A stretch of 64,000 bases of DNA, taken from NCBI RefSeq assembly GCF_016906535.1, contig NC_057375.1, positions 1,426,001 through 1,490,000 on the forward strand, read 5' to 3'. Under the pieces are notes generated by a model. It was given only the letters and a program-made list of their open reading frames with translations. It was not told where the DNA came from and searched no databases. This document shows positions 1 to 64,000 of this stretch, in pieces. Positions within the stretch are counted from its first letter, which is position 1. The number at the start of each line of letters is the position of its first letter. The stretch is from Rhizoctonia solani (Eukaryota; Basidiomycota; Agaricomycetes; Cantharellales; Ceratobasidiaceae). A program made the position numbers and the translations under genes.

Positions 1-141
1 ACCAAGCTCTGGATGATGAGGGGCTCTGATTTTATTCCGGTACTAGATCATTTATGGCACGGTGCTGGAGCGAACGGACACCCAATTACTTGGGATGATT
101 ATATCCGCTCACGAGAAACAGTACTCCCTGTTTTAACGTGA
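1..141 (+). CDS. 3' end of a zinc-cluster transcription factor (partial)
   Basis: The window opens inside a reading frame whose last 46 codons run to a TGA at 139-141. The peptide (start TKLWMMRGSDFIPVLDHLW) closely matches the C-terminus of the complete Zn2Cys6 regulator that ends at 4342 (TRLWLMRGRDFVPVLEHLW), including the closing SRE-x-VLPV segment. It is therefore a paralogue of that gene in the same orientation, about 2.1 kb upstream of it. The DNA-binding end lies outside the window, so its condition cannot be judged. The role, a nuclear sequence-specific regulator, is inferred from the paralogue only. Confidence 0.7.
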   Translation, partial: TKLWMMRGSDFIPVLDHLWHGAGANGHPITWDDYIRSRETVLPVLT

Positions 142-898
142 TACACATAGGGATTATCCGTAATGCCCCCCTGTTTTAGTCCATTCAAACATAAAACTGT
201 GCATTGCAGCCCTATGTCATCTGATAGGTTATTTCGGCGGCGAAAGTGCATAAGAATGCAAGTGGGCACTGCGTCTTTGGCTGGAAATACTGAGAGACGC
301 GTGAGAGGGGTAAATGCCCCAGTCCTCTGGAGCGAATGCATAAAAGACACCGGAGAAATGGTACTCCAGTAGTTGGATTGTGAGCTCGTATCAGTCGTAG
401 ATTTGCCCTAGTAGCTGGGCCATGACCCTTTTCAGTAACTTGATTGCGCATATACTCCAACGACTGATGAATTTACATATGTGATAATTGCTACCTTCTG
501 AAGGCTCGGAAATCACGAGAAGCTCACCTATAGGTTCTGTTGGCATACTATATAGCTCTTCTGAGCGAAGAGATATTATTTGAACTCGTTGGAGTATCAT
601 GCACTTGGCGGTTATTCTACGTGCACTATACAGGACCGTAAAACATTCCACCTTCACTCATGTACTTAAAGTTTTCTTCCTACCTACGAGTACTCAAACC
701 CTGTGACGAGTACTCTCTTACGACGAAAATCTTACAGTAAGGTACGACCGGAAGTGACAGAGCAGCGGGGCCAAAACTGGAAGGGTTATTGAAAGCAAAT
801 GTCTTCTCGTAACATCTTACCCTCCCCTGAGATTACAAGAGGGCATAAAATCTGGTTAATAGGCATCTTAGCTATGTCATAGAAATTATCCTATATTT
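142..898. other. Intergenic, no gene recognised
   Basis: Several ORFs of 70-90 codons on both strands overlap one another, lack intron-compatible continuation and resemble nothing recognised. I see spacer between the zinc-cluster gene end and the GNAT pseudogene end. Confidence 0.5.
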
Positions 899-1833
899 TC
901 AAGTCTTCCGATTTACCAGCTTCTGAATGTGCTCCTTCCCACCGTTCTCCCAATCATCCCAGCATATGGCCAACATAGCAGTGTGTCGACCAGGGAGTCC
1001 AAGTGAATCATCTGACCTGAAGGGCGCACTACTTTCTCTGCCAGCTGGAAGTGGTCGCTGCCACCTGAAGTAATTTGTAAGTCATAGAACCCGACCTAAC
1101 CGCGACCCACCGCCAACCTGATGATACCCTCGAATTTGGATCCAAGTCGCTCAGCGGCCTGGGGGCTGGGTATATTACTTATATGAGCTTGCCATTGCAG
1201 TTTGCGAAGACCCAGTCCCCCTTCGCTGGGTGGGTCGAGTGCTTACTGCATCAAAAGACCCACTGCATGTGTGTTTACGTGGGTGCGTTGATATTGCGGA
1301 AAGACGATGACAAATGCGACCTCGGCGGTGGACAGCTCGCGCAATCCGTTGATATAATCGAGCGTACCCATCAGGGCGCTTTTCGCTAGTTATGGCATTT
1401 GGCTATGCACTAAGGATATGAGATTACCAAACCTTTTTCGCTGTCCGTTTCGTCCTTGGGCGCGAGCCTTGTTTTATCCAGAACCACATATAGACACCTG
1501 CCAGGATCGCGTCTAAAAAAGTCCTCGCAGAATACTTCAAATTCTTCGAGTGTGTTGGGCGTGGAGAACGGCATAGCGCATAGTCTCTGGGTTAGCGATG
1601 ATTGCATTGAACAAGGCGGCAGCGTGAAGATAGGGCTGTAAATCGATCATCGATATAAGATACAAATGTACAAATGCGCTACGTACGATAAAAGGGACCA
1701 GTTTCACTCGATCTGTCTCCAGAGGTTTGACAGGGAAACAAAAATTCACGTCGTAGGGCTTGCTTAGGTCAGGTAGTACAATTGGAGATTTTGGTAGAGG
1801 AGGAATATAGTTGTTGACGTAGCCTGAAGCCAT
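899..1833 (-). pseudogene. GNAT-type N-acetyltransferase, decayed
   Basis: Read from 1833 downward, the N-terminus begins MASGYVNNYIPPLPKSPIV and continues with FCFPVKPLETDRVKLVPFI. This is the usual opening of fungal GNAT (Acetyltransf_3) proteins, which move an acetyl group from acetyl-CoA to an amine. An intron near 1643-1688 leads to HAAALFNAIIANPETMRY; then the frame shifts before LPFSTPNTLEEFEVF (about 1560-1580). The central strand VAFVIVFPQYQRTHVNTHA is followed by LLMQ and an in-frame TAA where a tyrosine codon would be expected (about 1240). Another stop occurs near 1100, and the tail LAICWDDWENGG is readable before the stop at 899-901. At least one frameshift and two nonsense codons make this a pseudogene. 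The stops are substitutions, so sequencing indels alone would not explain it. The substrate is unknown. Confidence 0.75.
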
Positions 1834-2289
1834 AATGAGAGTGATCCTAGAGGTCTTGATAGCCAAGTAAACTCACATGTTCATTTTATACCAATTAAAA
1901 TCATGACTTCATACAACGTTTCTTTAGTGCAAGCATTGCGTGACTCCGGAACCTAAGCTTACTAACGCAGTGAATAGGTACGTGTACCTAGCCGTAGCTA
2001 ACATCCACAAGGCAAATAAATGAATCCTATAGTTTACGGGCCGAAATGGACCCAATTTCACAAGGATATCTATCGTAGAGACCCTAAGCTGAGAGTTGTC
2101 GTACATTGACAGGACCAAAGGAGCGCCGGGCGTTAGAGCTAATGAGAGACTGATGAGTAACCGAAATTGGATTCCAACCACCACAGTCAGCGCCTCATCC
2201 TGCTTGGATAACCTCGGGGGAGCGGCGACACTATAGATACGTTAAAACCACCTGTTGAATCCTGATATACTCACTGTCTCCCCGGCGCG
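1834..2289. other. Spacer between GNAT pseudogene and zinc-cluster gene
   Basis: This stretch lies between the divergently read GNAT pseudogene and the zinc-cluster gene at 2290, so it should hold both promoters. A minus ORF at 1924-2184 has no family resemblance. No promoter motif was identified with confidence. Confidence 0.4.
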
Positions 2290-4342
2290 ATGCCTCAAAG
2301 AACACCCCCAGGGCCTGCAGGAACGAGTTGTCTGACTTGTAAACTGAGGTTAGTTTTTCGTTCGAGGACTAAACAAAATATCCAAATTTAATTCCCGTAG
2401 ACACAAGCGTTGTGATAAACGTCAGCCAGAGTGTGAAAGATGTGTCAAGGGGGGATATGATTGCCTGGGATATGGTCATATTAGACGGGGGGCAGCAGGC
2501 CTCAAGTCTCGGGGATCCCTGATACAGCGCTTGAGTCCATCTATGGAACACGGCAATCCAATATCTTCCTCATCAGCTGAACTCAGTCCTGCCACTGGTC
2601 GTGACAACAGTGACTCCTCAGAGGCGCTGTTAGTAGAAGGTCGTTATAATGTACGTGCCACCTATATCTTTGGTCCAATAATCCGCTGAAATCCAATAGA
2701 GTCTAGATGGTGTAGCATCGTCATCGTCAGCTTCCATCAAAACCCCTGGTGTTTGCCACGAAGAAACGTTCAACAATAAACCCGACAAAAATTCCCTCGC
2801 CTCGACTTCCAAAGCGTGGACTTCCTGGGACCAGCCACCGGTTTCTTTACGCATCTCAACACTTGACGATTCGCACATCAACCCGTCACCCCAACAACTG
2901 TTTGCGCTCTCAACTCGAATACCAAGCGCTCGATTTGAGAACCCAAAGGTTTTCTTCCACAGTGTTACATTTGAAGATTACGTACTTGCACATGGTGAGG
3001 GACCACTTCCCGTCAATTATTTTCCAAGTATATATAATGCACGACTTAAATCCAACAGGTGAAATGATGATGGAACTTTCGTATTTCAAACCTGCCCAAG
3101 ATCAATCAGACCGGCTTCGTCGAGCTATTTCAATCCGTCTAAAAACGTCAAGTTTCGCTCGCTGGGTTATGTTCTTATGTGCCAGAGTATGTGAATCTTT
3201 CGTAAACGGAGACGCAACTCAGAGCCAAATTTATAATCGCTGGATTGGAGACGTTGAACGAGCGCTAAAGGGCGCTCTGACCAAGATCTTGCTTCTCGTG
3301 AAGCGTACGACCGGTTAGGGAATTGTTTGGAGGTCAGTCAAAGGTATGATGATGATACGCATTGCACTCACTTGGCTGTCAGGTCCAACTTTTAAAAACC
3401 AAGATGGGACATAGCTCCAGCATATACAAGGTTCTCCGAACTGCCACACCCACTTTTCTACAGATGGTCTATGCTGATCCCAAGCTCTGGTCGGAGTCTC
3501 GAGATCTCACATCCATTCCTTTGGGGCAAATCGTCACCTCAACTCACCACGCGCTCTCACATTTTGCACTAACAGACTCTCTATCTGCAATGGCGTTTGG
3601 GCTACCCCAACAAGTAGAATACGATACTATTGATTATATTCCTACGAGCTGCCCGGTGCCTTTTGAGTGGGGCCACAGCACACCCGCCATATTCCAGGTG
3701 TTGCTCGCTGATATCAATGCGTGCCGCGACAAACAGCTTGGGGCCCGAACTTGGAAGGACCTCGAGCAACAACTCTTAGCCTGGGAAGCACAGTCAGACT
3801 ACTATAATGCATCTTGGGAAACTTGGATGATAAGCGCGTGGTTTGCGGTGCAAGAGAGCTGGAGACTCGCACTGTTGGTCTACTTGTATATGGTAAGTTC
3901 GTTATTACAGCGTTCTTGAGTATACAATGTTGAGCTCGTCGATCTATAGGCGGTGTGCGGTAGACCATCAGATGACGGAGAAGTTCAAGTATGCACGCAA
4001 CAAATATTTGAAGTAATCAGCATGGTGAAGCAACCAGTGTCTTCGAAAGTAAGCGTACCTTTATTTGTTCAATATCTGATGGTAAGCCACCCTGGTCCGA
4101 GTCGCATTTTATTATCAACGTACACGATTTAGGCCGGGATATGTGCCCAGAGTGAGAGTCAAAGAACACTCGCACGGAATCGATTGTCTACTGTTTCAGA
4201 AACAAGACTCTGGTTGATGCGTGGAAGGGATTTTGTTCCAGTGCTCGAACATTTGTGGCAGGGCGTGGCTGCCAATGGTCAACCAGTTAGATGGAGTGAC
4301 TATCTTGCTTCTCGTGAAGCCGTGCTTCCAGTCGCACCTTAG
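2290..4342 (+). CDS. Zn2Cys6 fungal transcription factor
   Basis: A nuclear regulator. The start ATG at 2290 gives MPQRTPPGPAGTSCLTCKLR. A first intron (about 2347-2391) splits the binuclear zinc cluster, and the second exon supplies HKRCDKRQPECERCVKGGYDC. The six cysteines fit C-x2-C-x6-C-x5-C-x2-C-x6-C, followed by LGYGHIRRG. After a Ser-rich linker the body exons contain FALSTRIPSARFENPKVFF, the long exon at about 2990-3270 and MVYADPKLWSESRDLTSIPL at about 3460. This layout is typical of the Fungal_trans_2 (PF11951) regulators that are abundant in this group. The C-terminus is TRLWLMRGRDFVPVLEHLW, with TAG at 4340-4342. At least six short introns are needed, and I did not fix every boundary. 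The partial gene at 1-141 is a paralogue. The target genes are unknown; the adjacent aldo-keto reductase is only a positional candidate. Confidence 0.82.
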
Positions 4343-4518
4343 GCTGGAACATTTTATCTTATTTTACACACATCCGCACCCAGGCTCTAGACAAAGCTCA
4401 ACTATTTGTAGCTTACATGTTACCTTGGGTGGTAATACACATAAAGCTGTGCAATTCTTGTTATACCCCTTCAATTGAATACATTGCATTGTTATCAAAC
4501 TGATTGATGGGATTACGT

Positions 4519-6113
4519 CTATCCCCAGAGAAGTTTCATGCCTGACTCGGGGTAACGAGTGCCAGACACTGGGTTCAGCTCAACGGCACAGTTGATGTCT
4601 GCATGGTCTTCCGCCGTGAGCGCTACTGAGGCGGCAGCTAAATTTTCCAAAGTTCTCTCCGCGCGCCTAGCATCAATAAGCCATGAGTTCCAATAAGGCA
4701 GAAACCAATCAGCCGACTCACGTGGAGCTGGGAATGGGTACAACATGCGGGCCAAGTGAACATACCCATGCTAAACAAAGTTGGGCAAGGGTCAGGTTTT
4801 TCCGGCCAGCAATTTGTTTCAGCGCATTGACTAAATTCAAGTTGTTTTCAAATGCCTGAATTATGAATCAGTATCGATTAGGAAAAAAAATAACCATTGC
4901 TAAGAATCCTTACCTCTCCTTGGAAGCGAGGGAAACGGTTCCGGAGATCACCTTTAGGCAACTCCTGCGGCACCTCTCCGGTCAGAAATCCGCTTCCCAA
5001 AGGTGAATATGCGGCTACAACAGTACCAAGCTTATGTGCTGCGGCAATTACTGTTGTATGCGTTAGATGTATGCGCACACGCTTGATCTTGGGTATCCAA
5101 AATCACCTTTACGCGTTTCCTTTTCGTATGACCAAAACGAGACTTCTATTTCAACAGCCGCAATGCTTCCGACCTTGTGGTTGACGACTTGGTGTCACTG
5201 ATTCATTTGCCAGCGGATTTAATCACGCACCTTGCTAGCCCGCACCAAAGTGGCTTCTGAGCACTCAGATAAGCCGATTGACCCTATCTTCCCATATTCA
5301 ACTTTTATTTCATAAGACGCATAGTTTGTAAGTATTATAAACCAATGAACGTATCAAAAACCAACCATATTTATTGAGCGTGGTCATGGTTTCCTCTATG
5401 GAAATTTCAGGGTCAATCCTTTTCTCGTTCAAATTGCCATTAGATTTGAGTGAACACGCTCATCTAATGATTTCACTAACCGGGCTGGCTGGAATAGATC
5501 TATCTTCTTGTTAGGCCCAAGTTTTTCGATGATATTATTGATGCTACGCGCGATTCCTTCCTCCCTGTGAATGAACATGATCAGTCAGAGACGTGTGGAT
5601 ACCAGCTTCAATGGGTTTCAACTTGCGAGCAATCAGGTGCATAGCCATGTTGATCCATATTTAGTGCGCCCTGTTTAAATAGCTTGATGTTGGCGTAACA
5701 CCATATCAGGCCCTTTGGTTAGCTCACTTTGACAGACAAGAAAGTCCGCTCGGCATGCTCGGGATACTTCGTGAAGAATCTGTTCAGGAGTTCTAAATTG
5801 GTGGTTACATGGGGCGGTACTCCATAAAACTCTCCTAAAGAAAGGATCTTTCAAATCTGAAGTGACATGCTTGGCGTATGGATGGCACATACCACTGTTC
5901 AAAAACACTTTTGCGTTCGAGGGGGCAGCATTAATTCCCGCAATGATTGATTCGAAGCATTGGTCATCGGAAAGCGGCTCTGGCTTTGTTGTCATCTACA
6001 TCTAGTGGTTTAGATACAAGGGAGCCTACGGGACAAACACACGAACCCACCGACATGAGGCCATGACCGATTTTGACGACCGGAACCCCGGCAATAGTAG
6101 CAATCTGTGCCAT
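4519..6113 (-). CDS. Aldo-keto reductase (pyridoxal reductase-like)
   Basis: NAD(P)H-dependent carbonyl reductase of the AKR superfamily, probably cytosolic. The start ATG at 6111-6113 gives [20 protein letters not shown]. Exons read in order: [20 protein letters not shown], then across an intron [19 protein letters not shown], where the GxFYG block carries the expected catalytic tyrosine. These are followed by [72 protein letters not shown] with the matching RNRFPRF, and [12 protein letters not shown] before the C-terminal helix ([20 protein letters not shown]). The stop is at 4519-4521. The layout matches fungal pyridoxal reductase-like AKRs of about 330 residues. About eight introns are required; all conserved blocks can be joined without a clear frameshift, although the exon around 5640-5690 is uncertain. 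The substrate cannot be told from sequence. The gene is convergent with the zinc-cluster regulator. Confidence 0.8.
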
Positions 6114-7573
6114 GGGAATTTATTAATCAGTTATGATGAATGTGGTGGTTGGATCGGTAAGTGAGTGATGGGGTGAAGGAAAATCTTTCTTATATGCAAC
6201 AAAGTGTGGAGGTTACTAACTGTTTATATGCAGCAAGGTGTGGAGGTGGAGGTAGCTTACGACCTGCCTGCCGGAAAACTCAGAGGAGTCATGATCGTAA
6301 CGCGTCACTGTGCCAACGATCTATGTATGAGAGATGCCCTGATGTAATATAACCTATAAAAGCTATACGAAAATGATGCCGAAATGATGGGAGGCAAGTA
6401 TACGGTCTATCTTACAGCGCTCTCACCGGATAAGGAAGATGGTGCGAACAAACTGCGCTTAGAAATCAGATTCATCCAAGAAAAAAGATTTGCCAGATAT
6501 GAGCACCCATATCATACCAACTGGCTTCCCAACAACTGGTGAGACTAATACAAAGTATCCAGTTCATTACTTGCACACACACATAATATCTGATTAACGT
6601 GTAAGTGTATCGATTTTACGGAAAGTTTTTTTTTTTCAAATGGATGCCGATTCATTGCCGAGAAGGCAGAAGAACGCGTGTGCGAGTGTAGTCATTGACC
6701 GATCAAATGCAATGCGATTGGTGCTTCACGATCAATTTGATATGGGCTGCTTTGACTTGTCTGTTTTATTACCTCCCAAATGTTGGCCGATTTTCTTGCA
6801 CTCGTAGTTTATTGAGTAAGGGGTTAAAACTAGGCTAATATTAGTTCGTTCAACTACCTACTTTAAATATTCAAAACTCCTTGACCTGTATGCATAAGCT
6901 ATTTGATGCGCGGATAATGTTTTTTTTCCTCCTTGCATTCATGAGCTCACAAGAGTCAAATGTGAGAGGTGGATTGAACCTGCCCTATACTCTTGATATG
7001 TCTAAAAAACTTAAGCGTTGAATGTTTAAGATACCTCTGTAATATATGTGACCAAACATTATCCTCTTTACGGCGACTACTTTTGCCCAGATTTCAGAAA
7101 CTCAACATGAATGTTGTCATCGAGAAGAATACATTGTACGAGAGGGGGCGGTAGGCGCAAAGTCGATCTGCATAACAACCTGCAGCTTGATGCTTCCATA
7201 AATCAGCACCAAAACATATCGATCAATCTTCAGCTGATGCAAAATAATCACGCGGGATGCTCAGATGCCCATTGTTGTGCTTCCCAGTGCACCCAAGTCC
7301 CAGGGTACCATGGTGTTATTCAAGGCTTCTGGAGCCTACGCATCACCCCATTGTGTAACCGCGTGCGTTCCATATTCTCAAGATTTCGCTCAAGACTTTG
7401 CTGAAAACGAATGTATGCTCTTAGTGCTTCGCCTTCACGCTACACAAGAAATAGTAAGATTTGGCTATTCACTTTGCCTCTAAACAAATGAGTGGCTACA
7501 GTCAAACTCAACAAACTCCAAGCCACGCAGGACAAAACATATAAACCGGAGACTCGGAGATCTATACAAGTAA
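6114..7573. other. AT-rich intergenic region
   Basis: About 1.4 kb with only short overlapping ORFs (for example 7111-7404 and 7265-7483, +) and no recognisable domain. It contains T-runs (6627-6637, 6918-6925). The first part must include the promoter of the aldo-keto reductase. Nothing else is supported. Confidence 0.5.
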
Positions 7574-8421
7574 TCAATCTAATTCGTCAAGCGAATACTT
7601 GGCTCCCCTAACTTTAAGTTCGATTACTCTACTGATTTCGGCTAATACCGCTTCATTTTTTGTAGGTGCGTATTTATAGGGACTGGAATTGGGCCACACC
7701 TCGCTTGAGTACATATAGAAAGAGCGCAAGGAGTCCGGAAGGTGAGTAAAATTTCCGATTGGATAACTCAACTCGGAACCTTCTTTTACCCGCCCATACA
7801 CACTAATGATATGGATGCCATTGGGGGAAGACACGTATATACCATGACTTGGGGCACAAGAGTACTTTTCCTTTAGGCTGTAAGCTTGTTTTAAATCCTG
7901 ATCGCTAAACCACTGAGCAATCAACTCGAACTAACCTCCATGTTCTTGACTTAGGAAGCCTTGTTATCTTCTGGGCTGCTCCTGCGAGGGCATTCCAATC
8001 GACCATCTTGAGAATCATTACATCACCCGTTCGGTCCACCGCAATATTTGGCCTGAAGAGTGTGAGAGTATATTCTAAAAACAAAAGGATAGTATCATGA
8101 AAAGCTCTTTGTGATGTCTTTATTTCTCAACATACCAGATCCCGCCAAGGAACTTGTAGTAAAACTAAATACGAAGTTGTCCCTAAGTATCTTATACGTT
8201 TGATTATAAGGAAAAGGTTCAGCTCGCGAGTACCAGCCTGCAGGGGAGTACGATGGTAAGGAGTACTGTGACATTGGAGGAATAAAGTGCTTGAAACGTT
8301 CGCACGTGGTGGGCGTAAGGCACCAGGTTGATTTATATTCAAAGGAGGTCTGGATAGCCTCGAGCTCGGAAGATCCAGATTTGATGGTCCACGGTACCGA
8401 AAGTAGGAATATACTTTCCAA
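7574..8421 (-). CDS. Hypothetical multi-exon protein
   Basis: Three minus-strand blocks look coding because they keep a non-repetitive amino-acid bias and can be joined by GT-AG introns. They are 8421-8095 (peptide containing WCLTPTTCERFKHFIPPMSQ and PSYSPAGWYSRAEPFPYNQT), about 8050-7950 (PNIAVDRTGDVMILKMVDW), and 7924-7574 (contains EKYSCAPSHGIYVSSPNGIH, ending KYSLDELD). The last block has a segment, HIISVYGRVKEGSELSYPI, that looks like beta-strands. I recognise no family. The first block starts with ATG at 8421 but a true start further upstream is possible. It could equally be a decayed gene. No function is assigned. Confidence 0.4.
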
Positions 8422-8429
8422 AAAGTCAT

Positions 8430-10180
8430 GTGACCAAGACTTCCTGCTTTGACAAACGTACTTGGGATTACAAAAAGTACATTACGCAGACTTACACATA
8501 AACTGTTCGCGCATCCTTATGATACTTCTTGGGTATATTGAATTTCGATACTTTGATAATAGGTGATAAATACAAGATGCCCACTGGCGACCTCTCAGCT
8601 TAACTGAGACAAATATGCGTGTATACATAGGTGTATGATCGACTTGAGACGGTTTTAAAGAAAGACAGGATATTGTGTCGTGTCGTAATTCAAAATTTTA
8701 CCACCCACAAACTTTAGGCGCTGACTAGAGGGTGTACCCAAAGTCAAGCCAAAAACCAAGCATCCCGCCAAAGTTATATCACACGTACATTCACATCACA
8801 ACCATGTTTCTCCGCCAATCAAATTTACCTACGTAACTATATTGTGGTACGCAACGATGCATGATGAATCGTAATTCAGCAGCAGTCAAATAGAACGAAG
8901 AAAAGAAAACTCAAAGGCGGTCGCGCGTGACAGGTGTTGCTCGACAAGTACAGGTACGCGTATGTACAGCAAGCTTTTCGGTGATTTACTCTGGCCGACG
9001 TCTCAAATTCGGCAGCCGTGAGAGTGAACGAGCGGCATGGTAAACCCGCCCTGGGTTCGGAATCATTACTGGCTATCGCACCAAGCGAATGTCGGAACCT
9101 GGGTAAAGTATCCGACAACGCTATAAAGACAGGGAACCTCCGATACGAGGTGAAACAATCGGAGGCTTTGTCCAGACTCATCGCCTTTTATGTGTCGGGT
9201 TGAAAGTGCGGGTACCTTGTGAAATCTTTCCCCGCGTCGGTCGGAGAGCCGTGGGCAAAGTGTTACGCTTGGTAGTGTTGGCAGCTGGTCACATCAAAGA
9301 ATGTGCCTGATTACGCACTGGACAATGATATTGTGTAGATGCAGTGTTGCCGCAACAACTCAGTTGGTCGTATGAATAACTACAATATCCCAAGAGCACC
9401 TACATTTATAACAGTCGCCAGCATCCCTACGTCATTTGAATTCTCGATATCAAGGCGATGCCAAGTTGTCCGTGCTCGCAGGATCAATGGCGATCCTGCC
9501 CGGGCACGCAACTTCTAGTGCCATGATCAGCACGGAAGAAGCACGTAATTTTCATAATCACGACACGTGGATCTACGCCGATAACTGTCGGGCGTTGGCG
9601 ACCGGGCACCCGGTCGCATAATGCGGGTCTAGATACCTTGATTAAGTAGTTCTCTTACGAGTTTACAGGGCATATGGCAGAGTTCAAGCGACAACAGTGT
9701 CATTCGATCAATGTGTCCAGTTGATTGATGAACACGTACGCATTTCTTTTAGTTGGGGTATTGCTTTTTGGGCGGTTGCTATGCTGAACTGATCGCGTCG
9801 CCAGTTAAGCCAAGGGTTGTTAAATCAGGGTATTGTACAGCAAATGGGCTGAGTCACTTGTGGTCACGCCGAGTTTTGTTCGTCGAACAAGACTCTGGTT
9901 CGTCTCCAAAAGCCAATTTATCACAGGTTATAGCCATATTCCATTTTAGAAGGGTTACCCTGGAAATTTCCTATGTGGTGTGCTTGTTCAATAGGCTTCT
10001 AAGAGGATTCAGCCTCTGCTTCCATACAGTCGAACATTATCGTCCTCCAAGTAAGTTATATGAAAGCTCGGTTGGTTCGGAATGGAGTGGGAAAAAGGCT
10101 GGGCAGGATAGCACGCTAGATGTAGTATGAGACATGAGACAATAAAAGTCACAGATGTTCCTGAAGTAATTGGCAATTGG
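8430..10180. other. Gene-poor stretch with unassigned small ORFs
   Basis: Contains overlapping ORFs of 60-125 codons (8876-9181 -, 9018-9203 +, 9436-9621 +, 9753-10130 +). None shows a domain, a signal peptide or a convincing intron structure. Base composition around 8990-9620 is less AT-rich than its surroundings, which may mark an old insertion, but no terminal repeats were found. Confidence 0.4.
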
Positions 10181-10321
10181 GACAGGCGCCTATACACTAT
10201 AATAAATTGGCTGATCTGGAACGCCATATAGTTATTTTCCCTCCCCTCTCTTCGTCTACGCACTTGCTCCGGACTTTGTGTCCTCCACCCTCTTTTCAGA
10301 TACTTTCATTCCTTAGTAAAG
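10181..10321 (+). promoter_or_regulatory. Core promoter and 5' leader of the secreted-protein gene
   Basis: A TATA-like element (actataataaattgg, about 10195-10209) lies about 120 bp upstream of the ATG. It is followed by a strongly pyrimidine-rich tract (10238-10318, repeated CTCC/CTTC runs). This layout is usual for highly expressed fungal genes. Inferred from position and composition only. Confidence 0.4.
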
Positions 10322-11534
10322 ATGCACTTCAGTTTCTCTTCGTTGCTTACCCTCGCGGTTGCTGCCACTGCCGTTGTTGCACAGCCCTCGAAACGAGACG
10401 CCCGCAAACTCAATCCTTCCAAGGAAGTCGTCCACGATGTCAAATGGGACGAACTCTCGCCTTCCTCAACAGAAGTCATCACCAACGCAAAGCGATTCGC
10501 GGCAGGTCTGCCTCCCCTCCCTAGGAAGCGCAATCCCAACCGCAGTGTGCACAATCGTGTTGGTATGCATACATTGTTAATGTTACATTCTTCGTCAAGC
10601 TGATTGGATCATAGCTCACGCTAGGGGTACGCGAGTGATAACTGCTCCTCGCTCTGAGACATCGCCTTCCCCTCCTAACTCGTATGTACATCTCAGTTCA
10701 CAAAAGAGTCTAACTAACACATTTGCATACAGCCTCAACTGTAACATTTTGGTCAAGAACGTTGCCACTGGGGAAAGCCTTGGTTACGTCTCCCCGGCCT
10801 GGAATGACTTCGCAGAATACGGTCCTCTCCAGAACTCACAGGACGGTGCACTTGAAGTCAAAACAAGCTACTCCGGCGACTCTCCTAAGCAGCTTGATCT
10901 TGTTGCTCTCAATGGCAAGAGTGCTGCTCATCCCTTTGTGGGTGCATGTAAGTGTCGTTTGTTTCGCTTTTCACGCTATTCTAAAGGGCGTTGTAGCTGC
11001 CGGATATGGATCAAGTGACGAGAACATTTCCAGCAACAGCTCCAAGTAAGTTGAGCTGCGAGGAACATTCAATCGTTTGCTGACCCAGGCTTTTTATCCA
11101 GCTACCTCATTCTTACCGGTAATACTCAGACTCCTCCGGGATCGAGACCAAGCTACGAAGCCAGCAACTCATTCAGTGAGACGACGTCATCCCGGTTGCT
11201 TCAGAAAGCGCAATCTGGTCGTACGACTCTACAAGCAGAGAGTTCACAGCTCACTGGGTCAACACTGATGACTCCTCGGTCTCGGCATATATCCTTTGGT
11301 CCAATCAGGAAAACAACTGTGAGCATTTCGTTGCGACTATAGAGGTCGGCCATTAAGGTCTCGGATTGTTACTAGCTTTGTTCACTTTGACTGGGAATGC
11401 AACCATCTTCAAGGAAACTTACGGTGTCGAAGATAGCCCCATAGTCGTGAGTTTTGTGCGTCTGTATTAAGGCACTCTTGTTAACTTTATGCCAGAGCTT
11501 CACTTGCGTGCCACCTGTTGCTCCCCCAGTGTAA
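10322..11534 (+). CDS. Small secreted protein, one apparent frameshift
   Basis: The ATG at 10322 follows a pyrimidine-rich leader. The N-terminus MHFSFSSLLTLAVAATAVVA is a clear signal peptide. It is followed by two dibasic sites, SKRDARK and PRKRNPNRSVHNR, that suit Kex2-type trimming. Exons continue with CNILVKNVATGESLGYVSPA, WNDFAEYGPLQNSQDGALEV, LDLVALNGKSAAHPFVGA and YLILTGNTQTPPGSRPSYEA. Near 11180-11195 the frame must slip by one base to reach ASESAIWSYDSTSREFTAHW and AYILWSNQENN; without the slip the protein goes into unrelated sequence. Final exons give LFTLTGNATIFKETYGVED and FTCVPPVAPPV with TAA at 11532-11534. I recognise the pattern as an uncharacterised secreted family of agaricomycetes with no known activity. 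The slip may be a real mutation or a one-base sequencing error. Confidence 0.7.
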
Positions 11535-13603
11535 ACGGGCCTTATCTCACCACGGGGAGATTTTTTTATATAGATTTTTTTACTTGTTCATGTGTTCATT
11601 TTACGCACATAACTTGTGGTCGTATCTTTTGCTTATTGTGTCAGATCGATTAATAAGACTAGGACAATTAACATATGTTTAGTTGTGATCACTTTACAAG
11701 TGTAAAATTGAATTGGTTTGATTCTCATCTAGTTTCGCCTGCGTCACAGATGCGCGTGATGTCTCAGTCATACAGTCCGCGAATATTGATGCGGTATATC
11801 ATGATCATGGCATGTTAGGAATGCTGGTTGCTTTTTCAGTTTGGGGTTGGAAACGCATAATATCAATGCTGTCTGGTGATTGTTCATAGCCTGGTAAATA
11901 AAAATGTCGAACATTTGGGCAACTCGTAGATATACAATACTTATATGCACATACATGACATGGGACTTCCATAGCGCACCCAACAGAGCACTCAGCATCG
12001 AACCTCTCGTACAATTTGTTTGTAAGTTCATGAGGGTAGTTCCCGCACGCTGTCGGCTAATTGAAAATCTCGGAACCGACCGTATAAAGGGTGAACCCAC
12101 GTGTCGGAACAGGGATCGTTCTGCATTATACTGAGGCCAATCACATGGCATAACTACAAGGCAGGGTTGTATGGATTTATATCCGGTTTGGTCGTATCAA
12201 GCATCCACATTTCTGACCTTTGTTCGACCACGTTGTCATACTTGCCGTACCAGCCTTCTATTGCTTCCTGGAGTCAATACATGCACAGTATGCCCAGAAA
12301 TCAACCAACGGTTGTGTTCGTAGCTATAGGTGATGTAATCAATGTAAACGAGTTCCTTAAACTTGCATGACTGTAAATAAGCACATGCATGTATTTTTTT
12401 ATAACCGAGAGAATCCGACTTTTATGAAAATCTAGCTTGGTTTCCGAGAGTGATGATGAGCTATATAATCAACGAGACGGTGTATTCTACTTGATGCGTC
12501 CCATAGCATCAGGATTTGTCCCCGCGAGCTACGACTTATCCTTTTACAGGCACAAGTGCGTCTAAATGCGAGCAACATGTAGTCAGTGAACTTGTACCAG
12601 ACTTGTAGTGTGATTGTATTTGTAGTAGATACGACACTGGGTGCCCTCTGGCCCACATGGACGTAAAGTAGAGGGTGACAGCAATTTGTTCGGAAATGTA
12701 ACTAGTATCCCTAAGCCAATGGACAGCCCATCATGTGTCTGAGATCCTGTCACAAATGATGATACTAGTCCCTAGTGAGTTAGCACAGACCAGATGGTTG
12801 GCCGGTACAGATTTGTCGGTACTAACGAAACTGGTAGTATGTCGGTGTCTTCATTCTAACTCAACATATTATTCATTAGACTCCCAGGTTGTTTGCATGC
12901 ATCATATCTGGGGAGCTTGCCACGTTCCGGGGGACTTTTTAGGCTTTATATCCTTTCATTATGAGCCCATAACTTACTACTACGCACAAGCCCAAACCCG
13001 AGCCGCTGGACACAGATGTTTACTTGCACAGTTCCAATCGACAAAGGGCCCAACATAACTTAGGTGCTGAAAGAGTAAACGACAATATCGAAATGTTTCT
13101 GGTTATTTCTTAGCCACAAGAAGCCTATTCTCAAACTTACAATTATTTGGTTTGATTACAGTTGTTTGTTTCACATCGAGTTATCGGGAAAGTATATATG
13201 TCATTCATTTGGATTCAAAACACCTATTTTTATTATGCACATTATGGACTGGTCATGGGTATCTATCATATGGCCTCATTCGTAACTCTCATCACATCTC
13301 GCCTCATGCCTCCTATAAGGATAAGGCAACATTTAGCAAGTGGGTCCTCATTTAATTGAAACCAAATTCGTTACGAACCCCCCCCCCATGCCATGGATCT
13401 CCATTTGACAGCCAACCAAACAGCTTCGAGTCTAATCTGCGTTTGAGAGCTAGTCATGCTTCGGTCCTTGTCGCGATTGGCCAAGGGGATGACTCGATGT
13501 TGTTGAGCAACGGCCAGGGAGACCGATCATCTGTATTGCAAATTCATCAGGAGCTTGTATAAAGTTAGTGCACTCTGGTGGCGCCAACAGCACAATTTGA
13601 ACA
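11535..13603. other. Intergenic, no gene recognised
   Basis: About 2 kb with only short ORFs (12101-12370 +, 12735-13058 +, 11768-12151 -) that resemble nothing. A run of ten C residues lies at 13378-13387. The last 200 bp should hold the promoter of the F-box gene that starts at 13604. Confidence 0.5.
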
Positions 13604-14933
13604 ATGCCACCTCGTACTCGATCTGCGTATGTGGCCTTTCATATCAGCCTGGATTTTACTGAGATACTGCTGCAATATTTTAGGGCACGTACTACTTCTG
13701 TGACGACTCGTGCATCACTTGGCCGAATTCAATCAGCTCAGAAACCTCAAGGTTCGTAAGATGGGGGTTCCCACTTCTGTGGCAGACTGATAAATCTTCA
13801 GCCTATAAGTTTACAAGGCTGCTCTTCAATCCGGGAAAAAACGTAACTACCATCTGATTACCCTGTGGTTGGTTTTGGTCTCACTCACATTCCGATCCCG
13901 CCAGCGAAACATGCTCCCAAACCAAAACTGTGACCAGGGCAAGCCCAAAAGTAACAGTACAAGTAGAGCAGAAGAAGAAAAATGGGCCAGCACGTAGAGG
14001 GCTCGATACTCGGGTCCTGAATGTGATCCAAAAGGCAATCAAGCACCGGATATCAGATTGTTGGTAAACCTACCGGTGGGAAGTCCTAATTGAAGTACAG
14101 GCTCACTAGCAATTTGGAATGGCTTAATGCTAAAATCCCTGGTAGATCGCTCGATATGTCCACCCACTTGACCTCATTATGCTTCCCGGGTTAATAAATT
14201 CCTCCGTGAACTATTTATGGATAAGCGTTCAGCGTTGATTTGGCGTTCGGCCAGGGAGAACCATTTGGGCCTGCCAACGTGTCCTGACGAAGTATCCGAG
14301 CCACAGTATGCTGCCATGCTGTTCACGAAGAGGTGTTCTGTGAGTAAAATTAATATCTCAGATGATGGATATAGGATTATATTCCATGTGCCTTTTTCAG
14401 ACGTGCGGAGGCTACGCGCCCCGTGAAATGAACCCCATTTTGGTTGATTCGATTGTGTGGGAACTGCTGGTTAGAAGAGTAAGCGAAAAGATTCATTATT
14501 ATTTACTATGTGTATCTGATAGGACCCATTTAGACTATCGATGTCAATCGAGTGACGGATTCATCATTACTATCAGTAATAGAGGTATGCTATCCGCTGC
14601 TGATCAAAGTGCCGAGACTGATATTGGATGCAGGCCCCATTCCAGGCCAGAGTTATAATGGAGGTCGTGGTGCCTCTACAGCGAAGCCAGGGAGGTGAAA
14701 GCCAAACTCAATGAGCTGAACAAAGCTGGAGACGATGAAGCACTGCGAAAATGGAGGAGCGAACGACATAGCCTAGTTGAAGCAAAAAGGCGGGTACGTA
14801 CATAAGCAGGTGTCTAATTTGCCGAAGCTTAGGGTTATCATTCTGGCACAGAGCGCAGAGCCGCTCTCCACATGGCTTAGGAATAGGGATCGGGAGCAAG
14901 CAAAGAATCGGGATAGCCTAAAAGCCTTGCGTC
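13604..14933 (+). pseudogene. F-box protein gene, 5' part (exons 1 to middle), cut by transposon
   Basis: Start ATG at 13604 gives MPPRTRSA, joined across an intron to ARTTSVTTRASLGRIQSAQ, then to a basic segment PKVTVQVEQKKKNGPARRR-like. The F-box follows: DIRLLVNLPVEVLIEV, then SVNYLWISVQR / LRELFMDKRSALIWRSAREN. Next come a Cys-rich segment (TCGGYAPREMNPI; the second CxxC half is clear in the other copy as LIRLCGNCW) and YSEAREVKAKLNELNKAG. The reading breaks after KNRDSLKALR at 14930, where transposon sequence begins. The matching 3' part lies at 22513-25039. F-box proteins link substrates to SCF ubiquitin ligases through Skp1; the substrate here is unknown. Relative to the other copy, a C lost at about 13930 and further one-base indels break the frame. 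Confidence 0.7.
13912..14933 (+). repeat. Direct repeat, left copy (about 1.02 kb)
   Basis: This segment matches 22513-23538 almost base for base, in the same orientation. It begins at tgctcccaaacc and ends at aaaagccttgcgtc. I counted about ten one- to four-base indels and one clear substitution (gagcaag against gagcgag). The repeat covers the F-box and Cys-rich exons of the F-box gene and brackets the transposon at 14934-22512. Confidence 0.9.
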
Positions 14934-17900
14934 CCCTCGGCGACGATCCCCTTCCTTCTGACGCCAAAGAACCCCATCATGACAATTCATACATAGAAGA
15001 CAACAACAATGCTTATCCTTACCCAGACGATCCAGACGATCCAGACAATCCAGACGACGCTGAGGGAGTGCTTGTGGAGGAACCGCTGATCCGTGTCCCA
15101 CCGGATGATGCTGAGGGGCCTCCCAAGCCTCCTGGCAATGATGGAGGAGCCGGCATGCCTCTATTTGATGCTCACCCAACGCTACAGAACATTTACTTGC
15201 GCACTTGGGCTCAGTACGCGTTCAACCACGCAACACAAGACTCCGTTCAATCGATACTGGAGTCCCACAAATTGGCCCTTATGGCCAATGCACAATACCT
15301 CCCTCAGCCGCTTGTCGAAGAGATTCAACAAATGCCTCTTACTCTACGGTCGCTCGAGCGCCGGCTTGGAATGGACCACTCGGAACTAATCAGAATCTAT
15401 CCTGTGTGCCCCGAGCCACATGCGGCAGACGATACACCATGGAGCAACTTTACCAGCTCCCAATCCCCAGTGCACTCGGAACGTTGGAGAACGATGCCTT
15501 GGTATTCTATACACGGAGCGCTTACTTGCCGACGGTACTATCAAGCGTAGCCCCTCTAAATCATTTCCTTACATTCCTCTCCCTGCTGCTCTCGGTCGTC
15601 TATTGCCCCGGTATGTCCGAGCTTTGTCAACATTGGCGTAACACAACGATCCCAACAATGAGCCAACTGAGAACCAACAAGGCCTCGGGATCCTGTGGAG
15701 TGGTTCGACAACATGCCAGTCAACCAACGATTTTTGGACATCAGCGAGGGCTGGGGTTGGCGGGCGCATGCAACAGGACTCACCCGACAATTTATTAATG
15801 GCGAGTACGTGGATTTGCCCGCCGGAGATTTCCTTTATCTCTTGCGCGCTTACCTTTGCCTTACACTTAATGCCAATGGGTGAGTGCTTAACTTAAGGCT
15901 GTCTTTTCATTTAACATATATGCGCAGATACCAGGCAAACAAAGGCAATTACACTGCCGGTGGAAGTTATACTTCCAACGGAGTGTATATTGTTATCAAT
16001 AATCTTCCGTATTTCGAACGGAATTTATTCGAAAACACAATCCTTGCGATGGTATCCCTGGACCAACGGAGCCTAAGGACTACGCGTTCGACCAAATGAT
16101 GGAGCCTCTTATTGACGATTTAATTTCTCTGTCTAACGGCATGTCTAGTGATTAATTCTCACTTATATACTAAAGCTATACAGGCATTGAGTTGCCGGTG
16201 CACAATGCTGAGACGGGGAAATTCAAGACCGACGCGTTTACGCAAACTTATCCGTCCTTGTGGTCGATTGGATCGCGCGCATCAAGTGTATAGGTCATGT
16301 CGGCGCTACTTCCGAAGAAAACCACTGCCCGTATTGCAAGCTACGGGCCTGTTTGCTGTTGACCGAGCAAGGCTATGACCATGAAGGTGAGTGTGTAATT
16401 ATATATTCAAATTTGACTTAATTATTGGGTTCCATAGTTTATGATCTTTGCGAGCCTCACGAGCATTTACAGCATAAGCACCGCTGGCTCCGTGCGGAAT
16501 GGCACGAACGCAATGACATCCGTAATGAGACTGGTACAACATTTACCAAACTAGACCGGCTCTCCGGTTTCTATGCGTTCAATAATGCGCCCATCGATGT
16601 AATGCATTTGGTGGATCTTGGGCTTACCAAGGCTATTGAAAGTAAGTACATATACAAGCAAGGGATGCTCCGAAAACGTTTTCATTGGCAGCCTGCTGGT
16701 GAGACACCCAAGGCTCGCTACAATGCGTTTATCACGCGGACAATCTTCCCTCATTATTGTAGTCAGCTCCCTACCCATGTAGGTTTCCATATATTCAACA
16801 TATATATCACTAACATACATTAAAGGCCCAAGGGCTGAAGGGACGCGTCAAGGCCAAACAGCGGCGCCTCTTGCGCCTTATCATGGTTGGCTTGTACTTT
16901 GAGGCTTGGCACGTTGGTGACTCGATCCCAGATGGCAATATCCCTTGTGGAAGTGAGAGATCAAGCACTACAAGGCTCAGAAGGTCAATGCCAAGGCCTT
17001 CCGTAGACGTTGAAACCACGTCAACAACTTGAATGAAGGCGGACTCGACGAGGTTCTCCCTTGGCAAGAATTTATGCCATCACGAAACCCTTGCGACTGG
17101 TTTGCAAACTTATTAAGATTTGTATTGGGGCGACGCTCCTGACTCGACACCGAATCACTCAAGAGGAGGTTGAACAGGGTCGCCAGTTGCTTGAACAGGT
17201 TGGCACGGTGTTCACTGATATGAACATCAATCTCACTCCAAGCTTCCACGCCATCACACATTTGCCCGACCACCTCTACAAGTATGGAAGTGTTTACAAT
17301 ACTACCAACCGATTTGAGCGTGCAAACCGAATGCTTATCAACGTCAACAAGAACAGGCACGGGGGCGGAGAAATTGAAGCAACAATGGCAAAGGGATTTA
17401 TGCGTCGCGTTGAGTGTTACCGCTATGTAAGTCCCCCTCCAACTCTTATTCAGTTTACTAATACCTATTCAGATTAACAAATTACAATCAATTGAGGGGC
17501 CAACGGACGATGATATAGCAACAACAAAACTTTTGTTACAAGGCATGAGAGACGCCCCGGAACACGAAGTTCAGCGTGGCAGGCTTGATGCAATTCTGGC
17601 TGGAGACGCCCGATTTCTTGAACAAGGTAAATTCACGCATTTTTTTTATCTTGTGTGCACATAATAAATTGTTAAATTTATGTAGAGCACATTTGGTTGG
17701 CAACTGCCCCTGCCAAAGTTAACTTCAGAGATCACAAGCATCAAGCATATTATAATTATGGTGAGTATTGCAATAACCATTGTCCTATAGGTCTACACAA
17801 CGTCCACTTTTACGGATATGGCGCGCCGCCACCAGAAGGAATTCAAGTTCAACTTCATCCCAGCCGATCTACTCTTGCCTACCCTCACTTCCGTCGGTAC

Positions 17901-18288
17901 GGGGTCCGGTACGGCTCGGCAAACCATACGCGAGGGTTTGGTTCACGCTATGGTTATATTGATGACCAAACACCTGTTATCGTTCAGGGTATTTATGAGT
18001 CAACAGTGACCGTTCTGGGCGAGCAGTACAAATTTCTGGCTGTTATGATTCAGAAATTTGTTGCTCCGGCAGAACCGCCTGCCTTCCCGTGGAACCATTG
18101 GTACGTGTTTTCTGCCTCTAAGCTATTTACATGGTAATTGTAAAATCTAGGGATCATATTCTTGGGATCGGTGCATGGGTGTACCAAGAACTCCAGCCAG
18201 TGGAAGCAGTGCCAGCAAGTGCATTACTGGCCTTTTTGCGCTTTCCAATATTGAGATGTCATACGGGCACTGTCCTAGACGTCTGTAA
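14934..18288 (+). pseudogene. Tnp2-family transposase (Plavaka type), degraded
   Basis: DDE-type transposase of the CMC (CACTA/Plavaka) superfamily. In order: an acidic Asp-Pro tract (PYPDDPDDPDNPDDAEG, about 15020), FDAHPTLQNIYLRTWAQYA, MPLTLRSLERRLGMDHSELI, then LYTERLLADGTIKRSPSKSF after a frame change, WFDNMPVNQRFLDISEGWG, PAGDFLYLLRAYLCLTLNAN, DLCEPHEHLQHKHRWL, PIDVMHLVDLGLTKAIE (a hallmark Tnp2 block, about 16590), SFHAITHLPDHLYKYGSV, and RFERANRMLINVNKNRHGGG, the usual C-terminal block (about 17310). Later blocks are NFRDHKHQAYYNY and ILGIGAWVYQELQPVEAV, with a likely end near 18288. Several frame changes are not explained by introns. The native start is absent: the frame runs in directly from the F-box repeat. 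Confidence 0.75.
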
Positions 18289-19305
18289 GGACGTCGAGGG
18301 TGCGGGCGCTTGTGGCCGTGTGACTAATACAGTAAACCGCTTAGGGCGGCGACGAAGTACCCTACGACGACGAACTAACTAACTACGATGACCACGCGCT
18401 GTAAGGCGGCAGCGAGCTACGTATGTACAGCGAGAACGACGCTTAAGGCGTGTAACCAAGTATCTTACTGGGCTGTAAGGCCCTCGTACAATGTAGGATG
18501 CGACAAGAGGTAATCGACCTGGGTGTTACCATGGTCGGTTGGCCTCCTTATATATTACAGAGAGCAACTAATTACAAATACAGAATATGCAAATCCTAAT
18601 CCAATAAGAACCCCGTTCCGCAGTTGGCCTTACTCATGCATACGTGTCACTGACGTGTCATAGTGATGTCATCAGGTGGAGGTGGCTACGTGTGCTGAGG
18701 TAAGCGCGGATGGGGACGTGGCTCGGCGCTTAGCGTATGATATAAGCGCCGAAGTCACGTGATTGAAAATGTCGTCCGTTCGTCTTTGTTTAAATTTGAG
18801 AAAATGGGGATTAATTCCCTGGTATCAAGTGTGTCTACGACAGGCACTATTGGCTTACATTTTCAATGATAACAGTAAGTCCTTTTTATGCATATCTTGC
18901 TATCTAATCCTCGCAAACAGACAAGGCCCGACAATTTGAGGGACGAAGACAACATGGGCGTTGATGACTAAGAGAGTGTAACAGTAACTGGTGTACGTTT
19001 TTACTCCTTTTACACAATGATAAACGTTTGATATATAAGGCTTGTTACAGGTAGTTTAATTTAAAGCCACAATCATCCAGTTCCATTTAATTGAGCATAT
19101 AGTAGCCGAACAGGTCATTGAGAACTGGACGCGCACACGGTAATGCAGGAAAATATGCCGAGAAATGACAGGTGAGAAGAATAAATAGGGCGCAGTGCAC
19201 CAACAGCAGGAGATCAATGAGGAAAGACAATAAATAATACAGGTTGGAGACTGAGTTCATATTAGTGCATAAAAACAATAGGAGAATACGCACATAATAG
19301 GTGAG
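18289..19305. other. Internal transposon spacer with GC-rich repeats and a hairpin
   Basis: 18290-18490 is rich in short repeated units (gtaaggc, ttaaggcg, ctaactaacta). A perfect 8-bp inverted repeat GGCGCTTA/TAAGCGCC with a 10-nt loop lies at 18725-18750, directly before tcacgtga (18755-18762). 18900-19305 is the 3' flank of the minus-strand accessory gene. No further coding sequence is seen. Confidence 0.5.
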
Positions 19306-22040
19306 CTACGCACCCCGGAAAACAACTTTAACTTTCTTGACTTGTTGGGCGCGGCGCTTGCAAGGAAGTCGCAATGGATCAAGCCCAGGATTCCCATCGC
19401 CGTTGCCATTAACATTAACATTGCCGCTGCTACTTGCCACGCTTGATTTGCGCGCTTTGGTTGCCCAGGGTCTGGTGTTTGATGGTTGATTTGGCCCGGG
19501 TATATTTGGCTGCGCAGTCAGGCTGTATTGCGCGGCGGCGGCTTCTTGTTCATGAAGCTCTGGCGGTGGAGGCATACCGTTCAAGGGATACAAGCGACCA
19601 CTTGTCTCACCTTGAAGAGCAGGGTCTAAAATATAAAGATAAGTGTTTTACCTGACGCATAAATATTCAGCTTACCAATTGGAATATGGGCTTGAGTACC
19701 TCCGTTCCTGCCGGGCTGTCCATATAGATATCCAGGCTGAAAACCTGGTTGGTACCCTATCGGCAATACGTTGTGTGGCATATATGCAGCCCCGCCTAAC
19801 TGACCGTAGTGCGGGAACGCAGGCTGGGAAAATGTTGGTGCTTTTGGAGCCGCAGAGGCTACATCGGTGCCAAACCCCATTGACGCACCGGTGTGCATTG
19901 CTGTACCCCATGACTGACCAGACCCGGGGGCATGACTGGGGGCGACTAACAAAGCTGTAGGCACATCCAAAGGGGGCTGACACACTGCATTTCCAGGGGG
20001 ATGGCATATGTTGGCAGCAAGAAGAGTAGGTGTCGTAACTGGGGCCGCTTCAATGACCCGGCTCTGCGTAGCTAACGTAATAGAGGGAACAGGGGTATCG
20101 GCTGGAGCGTTGGACCTGGAAGGCAAGGGGGAAGGCAAGGGGGATGGCAATGGCAATGGCGATGGCAATGGCAAAGGGGACAGATACTCCCGTGGTTGAG
20201 GTGTGTACCGATCAATAAATTTGTCGAATTTTTCTTCTTGGGGATTTCGTCTAGGTCCGAGTCGATTCGCTTAGCCGATTGTTTGCATGCTTTTGGGTTT
20301 GTGCGTTCCCATTCCTTGTCAACAGCCCAAGCCGGTATCTTCCCTTTCTTGAGCTTAGGTACGTCGTTATTGACCTTATTGAAATCCCGGCGCGTGACCT
20401 TTTGATTTCCGCATTGTTTCTTGTTGTCTTTGTATGCGATATCAAGCGCCCCCAAAAATTGGACAAGCTGAGCAAAGGTTAGTGTTCGTAACTCAAACCC
20501 TAAATAGTTACTTGTTACTAACCTTTGCGACTCGGTACTCGGGTTCCTGAACAACACGGCGGCTCTGATCGTCCGGGTCTGAATATTCGGACGATTGAAA
20601 ACCGGGATCGCCGGTAAATTTGAATCCCCCGACTTCAAGTCCCGATCCTTTGAGCGCTGCCATGCGACTTTTAGCTTTCTGCCACGAGCGTAAGTATAAT
20701 TACTCAATGGAAAAAGCTTGGTACTCACCGCATCCTTCCGGGATTGACGTCTGTTCAACATCCTGCGTTTATCCGACCACTCCCGCCCTTTGCCTGCATC
20801 TCCCTGGTACTTCTTCCAAACACGAAGCATCGTCGCATAGACCCCATTTTTAACGACAACTCTCCATTCGGCATCGGTCACAGACTCCAAGTACTCGACG
20901 TCGGAAGGGTCCCAGCGGCTCTGGTCGCGTATCACATCTATGGCGCTCGTCCCCCATTTTTCCCACTCTTTGTCGAACCCACGATCAAAATGCGGGACAA
21001 GAATCCCGTTAACAAACCAGACAGCCTTGCCAGCGTCGTCGAACTTTGCTACGAGCTCGCCGGCATCATTTGCTTGATTTAAGGCGCATAAATCGAGCAT
21101 GGATTTGAGGGCGTGGCTCTATTGTAACAGTAAGTCCTTATTCTAAAACTAGCTGATAAACTTACAGATATAACCATTTGCTGGTGTCGCTCAAATCCGG
21201 CGTCTTTCTCAGCCGACGACTTTGCGCGTTTCTGGCTCCTGGAAGTATTGGCGCAGGAGGATGCATGGGATAACTCGGAACTTCTGATTTTGGCTGAAAT
21301 AGGACCTATAAAGCTATGTAAGCGGCTGAATCCTGTGTTAGTACTGACAAGTCTTATACCTTTTCGCCTTCGAGGAGAACCCAACACTTCGTCGCCTCCT
21401 TCCTTGTCGTCCGAGTTTGAGTCCGCCTCCGAACCACCCTCGCCTCCGCCTTCGTCCTCGCTCTCGTCATTTCTCTGCGAACTCTCTGTGTCTTTGGCGG
21501 AGTTCGTGCCCACGACCTTGCTAAACACCGGTCTACTCGTTGTAACTAGCATACATGGTAAGCAAAACACGAAATATAATCACATTAGATACTTACTACT
21601 CCCCTCCGTCGGAGAATCCGAGTCTTCGACATCGGCATCGCATATACCTCGTAGGTTGTGCCTTGGCGCGGAAGCTACGATCTTTAGGTAAGCAAAGTAG
21701 TCGGTACTTGTGTGCGACTCACCAGGCTCCAAGTCTAGGACTCGAACGTTCTTCTTGAACACAAACAAGCTCCTTCGCGTACCATTCTTGCGCCCAGTAC
21801 CTGGCGTTGGGTAAGCAAAGGATGGGGGGACATCTTGGGACCGGGTAAGCCTCGATTCATGCGCATACATTTGTACTTACGTCTCCCTAACCCCAATGCT
21901 GAACTTGATTCTCGGTCAATGCTTGCGCGCCCAGGGTCGCGCAAACGCACTCGCGAAGTCGACGGTGATCTAGAGGCCAACCTTCGGGGGGCGCTAGGTG
22001 GTAGCACGGGGTCTTTGGATATAGATGCCCTTTCAGACAT
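19306..22040 (-). CDS. Transposon accessory protein, Pro-rich tail
   Basis: Read downward from the ATG at 22038-22040 (MSERASISKDPVLPPSAPRR), the first exon is basic and Ser-rich. Short exons follow: FAYPTPGTGRKNGTRRSLF, then an acidic exon (SEDEGGGEGGSEADSNSDDK, about 21430). The main exon is 21100-20200: LVPHFDRGFDKEWEKWGTS, RWDPSDVEYLESVTDAEWR, KLKVAWQRSKDRDLKSGD, FELRTLTFAQLVQFLGALD and IPAWAVDKEWERTNPKACK. At about 20235-20245 a one-base shift joins it to EEKFDKFIDRYTPQPREYL and a Ser/Pro repeat tail (LPLPSPLPLPSP). The last exon ends KKVKVVFRGA with the stop at 19306-19308. I do not recognise the family. Its place beside tnp2 suggests a second transposon-encoded protein (a TnpA-like DNA binder is one idea), but no motif proves this. 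It could also be a captured host gene. Confidence 0.6.
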
Positions 22041-22512
22041 CGCGACGTAACAAGTGTACTGAGGAATCCCGAGGTTGATGGTAGTAGGTGTTTGGGTGAG
22101 TACCCTGAAATTTGCAGCTTCTGACGCACTGACCAGCATACCAAACAACGCGCACACGTCCCCCCTTCTGGGAGAGGGTGGGCGCATCCTATTTAGGTGT
22201 TGAAGAGTAATGGATTGAAATGTAACGATGAAACAATTATGTATGTAATCAAATAAATATATTCCATTTATCCCAAAGAAACGAAAGGCCCAAAGTGTAT
22301 ATATACATCGGGCACAGGCATCGCAGAGATATTGTCCAGCAATGGACCAGCATTTGTATCCCGACAATCGACAAATGCTGGACAGCCTGGTCTATTACTG
22401 TACCGAACGCGACAAAAAAGTCCAGTTCATGCCTCGACAAAGGCTGGACACGTGCCGTCCAAGTCCCGTGCCCGCCGCACACCCTTTGTCGAAAAGGGGG
22501 TGAAGTCCTGTG
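22041..22512. repeat. Right subterminal repeat region of the transposon
   Basis: Contains nested inverted repeats. TGTCCAGCA (22333-22341) pairs with TGCTGGACA (22376-22384), and CCAGCATTTGT (22347-22357) with ACAAATGCTGG (22371-22381). Related units recur at about 22410 (cgacaaaaaagtcca) and 22435 (cgacaaaggctggaca), and a palindrome-like ccctttgtcgaaaaggg lies near 22484-22500. This is the arrangement expected of transposase-binding subterminal repeats. The stretch also holds the promoter of the accessory gene. Confidence 0.6.
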
Positions 22513-23538
22513 TGCTCCCAAACCAAAACCTGTGACCAGGGCAAGCCCAAAAGTAACAGTACAAGTAGAGCAGAAGAAGAAAAATGGGCCAGCACGTAAG
22601 AGGGCTCGATACTCGGGTCCTGAATGTGATCCAAAAGGCAATCAAGCACCGGATATCAGATTGTTGGTAAACCTACCGGTGGAAGTCCTAATTGAAGTAC
22701 AGGCTCACTAGCAATTTGGAATGGCTTAATGCTAAAATCCCTGGTAGATCGCTCGATATGTCCACCCACTTGACCTCATTATGCTCTCCCGGGTTAATAA
22801 ATTCCTCCGTGAACTATTTATGGATAAGCGTTCAGCGTTGATTTGGCGTTCGGCCAGGGAGAACCATTTGGGCCTGCCAACGTGTCCTGACGAAGTATCC
22901 GAGCCACAGTATGCTGCCATGCTGTTCACGAAGAGGTGTTCTGTGAGTAAATTAATATCTCAGATGGATATAGGATTATATTCCATGTGCCTTTTTCAGA
23001 CGTGCGGAGGCTACGCGCCCCGTGAAATGAACCCCATTTTGTTGATTCGATTGTGTGGGAACTGCTGGTTAGAAGAGTAAGCGAAAAGATTCATTATTAT
23101 TTACTATGTGTATCTGATAGGACCCATTTAGACTAGTCGATGTCAATCGAGTGACGGATTCATCATTACTATCAGTAATAGGAGGTATGCTATCCGCTGC
23201 TGATCAAAGTGCCGAGACTGATATTGGATGCAGGCCCCATTCCAGGCCAGAGTTATAAATGGAGGTCGTGGTGCCTCTACAGCGAAGCCAGGGAGGTGAA
23301 AGCCAAACTCAATGAGCTGAACAAAGCTGGAGACGATGAAGCACTGCGAAAATGGAGGAGCGAACGACATAGCCTAGTTGAAGCAAAAAGGCGGGTACGT
23401 ACATAAGCAGGTGTCTAATTTGCCCGAAGCTTACGGGTTATATCATTCTGGCACAGAGCGCAGAGCCGCTCTCCACATGGCTTAGGAATAGGGATCGGGA
23501 GCGAGCAAAGAATCGGGATAGCCTAAAAGCCTTGCGTC
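22513..23538 (+). repeat. Direct repeat, right copy (about 1.03 kb)
   Basis: Partner of 13912-14933 in the same orientation. In this copy the F-box gene frame is better preserved: APKPKPVTRASPKVTVQ, LVNLPVEVLIEV, and CSTCGGYAPREMNPILLIRL are continuous. The 3' exons of the gene follow without interruption, whereas transposon follows the left copy. Confidence 0.9.
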
Positions 23539-25039
23539 AGAATGAGTAAGTACGAAAACATGATTGGGTTATAGAGACTGATAGAGTTGAATTGGTTATA
23601 GAATTGAATCACGCCTAATCGAAATTGGGTGGGAAAAAGGTGATCTTGTGTGTTATGATGGCTGGAGGCGCAAGCAGTGGAAATCCATGGTGCATACCAC
23701 GAAGAGAGTCACCGATAAAGGCAAGCTACTTGTCGTTTCAAGAACAAACCATGGGCATTTACTGAATAAAGCGTAGTTTGGGACAATCTTTTGCCACGCC
23801 TTCTGGGACATCTAGAAATTAATCGTAACCAACGGCTTGAGAGGGAGCAGAAGCAGCGTCGGTCAGCGCGTCTCCATGCAATACACCGTTGGATTTCAGA
23901 AGTGAGAGCCGTACTCCCGGTATATGCTCGAGCAATACCTCATGATGGAGATTGCTTAGCGATCAAGGGAAATTTTTCTGTACTTGGTATGGTACCTTTG
24001 TGTCTCGTCGCTGTCTTTCCTTTACTAATGCACAGTTTATTTTCTGTTTTCAGAAAATCATGCATCATTGCATCAGGCCTTCCTAGGGCCTCAGAAGTTT
24101 ACACATGGCCAGAATGCACACCGCTCATTGAGAATGATATGCTCCACGAACAATTCTTGAACGAGTTTGAAGCGAAGAAAACCGGTTTACAGCAATTGAT
24201 CGGAGAGTGGAGGCATAGACTTGAAACACAGCTAATCGCGGCATTACCCAAAGGAACTCTGCGACCGACTTTGGAATCTTCGCCTTTCACTATGACCATC
24301 CATACTACTGAGATCGTTCAGCCAGTAGATGTCCTTCCGGGGGATATACGCAAGCTTCTCCGAGCGGATGCCATTTTCACTACATCGCATATTCATGATC
24401 ATTCTCAAGTACACTGGTATCCCCATAGCTTCGACCATTTCGCAGGCGATATAACTAAAATGATTTTTTATGATCATGCCTGCAACATTTCACGAGCACT
24501 TTTAAGTGTCCTAGGTATTCCCGACGCTACTTACTTGCATGTCAAAGCAATGGGGAAGGCTTTCCGATGCGGAAGGTGTCCCCAGGCAACAGCTCCTAAC
24601 TATGACTGGATGGACATGGTGAGTGGTTTCATCACTATGAGATATAAAAACAAACTCGTCGGTTAAACTTAGGTTTGCCATTATCTGGAATCAATCCGAC
24701 TGTGGGCGTCTAACGCTAGGCAACGTCAAGTCCGGTCTGCCAAGGACTTTGTATACATCTGCACACACGACATTGATGCAAATAACTCGTCCCGTCCACT
24801 TGTATGGATACCAGCCCAAGATGATCTTCCCACTCAACCCGCTCTCTTTTCTTGGAGCTGGTCCAAGTGTATGCCGTGTCAAAGAGTCGGTCTTGGCACC
24901 AGAATCCCTACCCAAGCTATCGTGGAACATGTACGCTATGTGTAAGTCCCTGCTCTATACATCTGCCCTCGTTTCTAACCTCGTCGCGAATAGGCACTTA
25001 ATTGAGGAGCCGGAATTAGGCATTCACTACCAACATTAG
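22513..25039 (+). pseudogene. F-box protein gene, middle and 3' part
   Basis: This is the continuation of the F-box gene that begins at 13604. The repeat copy supplies LLVNLPVEVLIEV (F-box), SRVNKFLRELFMDKRSALIW, then a zinc-binding-like pair TCGGY and RLCGNCW, and YKWRSWCLYSEAREVKAKL. Unique exons follow: RLIEIGWEKGDLVCYDGW, LLPRLLGHLEINRNQRLERE, EVRAVLPVYARAIPHDGDC, RPTLESSPFTMTIHTTEIV, WYPHSFDHFAGDITKMIFYD, ISRALLSVLGIPDATYLHVK, FRCGRCPQATAPNYDWMDM and a last exon ending LIEEPELGIHYQH with TAG at 25037-25039. This is the common agaricomycete F-box layout: F-box, CxxC pair, long C-terminal region with a late CxxC. The native first exons are missing here because the transposon end lies directly upstream. 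The gene would need removal of 14934-22512 and one repeat copy to be whole. The bases between 24050 and 24300 need a frame change. Confidence 0.75.
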
Positions 25040-25482
25040 CTGCGAGATTATGGACTTCTTTCTTATCATCCAACCGCGAATATACTATTATTCAACTTTG
25101 GATACTCACAACGACGGCCTGGTTGAATTCCTTGTCGATGGCTGAAGCAATGAAGTGCGACCACCAACTCAGTACCTCCTACATTTTGGTTTCCGGTATC
25201 CTAAATGCATACTCCATATGGTTGAAATTTCGGTTAAATATATTGATTTCAAAGCGATTGACACACATCGATAAAGCCATTCGATTAGGAAAAGTACATC
25301 ACTGGGATGTAGTCCGTAACACCCACAGAAGCTGGTGTTGGTTACGACATGGGTGTATTTTCGAATATTTTGGCTGCTTCCCTTTCTCCTAAAACCTCCA
25401 CAATATCCATGTCAAATGTTCGTCTTTGCCGCGGAAAAAGCATTGCCCGGCCCCCATGCAGTAAAAGATCTCTGTTCGTTGA
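25040..25482. other. Convergent intergenic spacer
   Basis: Lies between the 3' ends of the F-box gene (+) and a zinc-cluster regulator (-). The ORF at 25123-25392 has no recognisable content. It should contain both polyadenylation regions. Confidence 0.4.
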
Positions 25483-27695
25483 TTATGCGCAAATTAACCT
25501 ATGAACGAATTCTAACGCTTGCCTTACGAGCCTAATCTCCGCCCGAAGAATCGGTGCAAGACTCTCTGGTGCATGTTCAAGTGCAAATGTCAGTGCCCTC
25601 CCTGCGGCCACCCAAGGAATCTAAGAAAAAGACCATATGTTGTAACATTCTGAAACTTGAAACCTAACTAGTGAGGACTCACACAAACAATTGTATCAAG
25701 TAGGCTCAGATCAAAAGACGTAGTCATCAATCCAGTAGTGTACCGCAAGATCGCTCTAGATGCCGAAAGCATTTTGTTAGCAGATTCGCAGCCAGGATCT
25801 TGCCAGTTGGCTAGACCCATGTTGACCCTTGCGGTCGCCCTTTTGACGAGTTAGCATCATAGGGATGACCCCAGCGAACTAAATGACTTGCCAAAATGGT
25901 GCTATATATGCGATGAACGAGTTGGAGATAGCTGATACCGAAGGCTGATTTGAAAGGTCGACCCGTTTTCTAATGGATTGTCTTGGAAGCCAACGTCAGC
26001 TTGAGTGCGGTAGTGTTCACAGATATTCACCTTAATAAAGTTATCATCAGCTCCAAGTCCCTCATATCCTGCGAGTTTTGTGCATCTTCAATGCTTTGAA
26101 AATCCGGTAACCGGCGACATTCAAACACGTGCGCCTACATCCAAGTTAGTGATGGTCATCGTTCTGAGAAAGCAAAGGCCATGATACCCGAGATAATAGG
26201 ATTGCACCTGGAGTATGTAAAACATTGCCATTTTTAATGCATGAGACCAACTCACATTTTACATACATTGTAAAATCATCCTGATTGCTGTAGTGATTCG
26301 AAAACAAATCCTTGGACAGGATGGTCTGTCGCTCTTGGCCATCATCAAACTGAATACCCTCCGGTAAGGTGCATAAACCACACAAGTCTAAGGTACTCAC
26401 ACCAGATTCAAATGCTTCTAACGTTCCTGGTAGCGTTTGATAGACATCCTCATCACTAATATCAAAAACTATCAAACAGATTTGGAAATACTTTCAAGTA
26501 CACAAGCATAATACTTACCCCAAGGGCTTGAGAATAAATGGTACCTTTCTAAACAATATGCGAGCCAAAATATGTTCCGTCTGAGCTCGACGTCCGTCTC
26601 CGTGTTCGGTGGCCCAACAAGTACCTTTTCACGGATTTTGTTTGGCAATGGGTTCTGAAGAGAGTCAGCAAAGTTCAGTCCGAGGGCGACGCAAAGTCTC
26701 ATTGCGAAGCTGCTCATACTCCAAAATTCGAACCATCGAGCACATCTTGAATCGAATCGTTCCAACAACTGAATCTCAAAATGTAAATAACAAAAACTCA
26801 CGAGAACGCCCACCAGGCACCAATGACAGAGGCTGGGGAATGGGATGAGGTCACGGGCCATATGAGATCCCCAATTGACGGTACGCACATTGTATCACAC
26901 CAAGTAGGTTTCTGCCCTCTCTTGCGGCTACTCGACACTGATATTGGCATAGAATTATATGTTGTTCTTCAAAGCTTAGATTTCGTCCCCGATCTACTAG
27001 TGTCTGACCCAGAAAGATGTCGTCAGCGTGTAAGTTGGGTGGCGGGGTAGTTTCGACCAGTGGCGAGTAAATTGCAGCTGCAGTACAGATGGCGTGAAGA
27101 AGAGGTATGAAAGGAAAAAATGGCGAGGCAGGGTTAGCCAAAAGCTGAACCATAAGAGTTGGCCGGTGAATAGCACGCCGCGCGTTCGGGTAGCAAGTAA
27201 AAAATATGTCGACAAGATGAAGCAGCAAGGGTTTAGGAGGTAGTTCTAACGGCCATTCGTCAATAGTGAGTGGGAGGTTGTCAATGAATATCGCGGAATT
27301 AAGAGCAGGATGTTCCGCCGCGAGAGTGTCCTCTGGTTGATTTGGATCATATGAATAGATTTCACCATCGTTGACTGAAAGCGAATGGCGCCTAGGCATA
27401 GGTATGTCACTGTTGAGTGACTCAGAATTTCCTATCAATCGTAACTGCCTCTCTAGCTCCTCTTGTACAGTACTTGTTAAGGTCGTCCTTATTATAAACA
27501 AATTAAGTACATACCAACGCGAGCCTCCATTCCCCGCAAAGTGTGTTGAGAAGGAATCTCGCTGGGTCGAGGAATGACGTTCGAAGCTCCATAGGTACAG
27601 GTCGGTGGTATGTGTTTTAGGTGCGGGTTGGTTCGAATCACTCTGTTATGGCTTCGAAGGCAACTTAAACATGGTTGCTCTAGGTTACTGGCCAC
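25483..27695 (-). pseudogene. Zn2Cys6 / Fungal_trans regulator with degenerate zinc cluster
   Basis: The N-terminal exon (27695-27500) reads CLSCLRSHNRVIRTNPHLKH then CTYGA. The first CxxC and the last Cys of a Zn2Cys6 module are present, but the three middle cysteines fall on Val, His and His. No ATG leads into it. The next exons carry the fungal_trans (PF04082) region: LPPKPLLLHLVDIFFTCYPN, RRAIHRPTLMVQLLANPASP, LLHAICTAAAIYSPLVET, QCAYRQLGISYGP, ERFDSRCARWFEFWSMSSFA, VALGLNFADSLQNPLP and ELRRNIFWLAYCLERYH (the RR-x-W/F-W block). The C-terminal part is patchy, ending IPWVAAGRALTFALEHAPES and a stop at about 25483. The body is well kept, but the DNA-binding module looks non-functional. It may be a recent pseudogene or suffer base errors. 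It is followed by a similar gene in the same orientation. Confidence 0.65.
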
Positions 27696-29211
27696 GAGCG
27701 GAATCAGTATGCTCAGCGTATATCACAAAGAGACAAAGGGAGGTTGATTTAGAATACCCACCATTTCTGCTCATAGTCAATGTGTGTGTCCAAGGTCAGA
27801 TGGGCGATAAAGAATGGCGAATAATATAGCCTACCACTCTACACGGGTGGGTCAATTACACCCCGAAAATTAGGTTTGGCTTACCTACTTTCGCCTTTTA
27901 CATTGGTTACATGCCTAAATCACCGTAAAAAAAAAGAACTCGTATGGATATAATACTGAATGTGAATCATTGCCCACCTCGGTCCTCGGGAATATCAACG
28001 TTTCGGCAGAATTGTCACTCATGTTAATGATGGTATGGTGAGAGATCCCAATAACGGGCACGCAGAGAATGGGAGACGCGAATTGAGAAGCAATGCTACT
28101 CTGACGTTCTGGTCGCAGACTTCCTCCAACCCTGTTCGGCTGCAACTCCCAGCGTTGTAGTGCTATAGTAATAGGCCCGGGGGACTGAGTTGCCTACGTA
28201 TCCTGTTATAGAGGTAAATAAAAGTTTAATCAAAGTTGGAATTTATCGAAGGCGTTGAGATAATCAGAGCTCTGGCATTTACCGTGGTTTAACTTCAGAC
28301 GTACCACAGCGCCACAATCGGCCCGAACTCGTTATTTGGTTGAGTGTGCTAATAGGAAAGAAAACAAATTATTCTTTTGCAAATTGGCTAAAGTTTGTAA
28401 CCCGCAGGGTCTGGTATGTAGCCGTGGTGATCTGGGGTGATGAATAATCATGGGCGTCTACTCTGTAGGTAATTCTGGACCGGGTTAGATTGTGAATGTG
28501 GGCACCGGTATACAGCAACACCCGGTCGAGCCTCATTTTCGGATGCGCCCTCCTATCTTGGTCAGTAAGCTGGGGTGCCGGCCTCAAACCCCTTCTGCGT
28601 GTCCGCGGGAGATTCCAACCCGGTGGAGGTCTGGTGGAGGCTGGGTGAAGGCCGCCGATTCGTGTGTCGACAATAATAGAACGTTATTCTATTTGAGTGA
28701 TAGGTTCTTCCGATACATCAATGCAACAACGCCTTCTCAATCTGTCCCCAAATATGTTGGCATGTAACTGCGCGTGTCTCGGGAACGCTATAATATTAAG
28801 TAAACCGGGAAATTTACTCTACCAATCGGACTTTCGCGCCTTTCATTAGTTTTCTGGTCTGATAAGTCAAAAAAAAAAAAAAAACTCAGGATCATTCATA
28901 TTCATGAGCGCATGTAGCGGCCAGAGAGATATCATTTTTATATTCAGTTCCTATAGTTGTCCGCTTGGATACATTGACGACAGAAGCAGCGATAGAAGCA
29001 AACGGGCATACACCACAACGCGTAATACATCGTGTCAGCTTCAAACAATTTTGGAACTTGTGGGGGTACTAGTGGGTCATTGGGCTTTTAAATTTTGAGG
29101 AAATGTACTACATGCATAGTATAATGCCCTTCTCAAACTATGTTCTTGAATCCTTGAGTGGAATTAGTAATAAGCTAAGGCACTTGCACTGAGTATAGTG
29201 ACCCACTAGTT
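27696..29211. other. Intergenic, with an A16 tract
   Basis: About 1.5 kb between two minus-strand regulators. It holds ORFs without family resemblance (27915-28145 -, 28492-28767 +) and an uninterrupted run of 16 A at 28869-28884. The tract might be the tail of an old retro-insertion, but no target-site duplication or element body was seen. Confidence 0.4.
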
Positions 29212-32200
29212 AGAGAGAGGCATTGTAGGGCAAGTAGTTTGAGTGAAGGAGATCCATGAATAGAGTATCCCATGATGCTCCTTCCGACAGTCGACCTGTA
29301 AAGTCGTACATTTGTCCAGAGTGGTGATTGGTAAAGGGGTCTACGCTATCTGAGTCTACAGAGCTTCTCAGGACCGGCTCTGTCATAGGCTCTATTTGCG
29401 AAAATAAAGGTGGTGTGGTACTGGGTATAGTCGTGGGTGTAGAATGCAACGAGGCTTGAGAGAAAGGGTTTACATATTCGTATAATGATGCAAATCTAGA
29501 AGGCGACGTTATAAAGCCCTGGGGCTGTTGTGGGTTATCCGTAACCGGAGTGATGTCAGGCGGGCCGTCAATATCAAAAGTGATAGTGGTGGAGCTGTCC
29601 ACTCGAGATGTATCGGTGTGTGATTTTGATGCTGTAGCATAGGCTGGAGTCGAGTGTAGCCGCAAGATCATCTCAAAATCGCTGACCACATCCCTAATAA
29701 GCACGCATGAAAATCGAAGCGCATAGTAAAACATCAATAATTTTTAGAGACAAGTGGGATAGGAAAATACCCACCTGAGCCGCCCAGACATGTAAAAACG
29801 TGATTCGCCTTGCTCTAGAACCTTTATACAGGTCCTCAGATCATCCTCTTTTTGTTGTCTGCTATATGTGCCTTCGCGTACGCTTTGTATCAATTCATCG
29901 CATTGAATTGACCCAGTTCCGGCATCAAGTCCATAATCAGGATCATTGCACTAGAGAAGGCTGGGTGGGTCATCCCAATGACTAGGCGCGAGCCAGGTGT
30001 ATTGGAATAAGCAACGGCCATACTAGCGAATTCCCGTGCAGCTTCTCTGCATATCTTTAGAGCAGGCAGGGCTACTGACGACGACATGGTAATAAAGGAT
30101 CGATTTGCTGAAACGACCAGCTCATAGTATATCGCCCACAGCGTGATGAGACTTGCGAAAAAGGACGAATTGTTGTAGTGCTGTGCATGAGGAAGTTGTA
30201 CTTTTTAAAATTCATGTCCAAATGTATCGATATTAAATCAGCTAGCTTAAATAAATGGTGCACAAATTATCACTAGACTTACGATGAGATGGAAGACCCC
30301 GGACCCATTCTTTCAGTCTGATGTTGATATCATTGAACGCCCACGATGAGCCTTGCGGCCCGCCCAACCCAATCATTCGTTTTGTTCGGTTGGGCGTGTA
30401 CTATTGATAGGTGGATTATCGTTGCGAGTCCATCAGCTCACTGTTGCTGTATCCTATCTCTTTAAACGCACCACGGTCTGGAGGCATCGCCCATAAAGTC
30501 GTATTAGCCCAATTGCTTGATTGAATATGCTCAGTTTTGGAGAGGTACTGTATGGCTGCGCTGGGGGAGAGGCCCCTGGTTCTAATGACCATAAATCATC
30601 ATCAATTTCCGAGACATTATCCAAGTCGGAGCTATGCACAACCTAAGTGAGCGGATAACGTTAACGTAGCAAGTTATGTATCTCTCACTCCCAATCAAAC
30701 ATTGCCGTACATCGCCCGAAGTGAGCTCTAACAAACTCGAGAGTCAAACAGGTTGGATTGCAGTTGTAAGAGGCGACTCACCCGTAATACCGATCAATTA
30801 ACAGCATCGACCTGCCCCCAGGAACATCTTAAATATTCATCTTATGCTAACATATAGGATGACGTACCAAAAACACCGCTTATGCAGTTCGGTTTCCAAT
30901 GTCTGTGGTGATTGCATTCGGTGGGAGCCAATATCTTGCATCATTCGGATGCCAGTTCCAACTACATGCCACGTTCCATATGTCGCTGAGGAACCACAAA
31001 GGTATAACGCTGTAAGCTATAGAAATGTTCCATCAAAACTGCTTAGTCAAATTAAATATTAATTCGGCTCACCACCGTCGATTGTGCATCCCACAGTGTC
31101 AGCCTGGACAAAGATAGTATACTCCTTGGCCATAGATCCAGCTGTCTAAACCAACGATGTCCCGCACTTAACGGCACAGGCCACCTTTCGTCTAGGACCC
31201 TAGGGTCATCGCACCATCTTGCCCCGTTTGCGCATACGAGAAAAACAAGACGAAGGAATGACGGCTCGCGTCTGTGCACACCCTCTCCAAGTTGCTTTAC
31301 GAACAAGGGACGGTGAATAACAGGAAAGAATGTGTTATCAAAGTAGGCATCCAATAGTACGGGCATCAAGTCCACTGGCGGAAGTTCTCCAAGCAGGTGC
31401 TCCATCATCCTGTCACTGAGAGTGTGTTCGTGGTGCTGTGTAATAGCGCGATCGGTCCTCCAAGACTCTGGCAGGCTCCAAGCTGTACCAATACTTGATG
31501 AGTTTTTCAAATCACCGATACTATGTTCCTGACGAAACGCTGCAGCGTCACGAGAAAGAACATGAGTACTAGAGTGGCCATGAAAGATACGTTCGTAAGA
31601 TTTTGTAAACGCGCTATCGGCCCATAATGTGTTACTATCAATCAAGCCCTGGCCTTCCGAACAAGAATCAGTTCCCAGTAATCGCATCCGCTGTATTAAT
31701 TCAGTCAAAGCTGGACTGCTCAAAGGACTAGCTTGCAAGCTCGATGTATCGTGTTCTGTTTTGTTTCGACCTAACTCTATCACTGGTTCTCTTTCTCGAG
31801 AAGACTCGGCCGGCTCCTGGTCTAGTAGATGGTCAATGTCCCTCTTGGTATTAACCCCCAATAGTAGCTTTTGGTATAAACTCAGAAAACCACTTTGGTT
31901 AACGGGAGTGTTAACTTACCTTCTTTAAGTGCATCTCAACCAGCCTCGTTCGTGCTTCGAGATACTTAATATAGCTGAAAGGTATTGGTAAATTGAGCTA
32001 CCAGCATTGCAATATTGTGAATTAATAGTCTCACGAATCATCTGGAGGTGGTAGAGGTTTTGCCATGCGCGTCCAGTTGCACGGAATATTTAGTGCGATA
32101 CAACCCCTACAGCTATTCTGCCGAAGTGGGTTGAATCTGCATCTAACCTATGGCCCATGGGTAGGTAAGATGCTTGAGGAGCGAGTATGGATTTCATCTT

Positions 32201-32248
32201 CCGCACCTGGTCATCCACGCACCTATCGCAGGCGATAATCTTATCCAT
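29212..32248 (-). CDS. Zn2Cys6 / Fungal_trans regulator, damaged N-terminus
   Basis: ATG at 32246-32248 gives MDKIIACDRC, the first half of a zinc cluster. After an irregular stretch the second half reads NSCRGCIALNIPCNWTRM (about 32070-32110, C-x2-C-x6-C), then AKPLPPPDDS and, across an intron, YIKYLEARTRLVEMHLKK (coiled-coil dimer helix, about 31930-31980). The 31861-31060 exon is the linker plus fungal_trans start: LLGELPPVDLMPVLLDAYFD, TFFPVIHRPLFVKQLGEGVH, RLVFLVCANGARWCDDPRVL. Further exons are fragmentary down to the C-terminal exon (29737-29212), which includes MTEPVLRSSVDSDSVDPF and closes with MDLLHSNYLPYNASL. Family: nuclear regulator of the type common in this window. Between the two zinc-cluster halves, ggtgcg is repeated around a 10-nt insert, so the middle lysine-rich cluster residues are not readable without a frame change. 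It may be a pseudogene. Confidence 0.6.
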
Positions 32249-33790
32249 AAGAAAAGAGTTCAAGAGGTCAGTCTGGGTCTACAGGACTCATGTAGCTTTA
32301 TATTGACTCTGGTATGAATCCTTAACGATTGGTGCGCTTATGCTGGGACACCGGCACACGCGTAACCTTTTCCTAGGCTATGGATGTTTCAACGGCCCGG
32401 GCTCGATTTGAAATTATATTAACTTAGAGGACTCCCTGAAACTGCCGATACCGATCCAGAGTTGTCCTTGGAGATCTGACCACATTCAAAGAGAAGATAC
32501 GACGCCAAGTCCAATTTCAAATGATCGGCCTGAGCCTTGAAATCTTACTACTTCTAATCACACACGCCCACATTCAATATCAACGAGCGACCATAGCCTT
32601 CTATAGGGCTCGGGCTAGCACTCGCCAGTCCCCGGATTTAGAACACCCGATAATTCGAACTAATATTGACTGTGCAACATCGTGGTGTTATTGTAGCTCA
32701 AATACATATAGCTTGGGAATTTCAGTGTATTGGTTTTTCATCCTCGAGGTAGTGAGTTCAAGACGAGTAAACGGTGGAGCTCAACACGAAGGTGATGCAT
32801 GTGTGACATACTCTACTTTGGAGCGTGATTTCTGTTCCTCCCAAAGACATGATACTCTCGCTTATAATTAATCTCCCGAGAAGTGAAGGATCTTGGTCAC
32901 AGTTTTGTTCCATGAGAATGGAAATTACCTCGGGCGCAATCTTGAGCAAAGGCAAGTGCTGGCGGAGGTTATGCGTCACCGATAACTTTGGCTATGAAAT
33001 CCAAAATGCGGGCGACTGCCGTATTGAAAACAACCAATTGTCATCATGCCGGTCAATCAAAGCGCCCGCTCATCGGTATCAAAACAATGCGTACCCGTGA
33101 ATGAGTTTGATAAATTTTATCGGGTGAGTAATCCACTCGAACGGAAGGAGTCTTTGATGCGCATATGGTCGCAGACAAGCTTATGCCGTCAGCTTACCCG
33201 ATTTCCTCAATTCGTTCGCTTATCCCCACAATCCTCGTAGAGCGCCCGGGGGGTTAAGTCCGAGTCGGAACTTTTCCGAGTGTCTCCTCATTTGATTGCT
33301 CCAGAGAACTCGGGAGCAAAAGTGGACTTAGCTGAGTAAATAATCAACTCTGATTCTCAAATGGGCCAGTCTTATTGAGCCGGCTGATTTTCGACATGTA
33401 CGGTTACCAGTACCTTTGAGACTATCCCGTGCTACGGTGAATTAGAGTTTGCACCCACAAGCTAGGCTTCTATTCAAAATTAAACTAGCCTATAGCATCA
33501 TGATATATACTGCGTGCTCGTACCATGCTCGGGTAAAGAATTTGTATGTAAATATCTCACACTTATCCATAAGGAATTATATTAGTGTGCACCCAGGAAA
33601 CACACAAAACGCCGGAGGGCCGGACGCTTTTCTCCCGCCACTCACTTGACATTGTGGCTGTGTGAACTATGGCTGTGTAGCTTACTAATGTATTCCTTAT
33701 CTGGACATTCTGCAACGGGAGACTCGTATCTCCTAGAAAATCTCCCCAAATTATGTATATATGCGACTCAAAATTCAAGGAAGTTTAATA
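32249..33790. other. Intergenic, no gene recognised
   Basis: Many short ORFs on both strands (32521-32871 +, 32758-32979 -, 33046-33240 +, 33646-33921 +). None has a recognisable domain or a consistent exon chain. It includes the promoter of the regulator that starts at 32248. Confidence 0.4.
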
Positions 33791-34243
33791 CAAATTATTA
33801 TATACCTCTCTTCATGCAGCCATTGCTTCGTTTAAATCTCGATATCAAAGGCAATTCGCACGCCTTGCGATTCGTCGTGACGGCGCAGGAATTGCGAACA
33901 TTTACAAAATTAGCCAGTTAGAAGCGATGGAACTGGCAGCTGCGGCATGAAAATCAGTCTCGTCTGAGACAATTTACAGCTGCTGGAGACACATGGGAGT
34001 CGTCCCAGATGAGTCTAACCCCTCGTCGCCCAACGTCGAGCCTAATCATCCGGCCTCAGTGCGTATACCTATCCCCAACACCGAGCTCGAGAACACCAAC
34101 TACGAATATTTGGGCTTAGGCGACGCGTACATCCATCCATATGTACGCGTAATGGTGGATTATCCTGCTTATCCCGTTCCGACCGAGCAGGAACTTACCG
34201 ACGAGCAAATTAGCTTGGGTATGGATAGATTGCAGCTTGAATA
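33791..34243 (+). pseudogene. Remnant of an unrecognised protein gene
   Basis: Three frames in succession give plausible protein: QRQFARLAIRRDGAGIANIY with KISQLEAMELAAAA (about 33845-33947), ENQSRLRQFTAAGDTWE (about 33951-34000), then SNPSSPNVEPNHPASVRIPI and VMVDYPAYPVPTEQELTDEQ, ending at TAG 34242-34244. They look like one C-terminal coding region broken by one-base shifts. I do not know the family. It might belong to a mobile element. Confidence 0.35.
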
Positions 34244-35312
34244 GCCTTGATTTTCATGACTCTTGCTTGTCTTACTGTTGTATGTATACAAATATTACAC
34301 TTCGGCAATTTATTCAATAGTTTGATTAATGTTGTTGAGCTTTGGCTATGTGAGCGCGTAATAATAGCACGTTGAGACTCATCCAAGCAATACATTTTGG
34401 GCAGAACACGTGACAGTGGGCACAAAAAAGCGGCTCCGCTCATTTGTGTGTACATGTTATGAGGAAACCCCCTCGCTTAGGATTTGATTTGTCTTGTCAA
34501 CCTGCAGGGTCAAGAGTCCTGACTGTACAGTACCCACTTGCTTTACAAACCGTATTTACCTAATAGGAGCCCGGCCCGAGGCCTAGTCATCCATCCAAAT
34601 GAGGTCATAACATTCTGCCTACAGGTTCCTTAAAGCACCCCTGTGCTATACCAGCCCGTCGTACCTCCGGGCTGGAAAGTGCAACGCAAGATTGATTAGG
34701 AATTTGAGTATAGTATTTTCTTGTTCTGAAAACCTTGTTTTTAATAAGAGCGAGTATAGTACTCTATTGGTTCGTCTATCACCGTCTGATATATGGATCA
34801 AGGATAATTTGACAAATCTATTTATCTCTTTGGTCAAGGAGCTCGAATCTCAGGCTGTATTGTTAGGGATATAATAATAATTTTTGGGCGTTGAATCTCA
34901 GGCACGATTTTTGGTTCTTAAAATCATGTTTCACACCAAATTAACTGTCCGCCCTAAATTCATTTTGGTTGAGTAGTACATAAACCAAAGGTTGTCTCGA
35001 GTGACTCCCTCGAGACGGCATAGTGACAGTGCTTACAATCGTGTGTGGCATTACTATAGTATAAGCTGAATTAGGCAGGTGATTCTCCACGTGGCTGGTT
35101 ATACTTACTCAACACACGAAAGACCACCAGCGATCTCTGCACTAGTCACCGTAATCCTATTTAGTGCATGAACACTCCAGAGCCTGGAGGACTCACAATG
35201 TCGTGGCGCCACCGATCATATGCATCCAAGTTCTATTAGGATAAGCGCCCACGAATAGGAGAAGTGGCTGTGCCCTTGGGGTGCTGGAGGTTAGAACAAC
35301 GACGACCACGCG
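34244..35312. other. Intergenic with two short hairpins
   Basis: Perfect inverted repeats occur at 34651-34675 (CCAGCCCG...CGGGCTGG) and 34994-35016 (GTCTCGAG...CTCGAGAC). No gene is recognisable. The last few hundred bases contain the promoter of the MO25 gene. Confidence 0.4.
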
Positions 35313-37120
35313 ATGAACTTTTTCAAGGCTAAACAGGTGATTAACATAGTTCTGATAATATAATAAGATAAAAGCTGATGTGAACAGCGTACGCCATCTG
35401 AAATTGTGCGGGGACTGAGGGATGCGATCAACAAGCTGGACGCAGGGCCACCAGGGAGCGAGACGAGGCGCAAAGTGAGCGGCTGAATTAGCTAGATTCT
35501 TCATAGCTAACTAACATGATACAGGCTAGCGAAGATGTTACAAAAGGACTCCAACAAGTGAAGGGATTCTTACACGGTGACGGAGATCCAGGTCCAGAAC
35601 TCGTCGCCCAATTAGCCACGGAGGCATATGCTGCCGATCTCCTTCCAGCACTGGTCAAGTCGTGTGCAAAGTTCGACTTTGAGGCACGCAAGGACGCGGC
35701 ACAAGTCTTTTCACTGTTATTGAGGCGTCAAATAGGGAGCCGTAGTCCAACAGTCGAGTATATCGTCACAAGGGAGGTTATTGTCTTTGATGCACTCAAA
35801 GGGTGAGTTTTGTCTTGTTAAATCCATGAACAAAAGGCTGAGGGCGAGGAGATATGAGAACGAGGAAATCGCACTTAGTACCGGATTAATATTGAAAGAG
35901 ATGATTAAGCACGAGCCGATTGCGAGGATACTACTCTACTCAGACCAGTGCGTTAAATTCGACATATAGGTTTATTGAGCTCATGTGTCACAGGTTTTAT
36001 TCCTTCCCACACTATATCGAGGATACTACATTTGGGGTATCCTGTGATGCTTTTGCCAACCTGAAGGAAACCCTTACGAGACATAAACCGATGGTGGCCG
36101 AGTATCTTGAGGCGAATTACGATCGCGTAAGCTTTCTCCGCCAGTTTGCTACCTCTGCTAACTCGAGTCCCTAGTTCTTTACGATGTACACAAGTCTGCT
36201 AGTATCTAGCAACTATGTGACTAAACGTCAATCCCTTAAACTCTTGGGCGAGATACTATTAGACCGCGCTAATTTCAATGTCATGACGCGTTATATTGGC
36301 GTCGAGGCGAGTTTCAATTTCAGTTTTGAATACCTCTTTGATACTGACTTGGGTTTCACTTGGAAAATCGTTCTTAATGCATTTGATGTCCTTTCTCCGA
36401 CACTGTTCTCCCCAAACCGACGGACCAAATTACCAAACAGGCGAACCTTAAGATGATGATGAACCTTTTGCGCGATAAGAGCCGCAACATCCAATTTGAA
36501 GCTTTCCATGTGTTCAAGGTTCGTCATTTCATAATTTTTGTTCTGATATCCCGGATAGAGCAGACCTTTGGATATGGTTCGGGTGGAGTGGACTCTCAAG
36601 TTCTCATATTATGGCGGGGTGACCACTCGGACCAAGCTCAAAGGATGGAGGCTTGAATCTTTTCGGTGATGGTTGACTACGCTAGGAAGCCTGGCCCTGG
36701 TTGAGGGAATTTTGCAAGAGAGCGGTCAACCAGTGATAGCCTTTCATAGCGACGACCTGTTTGAAGCCATCAGACACTTTGCAGCATTCTTCGATCCTTT
36801 TCTCCGGTATTTGGTTGGGATCTACTACTAACAACCCTTATTATAATAGGTGTTTGTCGCCAATCCCAAGAAACCTGCACAGATTGAAGCAATCCTACGA
36901 CGAAACAAAGACAAGCTACTTACTTTCCTGAGAGACTTCCATAACGATAAGGAAGACGAGCAATTTAGCGTAAGCCCTTAACTTACTTTGTATAATTTAG
37001 TTCTCATGACTTTTCCCGCCTCTGCTCCTAAACCATTTGACTGGGCTGTCCAACCGAAATATCAAATAAACCAAACAGGACGAGAAACAATTCCTAATTA
37101 GCCAGATTCAGGCACTTTGA
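35313..37120 (+). CDS. hym1: Mo25/Cab39-family scaffold protein
   Basis: Armadillo-like scaffold that binds and activates STE20/GCK-type kinases. In fungi (yeast Hym1, fission yeast Pmo25) it acts in the RAM/MOR network for polarity and cell separation. Exon 1 is MNFFKAKQ (ATG 35313), exon 2 [20 protein letters not shown], exon 3 [19 protein letters not shown] through [19 protein letters not shown]. These are followed by [24 protein letters not shown]-like [59 protein letters not shown] and [20 protein letters not shown]. After a 331-nt intron come [20 protein letters not shown] and [15 protein letters not shown], and the end is [13 protein letters not shown] with TGA 37118-37120. All helical repeats of the family are present, at about the expected 330-340 residues. 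The intron at about 36300-36432 could not be placed to the base. Confidence 0.88.
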
Positions 37121-38236
37121 GTGATCTCATACGCACTTATCCGCATGTAACAAGCATTTTCGTTGACTTGTTTCTGTCAACATCGCTATCCTGTACACTT
37201 AATTTACCTTGATCTTGTATAGATTAGCCGAGCTGCAATTTAAGCTGGGCGCAGAATGATCACGACAGGCCGTGGAACATGGCTATGTTCGCCGAGCAGA
37301 AAGGATAGTTTAATTGATCATTTGACCTTCCCGCTCTCCATGCCTCTTCGATACACACCTGGTACTTTGGGTACCAATAATACGAAATTATCTTGTTTAT
37401 ATTATAAATAAACGGAATCACAGCATTCTCTTAAGATGACACACTAAAGCAGTACAACACAATCCCAAGTACTCGCTGTGAGCTCCAAAACAACAAGATC
37501 GGCGCTGGGCCTAGTCCTTTCGTTCTATAACACAACATGGTATGTATTGTGTCGGTTAGGTATTGGACAACCGAAAGTAGGTATACACCAACAATATTGT
37601 GCAGCTCGCCGGAGTGTGCCAATTGTTGAATGTGGTACTGCATGCGCACTGTGTTGCATCAGTCAACGTAAAGGCGCACAGGCGCCATGCATAATGAGGA
37701 CTAATACAGCCCCGGTTTATATCATACGTTGTACGTATGGGTCCGGCTCCATCCGAACAACATAATTTTTTTTGCCACCTCCACAAGTTCTATAGCAAGT
37801 CACACTTTGACTTTGAACTATTATTGGCGGGACGGTATCTAATTGGCGCCCTCTAGCTCGCGGGAGCCTGGAGCATTCCAAATACATTGGCATTCAGTTC
37901 GTCTGATGATGGAACACAACATCGGACTTTGTACGAACGAGGGCTTATCACCCAGGGGATTGGGACTGCCTTGTAAGGTTAAGCATGAAATAATGGCATC
38001 TTCCTCAAATGCTCTTTTCCAGGATACAATAAGCCTTGTGAGATTGTCTTTGTTCTGTGAGCGATTGAGAAATTCGCGTGACTCGACGATAAAGGCGTGC
38101 ATAAAGCCAGATGTGAGATGAACTATTCCTGACTGGGCCAAGATTCGAGTATTATCGTGTTGGTCCACTGAATTGAAGATCATGAAAATATTGTCTTATA
38201 TGAGGGTGCGTTTGCATAGGCACAGCAACCTTCCGG
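37121..38236. other. Convergent spacer with unassigned ORF
   Basis: Holds the 3' flank of MO25. A minus ORF at 37839-38183 (114 codons) might be the far 3' part of the decayed F-box gene, but I could not match it to the intact F-box sequence at 22513-25039. Nothing else is supported. Confidence 0.35.
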
Positions 38237-39286
38237 TCATCGATTTTCAGGACTCCGGTCCTCAGATTTATTGCGACAGGACATACATATACATGGGGAA
38301 ACATAAAAGCTAGGAAGGACGAATTTGGATGTCGACGTGCCCTTGCTTGACAATCGGGCATCATCCCTCGAGTCTTCCAGGAATTGTCGTGCCAGAATAT
38401 CATCCTTGCTGAGCGTGTTTTGTTGCACGCTCTCGCTCCCTTCTCACTAACCAATCTTTCATATTCTTTGCGTCCTTTTATATAAGCCGGTTAATAATAA
38501 TGGAGTCAATGAAATATCGAAACAGACCTGTCGTTGCCTCGCGATTAAATTTCTTCGTTCTTGCATCCATGACAAACATTCTGGATTAGGACTTCCGTCA
38601 GTTCTTCTGAAGCCCTTTATTTTGTGGTTTACGAATCCAACTTCAGACTGAAGACACCAATCTGAACATTTCCACTTTCCACGGTCAGACGGCGCGAGCT
38701 CTGAAAAAATGATCGAACTGAGCGAGCATGCTATTCGCTGAAGTTCGACGTACGAGGTGATGAGTACACGAGCCAAAAGAGCTTGACGCGCTCCAGATTT
38801 ATGGTCCTAATATGTCAGAACAAGATGTTGAAGGCTATTCTATCGATCAGGTAGGCTCAACCTACTTTTTATTGCGGCAGGTATCACAGAGGCGAATTAG
38901 CAGAGCCAACTCTATGGTACAATGTGTCGAATTGCCGCAGGCCTATCTGGCCTGTTAGAATCAAAGTAACTGCGAGGTTAATAGATTGGATGGGGTCATA
39001 CCGAGCATTCATTGGTAAGTAGCAAAGCTATATAACGGTGACTTGAAATGTCCTTGGGACGCGGTGGGAGATCTGAGTCTCTTTCTACGGCAGACCGCCA
39101 AAAGTGTGCAGCGCTCTGGTTGGTGAGCAACAGGTGGAAAGGCTTGCTTGTTCTTGAAAGATAGAGAAGACTTAGAGAATCAAGGTGCCAGATTATCTGA
39201 TTAGTAAGTTTAGCGTAAGATGCCAGAAAAATTAATATATAGTGATAACAGACTTCAGTTAGAATGTCTAGTGGTATACCGCTCAA
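38237..39286 (-). pseudogene. F-box protein gene fragment
   Basis: Reads SGIPLDILTEV, an intron, then LDSLSLLYLSRTSKPFHLLL, SAAHFWRSAVERDSDLPPRP and YIALLLTNECS (about 39280-39000). This is an F-box with the same downstream pattern as the gene at 22513: a CxxC-like block (LCDTCRNK, about 38880), then KWKCSDWCLQSEVGFVNHKI matching YKWRSWCLYSEAREVKAKL, then ERRNLIARQRQ and DDILARQFLEDSRDDARLSS. No ATG precedes SGIPLD in frame, stops interrupt 38990-38880, and the large C-terminal region is missing or unrecognisable. I take it as a truncated relative of the F-box family. Confidence 0.6.
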
Positions 39287-40700
39287 GTAATTAAAGTTTA
39301 GCTTTTTACCAAAGTGAGCTCAGGATTAGGATATCTTCATACAGGTCTCAAGAATAATTCACTTTACCCTTTGGGCGACAGGCTGTTCAATATTCAAAGT
39401 GATGAATCCCTGTAAGGAGTGGCGATGTTAACAAGCGCATGACGTATTTTGGATGCTCAGACAAACTATCGGAAGAGGTAAGCTAACTAAAGGAGAAATT
39501 ATGATATGGTTCATGGCATTTACCACTGGTATCCGTCGGCATAGCTGGCTCAACACCGGGGCTCAACCCTCTGTAATTATAAATTAGAGCGGGCCAGTAA
39601 AGATACCCGTTGATGATACTCCACATTTAAAGATTTTAATCAAGTGTGCTTGAGACTTGGGAGTATGTACGATAGCTTAAGAGGGGGACTAGGGGAAAAT
39701 AGGTGTAAACCAAGGCAAGTGAGGGGCGCAATACGAGCCCAGGTCTTAGTTTCTGGTATGCTAGCGCTTTAAATGGGATCTCCTATCGTTACGCCCCAAG
39801 TTAGAGGGCACAGGCCCATCATCATCGAGAATTAGGAGGGATTTTGGTGTCATGCCACGCACAATATCTGGTTTCGTGGACTTCCAGGACTTAAACGTAT
39901 ATGTATTTGATCAGCATAAGCTCAGCATTTCCGTATCAGTTCCGGGTAACCTCTTTAAAGCATCCCCGTGAGTTGGCTTATTCTAAACGTTAGGACACGT
40001 CAATTCTACACAATATCGCGTACCATCTCCTACACAGGCGATCTCCGATGCAAGAAGTCCGGACCCAAGATAGTGGCAACTGTATAGGCTGTGATACTGA
40101 CCCCGTTACTTACTATTCTCGCACACCGGCCTCAACACCAATCGTGTACCCAGTAACCGTAGACACTGGGCTCCCTTTATGTGCAGGTTTGACTACTTCT
40201 CAGACCTGTACATGTGTCGGTCCCTCCTGTAGATTGGTCTATTCTAATGCTATAAATGCATAGTACTGAGAACAGATCAACGATGGGTGAAGAATCTCCG
40301 TGACCGCGAGCGAGGCTCGTGGTGATCAATCCAAACTGTGATTAAATATAGTGGCACTATGAATAAAAAGGCAAGTGTATTACGAAGATCCCAAGACACC
40401 AGGATATATTCGATGTTGCGAAGCGAGCAATATGAGCGAAAAAAGGAAGAGAGATAGAGTATCGACAATATGAAGACAAACGGCTACATGGCCCGTGCTG
40501 AAGCTTCAGCTCAGTCATGGTTGTGTACCTACGCAAGCTACGATGGCACAGAACACTAAGCTATTGAATTCAGGCTTAAGCTTCGTTTATCTTTGTGATC
40601 GATAATTACAGGTCAGAAGTGAGCAATCGCGAGTCTTTGGCTATTGGATCCCACCAAATTCCTTAAAAAACACCTTGAATCAATAAAATCTAGTAGCGCT
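39287..40700. other. Intergenic with a possible small Cys-containing ORF
   Basis: A plus-strand ORF at 39852-39971 (MPRTISGFVDFQDLNVYVFD) and another at 40048-40263 (contains CIGCDTDPVTYYSRTPA and CAGLTTSQTCTCVGPSC) could be two exons of one small protein. No signal peptide or family is visible, so I do not call a gene. The rest shows no structure. Confidence 0.3.
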
Positions 40701-43532
40701 TCAACCTCCTCCGCAACCACCCTAAATTAACACATGTCTCACTTGAAAACCACCAGAAGTGAAGAAAAAAAAATAGACGCTTACCCCTCCACATGTACCT
40801 CCACCCATACAGCCTCCGCCTCCCGAGCATCCACCATTGCTGGCGCCCGCGCATACACCCATCGGGCCAATATAAAAACCTCCCATAGGAACCATAGGAT
40901 AAACACCCATCCCAGCTGCACATACACCGGCAGAGTGCTTTCCATCTAGAGGAGACGAAGTCAAGTTCTCCCCGTTCAGTACCCCGCCATCATGAGTAGC
41001 GCAAGTTTCGGCCCCATATGGAATAATCGGTGTTCTGAATAAATAGCTATTATTAACTTAGGTTTGATAGGAAAAAAATCTTACAGATTAGGGTCTGGCA
41101 TGGGAGGCATAAATCCCCGACCATGTCCTGCAGATCGTTGCACATTCATTGCTTCCCATCCATCTGGCGGAACTTTGCCCTTGTCCACATACGACTTCAT
41201 CTGCTTGTCCCACTTGGCGTACATAAGTGCTCTGTTATTACGGCGACTCTGGAACAAAGGCTGTCCCGTGATAATCATAGAATTATGCTCAGAAGGATGC
41301 GTAGTTGGCGCATCGCATTCATGGGTGGAAATAAGCTGCGGGCGAGAGTTGGAGAATTCGACGGCCTTGCCCTTTCCCCGGAATATTCGTGAAATCGATT
41401 CGCCTGGGTTGAAAGGCTTGTGTGTTGGTGGGCGTGAGCAACCACAGACATGATAAGGGACACCCCATCGTTGCTGCACATAATATTGGTTGGAGATGAA
41501 ATGACTACCGCAAATCATTATACATACTTCCCAATACTTCGCTGTCTGCTCGTATGCCTCTGATAGCTTGTTCTCTTCGACCTTGTCATCATGATCAATG
41601 AACTGTCCCAGGACTTCTAAAGTCCATATCCTTTTCGGTTTCGTATGAGCAATAATTAGAAATACGGTGGATGGGACTTTACCGGTAGCTCTGTTGTTTC
41701 AACTGATGGGTGTGCCATGCAAGATCCTGTAAAAGGCTATGAGAAATGTATGCATTGAAAATACAGCTAAAGCACATACAATATCCTATGCATAAAAAAT
41801 CAATGCACATATATGCGTCTATTGCTAAATTTACTTACAAGCGTCGGAACAAGCATTTTTCGACTTAACTGGCTCATGACATCCAGCCAAGCATGATAGC
41901 GGGCGATGCATCGATGAATTACGGTACAGTCATGATCAAATGCCTGAGGCTTTGTCCAGCCTAATCCAAGCATCTTGTCGATGAAACCTCCTTGGCGAAG
42001 GATCTGGATGAACATCGCGTATATCTGTAAGCAAGGTACCAGATAACAGGTAATGAAGACGTTACCGCGCCGCAAAGCTCTATAGAAAAAGGATAGTATG
42101 GGCATCGGTAGTAGCTTAAAATACGAGTAACCCTAGAACCAGATGAAGTGGTCGTTTGTGCGTACTGTTGATCACACTTACTGTGATCCTCCTCCTTTTA
42201 AACTTAACCCATTTTTGAGAGAGGTCTCTAGCTGCTTGATGGAATAGTTTATCGATCCTGCAAGCCAATCTCCGCGCGTAAACTTCATCGATGCTGGTGT
42301 GAAGAAGGCCTAACAGCAGAATATTAGAACGGTTTCCGAGAAAAGAAATTTTAACACACCTTGAGCAAAATGTCATTACTACGCATTGCCTGCTCGGGGT
42401 TCGGTTTCCCAGTTCTCCAATCCAACAATGTGCCACTGTATCAGACCATTGAGCCATGTTATATTAATTTATGAAAATAAGAGCTCACGAGATATAGGGC
42501 TTTTGCTCCGGATTACTTGATTGGTGAGTCAAACCAATCCGTACTTTGATAATATCGTCACACAAACCTCGAACCATCATGTCCTGACACAGGTTAATAT
42601 AGCTATGGGATTGAGCTCCTACTTACTTCTCGATTAAATACTCCCATACAAATATGACATCGAGCCTTGAAACCGTGTTCTGCAAATCCAGTTTTCTCAT
42701 TTGTGATCCAACAGACTTCATTTAGCGTGGATTTTTCGCATCTTGGACAAGGAACAAACATTGTGTTCGCAATAGTCGTGTTTGATGGACAGCACCACGG
42801 TTGTCCAGTAAGAGATTCAAAACGATTCTGCCTCTCGAGAGATGGGTGCAGGGCGGCTAGCGTATCGACATCTATGATCTTGTTCAAATGATTGAAAGGA
42901 AACCCTCTGTACTAAAAATGAGAATTAATCAAATGAATGATAAGCTTTCCTTACGATATACCCAGCAATTGTGATTTTTTGGTCAGTCCATCTTCATAAT
43001 ATACCCTTGGATTCAGCAAGTATGCGTGCCAAGCCATTAGCACATCCAATGGAGGTAGTTCGTCCTCGCTCAGCAACCTTGGGTTTGATGCGTCCAGGTC
43101 GACTGGAAGGCCCTTGGATAGCCATGCTGCGAACCGATCAACGGCTCGGGCCAAGTAGATCGCCCATAGCTCATCGGTCGAGCCGCGGACATCAACGCCT
43201 TTCTGAGATTTTATCTCTGACTTGAGGCGTGCAAAGGCTCCCAGAAAGACTAGGTGAGTTTTGACTTCGTACACAGTGACCAGATCATAGGGTTGAGTTG
43301 TTTTGCCATTGATAACAAGCGCTGGTGGAGGTCTAGGCTCAGGATTTTGACCCCCCGAAGCACAAGCTTGGGTGGCAGATATTGATACTTCGTTGCTAGA
43401 CTGTGGCTCAAGTGGAGGCTTGGAATCAATGAAGGCCCGAGGTGTTGAAGAACTGGACTCAAAAGCTGGCGGTGCCTCATCTCTTAAGTCTGAGGATGGG
43501 GTGTATGCTGATGGTGGGGCAGAATTTGTCAT
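40701..43532 (-). CDS. Glycine-rich domain-containing protein (DUF1399/GRDP)
   Basis: Start ATG at 43530-43532 (MTNSAPPSAYTPSSDLRDEA). After a disordered Ser/Pro leader, the DUF1399 region begins: FLGAFARLKSEIKSQKGVDV, RFAAWLSKGLPVDLD, PPLDVLMAWHAYLLNPRVYY (about 43000). A zinc-ribbon-like exon has VPCPRCEKS and ARCHICMGVFN (about 42650-42740). Next are KLGWTKPQAFDHDCTVIHRC-like and ARYHAWLDVMS (about 41890), DLAWHTHQLKQQSYR (about 41700), VLGQFIDHDDKVEENKLSEA, and GVPYHVCGCSRPP (about 41430). The C-terminus is Gly/Cys-rich: CAGASNGGCSGGGGCMGGG, then after an intron GGCGGG and the stop at 40701-40703. The WHxHQL and IDHDDKVEE blocks are diagnostic of GRDP proteins, known from plants (stress and development) and widespread but unstudied in fungi. 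The biochemical activity is unknown. Around eight introns are present and no clear break was found. Confidence 0.82.
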
Positions 43533-44247
43533 GAGTGTTTCGAGCCTTGTGATGGTCAAAGCAGCAGTCAAGTGTGTCAGTACGTGAGCTATATATGATG
43601 GGTGATGAAAGGTTCGATATAGTAGCCCGATGTATAAGGCACCGTAAGGCACCTGGAATACTTTATCCACGTGTGCTTGGACGTTCAAAATCAGAATACG
43701 TAGGATCCTTGACAGAACATTGTGGGTACGGTAGCACTGCAATACCGTGGGGGTGACCGAGTGACTGGAATATACTTATGTAACTCGACGGATCCGACTG
43801 TACTGGGCACAGAAGAAACGCTCAACTAATCTACGCCGTACCAGATACATCCAACATATGCGCACGTTTGCGATCGCATGCCTTCCATTGGCGCCCAGTG
43901 TCTTCCTGGTATAAATTTATTATATCTATCTCATCAACGATAGATCAGTAGCCGAGCCAGTCATGTTTCAGTAATCCTTGGGCTCGGATCGTTGTTCTTG
44001 GTCCTACCATACCAAGGGCGAGGATGATTCATTGTATCGTAGCTACAGGATTCCCCATGTGTATAATTGTGGAAATAAGCCAAATGGTGCGAATCGCAAT
44101 TGCTCGAACGTGAAGCAAGCAGATGGAAAAAGGTAAAGGAAGGTTAAACAACATAACAGAAATCCCAAATGTTAAGCATTAGATCAAATGGCATTCAAGC
44201 AAGAAAACGCACATATATACTGTGGGTGTTGTATAAGCCAAAAAGAT
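43533..44247. other. Intergenic, promoter side of the GRDP gene
   Basis: No gene is recognisable. It includes the 5' flank of the GRDP gene and the 3' flank of the tRNA gene. Confidence 0.4.
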
Positions 44248-44333
44248 TCCCTCGGAACGGGTTCGAACCATTGACCTTGAGATTTTAGATTGCTCATTAC
44301 AGTCTCACGCTCTTCCAACTGAGCTACCAAGGG
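44248..44333 (-). tRNA. tRNA-Tyr (GTA) with 13-nt intron
   Basis: On the minus strand the 5' arm CCCTTGG pairs with CCGAGGG before discriminator A at 44248. The D-arm is gctcagttggaagagc. The anticodon stem is TGAGA/TCTCA, holding CTGTAA with anticodon GTA followed by a short intron after position 37. The T-arm is AATGG-TTCGAAC-CCGTT. An intron directly 3' of the anticodon is the rule for nuclear eukaryotic tRNA-Tyr. A-box and B-box promoters are intact. It decodes UAC/UAU. Confidence 0.93.
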
Positions 44334-44452
44334 TTGATATCCAGGATCAGCAGTAACGTCAAGACTATTTTATAATACTCCAACCGGAACAGGATGTTTC
44401 TATGAGAGAAAAATGGACAAAGCAAATTCAAAATACTAGCTAGAATGTGCAA

Positions 44453-47400
44453 CTAAAGATACAGAGATGAACAGAAGATGACTGAGTTTTGGCGCTCGAG
44501 CATTTCGCTCGCTTTTGTAAACTTGGCCTCGAGCTCGGTGTTTCCGATCGCGTGTGCGGCCTGAGTCATTTGGCGGATGAGCTCCTGCAAACGTCTGAAC
44601 ACACGGATGAGGGAGCCTTCAAATTGGTCCGTCATCTAGACCAGTGTTAGATTAATCGGGTTAACCTCCAGATAGATGGGACGTACCTTGCAGATATCAG
44701 CGAATTTAGCACCCCTGCACCATTGCAACACTGCATCCATCAGCTCCACCTTGAAGCTCTGTACATACTCCTCCTCATCAACAGGCATTTTGCTCTCCTT
44801 TGCTACCTTGGCGATCCTTCTCGCTATTTCCTGCAAAGTTCTCAGCGGGCCAGCAAGTTCCTCTTTGAGTTTCGTCGCTTGTTCGCTCTGCCAAACAGCT
44901 CAATACTAGTCATCGGATGGAATAATAAGACTCACCTTTTCAGTAAATACGAAGCAGCTCAATAGTGCGGCACATTGCTCCGGCAATAGGCTGTTGAATA
45001 CCCCGTTGAAGACCATCTCGGTCAAGAGCAGTTCATCACCGGTGCTAATCTCGCAAGCGACCCTGCCTTTGATCTCGACCACATCGTCAGTGCTCGCAAA
45101 CCCTAACCGGCGCAAGACTCGCTTTCGGCATTTGAGCTCATCCATCTGCATTACGTCCTGTGCAGCGCCAAGAGTCTTTTTCAGGACCCGAATCTGAGCA
45201 CTGAGATCTTGTTTCTGCGCATATGCGTCGTAGAGTGTAGGCAGCCGGGGGTCAGAGTGTAAGGCATGTCCTTCGAGCTGTCTCTCTAGCGTAGCGATTC
45301 TCTGTCCCAGGTGAGTAACAAATCCAAGAACACCCAAGATAACTCACCTCGACCAGCTCCTTAAACTTTACGTCCTTGATGTTCATGTTATTAATAGGAT
45401 CTAACAGGGCGATCCCCTTTGGGAACCGCCTCTTGACTTCGGTAACAACTTTCCACAGGGTCTCTCGTGCAGAAACGGGACGCAAGTCTTTCGACATATG
45501 AACACGGATGTGACTGATGCTTGCTATCGTTGACAAAAGCACGGGGCATACGAGTGGCTCCCCTTCCTGCCCAGCAGGGCATGGCTTAAACGCCCCCGAA
45601 GAGGTGGCTTCAGTCGATTTGGTATTACCGGTCGTCGTGGATCCCTTGGCACAATTGAGGAGCACATCCACAACGTATTTTTCTTGGGGTGGAAGGGACT
45701 CAAACGCAGTGATTGCAGATTTGTTATTCTATTCGCTCGTTAGCAAAGAATAACCCAACTATAGCCGTACATACTTTGGGAGCAGCTCGCTGTGTAAAAT
45801 TAACCACGACACCCCACCCAAAATCTTGGTCACCATGTTTGACTGTGACCAATCGTCCAGGTTGCAAGAATGGCAATGCATATGTTGGATGCGTAATAAC
45901 GGTCCGGAAGTCCTTTCCAAGCTCGTCCAATTGGTTTCGAATCTCATAGTATTCACTAATGGATTCTTCCTCAGGTACGACCAGTTCGGCTTTCTTTTCC
46001 TCCAACTCCGTAAGCTCTAAAACAAGGATCAGCCCCGTACTAAGCTCGGCCAGTTATCAACTCACGAGACTCCAAGGCAGGAACCTTGGTGCCATTCTGG
46101 TACTGATAGAAGCACCTCTCAAGCATGTACTCGGGGCTTACACCCTCCACCCGCATCAAGTTCAAAACCATATTGTATCCCAAATGGAAAGCCGAGTCGA
46201 GCCGATCCGCCTCGCCCTTGACCATTCCCTTGGCCGTCGCGGGTTCCAGCTTGGCGTTCACCATCATAATTACCACTCCTCGATCGTCCAACCCTCGACG
46301 TCCAGCACGACCGGACATTTGAATGTACTCTCCAGAAGATAGCGGACGAACGCCCCGTCCATCGAATTTCTCCACGTCTGTAAAGACGACCGTTTTGGCT
46401 GGCATGTTCAACCCGATTGAAAATGTTTCCGTCGCAAAAAGAACCTTGATGAGTCCTTCTTGAAAGAGAATTTCGATGACTTCCTTGAGGATAGGAAGTA
46501 GACCTCCGTGATGGATCCCGATACCACGCTTGAGCAACGGCAGCAAATGCTCAATCTGAGGTAGCTTTCGGTCTTCCTCGGACAGTGCCGCAATAGCGTT
46601 TGTGTATACGTTTTGGACCATCTCTTGTTCCTCCTCCGAGTTGCACTCCAGTTTAGACATTTGAAGAGCGAGCGCTTCGCATTCACGTTTACTAAATGCA
46701 AACACAATGACTGGATTGAAGTTTTTGGCAATAATCATCTTGACAATCTTATAAATGTCCGAAGGGCCTAGTCATAGGTGAGTTGAAAGCCAAGGACAGA
46801 AAGAGTGATACTTGCCTTTGGTTCCTCCACCTTTTTTTGTCTTCCCCCTTTTGTTACGCCCACCCAGTGGGTCTGCCGGGTCTTCACCTTGCATCGAAGC
46901 CAATTTGCCCATTGCTTTCTGGAAATTATCTTCTCGAAACTCGCTTTTTTCGTTGACGACAAGATAGATGCCATCACCGCCAGCAGGAAAGAGATAGTGT
47001 TGTAAGGGAGTGGGTCGGAAGTTGGTGTAAACAACATGACAGGGTTGTTCGTGTATTTTAGAAATCCAATGAGCGAATTCCATGGCGTTGGGAATTGTGG
47101 CCGAAAGGAAAACGTATCGAACGGTGTGAGGGAGTAAAATAATAGTCTCCTCCCAAACAACGCCACGCTCTGGTAGCGAGGTTTATTGAGCAGGATGTAG
47201 ATAAATTTGAGATGAACTTACCAGCATCTCGCATGTAGTGGATCTCGTCAAAAATAACCCAGGCAACTTCACGCATGATCTCCGAACCTCTGTATAGCAT
47301 TGAACGGAGAATCTGAGCCATGATATGAGCATGATAACACCATAATCTAAGAGAGCCTACCTCGGTGGTCATGACCAAACATGAAGCAGTGGGATTAATG

Positions 47401-48154
47401 GTGACATCCCCTGTCATAAGTCCAACGTCTCCGAACTCGGCCAACATTTCTCGGTACTTTTGATTACTAAGGGCCTGTTGTACGGCTTAAGCTGTGGGTC
47501 TAGCCAGAATAATTAAACGCACCTTGATTGGACTGGTGTAAATCACCCGCTGTTTGTCTCTCAGGCATTTTGCGATCGCATACTCGGCAACAACTGTCTT
47601 GCCGGCGCTAGTGTGTGCAGAAACCAGCACAGACTCGTTTCGGTCAATAGCGTACACAGAGAGTTGCTGGAATGGATCTAATGTGAAGGGATAGACCCGT
47701 GCTGGTTTCTCTGGAGGAACATGCTCCTTAATAGGTGTATATGGATATCCAGGAGGAACAGCGACTTGATGTCGAACCTGGTAAAACTTAGCAAACGAAC
47801 AATGATTAGATAAATGTATCATACCTGGTGAGTGAGCTTCAAACTGCCCCCTTGTTCCGACGTCTCCTGACCGGTCAAGCCATGGCTGACTGCGACTTCG
47901 CGTTCTGCCTGTACCTCGACAGCGTCCACTTCGACAGATTCTGGAGCGTCGATTTTTTGCTTTTTGACGGCTGGCTCAGCAGGACTTGCCTCTTCGTCTT
48001 GTAACGTCGGTTTCGTTTCGCCACCAACCTCCGTGCTAGGTGCTGCTTCACCCACACCTGCTTTTCGCTTTTTCCTTTTGGGCTTGGATTCGCTAATCCC
48101 CTTATCCATAGCAGGGCCACTATCGCCAGTAATATGAGAAAATAAGTCGTCCAT
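44453..48154 (-). CDS. mtr4: MTR4-type Ski2-like RNA helicase of the nuclear exosome
   Basis: 3'-5' DExH helicase that feeds RNA to the nuclear exosome as part of TRAMP-like complexes. Start [19 protein letters not shown] (ATG 48152-48154), followed by a Lys/Glu-rich tail with nuclear-localisation-like PKRKKRK. Helicase core: [20 protein letters not shown], Walker A AHTSAGKT (about 47600), [24 protein letters not shown] box in [12 protein letters not shown] (about 47240), [76 protein letters not shown], and motif [12 protein letters not shown] (about 46310). An arch/KOW segment ([20 protein letters not shown]) and the DSHCT C-terminal helical domain ([20 protein letters not shown]) follow, ending [10 protein letters not shown]. 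About ten short introns; all helicase motifs are intact. Full family length, about 1,050 residues. Confidence 0.95.
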
Positions 48155-48282
48155 TATAAAATCAAGGCCCGAGTGGAGGGTGAAATCAAGAAATTATCGC
48201 GTTACACAGTTCCAGGTCCTGCTGACAAATACAAAAACAAACAAACCACCACTATACTGAGAACGAAGCATATATACTATGT

Positions 48283-49575
48283 TTATAGAGGCGCGGAAGT
48301 TGCCCGTGGAGGTTTCAAGTCCCTCATCCACGGTCTTTCTACGCTAATATTAGAATATGGTTGAGAATACGATTGAAGCCATTGGTCTCCGAATAATTTC
48401 CATCGTCGGCCCGAGAGGTACTCGACTTCATTTAGATCCGAGCAGGAACTGCGCCATGTCCGACACAGTTGAACTTCCTCCCTCTCAGTCAGATAGGTGG
48501 TATACGATGGGGACGATTCCAGGTTTGTTTTTATGACAAAACATTGCAAGTCCTTGAGGTGAGTGATGAAATTGTGGACCTGGGGACCAGTATCAGTCGC
48601 CTGTCAAAACCCACGCAGAGACTAACTCACTGCCTCTGTCAGAGTATCTACCAGCTCCCTTTCGCCCTCGTTTCTCAGCATGACCTCCAACCGAATCAGA
48701 TGAGGAAGTGCAGTAGTTAACTCGAGTAGGAATCCCCGAGGGGTAGACCATTCACGGCTGGTACCCAGGTTCAGCCCTGTTGAATAGAGCTCCAACTCGC
48801 GCACCGGTATGCTAGATAAAGCCATTTTTTGTATTGCATCCAATAGCTCAGGATATATAGGATCACCCCTAATTGTCGCCCTCTCAACGGGCCGGCCGGG
48901 TATTACCTGGGCCGCAAGTGACGCTCGCCCGCAGAATGAACGGAGGTTGGGAACATGGATCGGTTGTAGCCCAGGGAAAGACAAGAGCGATGTCAAAGCA
49001 AGTGATTGGATTGTTGGTTGCCGCTCGAGGAATGTATGCAGGATTGGATGACAATCTACCGTCTCCCAGGCCAGATGCCGTAGCTGAAACGTGCAGTGAT
49101 TCAGAATATCAAGCGCGAGAATCGGAATACAGCCCAGGTCCAAATATTTAAGGTTCGTGGCCTAAGAAAAATTCGGATTTATGAGTTGGGAATAGACTAG
49201 CTGGGTCAAGAATTTACTCGCCTCTCTCAAAGCAGTGATTTGAACCGACTCGAGCGGATGAGCGAGTTGGACCCGATTCCTAGGGTGGGCGGTTTCAGCT
49301 CTGAAGCTAATCACAGCTCTAGCCAATTCGTGCCTTTCCAACAATGTCGCGCTACACCGTAACGCTCGCTGGGGGTACTTTACCAGCACCAGATGGTGGT
49401 ACATCATAGGCTCGACTACTTCCCGGCACGCTCGACATACTCGGACAAGCCTGTACAAATCGGGAAATAAAAGCGATGAGGCAATAGTCTCCAAAATCTC
49501 AGCGGGTAAAGGGAATGGGTGGTGAATGCCTTTTTCTCGCCCGCGTATGAAGAGAGACTTGAAGAATTTGGACAT
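48283..49575 (-). CDS. F-box-like protein
   Basis: ATG at 49573-49575 gives MSKFFKSLFIRGREKGIHHP. An in-frame upstream GTG would extend it, but ATG is preferred. F-box at residues about 20-60: FPLPAEILETIASSLLFPDL and YRLVRVCRACREVVEPMMYH. After an intron a leucine-rich, LRR-like region follows: LKYLDLGCIPILALDILNHC, QLRHLAWETVDCHPILHTFL, IQSLALTSLLSFPGL, HVPNLRSFCGRASLAAQV, IPVRELELYSTGLNLG and LPHLIRLEVMLRNEGERELV. The last exon gives LQCFVIKTNLESSPSYTTYL and LCRTWRSSCSDLNEVEYLSG. It probably recruits a substrate to an SCF ubiquitin ligase; the substrate is unknown. The in-frame stop at 48283 is uncertain because a shorter end after another intron is possible. It shares its orientation with MTR4, whose start is 130 bp away. 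Confidence 0.72.
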
Positions 49576-50181
49576 GAGTGGGTACCCAGCTGCTGGCCAG
49601 GGCTTGGACCAGTCGGCCACAACCCATCGAGTGAGACACGTCTGGTATATATGAGAGTATGGCTTGATTTCTATTCACGATCAAAAAAACGTGTGGTCTT
49701 GCGTATATCCTAAGCCCGGCTGTAATGGATGGCAGGAGATCTCACTCCTTTGTGCGCGTACAAAGGAGAACGGGTCATCATAAGCGTAGCCTATCGCAAT
49801 TGGCTTCGTGTATATAAATTGGCTCCGGGTTTGAGAACCTGGCCGCGATGGGACAGGATCCTCTGCCGTTAGGCTTGAGGAAATTAGACCGATAAACAGC
49901 CAATCAATCCAACCGCGTACAGGTTTCATTTCACCAAAACGGAAATAGATTACACGGCGAGATGACAGGTTGACGGTGTCAAATATGAGTCATTATTGAA
50001 TATTTACTTATTTCCGATATTAGTCTACGCGGTGATTGCGTTTGGTGAGCCACAATTCAAGGAGAGCGTTGGTAATTTATAGAACCAACTACGAAGCCAC
50101 TATCCACGTGATGAGAGTTTGGCCCGGCTCCGCCCGGAAGTAAATTTCGTCAACACACGACACCTCAAGCCCGACGCCAAA
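49576..50181. promoter_or_regulatory. Divergent intergenic region between F-box gene and RPL38
   Basis: Upstream regions of both genes. A CACGTGAT element at 50105-50112 lies about 70 bp before the RPL38 start codon. A minus ORF at 49681-49929 has no recognisable content. Confidence 0.4.
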
Positions 50182-50672
50182 ATGGTGAGTATAACCAAAG
50201 GGGTGCAGAGTAAATGCGCAGGACTAACAGACTATTATTTAGCCCAAGGAGGTCCGAGACATCAAGGAGTTCATCCAAATTGCGACCCGCAAGGACGCCA
50301 AGTGTGAGTTGTACAATCATTCAGCATCTGCTTATTCCGTGTTAAATTAGCATGATTACAGCCGCCCGGGTGAAGAAGACTCCCCCCAAGGTTGCTGGCG
50401 GAAAGACTGTAACCAAGTTCAAGATCAGGTGCTCGCGATACCTCTACACTCTCGCCCTCGATGATGTAGAAAAGGCAGAAAAGCTCAAGCAGAGTCTCCC
50501 TCCTGGTAAGCGCTGAATCACTCTTCGGTGCTCTCTTACCCTGTGTTTGCTATCCCTCGATTCCAATACTGTGATCAGGTGTTGATTCTGAAACAGCTTG
50601 CTGACCGAATACCTATCTGTAGGCCTTGAGGTTCAGGAACTCAGCGCATCAACCAAGACCAAGAAGAAGTAA
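50182..50672 (+). CDS. rpl38: 60S ribosomal protein L38 (eL38)
   Basis: Four exons: ATG alone at 50182-50184, then 50243-50303, 50362-50505 and 50623-50672. The product starts [20 protein letters not shown] and continues [58 protein letters not shown] and TKTKKK. It is about 85 residues, the normal size of eL38, a small protein of the large ribosomal subunit. Having only the initiator codon in exon 1 is common in ribosomal protein genes and places an intron right at translation start. All splice sites are GT-AG. No damage is seen. Confidence 0.95.
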
Positions 50673-51456
50673 ACTTTTGGGCTGGGTGTAGATGATGGGT
50701 TGAAGTTGGCCGGTATGCAGTGCGCACACCCGATGTCAGTCGCTACGATGTTCAACCCGCGGAAGCTGAGGTATATGCTATGCTGTTATTCATTTGTTTT
50801 ATGAGATCACATTTCATGCTGTGAAAACCGAGCTCTTCAACAGAAGTCTGAAGAAACCTCTATGACTTGGCTATCTTGGACTGGGTTCTTCAGGCGATTT
50901 TGTATGAGGTACGTCCAGTTAACGCTAGATATACTAGGAGAAACCGGTGGATTCTCGGGCTAGTTGTATCTTGGATGTACTGCGCGTGATCCAGTCGCAT
51001 ACCATCAGAAAAATCACCCGTGGACGGGCTCAACACGATGACAGTTGATGGTCCTCTGATCTGCGTTACGTTGTACTTGCAGAAAAGACCAAGCGTACAT
51101 AGCCTAGTATGCCTTGTCAATTTCAACCACTCGTCAAGTGCGTACAAGATATGCTCTGGTAGTGGAATATGCATATCTTCTTCCACAACTGAAACACGGC
51201 CATATAACAACCTCCATTCCACTAGAAAAGACACATATATGTGGTCGTTACGAATGAATATGAATAGCCGCATAATTAAGTCACTACCAGGATCCTCAAA
51301 TGAGCTGTACACTCCGCGTGCCAATATAGTACAATACTGAATACAAACAAGGGTGGTATCAAGGATGGGCGAAGCAAACCTTGTATTGCCCGTTATTTAA
51401 GCCACAGTCAGAGGAAATGGGATGAATGTGGATATAGTAACCCCAAACCAACAGCC
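50673..51456. other. Convergent spacer between RPL38 and BUB2
   Basis: A minus-strand open stretch of 144 codons at 50890-51324 lacks a proper ATG at its beginning (its first codon is TTG) and resembles no family. I treat it as non-coding. 3' flanks of both neighbours lie here. Confidence 0.4.
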
Positions 51457-52914
51457 TCATAGCTCAATCTCAAACGGATGCCTTACCAGTTCATCATACA
51501 ACTCGACGGGAAGATCCCTCACCAATGCAACGGCAATTTCGATAACAGGTTGTGCTTGAAGAGGCGGGAATGTGCGCAGTAGTTTCATGGGACTACAAAG
51601 GTAGCCGCGTGAATAAACATCATAGAAAGATTCCCGAGAGTATGGAGATGTAACTATAACAGTAAACGACACGAACTTACCTTCGACTTGAGAGAATTGA
51701 ATCCCTCATCAGAAACAATTGCGCAATTACGCACAAGATATTCAGATGCACGCCGAATGCTAGGAGAAAGTCCCAGAGGCGGAGCACCTCAGCCAAAGGT
51801 GGAGTACACGCACAAAGTGTCAACACAGCTAGAGAGAAAGATGTCTGTTAGTTTCAGATAAGTAGTCATAGATTATTGGGGCGACTAGAACAAGGAAATG
51901 ATGGTAGTGTCGAGATGTGCGATAGATGGGTGGACATACAGGGAAACGCGTATATCTCCGCGCTCAGATTCTTGGACCGAAGGTGCTGAAACAACTCCGG
52001 GTCGGCTATTTGTAGACATCGATCCAAGAGCTAGATAAATTACGAGCACAATTAAGAGACTGGTTGGTTATTAAAAAAAACAATAACTACCTTTAACCCA
52101 CGATGAACTCCTTCTAGTGTCGGTTGAACATACAATGGGCATTCAATTTCGATAAATCTAGATGTATAATTCGTGACTGGCCCCCTTTGACATCATCGGG
52201 AAATGAGCAAACGCACCTTGAAAAACAATGGAAGGCTTCAAGCTCGGAGGAAAGAGTGTATAGGAAGGGAGCAGCAAGCACATTCATGCCTTGTACGTAT
52301 CGAAAGGGTAACTGGGTAGGAGACTGTCGATCTGGGGCGAGCGTTAGCATTTACCTTAAAGTGATAGCAATTAAATTCACCATGATTTCGCCAGACAAAT
52401 GCATCTAACAGACGGATCAACATATCTTCCCTAACTCGGGACTTGAACTCCATGTCGGTGGCAAGGGTTCTAGAGTTTAAGTTACAGTAATTTGCCAGTG
52501 GCACGACTCTGCTCGATGCTCACCGAAAGGTATCATTCCTAATCTTTTCTCTGTCCGGACTAGCCCCTCGGGCGATATATTGAATGTAGGTATCACCGGC
52601 CAGAGGACCGTCGACGCGAAGTAGTAGCTTCCAAATGCGGGGGCGTAACGAAGAATCCTATATAACAGATCAGTATCTGGGCTATTTTGACTGACTGATT
52701 GCATTACCTCAGAAGTTGGGATTCCACCCAACAATATCAACCGACGGAGCTTTTTAAGCCCATCATCAACATCCTCCTTGGTTCGAAATTTGGTGGCTGA
52801 TAGACGGGGTGCATTAAGTAGTTTATTGAGAGCAACTGCAGGGTTGCTAGAGCCACCGCTGGACCTGCTTGTTGATGACGTAGATTTACGAGGTCGATTC
52901 GACGGTTCGGACAT
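51457..52914 (-). CDS. bub2: BUB2/Cdc16-type TBC GTPase-activating protein
   Basis: GAP subunit that, with its Bfa1-type partner, turns off the spindle-pole GTPase of the mitotic-exit/septation network. ATG 52912-52914 gives MSEPSNRPRKSTSSTSRSSG. The family blocks are FRTKEDVDDGLKKLRRLILL, then LRPRIWKLLLRVDGPLAGDT, IARGASPDREKIRNDTFRTL (arginine finger in NDTFR), FKSRVREDMLIRLLDAFVWR, and the glutamine finger in YVQGMNVLAAPFLYTL (about 52270-52310). Further exons, broken by introns, lead to SPMKLLRTFPPLQAQPVIEI and ALVRDLPVELYDELVRHPF, with TGA at 51457-51459. Both catalytic fingers are present, so it is likely active. About eight short introns. CACGTGAC lies about 46 bp upstream of the ATG. 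Confidence 0.9.
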
Positions 52915-53765
52915 TTGGTTGTTGATCAGGGCAAGAGTTGCTCGTCGAAGCCTCACTATCACGTGACTATGTAGTGGCAGTGCATGGAGCAAACCAAGAG
53001 TGCCCGATAGCAGTGCAACAGTATTTCAGCAGCTTGTATTCTTTTGCAGTAGCTCAATATATCTATGCCCTCACCCACACGCTGCTATTAGCGTCAATGA
53101 AAAAGTTGATATTGCACCTATACTCATCCTCGTGTCGGTTAAGTCAGCTAGTCGAGATGGTACAAGCTATCAGAGTCATGCTATAGCTCTATCTCAACTC
53201 TCTTGCGAAAGCTCAAATCTTTTAATTCTATATTGAAATAAACCTTATATATGAATACAGTTGACCGGCTCCCAAGTGCGGCTTGCTACAAAATAATGGC
53301 CGGAACTCCGAAGACATCAGGTTTTAGAGCTATGGTCTTCGCAAGCCTATAAACTTTTGAGCAACTCTCGATCATTGCTAAAAGTATGCGTATTTAGCTA
53401 CTACTTATTTACAAAATATATACCGCTCAGGCATGCAGTGTCACTGGTAGCGCGCTTGCCTCGCGAACTATAAATTGGATGTTCACCAGGCTATATATCC
53501 AATAGACCGAACCTCGAGTAGTAAGGGAATGGGGTTAGTTGCTAGTAGACTCAGTTTTCGGCAGGTACAAACCCCATATAGTAGTTGCAATTCTTACTTC
53601 CGTCAGTGGATACGCACAGCTAGTCCAGTGGCCGTGCTGATATTTTGACTCTAGCGTAGCGCGCGCGGCGCGGACCCTAAGTGCGTATTATCCTGCCTAC
53701 CACTCCAGATATAAAAGCAGTTCATTTACTGTCGGTCAACTATCGCTCTTCTTACCTCCAGTTCC
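52915..53765. other. Divergent intergenic region between BUB2 and the RTA1-like gene
   Basis: Contains CACGTG at 52960-52965 near BUB2 and a TATA-like atataaaag at about 53708, about 58 bp before the RTA1-like ATG. The ORFs at 52938-53186 and 53000-53236 have no family resemblance. Around 53435-53530 there is weak tRNA-like sequence (see rejected items). Confidence 0.4.
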
Positions 53766-55155
53766 ATGCATCGCTCAGTACTTCTGCCCTTTAGCCCGGG
53801 CTGTATCTGCTTCTACCTATTGGCCCAATGCTTTTCAGCGTTTGGTCAAGAGGATAATGATGATGTTGATCTTTCTAAAACTCGTAAGTTATTCTGCTCA
53901 GGTCATGTAACTACTGGATGACAAGTTTCTTGAAAGCCCTCCACTACATTCCAAGCAAGACCTGGGCTTTGATAAGTGCAGGATGTTACATATTCACAAT
54001 CGCGATGTGCATAGTTTGGTCTATGCGTCATTGGGGAAGGTATATGCTTGTTATAATGATTGGAGCAAGCTTCTATGCTGGTGGCCTGCTGCTTCGTATA
54101 GGTGAGTGAACCAAAGACAACCTTAGACATGCTAACCAATAGTTGCAAACCAGTATATGCCCAGGATCCCACCAGCGTAATGAAATACGCTTCGATGAAT
54201 TTGATTATTCTTCTCTCTCCGTGTGCGTTTATCGCTGGGGTATGTCAGCTTCTTCTATAAACATTCCAGTATACCGACTATCACAATGCTTAGGTATATA
54301 TGTTTCTCGGCCGTCTTGCGTTTCATTTAAACGCAGTTGAGCACTTGGCTCTCAGCCCGCGCTGGCTGACCAAAATATTTGTGGTGAGGCTCCTCCCCCA
54401 AAGTAATAAACTGGGTTTGACTTAATACATCTTATAGACGTCTGATGTCTGTATGTTAATCTCTTTCTCGCTTCAAATAATTTCTCGTTCTTCCCTACTC
54501 ACTTTTAATGATAGTCACGTTCCTTGTTCAAGCCACGGGTGGTGGGCTAACAGCCATGGACGATCCCGAGAAACGGGACATGGGGAAGAAGGTACTTCTA
54601 GCTTCCCCAAACAATTACATCAATCGTCGATACTGACCAACTTTAATCGAAAGCTCTTCATCGGAGGCTTAGTTGCCCAGCTCATATCGTTCTTACTCTA
54701 CACTCTCATATTCGTGCTTTTCGTGAATCGTGTCCGAACTCACATGAGGGTCGAATGGGATAACAGACCCAACGGCCTCATGGGCCATTGGCTTGCTCTG
54801 GTAATATCAATGGCGGTTAGCTGTGTGGCTATTATAGTAAGTCGGTGTACTTCTGCTAGACGTCCAGGTAACTTATCAAGTGAGCTCTAGATTCGTTCCG
54901 TATTCCGTGCTCTGGAGACTGCTCAAGGGCGGGAAAGCGCTCTGGCGAGCAAGGAAGGGTATTTCTATGTGCTAGATTGTTTTGTTCTTTGGATATCAAT
55001 TACGTGAGTGATATCTTAAGCTTCTTTTAATGGGTCCAGGCTAACAGAATACAAGTGTTTTTATCATCACTTGGCCGCCAAGATACCTAACAGGCTATAA
55101 TCCGGCTTGGAAAGACAGTCGAGTTGAGCTCACGTCAAGGAATTATGGAGCATAG
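53766..55155 (+). CDS. RTA1-like multi-pass membrane protein
   Basis: Fungal RTA1/RTM1 family (lipid-translocating exporter or stress-resistance membrane proteins). ATG 53766 begins with a hydrophobic leader MHRSVLLPFSPGCICFYLLA and an acidic linker (EDNDDVDLSKT). TM blocks in order: TWALISAGCYIFTIAMCIVW, RYMLVIMIGASFYAGGLLL, an exon with MKYASMNLIILLSPCAFIAG, then YMFLGRLAFHLNAVEHLAL, the family block LSPRWLTKIFVTSDV, KLFIGGLVAQLISFLLYTLI, FVLFVNRVRTHMRVEWDN, and LVISMAVSCVAIII-RSVFRALE. The tail is YFYVLDCFVLWISIT, then FIITWPPRYLTGYNPAWKD and TAG at 55153-55155. Seven membrane spans are expected for the family and fit. The stop depends on the last intron (acceptor at 55055). The transported substrate is unknown. 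Confidence 0.82.
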
Positions 55156-56329
55156 TCTTAGAAACCTAATTCTTAGAGGCTGAGCTTGCTCTTTTGGCCC
55201 TGATAGTAGATTTTCAGGTATTGTTTGCAAGCGATAAATTATAGATCATGATGGACAGAAGGCCTATAGCTAGTACTATAGTCATTCTCTTTCATCAGCG
55301 TTGGTTTGACATTTGCATTTCTGTGTGTTGATACATATACTTGCCCATGTCTGACCTTCTCCATGTTATCCTTAACTAGCGAGATGTATAATACATATTT
55401 ATGTTGATGGAGCATTAACCACTGCTGCGAGTTTGCTACACCAACAGGATTCTGGTCTACCGGAGGAGCACCGAGTCTTTAAAATTCGCCGAGCTTTGAA
55501 CCCAACAATGGCGATATCCGCGCGGTACCCACGAATTGTATCATAGGCAGATCGAACCACTGATCTAACTCCAGAGGTTGATGCCCAATCACGGAACTGA
55601 TAGCTCAGTGTGAATGTGAGTGCTTAGATGTTGTCTGGTTGGGAGATTGGTATAATGACTGTCATTAATGTTCCCTATTTTTGAGCATGCAGCCAAGCCT
55701 TTGAATGGATGCTACATTGACGAAAACTGAGGAGGGGGGGGCAAGTTTAAGTATCCACCTGCAACCATTGCAATTAGTAAAGATTGGATAGAGGCTAAAT
55801 ATTAATATACGGCCGCCCTCATCATTGTGGACCTGACGGATGCCAGTAACCTGATCGCGCCATTCGGTGACTACACATTAGTAAATTAATGGTGATATGT
55901 GCAGCTATACACATGCGTACGAAGAGTCTGCCAAAATCCAAAGACATAATTTATTGGAGTGAGTATTATCAAATATGTGCTCATTGGTTCGATAAGGGAT
56001 TAAGGCTGAATCGTTCGCTTCTTCGTAGGCCGCTTGTCCCAACGGTCGTACGCACATTGCTTTCCGATCACGAATAGGGCCTCGTGCTATTCCCATTCTG
56101 TGCAAAATGCTTGTGTTTTATAGAGTTTTCGGAATTTAAGTTGACATGGAATGCATTTTTCAAACAGAAAAAGAGCAAACCCGCAGTAAAGTGAATAAAG
56201 TCGTTCAACGACGTCTATATACAACATGCATATACAACATGTATATTATAGCTCTACTTCAATCCATCTATCACCTATGTACCCCTATATAATCCCTACA
56301 AGGAAGAAAAGACAAAACAAAAGAAACGA
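55156..56329. other. Intergenic, no gene recognised
   Basis: About 1.2 kb between convergent gene ends. It holds only short ORFs (55889-56077 +, 55905-56105 -) and a G8 run near 55733. Part of 55545-55600 weakly resembles a tRNA-derived sequence. Confidence 0.4.
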
Positions 56330-57981
56330 CTAAGCGGTAATGGCGGGTGGGGTGCCGTTCAAATGTTGAGCAAGCACAACTTTGAACTCTTCATACTCTG
56401 GTCCATGGTTATACCCTCGGCAATAACACTTGATGTTCACGCTGCGCCAAATTTTGGTCAAGAATCTAAAGATAGAGTCAGTCGACATCCGTACGGCTCG
56501 TATTCAGGTACTTACTTGGCGAACTCGTTGGTCTCGGTCGGGTTAAACGTGTGTACGCATCTGAAATCGCTCACCAGCTCGAGTTCCTGGGCCGGGCGAG
56601 TATCTATTTGAACTGCGGTATCATCGATAAGAAGTTCAGGGGGTATAGTTGACTCGAGTTGCATTAATAGGCAAGTCAGGCGAGGTAGATAGGAAGAAAC
56701 AGTAACCAATTCGTTAAAGCTGGTCCCAACATGTCTGATTTCGAGGACTTCGAGCAACGGCCAATATTCGGCAATGGTTCGAAGACTAATTTGCTGGACG
56801 GGTTGGGTGAGTTGGACGCCATTGACGATAAGCTCGGTCAGCTGGAGTGTATGCAAGGGGTAGAGAACGTCTAGTAGATGGTCGGTATCGGGAATATCGG
56901 CAAAGTAGAACGAGATCTTGGTGATGTGCGGGCTGACCGCAGCGATAAGGGTTGTCAGCTCGTGTAACTCGCTCACAGCACTCGTGGTGCCGGGCCAATT
57001 TGTCGATAAGCTCAAATGGCTTAGGTGAGCCGGGATCGGAGTTCGCCAGATGTGGAACAGGGGCTCCACAGCCCCGCATGCGATTTGAAGAGAGTTTAAT
57101 CGACACGTGGAAGAAGCTGGCAGATCGGGGACTTCAAGGGTCAAACTCAATTCCGGGATTTCCAATTTTCGAAGACGAGGCATTCCCACGATGTGTTTCA
57201 GTGCTTTGGAGATAAGCGCTCCGGGCATGAGAGTCTCAGAAGCAGGGTCGTTGGGAGACGGAGCCGAAAGTTGGTTGATTGAAGGCTCGATAGTATGGAT
57301 TCTAAGACGCTCGAGATTTGCGGAGGTCCTGGCAAGGATGCCATCTATGAGCTTGAGATAGCGTTCGATGCAACCAGGCGAATCATCGACAAAATTCCTG
57401 AAAATGTCCAATTCCGAGAGCGACGGTGGGACTAGAGCGCTGAGCCAATCGGCGCATGCTCTGCTCGAAGTAGTAGTCGAGTAACGTTCGCAAATGTCGA
57501 GTTTTTTCAAGTTGGGAAGGAGGACATGATTGCGAGCATAGCACGCGACCATTGGCCAGCCGGGTAAATGCTTCTGGTGAATGTACTCTTCGTTGTGCCC
57601 CCAAGCAAGAGACACTGTCACATGCTTGACAAACGGTGCATATAGGTTGAAACGCTCAAAGTAGTTGGGTGGGAGCACAGCGGGAATATGAACCTGGTGC
57701 CAGCAAAGCATTTGTTATCTATGCAAATTCAGTCAAGGCACAGTTTGCCTTACCTCGAATCTGGTGATTTTTTCGCCGGGCTTGACGACAAGAGAGTCAG
57801 GGAGGAGATTCAGAATGTCTTTGTCTTCAACAGGCCATGAGCTCCAGAGCTCGCGGGCTGCGGAATGAAAGAAAAAGCGAGATGTGCGTGCAAGACATGC
57901 GAGCTCTCCGCGGGTCAAATAGCGACAGACAATATCGAGTATTTCGGGCAAAATTACGCAATAAGAGAGTGCTGTAGACAT
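56330..57981 (-). CDS. F-box protein with long LRR-like region
   Basis: ATG 57979-57981 gives MSTALSYCVILPEILDIVCR, an F-box continuing YLTRGELACLARTSRFFFHS and AARELW. A second large exon (57711-56512) begins after one intron: VHIPAVLPPNYFERFNLYAP. It carries regularly spaced leucine-rich segments: LLPNLKKLDICERYS, LVPPSLSELDIFRNFVDD, ANLERLRIHTIEP, MPRLRKLEIPELSLTLEVP, CRLNSLQIACGAVEPLFHIW, LQLTELIVNGVQLTQPVQQI, YWPLLEVLEIRHVGTS and YLPRLTCLLMQLEST. A short last exon ends NGTPPAITA with TAG at 56330-56332. Total about 500 residues, intact, only two introns. It probably serves as an SCF substrate adaptor with LRR-like recognition; the target is unknown. It is divergent from the kinesin gene, 174 bp apart. 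Confidence 0.8.
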
Positions 57982-58155
57982 GGTGTCAAGTCGATTGTGG
58001 TCGTTGAGGGTTGAAACGATAAAACTCAGGGGTCGTGCGGGGCAGGGGAGGTGGTGCCGGCGCGGTGGGGCAGTAACCGCGGAGCGCCACGTGATCCTTT
58101 TGCATAACGGTCGCGTCGGATATGAGTCTAAAGTCCGAATCCAACATCCCACAAC
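57982..58155. promoter_or_regulatory. Bidirectional promoter, F-box gene and kinesin
   Basis: The two start codons are 174 bp apart and point outward, so a shared promoter is likely. CACGTGAT at 58088-58095 is central. No TATA box is seen. Confidence 0.5.
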
Positions 58156-61100
58156 ATGGATACGCCCAGTCGACGAGGGGTCACTCCTAGGACACCTTCT
58201 GGCCTACCAAATCATATCAGATCTTCGTCCTTGTCACCTAAAAAACCTATTCCAGCACCGAGATTCAGTCAAACTCTTACACCACGACCTGCTTCGTTGA
58301 TATTCGGAAAGCCGATAACTGAAGCAGATTTGGGACTAGTAGACTGGCAGAACGTCCAAGATGCAGACCTGTCAGCAGACTTGTCTTTTGGTGATATTGA
58401 AGTGGAGGAAAAGGCAGAAGACAAAGTGTTGGTCACGGTTCGGTGAGCCTGTAGATCCCTGATGTTCGGTGCCCCTATGACTAACAAATGTCATAGAGTG
58501 AAACCAAGTGGAGCGGAGACCGAAATCGACAAGTCCACACGTGAAGCTTGGAGCATAGATTATGAAAAACAGTCAATAAAATTGAAAGAGCATCACGCTC
58601 GCCCAGGTGGCCCGTCCACAGGGGCATTCCACTATGGCTTGTACACTCACTTATATACCTCTAACACGCGATTTATCCAATTCCTTAATAGACACTGTAC
58701 TCACGGGCACAGATAATAAGGCTGTGTATGCCTCAACCGCAAAAACTCATGTTCGGTATGTGTCTTGTTTGTCCGCACCTAGGAATTGACATTGACTACT
58801 GTCAGGGCTGCGATGGATGGTTACAATTCAGTTGTATTCGCTTATGGACAGACTGCCTCCGGAAAGACATTTACCCTAGTGAGTGTCCTTATGTTTTCCT
58901 CGTGCTTGTCTAATTGGTGTATTTCTTAATAGAGCGGCTCTGAAGATCAACCCGGTATTATACCCCGAGCCATGCGTGACGTGTTTGGATACATTAAGAA
59001 GGTCGGTAATTGCTCGTACTCAACTAGCAACTCAGTTCTGAAATACGATTATATCAACTTAGCATCCCGATCGCGAGTTCTTACTGCGCGCATCATACCT
59101 TGAAATCTATAATGAACAGATATACGATTTGCTCGCACCTCCCACAAGCGCAGCCAATACTGTTACCTTGCAAGGGGTGGGGAATAATGTCCATCTCGCG
59201 GGTGCGTATTTTATTTCAATCCTTAGGAGTAATCGATCTAACGCTGATTATATGCGTATTAGGTGTTCGAGAGGAACCCATCACTTCATTTAAGTCGGTC
59301 AAAGAAGTTCTTGAGCGCGGTGATGCCGGAAGACGAACGGCGAGCACAGATTGGAACGAGCGTTCCAGTAGATCTCATAGCGTATTTCGATTGGTGAGTT
59401 TCGCTGCTCCCCAGTATATCCAATCGTTTTGAGTTCCAGCTAAAACCCGTATTCTCACCCATTAGGTGATTGAATCACGCGAAACATTATCCGAAAGTGA
59501 ACGCCTTGCCTCTCCAGGGCCCTTGGCAGTACCGATGACACCAGGCGGAAGTAAATTGCAGGCAAGAGGTGGTCGCTCTGTCCAGATGTCAACACTTGTA
59601 CGCCATCCTCAACTTTTCAAAATTCTGCCCATTCCTGAATTGAGTTAAAGAGTTTGATAGATTTAGCAGGATCTGAAAAAGCCACTAGCGACAAGGACAG
59701 AACAAGAGAGGGAAAATATATTAACACAAGGTTCGTATTACGTGCGGACTTAATGTTCGGCAAGTTAACGAGTACCTAGCCTCTTGACTCTGGGGAGTGT
59801 AATTGGAACCTTGGCTGAGAATTCTGCTAAAGGAAAAAAGTGAGAATACACTGACCGCATGATTGTATTTGAATCCAACCATGCTATTCCAGCGATCATG
59901 TCCCATTCCGAAATAGCAAGTAGGTGCCTTCGTTATATCATTGAAGGTCTAATAACATATCTGTTTAGATTGACTCGATTACTTCAACCCTCACTATCGG
60001 GAGATGCCCGAATATCTGTTATATGCACTCTGAATCCACATCCAAGCGCGATTGGAGAGTCAACGAGCACCTTACAGTTCGCAGCGCGAGTCAAGAAGGT
60101 TTCGGTAAGTCGACCCTTGCAGCTATTATGGCTTAATTTCAATAAATTATTATGTCCAGCTCCACGCCACCAAGAAAGAGGTGGTAGACACAGACGCACT
60201 ACTTGAAAGATATAGAAAGGAAATTGAAGACCTCAAACGCCGCTTAGGCGAGCGGGAGAAAGAGGCTCCAATTCGGAATCGTAGATTAAGCGCCCGTGAG
60301 GTATGGTGTATGCGCTCATGCCAACTCGACTTGTCTGAACTATTTTATAGCAAGAGGACGAAGGCAAAGCGATGAATGATCTGAACCATCGAATCAAGCA
60401 ACTTACCAAGTTGATTCTAACCAGTCAAACTGTAGAAGAAGGCCGAGAGTCGAGGCCGGCCAGTCCGGCCAAGGTTGACTTTGACGCATCTCCTTATCAG
60501 GTTTGGCACCTTTCTCAGGCTTTTTTCGATAGCCACTGATATTCGTTCTGAATCTAGCTTCAGCAAGACCTTCTCACTGCGCGACGTACAGTCGAGTCTC
60601 AAGAACGACAAATTCTCTCTCTGGAGGCTGCCCTATCTCAACGACCATTGTTGCCCAGTGATGCGCCCGAATCCGACAAGGACCGGCTTATTGCAGACCT
60701 TAGCCGTACAGTCCGTGAATTAGAGATCGTTACTAAAGGTTACGAAGATAATCTCGGAGCTCCACTGAGACAGGTTCGCGAGGATGTCGAGAGAGAATGG
60801 TCTGTCAAGCTAGAAGACAAGGAGAGGGAATTGAAAGAAAAGTTGGCCTTCATTCAAGAATGCCAAATAGCCTTACAAAGGGAAAAACAGGTGAGAATTG
60901 CGCTATTTCAGACCAGTGCCTCCCAGACCTAAAGGTATTCGATACACAGGCACGAATAAAACTCGAGGAAGAGAAACTGGCGCTTGTATCATTTGTACGC
61001 GACTTTGATACTCAAGTGTTTCAAAAAGCGGTAACGGCAAACTATACGCCTGGCGGAACTCACGCAAGTGATCGTGTCAAACGAGCACACTCATTGGATG

Positions 61101-61285
61101 GCAACCAATCTCTTGCGCTTTCCAAAAAGCTGGGTAATCGGTATGGTGCAAAGCCGTTTGACGAGAACCCTGCACTGCTGGAAGAGGACGAAACTGAAGA
61201 CTTGGTCGAAGCAGAGCTGGGGGTCCAGAGTCCGGCCAAGTCCTCAAAGCGAGTTCTTGGTGACAAGGAAAATATCCCATTGTAA
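58156..61285 (+). CDS. Kinesin motor protein, kinesin-7 (CENP-E/Kip2)-like
   Basis: Plus-end-type microtubule motor. ATG 58156 (MDTPSRRGVTPRTPSGLPNH). After a Ser/Pro head, the motor domain begins KVLVTVRVKPSG and runs VYASTAKTHVRAAMDGYNSV, P-loop FAYGQTASGKTFTL (about 58820-58875), DQPGIIPRAMRDVFGYIKK, FLLRASYLEIYNEQIYDLLA, switch I NERSSRSHSVFRL (about 59350), switch II LIDLAGSEKAT (about 59660), SKLTRLLQPSLSGDARISVI and ESTSTLQFAARVKKV. Coiled-coil segments follow (LLERYRKEIEDLKRRLGERE, LIADLSRTVRELEIVTKGY, WSVKLEDKERELKEKLAF). The tail SKRVLGDKENIPL ends in TAA 61283-61285. The IPRA and AARVKK blocks and N-terminal motor favour kinesin-7. About twelve introns, one apparently GC-AG (58637-58691). 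Otherwise intact. Confidence 0.9.
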
Positions 61286-61454
61286 GTGGAGTCGTACACT
61301 CCCGATCTAAGAATGGGAAATGTATCAGTGCCCATGTTTCGTTTGCATATACCCATTGTTGTACCCAGAGTGTAGTATTGTAATAGGAATGTTACAGCAA
61401 TTGTTGCAGTTCAATATATTGTCGTTTGGTTCCTTATAGGAAGCACAGGCGTAC
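61286..61454. other. Convergent spacer, kinesin and GST 3' ends
   Basis: Short AT-rich 3' flank shared by the two convergent genes; nothing else is seen. Confidence 0.5.
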
Positions 61455-62364
61455 TCATGCAGATACCTCCGACGAGTCAGCCTCCAATCTTGAAATCTCT
61501 TTCCAAAACGTCGCCCATCTTCCGTTTTGCCAAGTGGACATATCCTTCCAGTACTTCATTTCGCCGCCTTCACATTTTTGGATGCCATGAAGAAGGCCAC
61601 CGAGGACAAAATCGATAAACGAGATTTGGCTTCCCATCACAAAAGGACCCTCTTTGCCTCCAAGTTCGAGTTGGTCACCCAGCGCCTCCCACCCCTCCCT
61701 TGCTTTAACCCAGTGTGTATCAACTTCGGGAAGGAGCTCCGATAGCTCTCGACCAAATATTGCCTTCCTAGTTCGATTGAAATATTCATAGCCTTTGTCA
61801 TCCATGAAGTTAGTCCGTGTCGCAGCGATTGGAAGGAGAACCATAGCAAAGCCCATGGCAGCATTCATAACTCTCTCCACCGCGATCCTCTGAAGTGCGC
61901 GTGTACCAGGAGGAATAGCGATAGGATACTTGGGTGCCGGGTACTTCTGGTCGAGATAGAGGGCAATCTCGAACGATTCAACGACATAGGTTGGTTTCCC
62001 ACTGGGATCACTTGAGGGATCTGCTATCACTATAGGGTACTTAGTACCATTACTGTGGTTCTGTTTTTCCATAAGATACGCACTTGGCAGCGTATATTTA
62101 AATAGGGGGTTGAATGAAGTAGGTGGAACACCGAGCTCTTTTAGTTTCGATTCGACATCTGCGAGTGAAACGAATTCAACTTTGTATGGCAAACGTTTGT
62201 AATTTAGGGTCAATCTGTGGTGGTGGTGCGTTTAGGGTATGTGCGTGTCTGTGGCAGCTTTCTGATGCGCATACTTACCGGGTCTTGTATGTGTTTGGGG
62301 ACCAAGGTCCGTCTTTCGAATAAATATCGTACAAAATGATTGGGTTCTCTTTCGTAGCGGCCAT
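61455..62364 (-). CDS. Glutathione S-transferase-like protein, copy A
   Basis: Thioredoxin-fold GST family of basidiomycetes, probably a cytosolic detoxifying or etherase-like enzyme. ATG 62362-62364 gives MAATKENPIILYDIYSKDGP, WSPNTYKTR, an intron, then LTLNYKRLPYKVEFVSLADV, ESKLKELGVPPTSFNPLF. The N-terminal domain closes with the ES motif region YVVESFEIALYLDQKYP. The helical C-terminal domain contains VERVMNAAMGFAMVLLPIAA, YFNRTRKAIFGRELSELLPE and PFVMGSQISFIDFVLGGLLH, with the stop at 61455-61457. Serine in the WSPN segment is a plausible catalytic position by analogy. An insert of about 17 residues (SAYLMEKQNHSNGTK) sits between beta-3 and beta-4 where copy B has an intron. It may be an unrecognised intron, but its length is not compatible with simple excision. 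Confidence 0.82.
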
Positions 62365-62770
62365 TACGTTGGAGTGGGTGTCGGAAGCAGAAACTCGAGT
62401 GATCGCCCTCTTTAAACCTCGGTTCAACCTTACTGAAGAACATCATTGCGGGATATCAATCAGACTTACACTGGTTCAATGATACTGGGAGAATGTGGGT
62501 GTTGTGTCAAAGGTGAGTAATGCTGATGGAGGATCGGGGCAGTCGGCGTTATGTAATCTATTGATCGTCTTGTCATGGATCAAAAGTGCCCTATGCAGTG
62601 TTGTACACATATGGTACAGCACAGTGTATGAGAGAAGGAAGGGTTGTATGGCCAATGTGCTGATTTTATACTCCTTCATGTGTCCATCCCAAAAAGTACG
62701 CGCGCATATATAGCAGTCGTATATAGCAGTCGTGTAGCTTCCAACTCCGTATACATATTGTCACGCATCA
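62365..62770. other. Spacer between the two GST genes
   Basis: Short ORFs only. It contains the promoter of copy A and the 3' flank of copy B. Confidence 0.45.
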
Positions 62771-63683
62771 CTAGGACAAAACCTCAGACGAATTTGCTTC
62801 TACCCTTTCTATCTCTGCCCAAAACGATCCCCATAGGCCATCCTGCCAGCTCGACATGTCCTTCCAAAGCGTCATCTCGCCGCCTTCGTAAACTCTTATG
62901 GCTTGAAGCATACATCCGAGGGCGAAATCGACAAATGTCATCTGTTCCCCCATCACAAAAGGACCTTCATCTCTGAGATTAAGACTGTTCCCCAAGGCCT
63001 CCCACTTGGCCTTGGCCTTCATCCAGTTCTCTTTGGATGATTCCATCACTTCTGACAGATCTTTGCCGAACATTGCCTTCCTGGTACGAGTATAGTACTC
63101 GTGTCCCTTTTCGTCCAGGAAACCGGGTCGTATGGCCGCAAAAGGTAGAATGACGGGAGCAAAGGTTATCCCTACACTCATGATATAATCTGAAGCGAGC
63201 TTCTGCATATTGCGCATCCCGTGAGGGATGACAGTTGGGTAGTCCGGCCCAGGGTACTTGCTGTCCAAGTAAACGGCAATCTCAAACGAGTCCATGATGT
63301 ACGTAGGTTGCCCACCGGGATTAGGTGAGGGGTCCGCTATTACTATCAGGATATCTTCAATGTCTTCGATTATTGTTAGTTTAATATCAAACAAATACCT
63401 GGTAGTGTATATTGATATATCGGATGCCCATGTGGCGAGGGAGAAACACCCAATTCCTTTAGTTTAGTCTCGATATCTGCAATCGAGATATATTCGACTC
63501 GATATGGCAGCCGTTTATAATTGAGCGTCAACCTATTTGATTGTATTTAGTTGGACTCGTAGTGAATATACAGACCTGTGTTGTGAATCGATCTCACCGC
63601 GTTTTGTATGTATTTGGAGACCATGGTCCATCTCGTGAGTAAATGTCGTAGAAAATGATTGGATTTGTTTTAGTTGCTGTCAT
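62771..63683 (-). CDS. Glutathione S-transferase-like protein, copy B
   Basis: Tandem paralogue of the gene at 61455-62364 in the same orientation, about 400 bp upstream. ATG 63681-63683 gives MTATKTNPIIFYDIYSRDGP, WSPNTYKTR, an intron, then LTLNYKRLPYRVEYISIADI, ETKLKELGVSPSPHGHP. A second intron (about 63350-63398) precedes ILIVIADPSPNPGGQPTYI. The fold continues with MDSFEIAVYLDSKYPGPDYP, SVGITFAPVILPFAAIRPGF, YYTRTRKAMFGKDLSEVMES and GPFVMGEQMTFVDFALGCML, with the stop at 62771-62773. Exon structure matches copy A except for the second intron. Both look intact, so the pair is a recent-to-moderate duplication with conserved active-site surroundings. The substrate cannot be told. Confidence 0.84.
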
Positions 63684-64000
63684 TGATCGAAGGGTGATAC
63701 ACAAATTTATTGGATCTAAGACGTACGTGCGCGCGTGCAAGCACTCAAGTCGGATCAGAACCCTTGTAACTTGGGTTGGTCCTGTATAGTACTTGCTCGA
63801 CGAGCGCCAGAGACCTTTGGACCACCCCCCACTGAACAAGGATGCATACATCCGTATGGGAGCTTTACTCTCAAGACAATCTCGCTTGGCTTGTGGGTGG
63901 TGAGGGCTGAAGATCCATGGGTTATTAATAAAATGATTAGATTAGAAGTCACCCATAAAGTCTACAAAAAAACCAAGGCATCCTCCTAGTCTATGACTCG
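63684..64000. promoter_or_regulatory. 5' flank of GST copy B
   Basis: No coding sequence is recognisable. It should contain the GST copy B promoter. Confidence 0.4.

Follow-up and report, generated by a model that had tools for sequence, protein, structure and literature searches.

The window analysed here is a stretch of 64,000 nucleotides of Rhizoctonia solani, taken to be from XN, an AG1-IA isolate, and corresponds to C6:1426001-1490000 of the genome searched (40,703,773 bases in 16 contigs). In the deposited sequence, a gene is split by a transposon that lies between two direct copies of a 1-kb segment of the gene itself (Table 1). The 5' exons are found to the left of the first copy (copy A) and the 3' exons to the right of the second (copy B), an arrangement proposed in an earlier sequence-only reading and borne out by a three-frame reading of the DNA and by the related proteins.

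Table 1. Features of the split F-box locus, in window coordinates
Feature	Position	Strand	Description	Basis
F-box gene 5' exons	13605..13911	+	MPPRTRSA.., ..RTTSVTTRASLGRIQSAQKPQ.., ..AKH; left of the insertion point	Three-frame reading against P0002
Copy A	13912..14933	+	1-kb gene segment; several indels break the frame	blastn and comparison of frames by hand
TGC	13912..13914	+	Left occurrence of the inferred 3-bp target site; gene sequence unbroken here	Right terminus followed by TGC; 3-bp duplications of relatives
Gene/transposon joint	14933..14934	.	Aberrant; 2 bp (TC) common to gene and transposon	Alignment with copy B and the C13 element
CACTA/EnSpm-type element	14934..22512	+	7,579 bp present, ~963 bp of left end missing; full length ~8.5 kb	
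Tnp2-type transposase gene	14936..18267	+	Frame-broken; window-only deletions mainly at 15.4-16.2 kb	tblastn with P0026, P0028, P0029; three-way alignment
Solo LTR	18271..18842	.	TG..CA, 572 bp; lies within the CACTA element, flanked by GGCAC as its 5-bp target duplication	
348-aa ORF	20072..21118	-	Candidate second gene of the CACTA element	
Right terminal inverted repeat	22440..22512	+	Intact, 73 bp, ends ..CCTGTG	Same in C13, C11 and C8 copies, inverted at their left ends
Copy B	22513..23538	+	Gene segment; matches related F-box proteins at 8/8 coding indel sites	
F-box gene 3' part	23539..25039	+	Right of copy B	

Its related proteins identify the split gene as an F-box gene. P0003, with 63% identity at 100% query cover, carries PF12937 at 26.3 bits (cut-off 24.3); P0002 and P0001 themselves gave no Pfam match. 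P0002 (RHS04_00139) is an R. solani protein with a gene-tag prefix other than that of XN; the prefix RHS04 does not appear in the text of PMC8028249, a paper on four AG1-IA isolates. Its N-terminus, MPPRTRSAARTTSVTTRASLGRIQSAQKPQAKHAPKPKP, was compared with the three-frame reading of the window, and the protein runs uninterrupted from MPPRTRSA through QKPQAKHAPKPKP to, later on, SLKALRQNEIESRL. Within it, AKHAPK and KALRQNE bridge both borders of copy A and, being continuous there, P0002 extends across the insertion point (AKH/APK) as well as the end of copy A (LR/QNE). Judged from the protein alone, the P0002 gene model may hide a transposon within an intron. P0001 (RhiTH_005891) starts inside the repeated segment. 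When P0001 and P0002 were compared with the forward strand by tblastn (>70% identity), copy A gave one 52-residue match and the remaining matches fell in copy B and the 3' part. The model deposited for XN, RhiXN_05888 (P0011, 410 aa), begins within copy B, and its aligned part is 100% identical to the window gene. It is shorter than related F-box proteins, e.g. P0003-P0005 (699-709 aa), and no mention of it was found in the literature searched.

The transposon is assigned to the CACTA/EnSpm group from its termini, the 3-bp target duplications of its family and the presence of Tnp2 in its relatives. The stretch 14934-22512 gave at least 58 match rows in the genome, about 40 of which belong to the nested LTR; a number of these LTR rows are paired ~5.8 kb apart. 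Copies on C13 and C11 extend ~963 bp further to the left and end there in a 73-bp inverted copy of the right end seen in the window. Inverted repeats of 73 bp, CACAGG..CCTGTG, bound the outer and inner C13 copies and the C8 copy at both ends; the window element has a right end of the same kind and lacks the left terminus of the C13 and C11 copies, so the description of it as an element with a right end only holds good. All three independent complete copies are flanked by 3-bp target duplications, namely CAT (C13 outer), GAG (C13 inner) and ACG (C8), the C11 copy being the near-identical counterpart of the C13 outer copy and not counted as independent. A pattern search of the genome for the termini found 18 matches at no more than 3 mismatches, against 2 for the reversed control. 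Eleven of the 18 belong to the C13 and C8 copies, their C11 counterparts and the window; for each of the other seven only one end was recognised in ~9 kb, and no duplication was readable.

P0026, P0028 and P0029, relatives that apparently come from C13/C11, match the transposase region in several frames by tblastn. They carry PF02992 (Transposase family tnp2) at 29.2, 36.1 and 36.8 bits (cut-off 28.6); no Pfam match was obtained for four transposase pieces from the window or for four pieces from relatives. Pfam was uninformative on the pieces; the CACTA/EnSpm transposase was assigned from the protein search and from Tnp2 in the relatives. The sole Pfam match of the 348-aa ORF was DUF488-N3a at 19.9 bits, below the cut-off of 27. 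In the excerpts available of PMC12730594, EnSpm elements have CAC..GTG ends and 3-bp duplications, and Plavaka elements have either TGT..ACA ends with 2 bp or CATCA..TGATG ends with 2-3 bp. The window family thus resembles fungal CACTA/EnSpm (Tnp2) elements in its 5'-CAC..GTG-3' termini, its 3-bp target duplications and the Tnp2-type transposase of its members in this genome, although in the window copy itself the left terminus is missing, the transposase frame is broken and a solo LTR is nested. Among the families modelled in Pfam is Plavaka, which was absent from the Pfam matches of the transposase pieces and relatives. Plavaka does belong to an EnSpm-related superfamily, and PlavakaB may also give 3-bp duplications according to the same excerpts (PMC12730594), but the earlier label ‘Plavaka-like’ has to be given up: the termini are CACAGG..CCTGTG, not TGT..ACA or CATCA..TGATG, and the relatives match PF02992.

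The two sides of the element differ. After the right terminus the sequence continues with TGCTCCC; the gene itself has ACATGCTCCC, from which we infer a normal insertion with TGC as its target, the TGC being read on the right side only. On the left side, the gene continues through TGC to a total of 1,022 bp before it joins the element around base 964 of the latter; ~963 bp of the element's left end are replaced there by 1,022 bp of uninterrupted gene. Because the border of the repeat is the insertion point itself, an earlier tandem duplication is disfavoured. Duplication of the gene segment first and insertion of the transposon later, one of the explanations offered in the sequence-only reading, would supply the two copies, but the start of copy B and the intact right terminus coincide exactly, at the position predicted by the 3-bp rule; the older copy would have to end at that point by chance, with the left terminus still to be lost. 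We regard this order of events as extremely improbable. The repeat had also been judged too long for a target duplication, and correctly so: this element family makes 3-bp ones, which rules out a long target duplication.

Self-comparison of the window by blastn (word 16, E<=1e-10) detected one repeat only, copies A and B, at the position given in the sequence-only reading. The copies are identical at 1015 of 1032 positions, with 1 mismatch and 13 gap openings (16 gap bases), an identity that excludes chance likeness. A search with 13300-15100 over the 16 chromosomes, without the unplaced scaffolds, located the segment at two sites only, A and B; all six first-look candidates were scored, and the other four matches to this query are transposon sequence starting at 14929. 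The excerpts of PMC7884421 give the size of the XN assembly as 41,104,060 bp, of which 400,287 bp are outside the 16 chromosomes. Presence at only two sites among the 16 chromosomes rules out the segment as a part of the transposon, whether as a captured gene or as LTR-like ends.

The differences between the copies comprise 13 indels and 1 substitution, with eight of the indels in coding exons and five in introns. At all eight coding indels, read by hand, copy B agrees with the related proteins and copy A does not; some of the proteins compared are gene models and P0011 comes from the same assembly, and P0003 and P0004 are independent. The frame-breaking indels are present in copy A and absent from copy B. 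Ordinary divergence after an old duplication is ruled out by the 13:1 ratio of indels to substitutions. The 172.5 kb of fetched blocks include six further direct-repeat rows (>=300 bp, >95% identity, both copies on the same strand), which together show 24 substitutions and 1 gap opening; about three of the six are independent, since the C11 rows mirror those of C13. Comparison of the window transposon with C13a gave 184 substitutions and 20 gap openings over four of five pieces, and Fisher's test of A/B against these gave P 3e-11; the fifth piece, left out of the test, has 9 substitutions and 0 gap openings. Over 48,966 bp, the near-identical C13/C11 duplicates differ by 16 substitutions and have 53 gap openings, and their indels are taken as residual assembly error in near-identical duplicates. 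At the C13/C11 rate, 1.1 gap openings would be expected in 1,022 bp and 13 are observed (P 2e-10), a density ~12 times as high. An indel-dominated kind of difference is common in the XN assembly, and only the density of A/B is exceptional.

Indels are also found in the transposon next to copy A. A three-way alignment shows nine deletions confined to the window copy in 14934-16502, or 11 if two sites at which the relatives have different bases are included, four in 16498-18271 and one in those parts of 19424-22512 that were compared. The contrast between left and right, including the two extra sites, has a Fisher P of 0.003 for 14934-16502 and of 0.008 for 14934-18271. The C13 outer copy has no private indel bases in 14934-16502 or 16498-18271 and three in 19424-21200. 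The 484 bp directly after the joint (14934-15417) hold no window-only indels. There is a drop in sequence quality around the joint, except in 14934-15417, and true decay may account for part of the deletions in the transposon. Just to the left of copy A lies neither a duplicate nor a long coding sequence, and the comparison of quality covers copy A and the sequence to its right.

Heterozygous or heterokaryotic genomes can yield false duplications on assembly. We consider it likely that the 1-kb repeat marks a switch of the assembly from a transposon-free to a transposon-bearing haplotype. Part of the XN nuclei would carry an uninterrupted F-box gene, and in other nuclei a complete CACTA element of ~8.5 kb, with its nested solo LTR, would have inserted by ordinary cut-and-paste at ..ACATGC^TCCC.., duplicating TGC. 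The assembly would track the transposon-free version from the left to 1,022 bp beyond the insertion point and would then jump into the transposon version ~963 bp inside the element, so that the gene segment would be shown again after the element's right end. On the simplest account, the transposon within the F-box gene is an ordinary heterozygous CACTA insertion, and copy A is probably a low-depth consensus from the transposon-free haplotype.

The way in which XN was assembled is consistent with such a switch. In the excerpts available, PMC7884421 describes XN as multinucleate, lists for it a heterozygosity value of 2.56 (the unit being lost in the text), higher than any other in its Table 1, and reports ~11 GB of long reads for an estimated genome of 41.8 Mb, figures which by simple arithmetic amount to ~260-fold depth. 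Contigs from HGAP4, Canu and MECAT were compared with MUMmer, scaffolded and polished with Pilon (PMC7884421). A rate of 1.3% indels over 1 kb at ~260-fold depth suggests very few reads, as at the end of a contig or from a rare molecule. The multinucleate state of XN and the merging of contigs from three assemblers therefore favour an assembly switch, as do the excess and density of indels between A and B, the agreement of copy B, not A, with related proteins at every coding indel and the concentration of window-only deletions near the joint. Further support comes from P0002, which carries another R. solani gene-tag prefix and spans the empty site, and from the similar lengths of the skipped (963) and added (1,022) sequence. 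Like known false duplications, the window has near-identical neighbouring copies, one of which is poor in quality, and comes from a multinucleate isolate whose assembly is unphased; it differs from them in that the copies flank an insertion.

Other observations weaken the assembly switch. The end of a contig should be poor up to the joint, though 14934-15417 is free of window-only indels. The C13/C11 duplicates are also indel-dominated, which leaves only the density of A/B to stand out, and the C13 copies too have private indels farther to the right. A real copy A could stay unpolished if short reads preferred the cleaner copy B. Finally, the TC common to both sides of the joint also fits end joining.

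The last of these points bears on a real event, an aberrant gap repair at the CACTA insertion, which would produce the same order of parts. A complete CACTA element with its TGC duplication would later suffer a break at or near its left end, followed by resection to ~963 bp inside the element; with an empty allele as template, the end of the gene at this flank would then be extended to 1,019 bp beyond the insertion point and joined to the element via 2-bp homology. The seamless passage of copy A from the flank through TGC and the TC shared at the joint are in keeping with this, and PMC8277862, in the excerpts available, describes gap filling that captures nearby filler DNA at terminal-inverted-repeat elements. 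Gap repair predicts, however, that A should be almost identical to B save for allelic SNPs; the single substitution fits this prediction, the 13 indels do not, and the indels in the adjoining transposon are given no reason. Abortive gap repair products of DNA transposons share with the window a one-ended element and filler copied from nearby DNA, but repair does not account for the richness in indels that the filler in the window shows against its supposed template. The ‘gap repair or template switch’ of the sequence-only reading would also give the observed structure; the 13 indels/kb, which may be sequencing errors or mutations, make a haplotype switch likelier, and we rate gap repair as possible, if rather improbable. 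The same order of parts would again result if a homologue with the transposon and one without it had undergone an illegitimate crossover. In the excerpts of PMC12774589, nuclei within one isolate can differ, and two haplotypes are reported in each of two AG-8 isolates. The objections from the indels apply here as they do to gap repair, a non-homologous exchange between homologues is required in addition, and we hold such a crossover to be very unlikely.

The two kinds of explanation have different consequences. If the repeat is an artefact of a haplotype switch, the deposited chromosome misrepresents the locus and the truncated model RhiXN_05888 is partly a product of assembly; unphased long-read assemblies of multinucleate fungi can then make a heterozygous transposon insertion look like a long direct repeat. 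A real repeat would represent one-sided gap repair as it occurs in nature at a CACTA element of a fungus, and might give rise to gene disruption that is reversible between nuclei. The proposal of a reversible disruption presupposes a real repeat, and it gained no support from the analysis. That the structure is real, that one-sided repair copied 1 kb from the empty allele of another nucleus and that the repeats are collapsible by homologous recombination, so that nuclei of one mycelium could regain the gene, is in our view unlikely.

The C8 copy (C8:402084-405688; L032) is a short member of the family, 3.6 kb long, with both ends and an ACG duplication, and the left part of its interior cannot be aligned with other copies. 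The C13 block, fetched without C13:48001-64000, contains a nest of ~60 kb in which an outer CACTA element (C13:21775-82215, CAT) encloses a reversed CACTA element (GAG) and LTR elements. The two blocks that hold the nest, C13:18001-84000 and C11:2015001-2082000 (L022-L031), lie at chromosome ends and align in opposite orientation over 29.9 kb and 19.0 kb, where they are 99.8-99.9% alike, a likeness due either to a recent subtelomere exchange or to another assembly effect.
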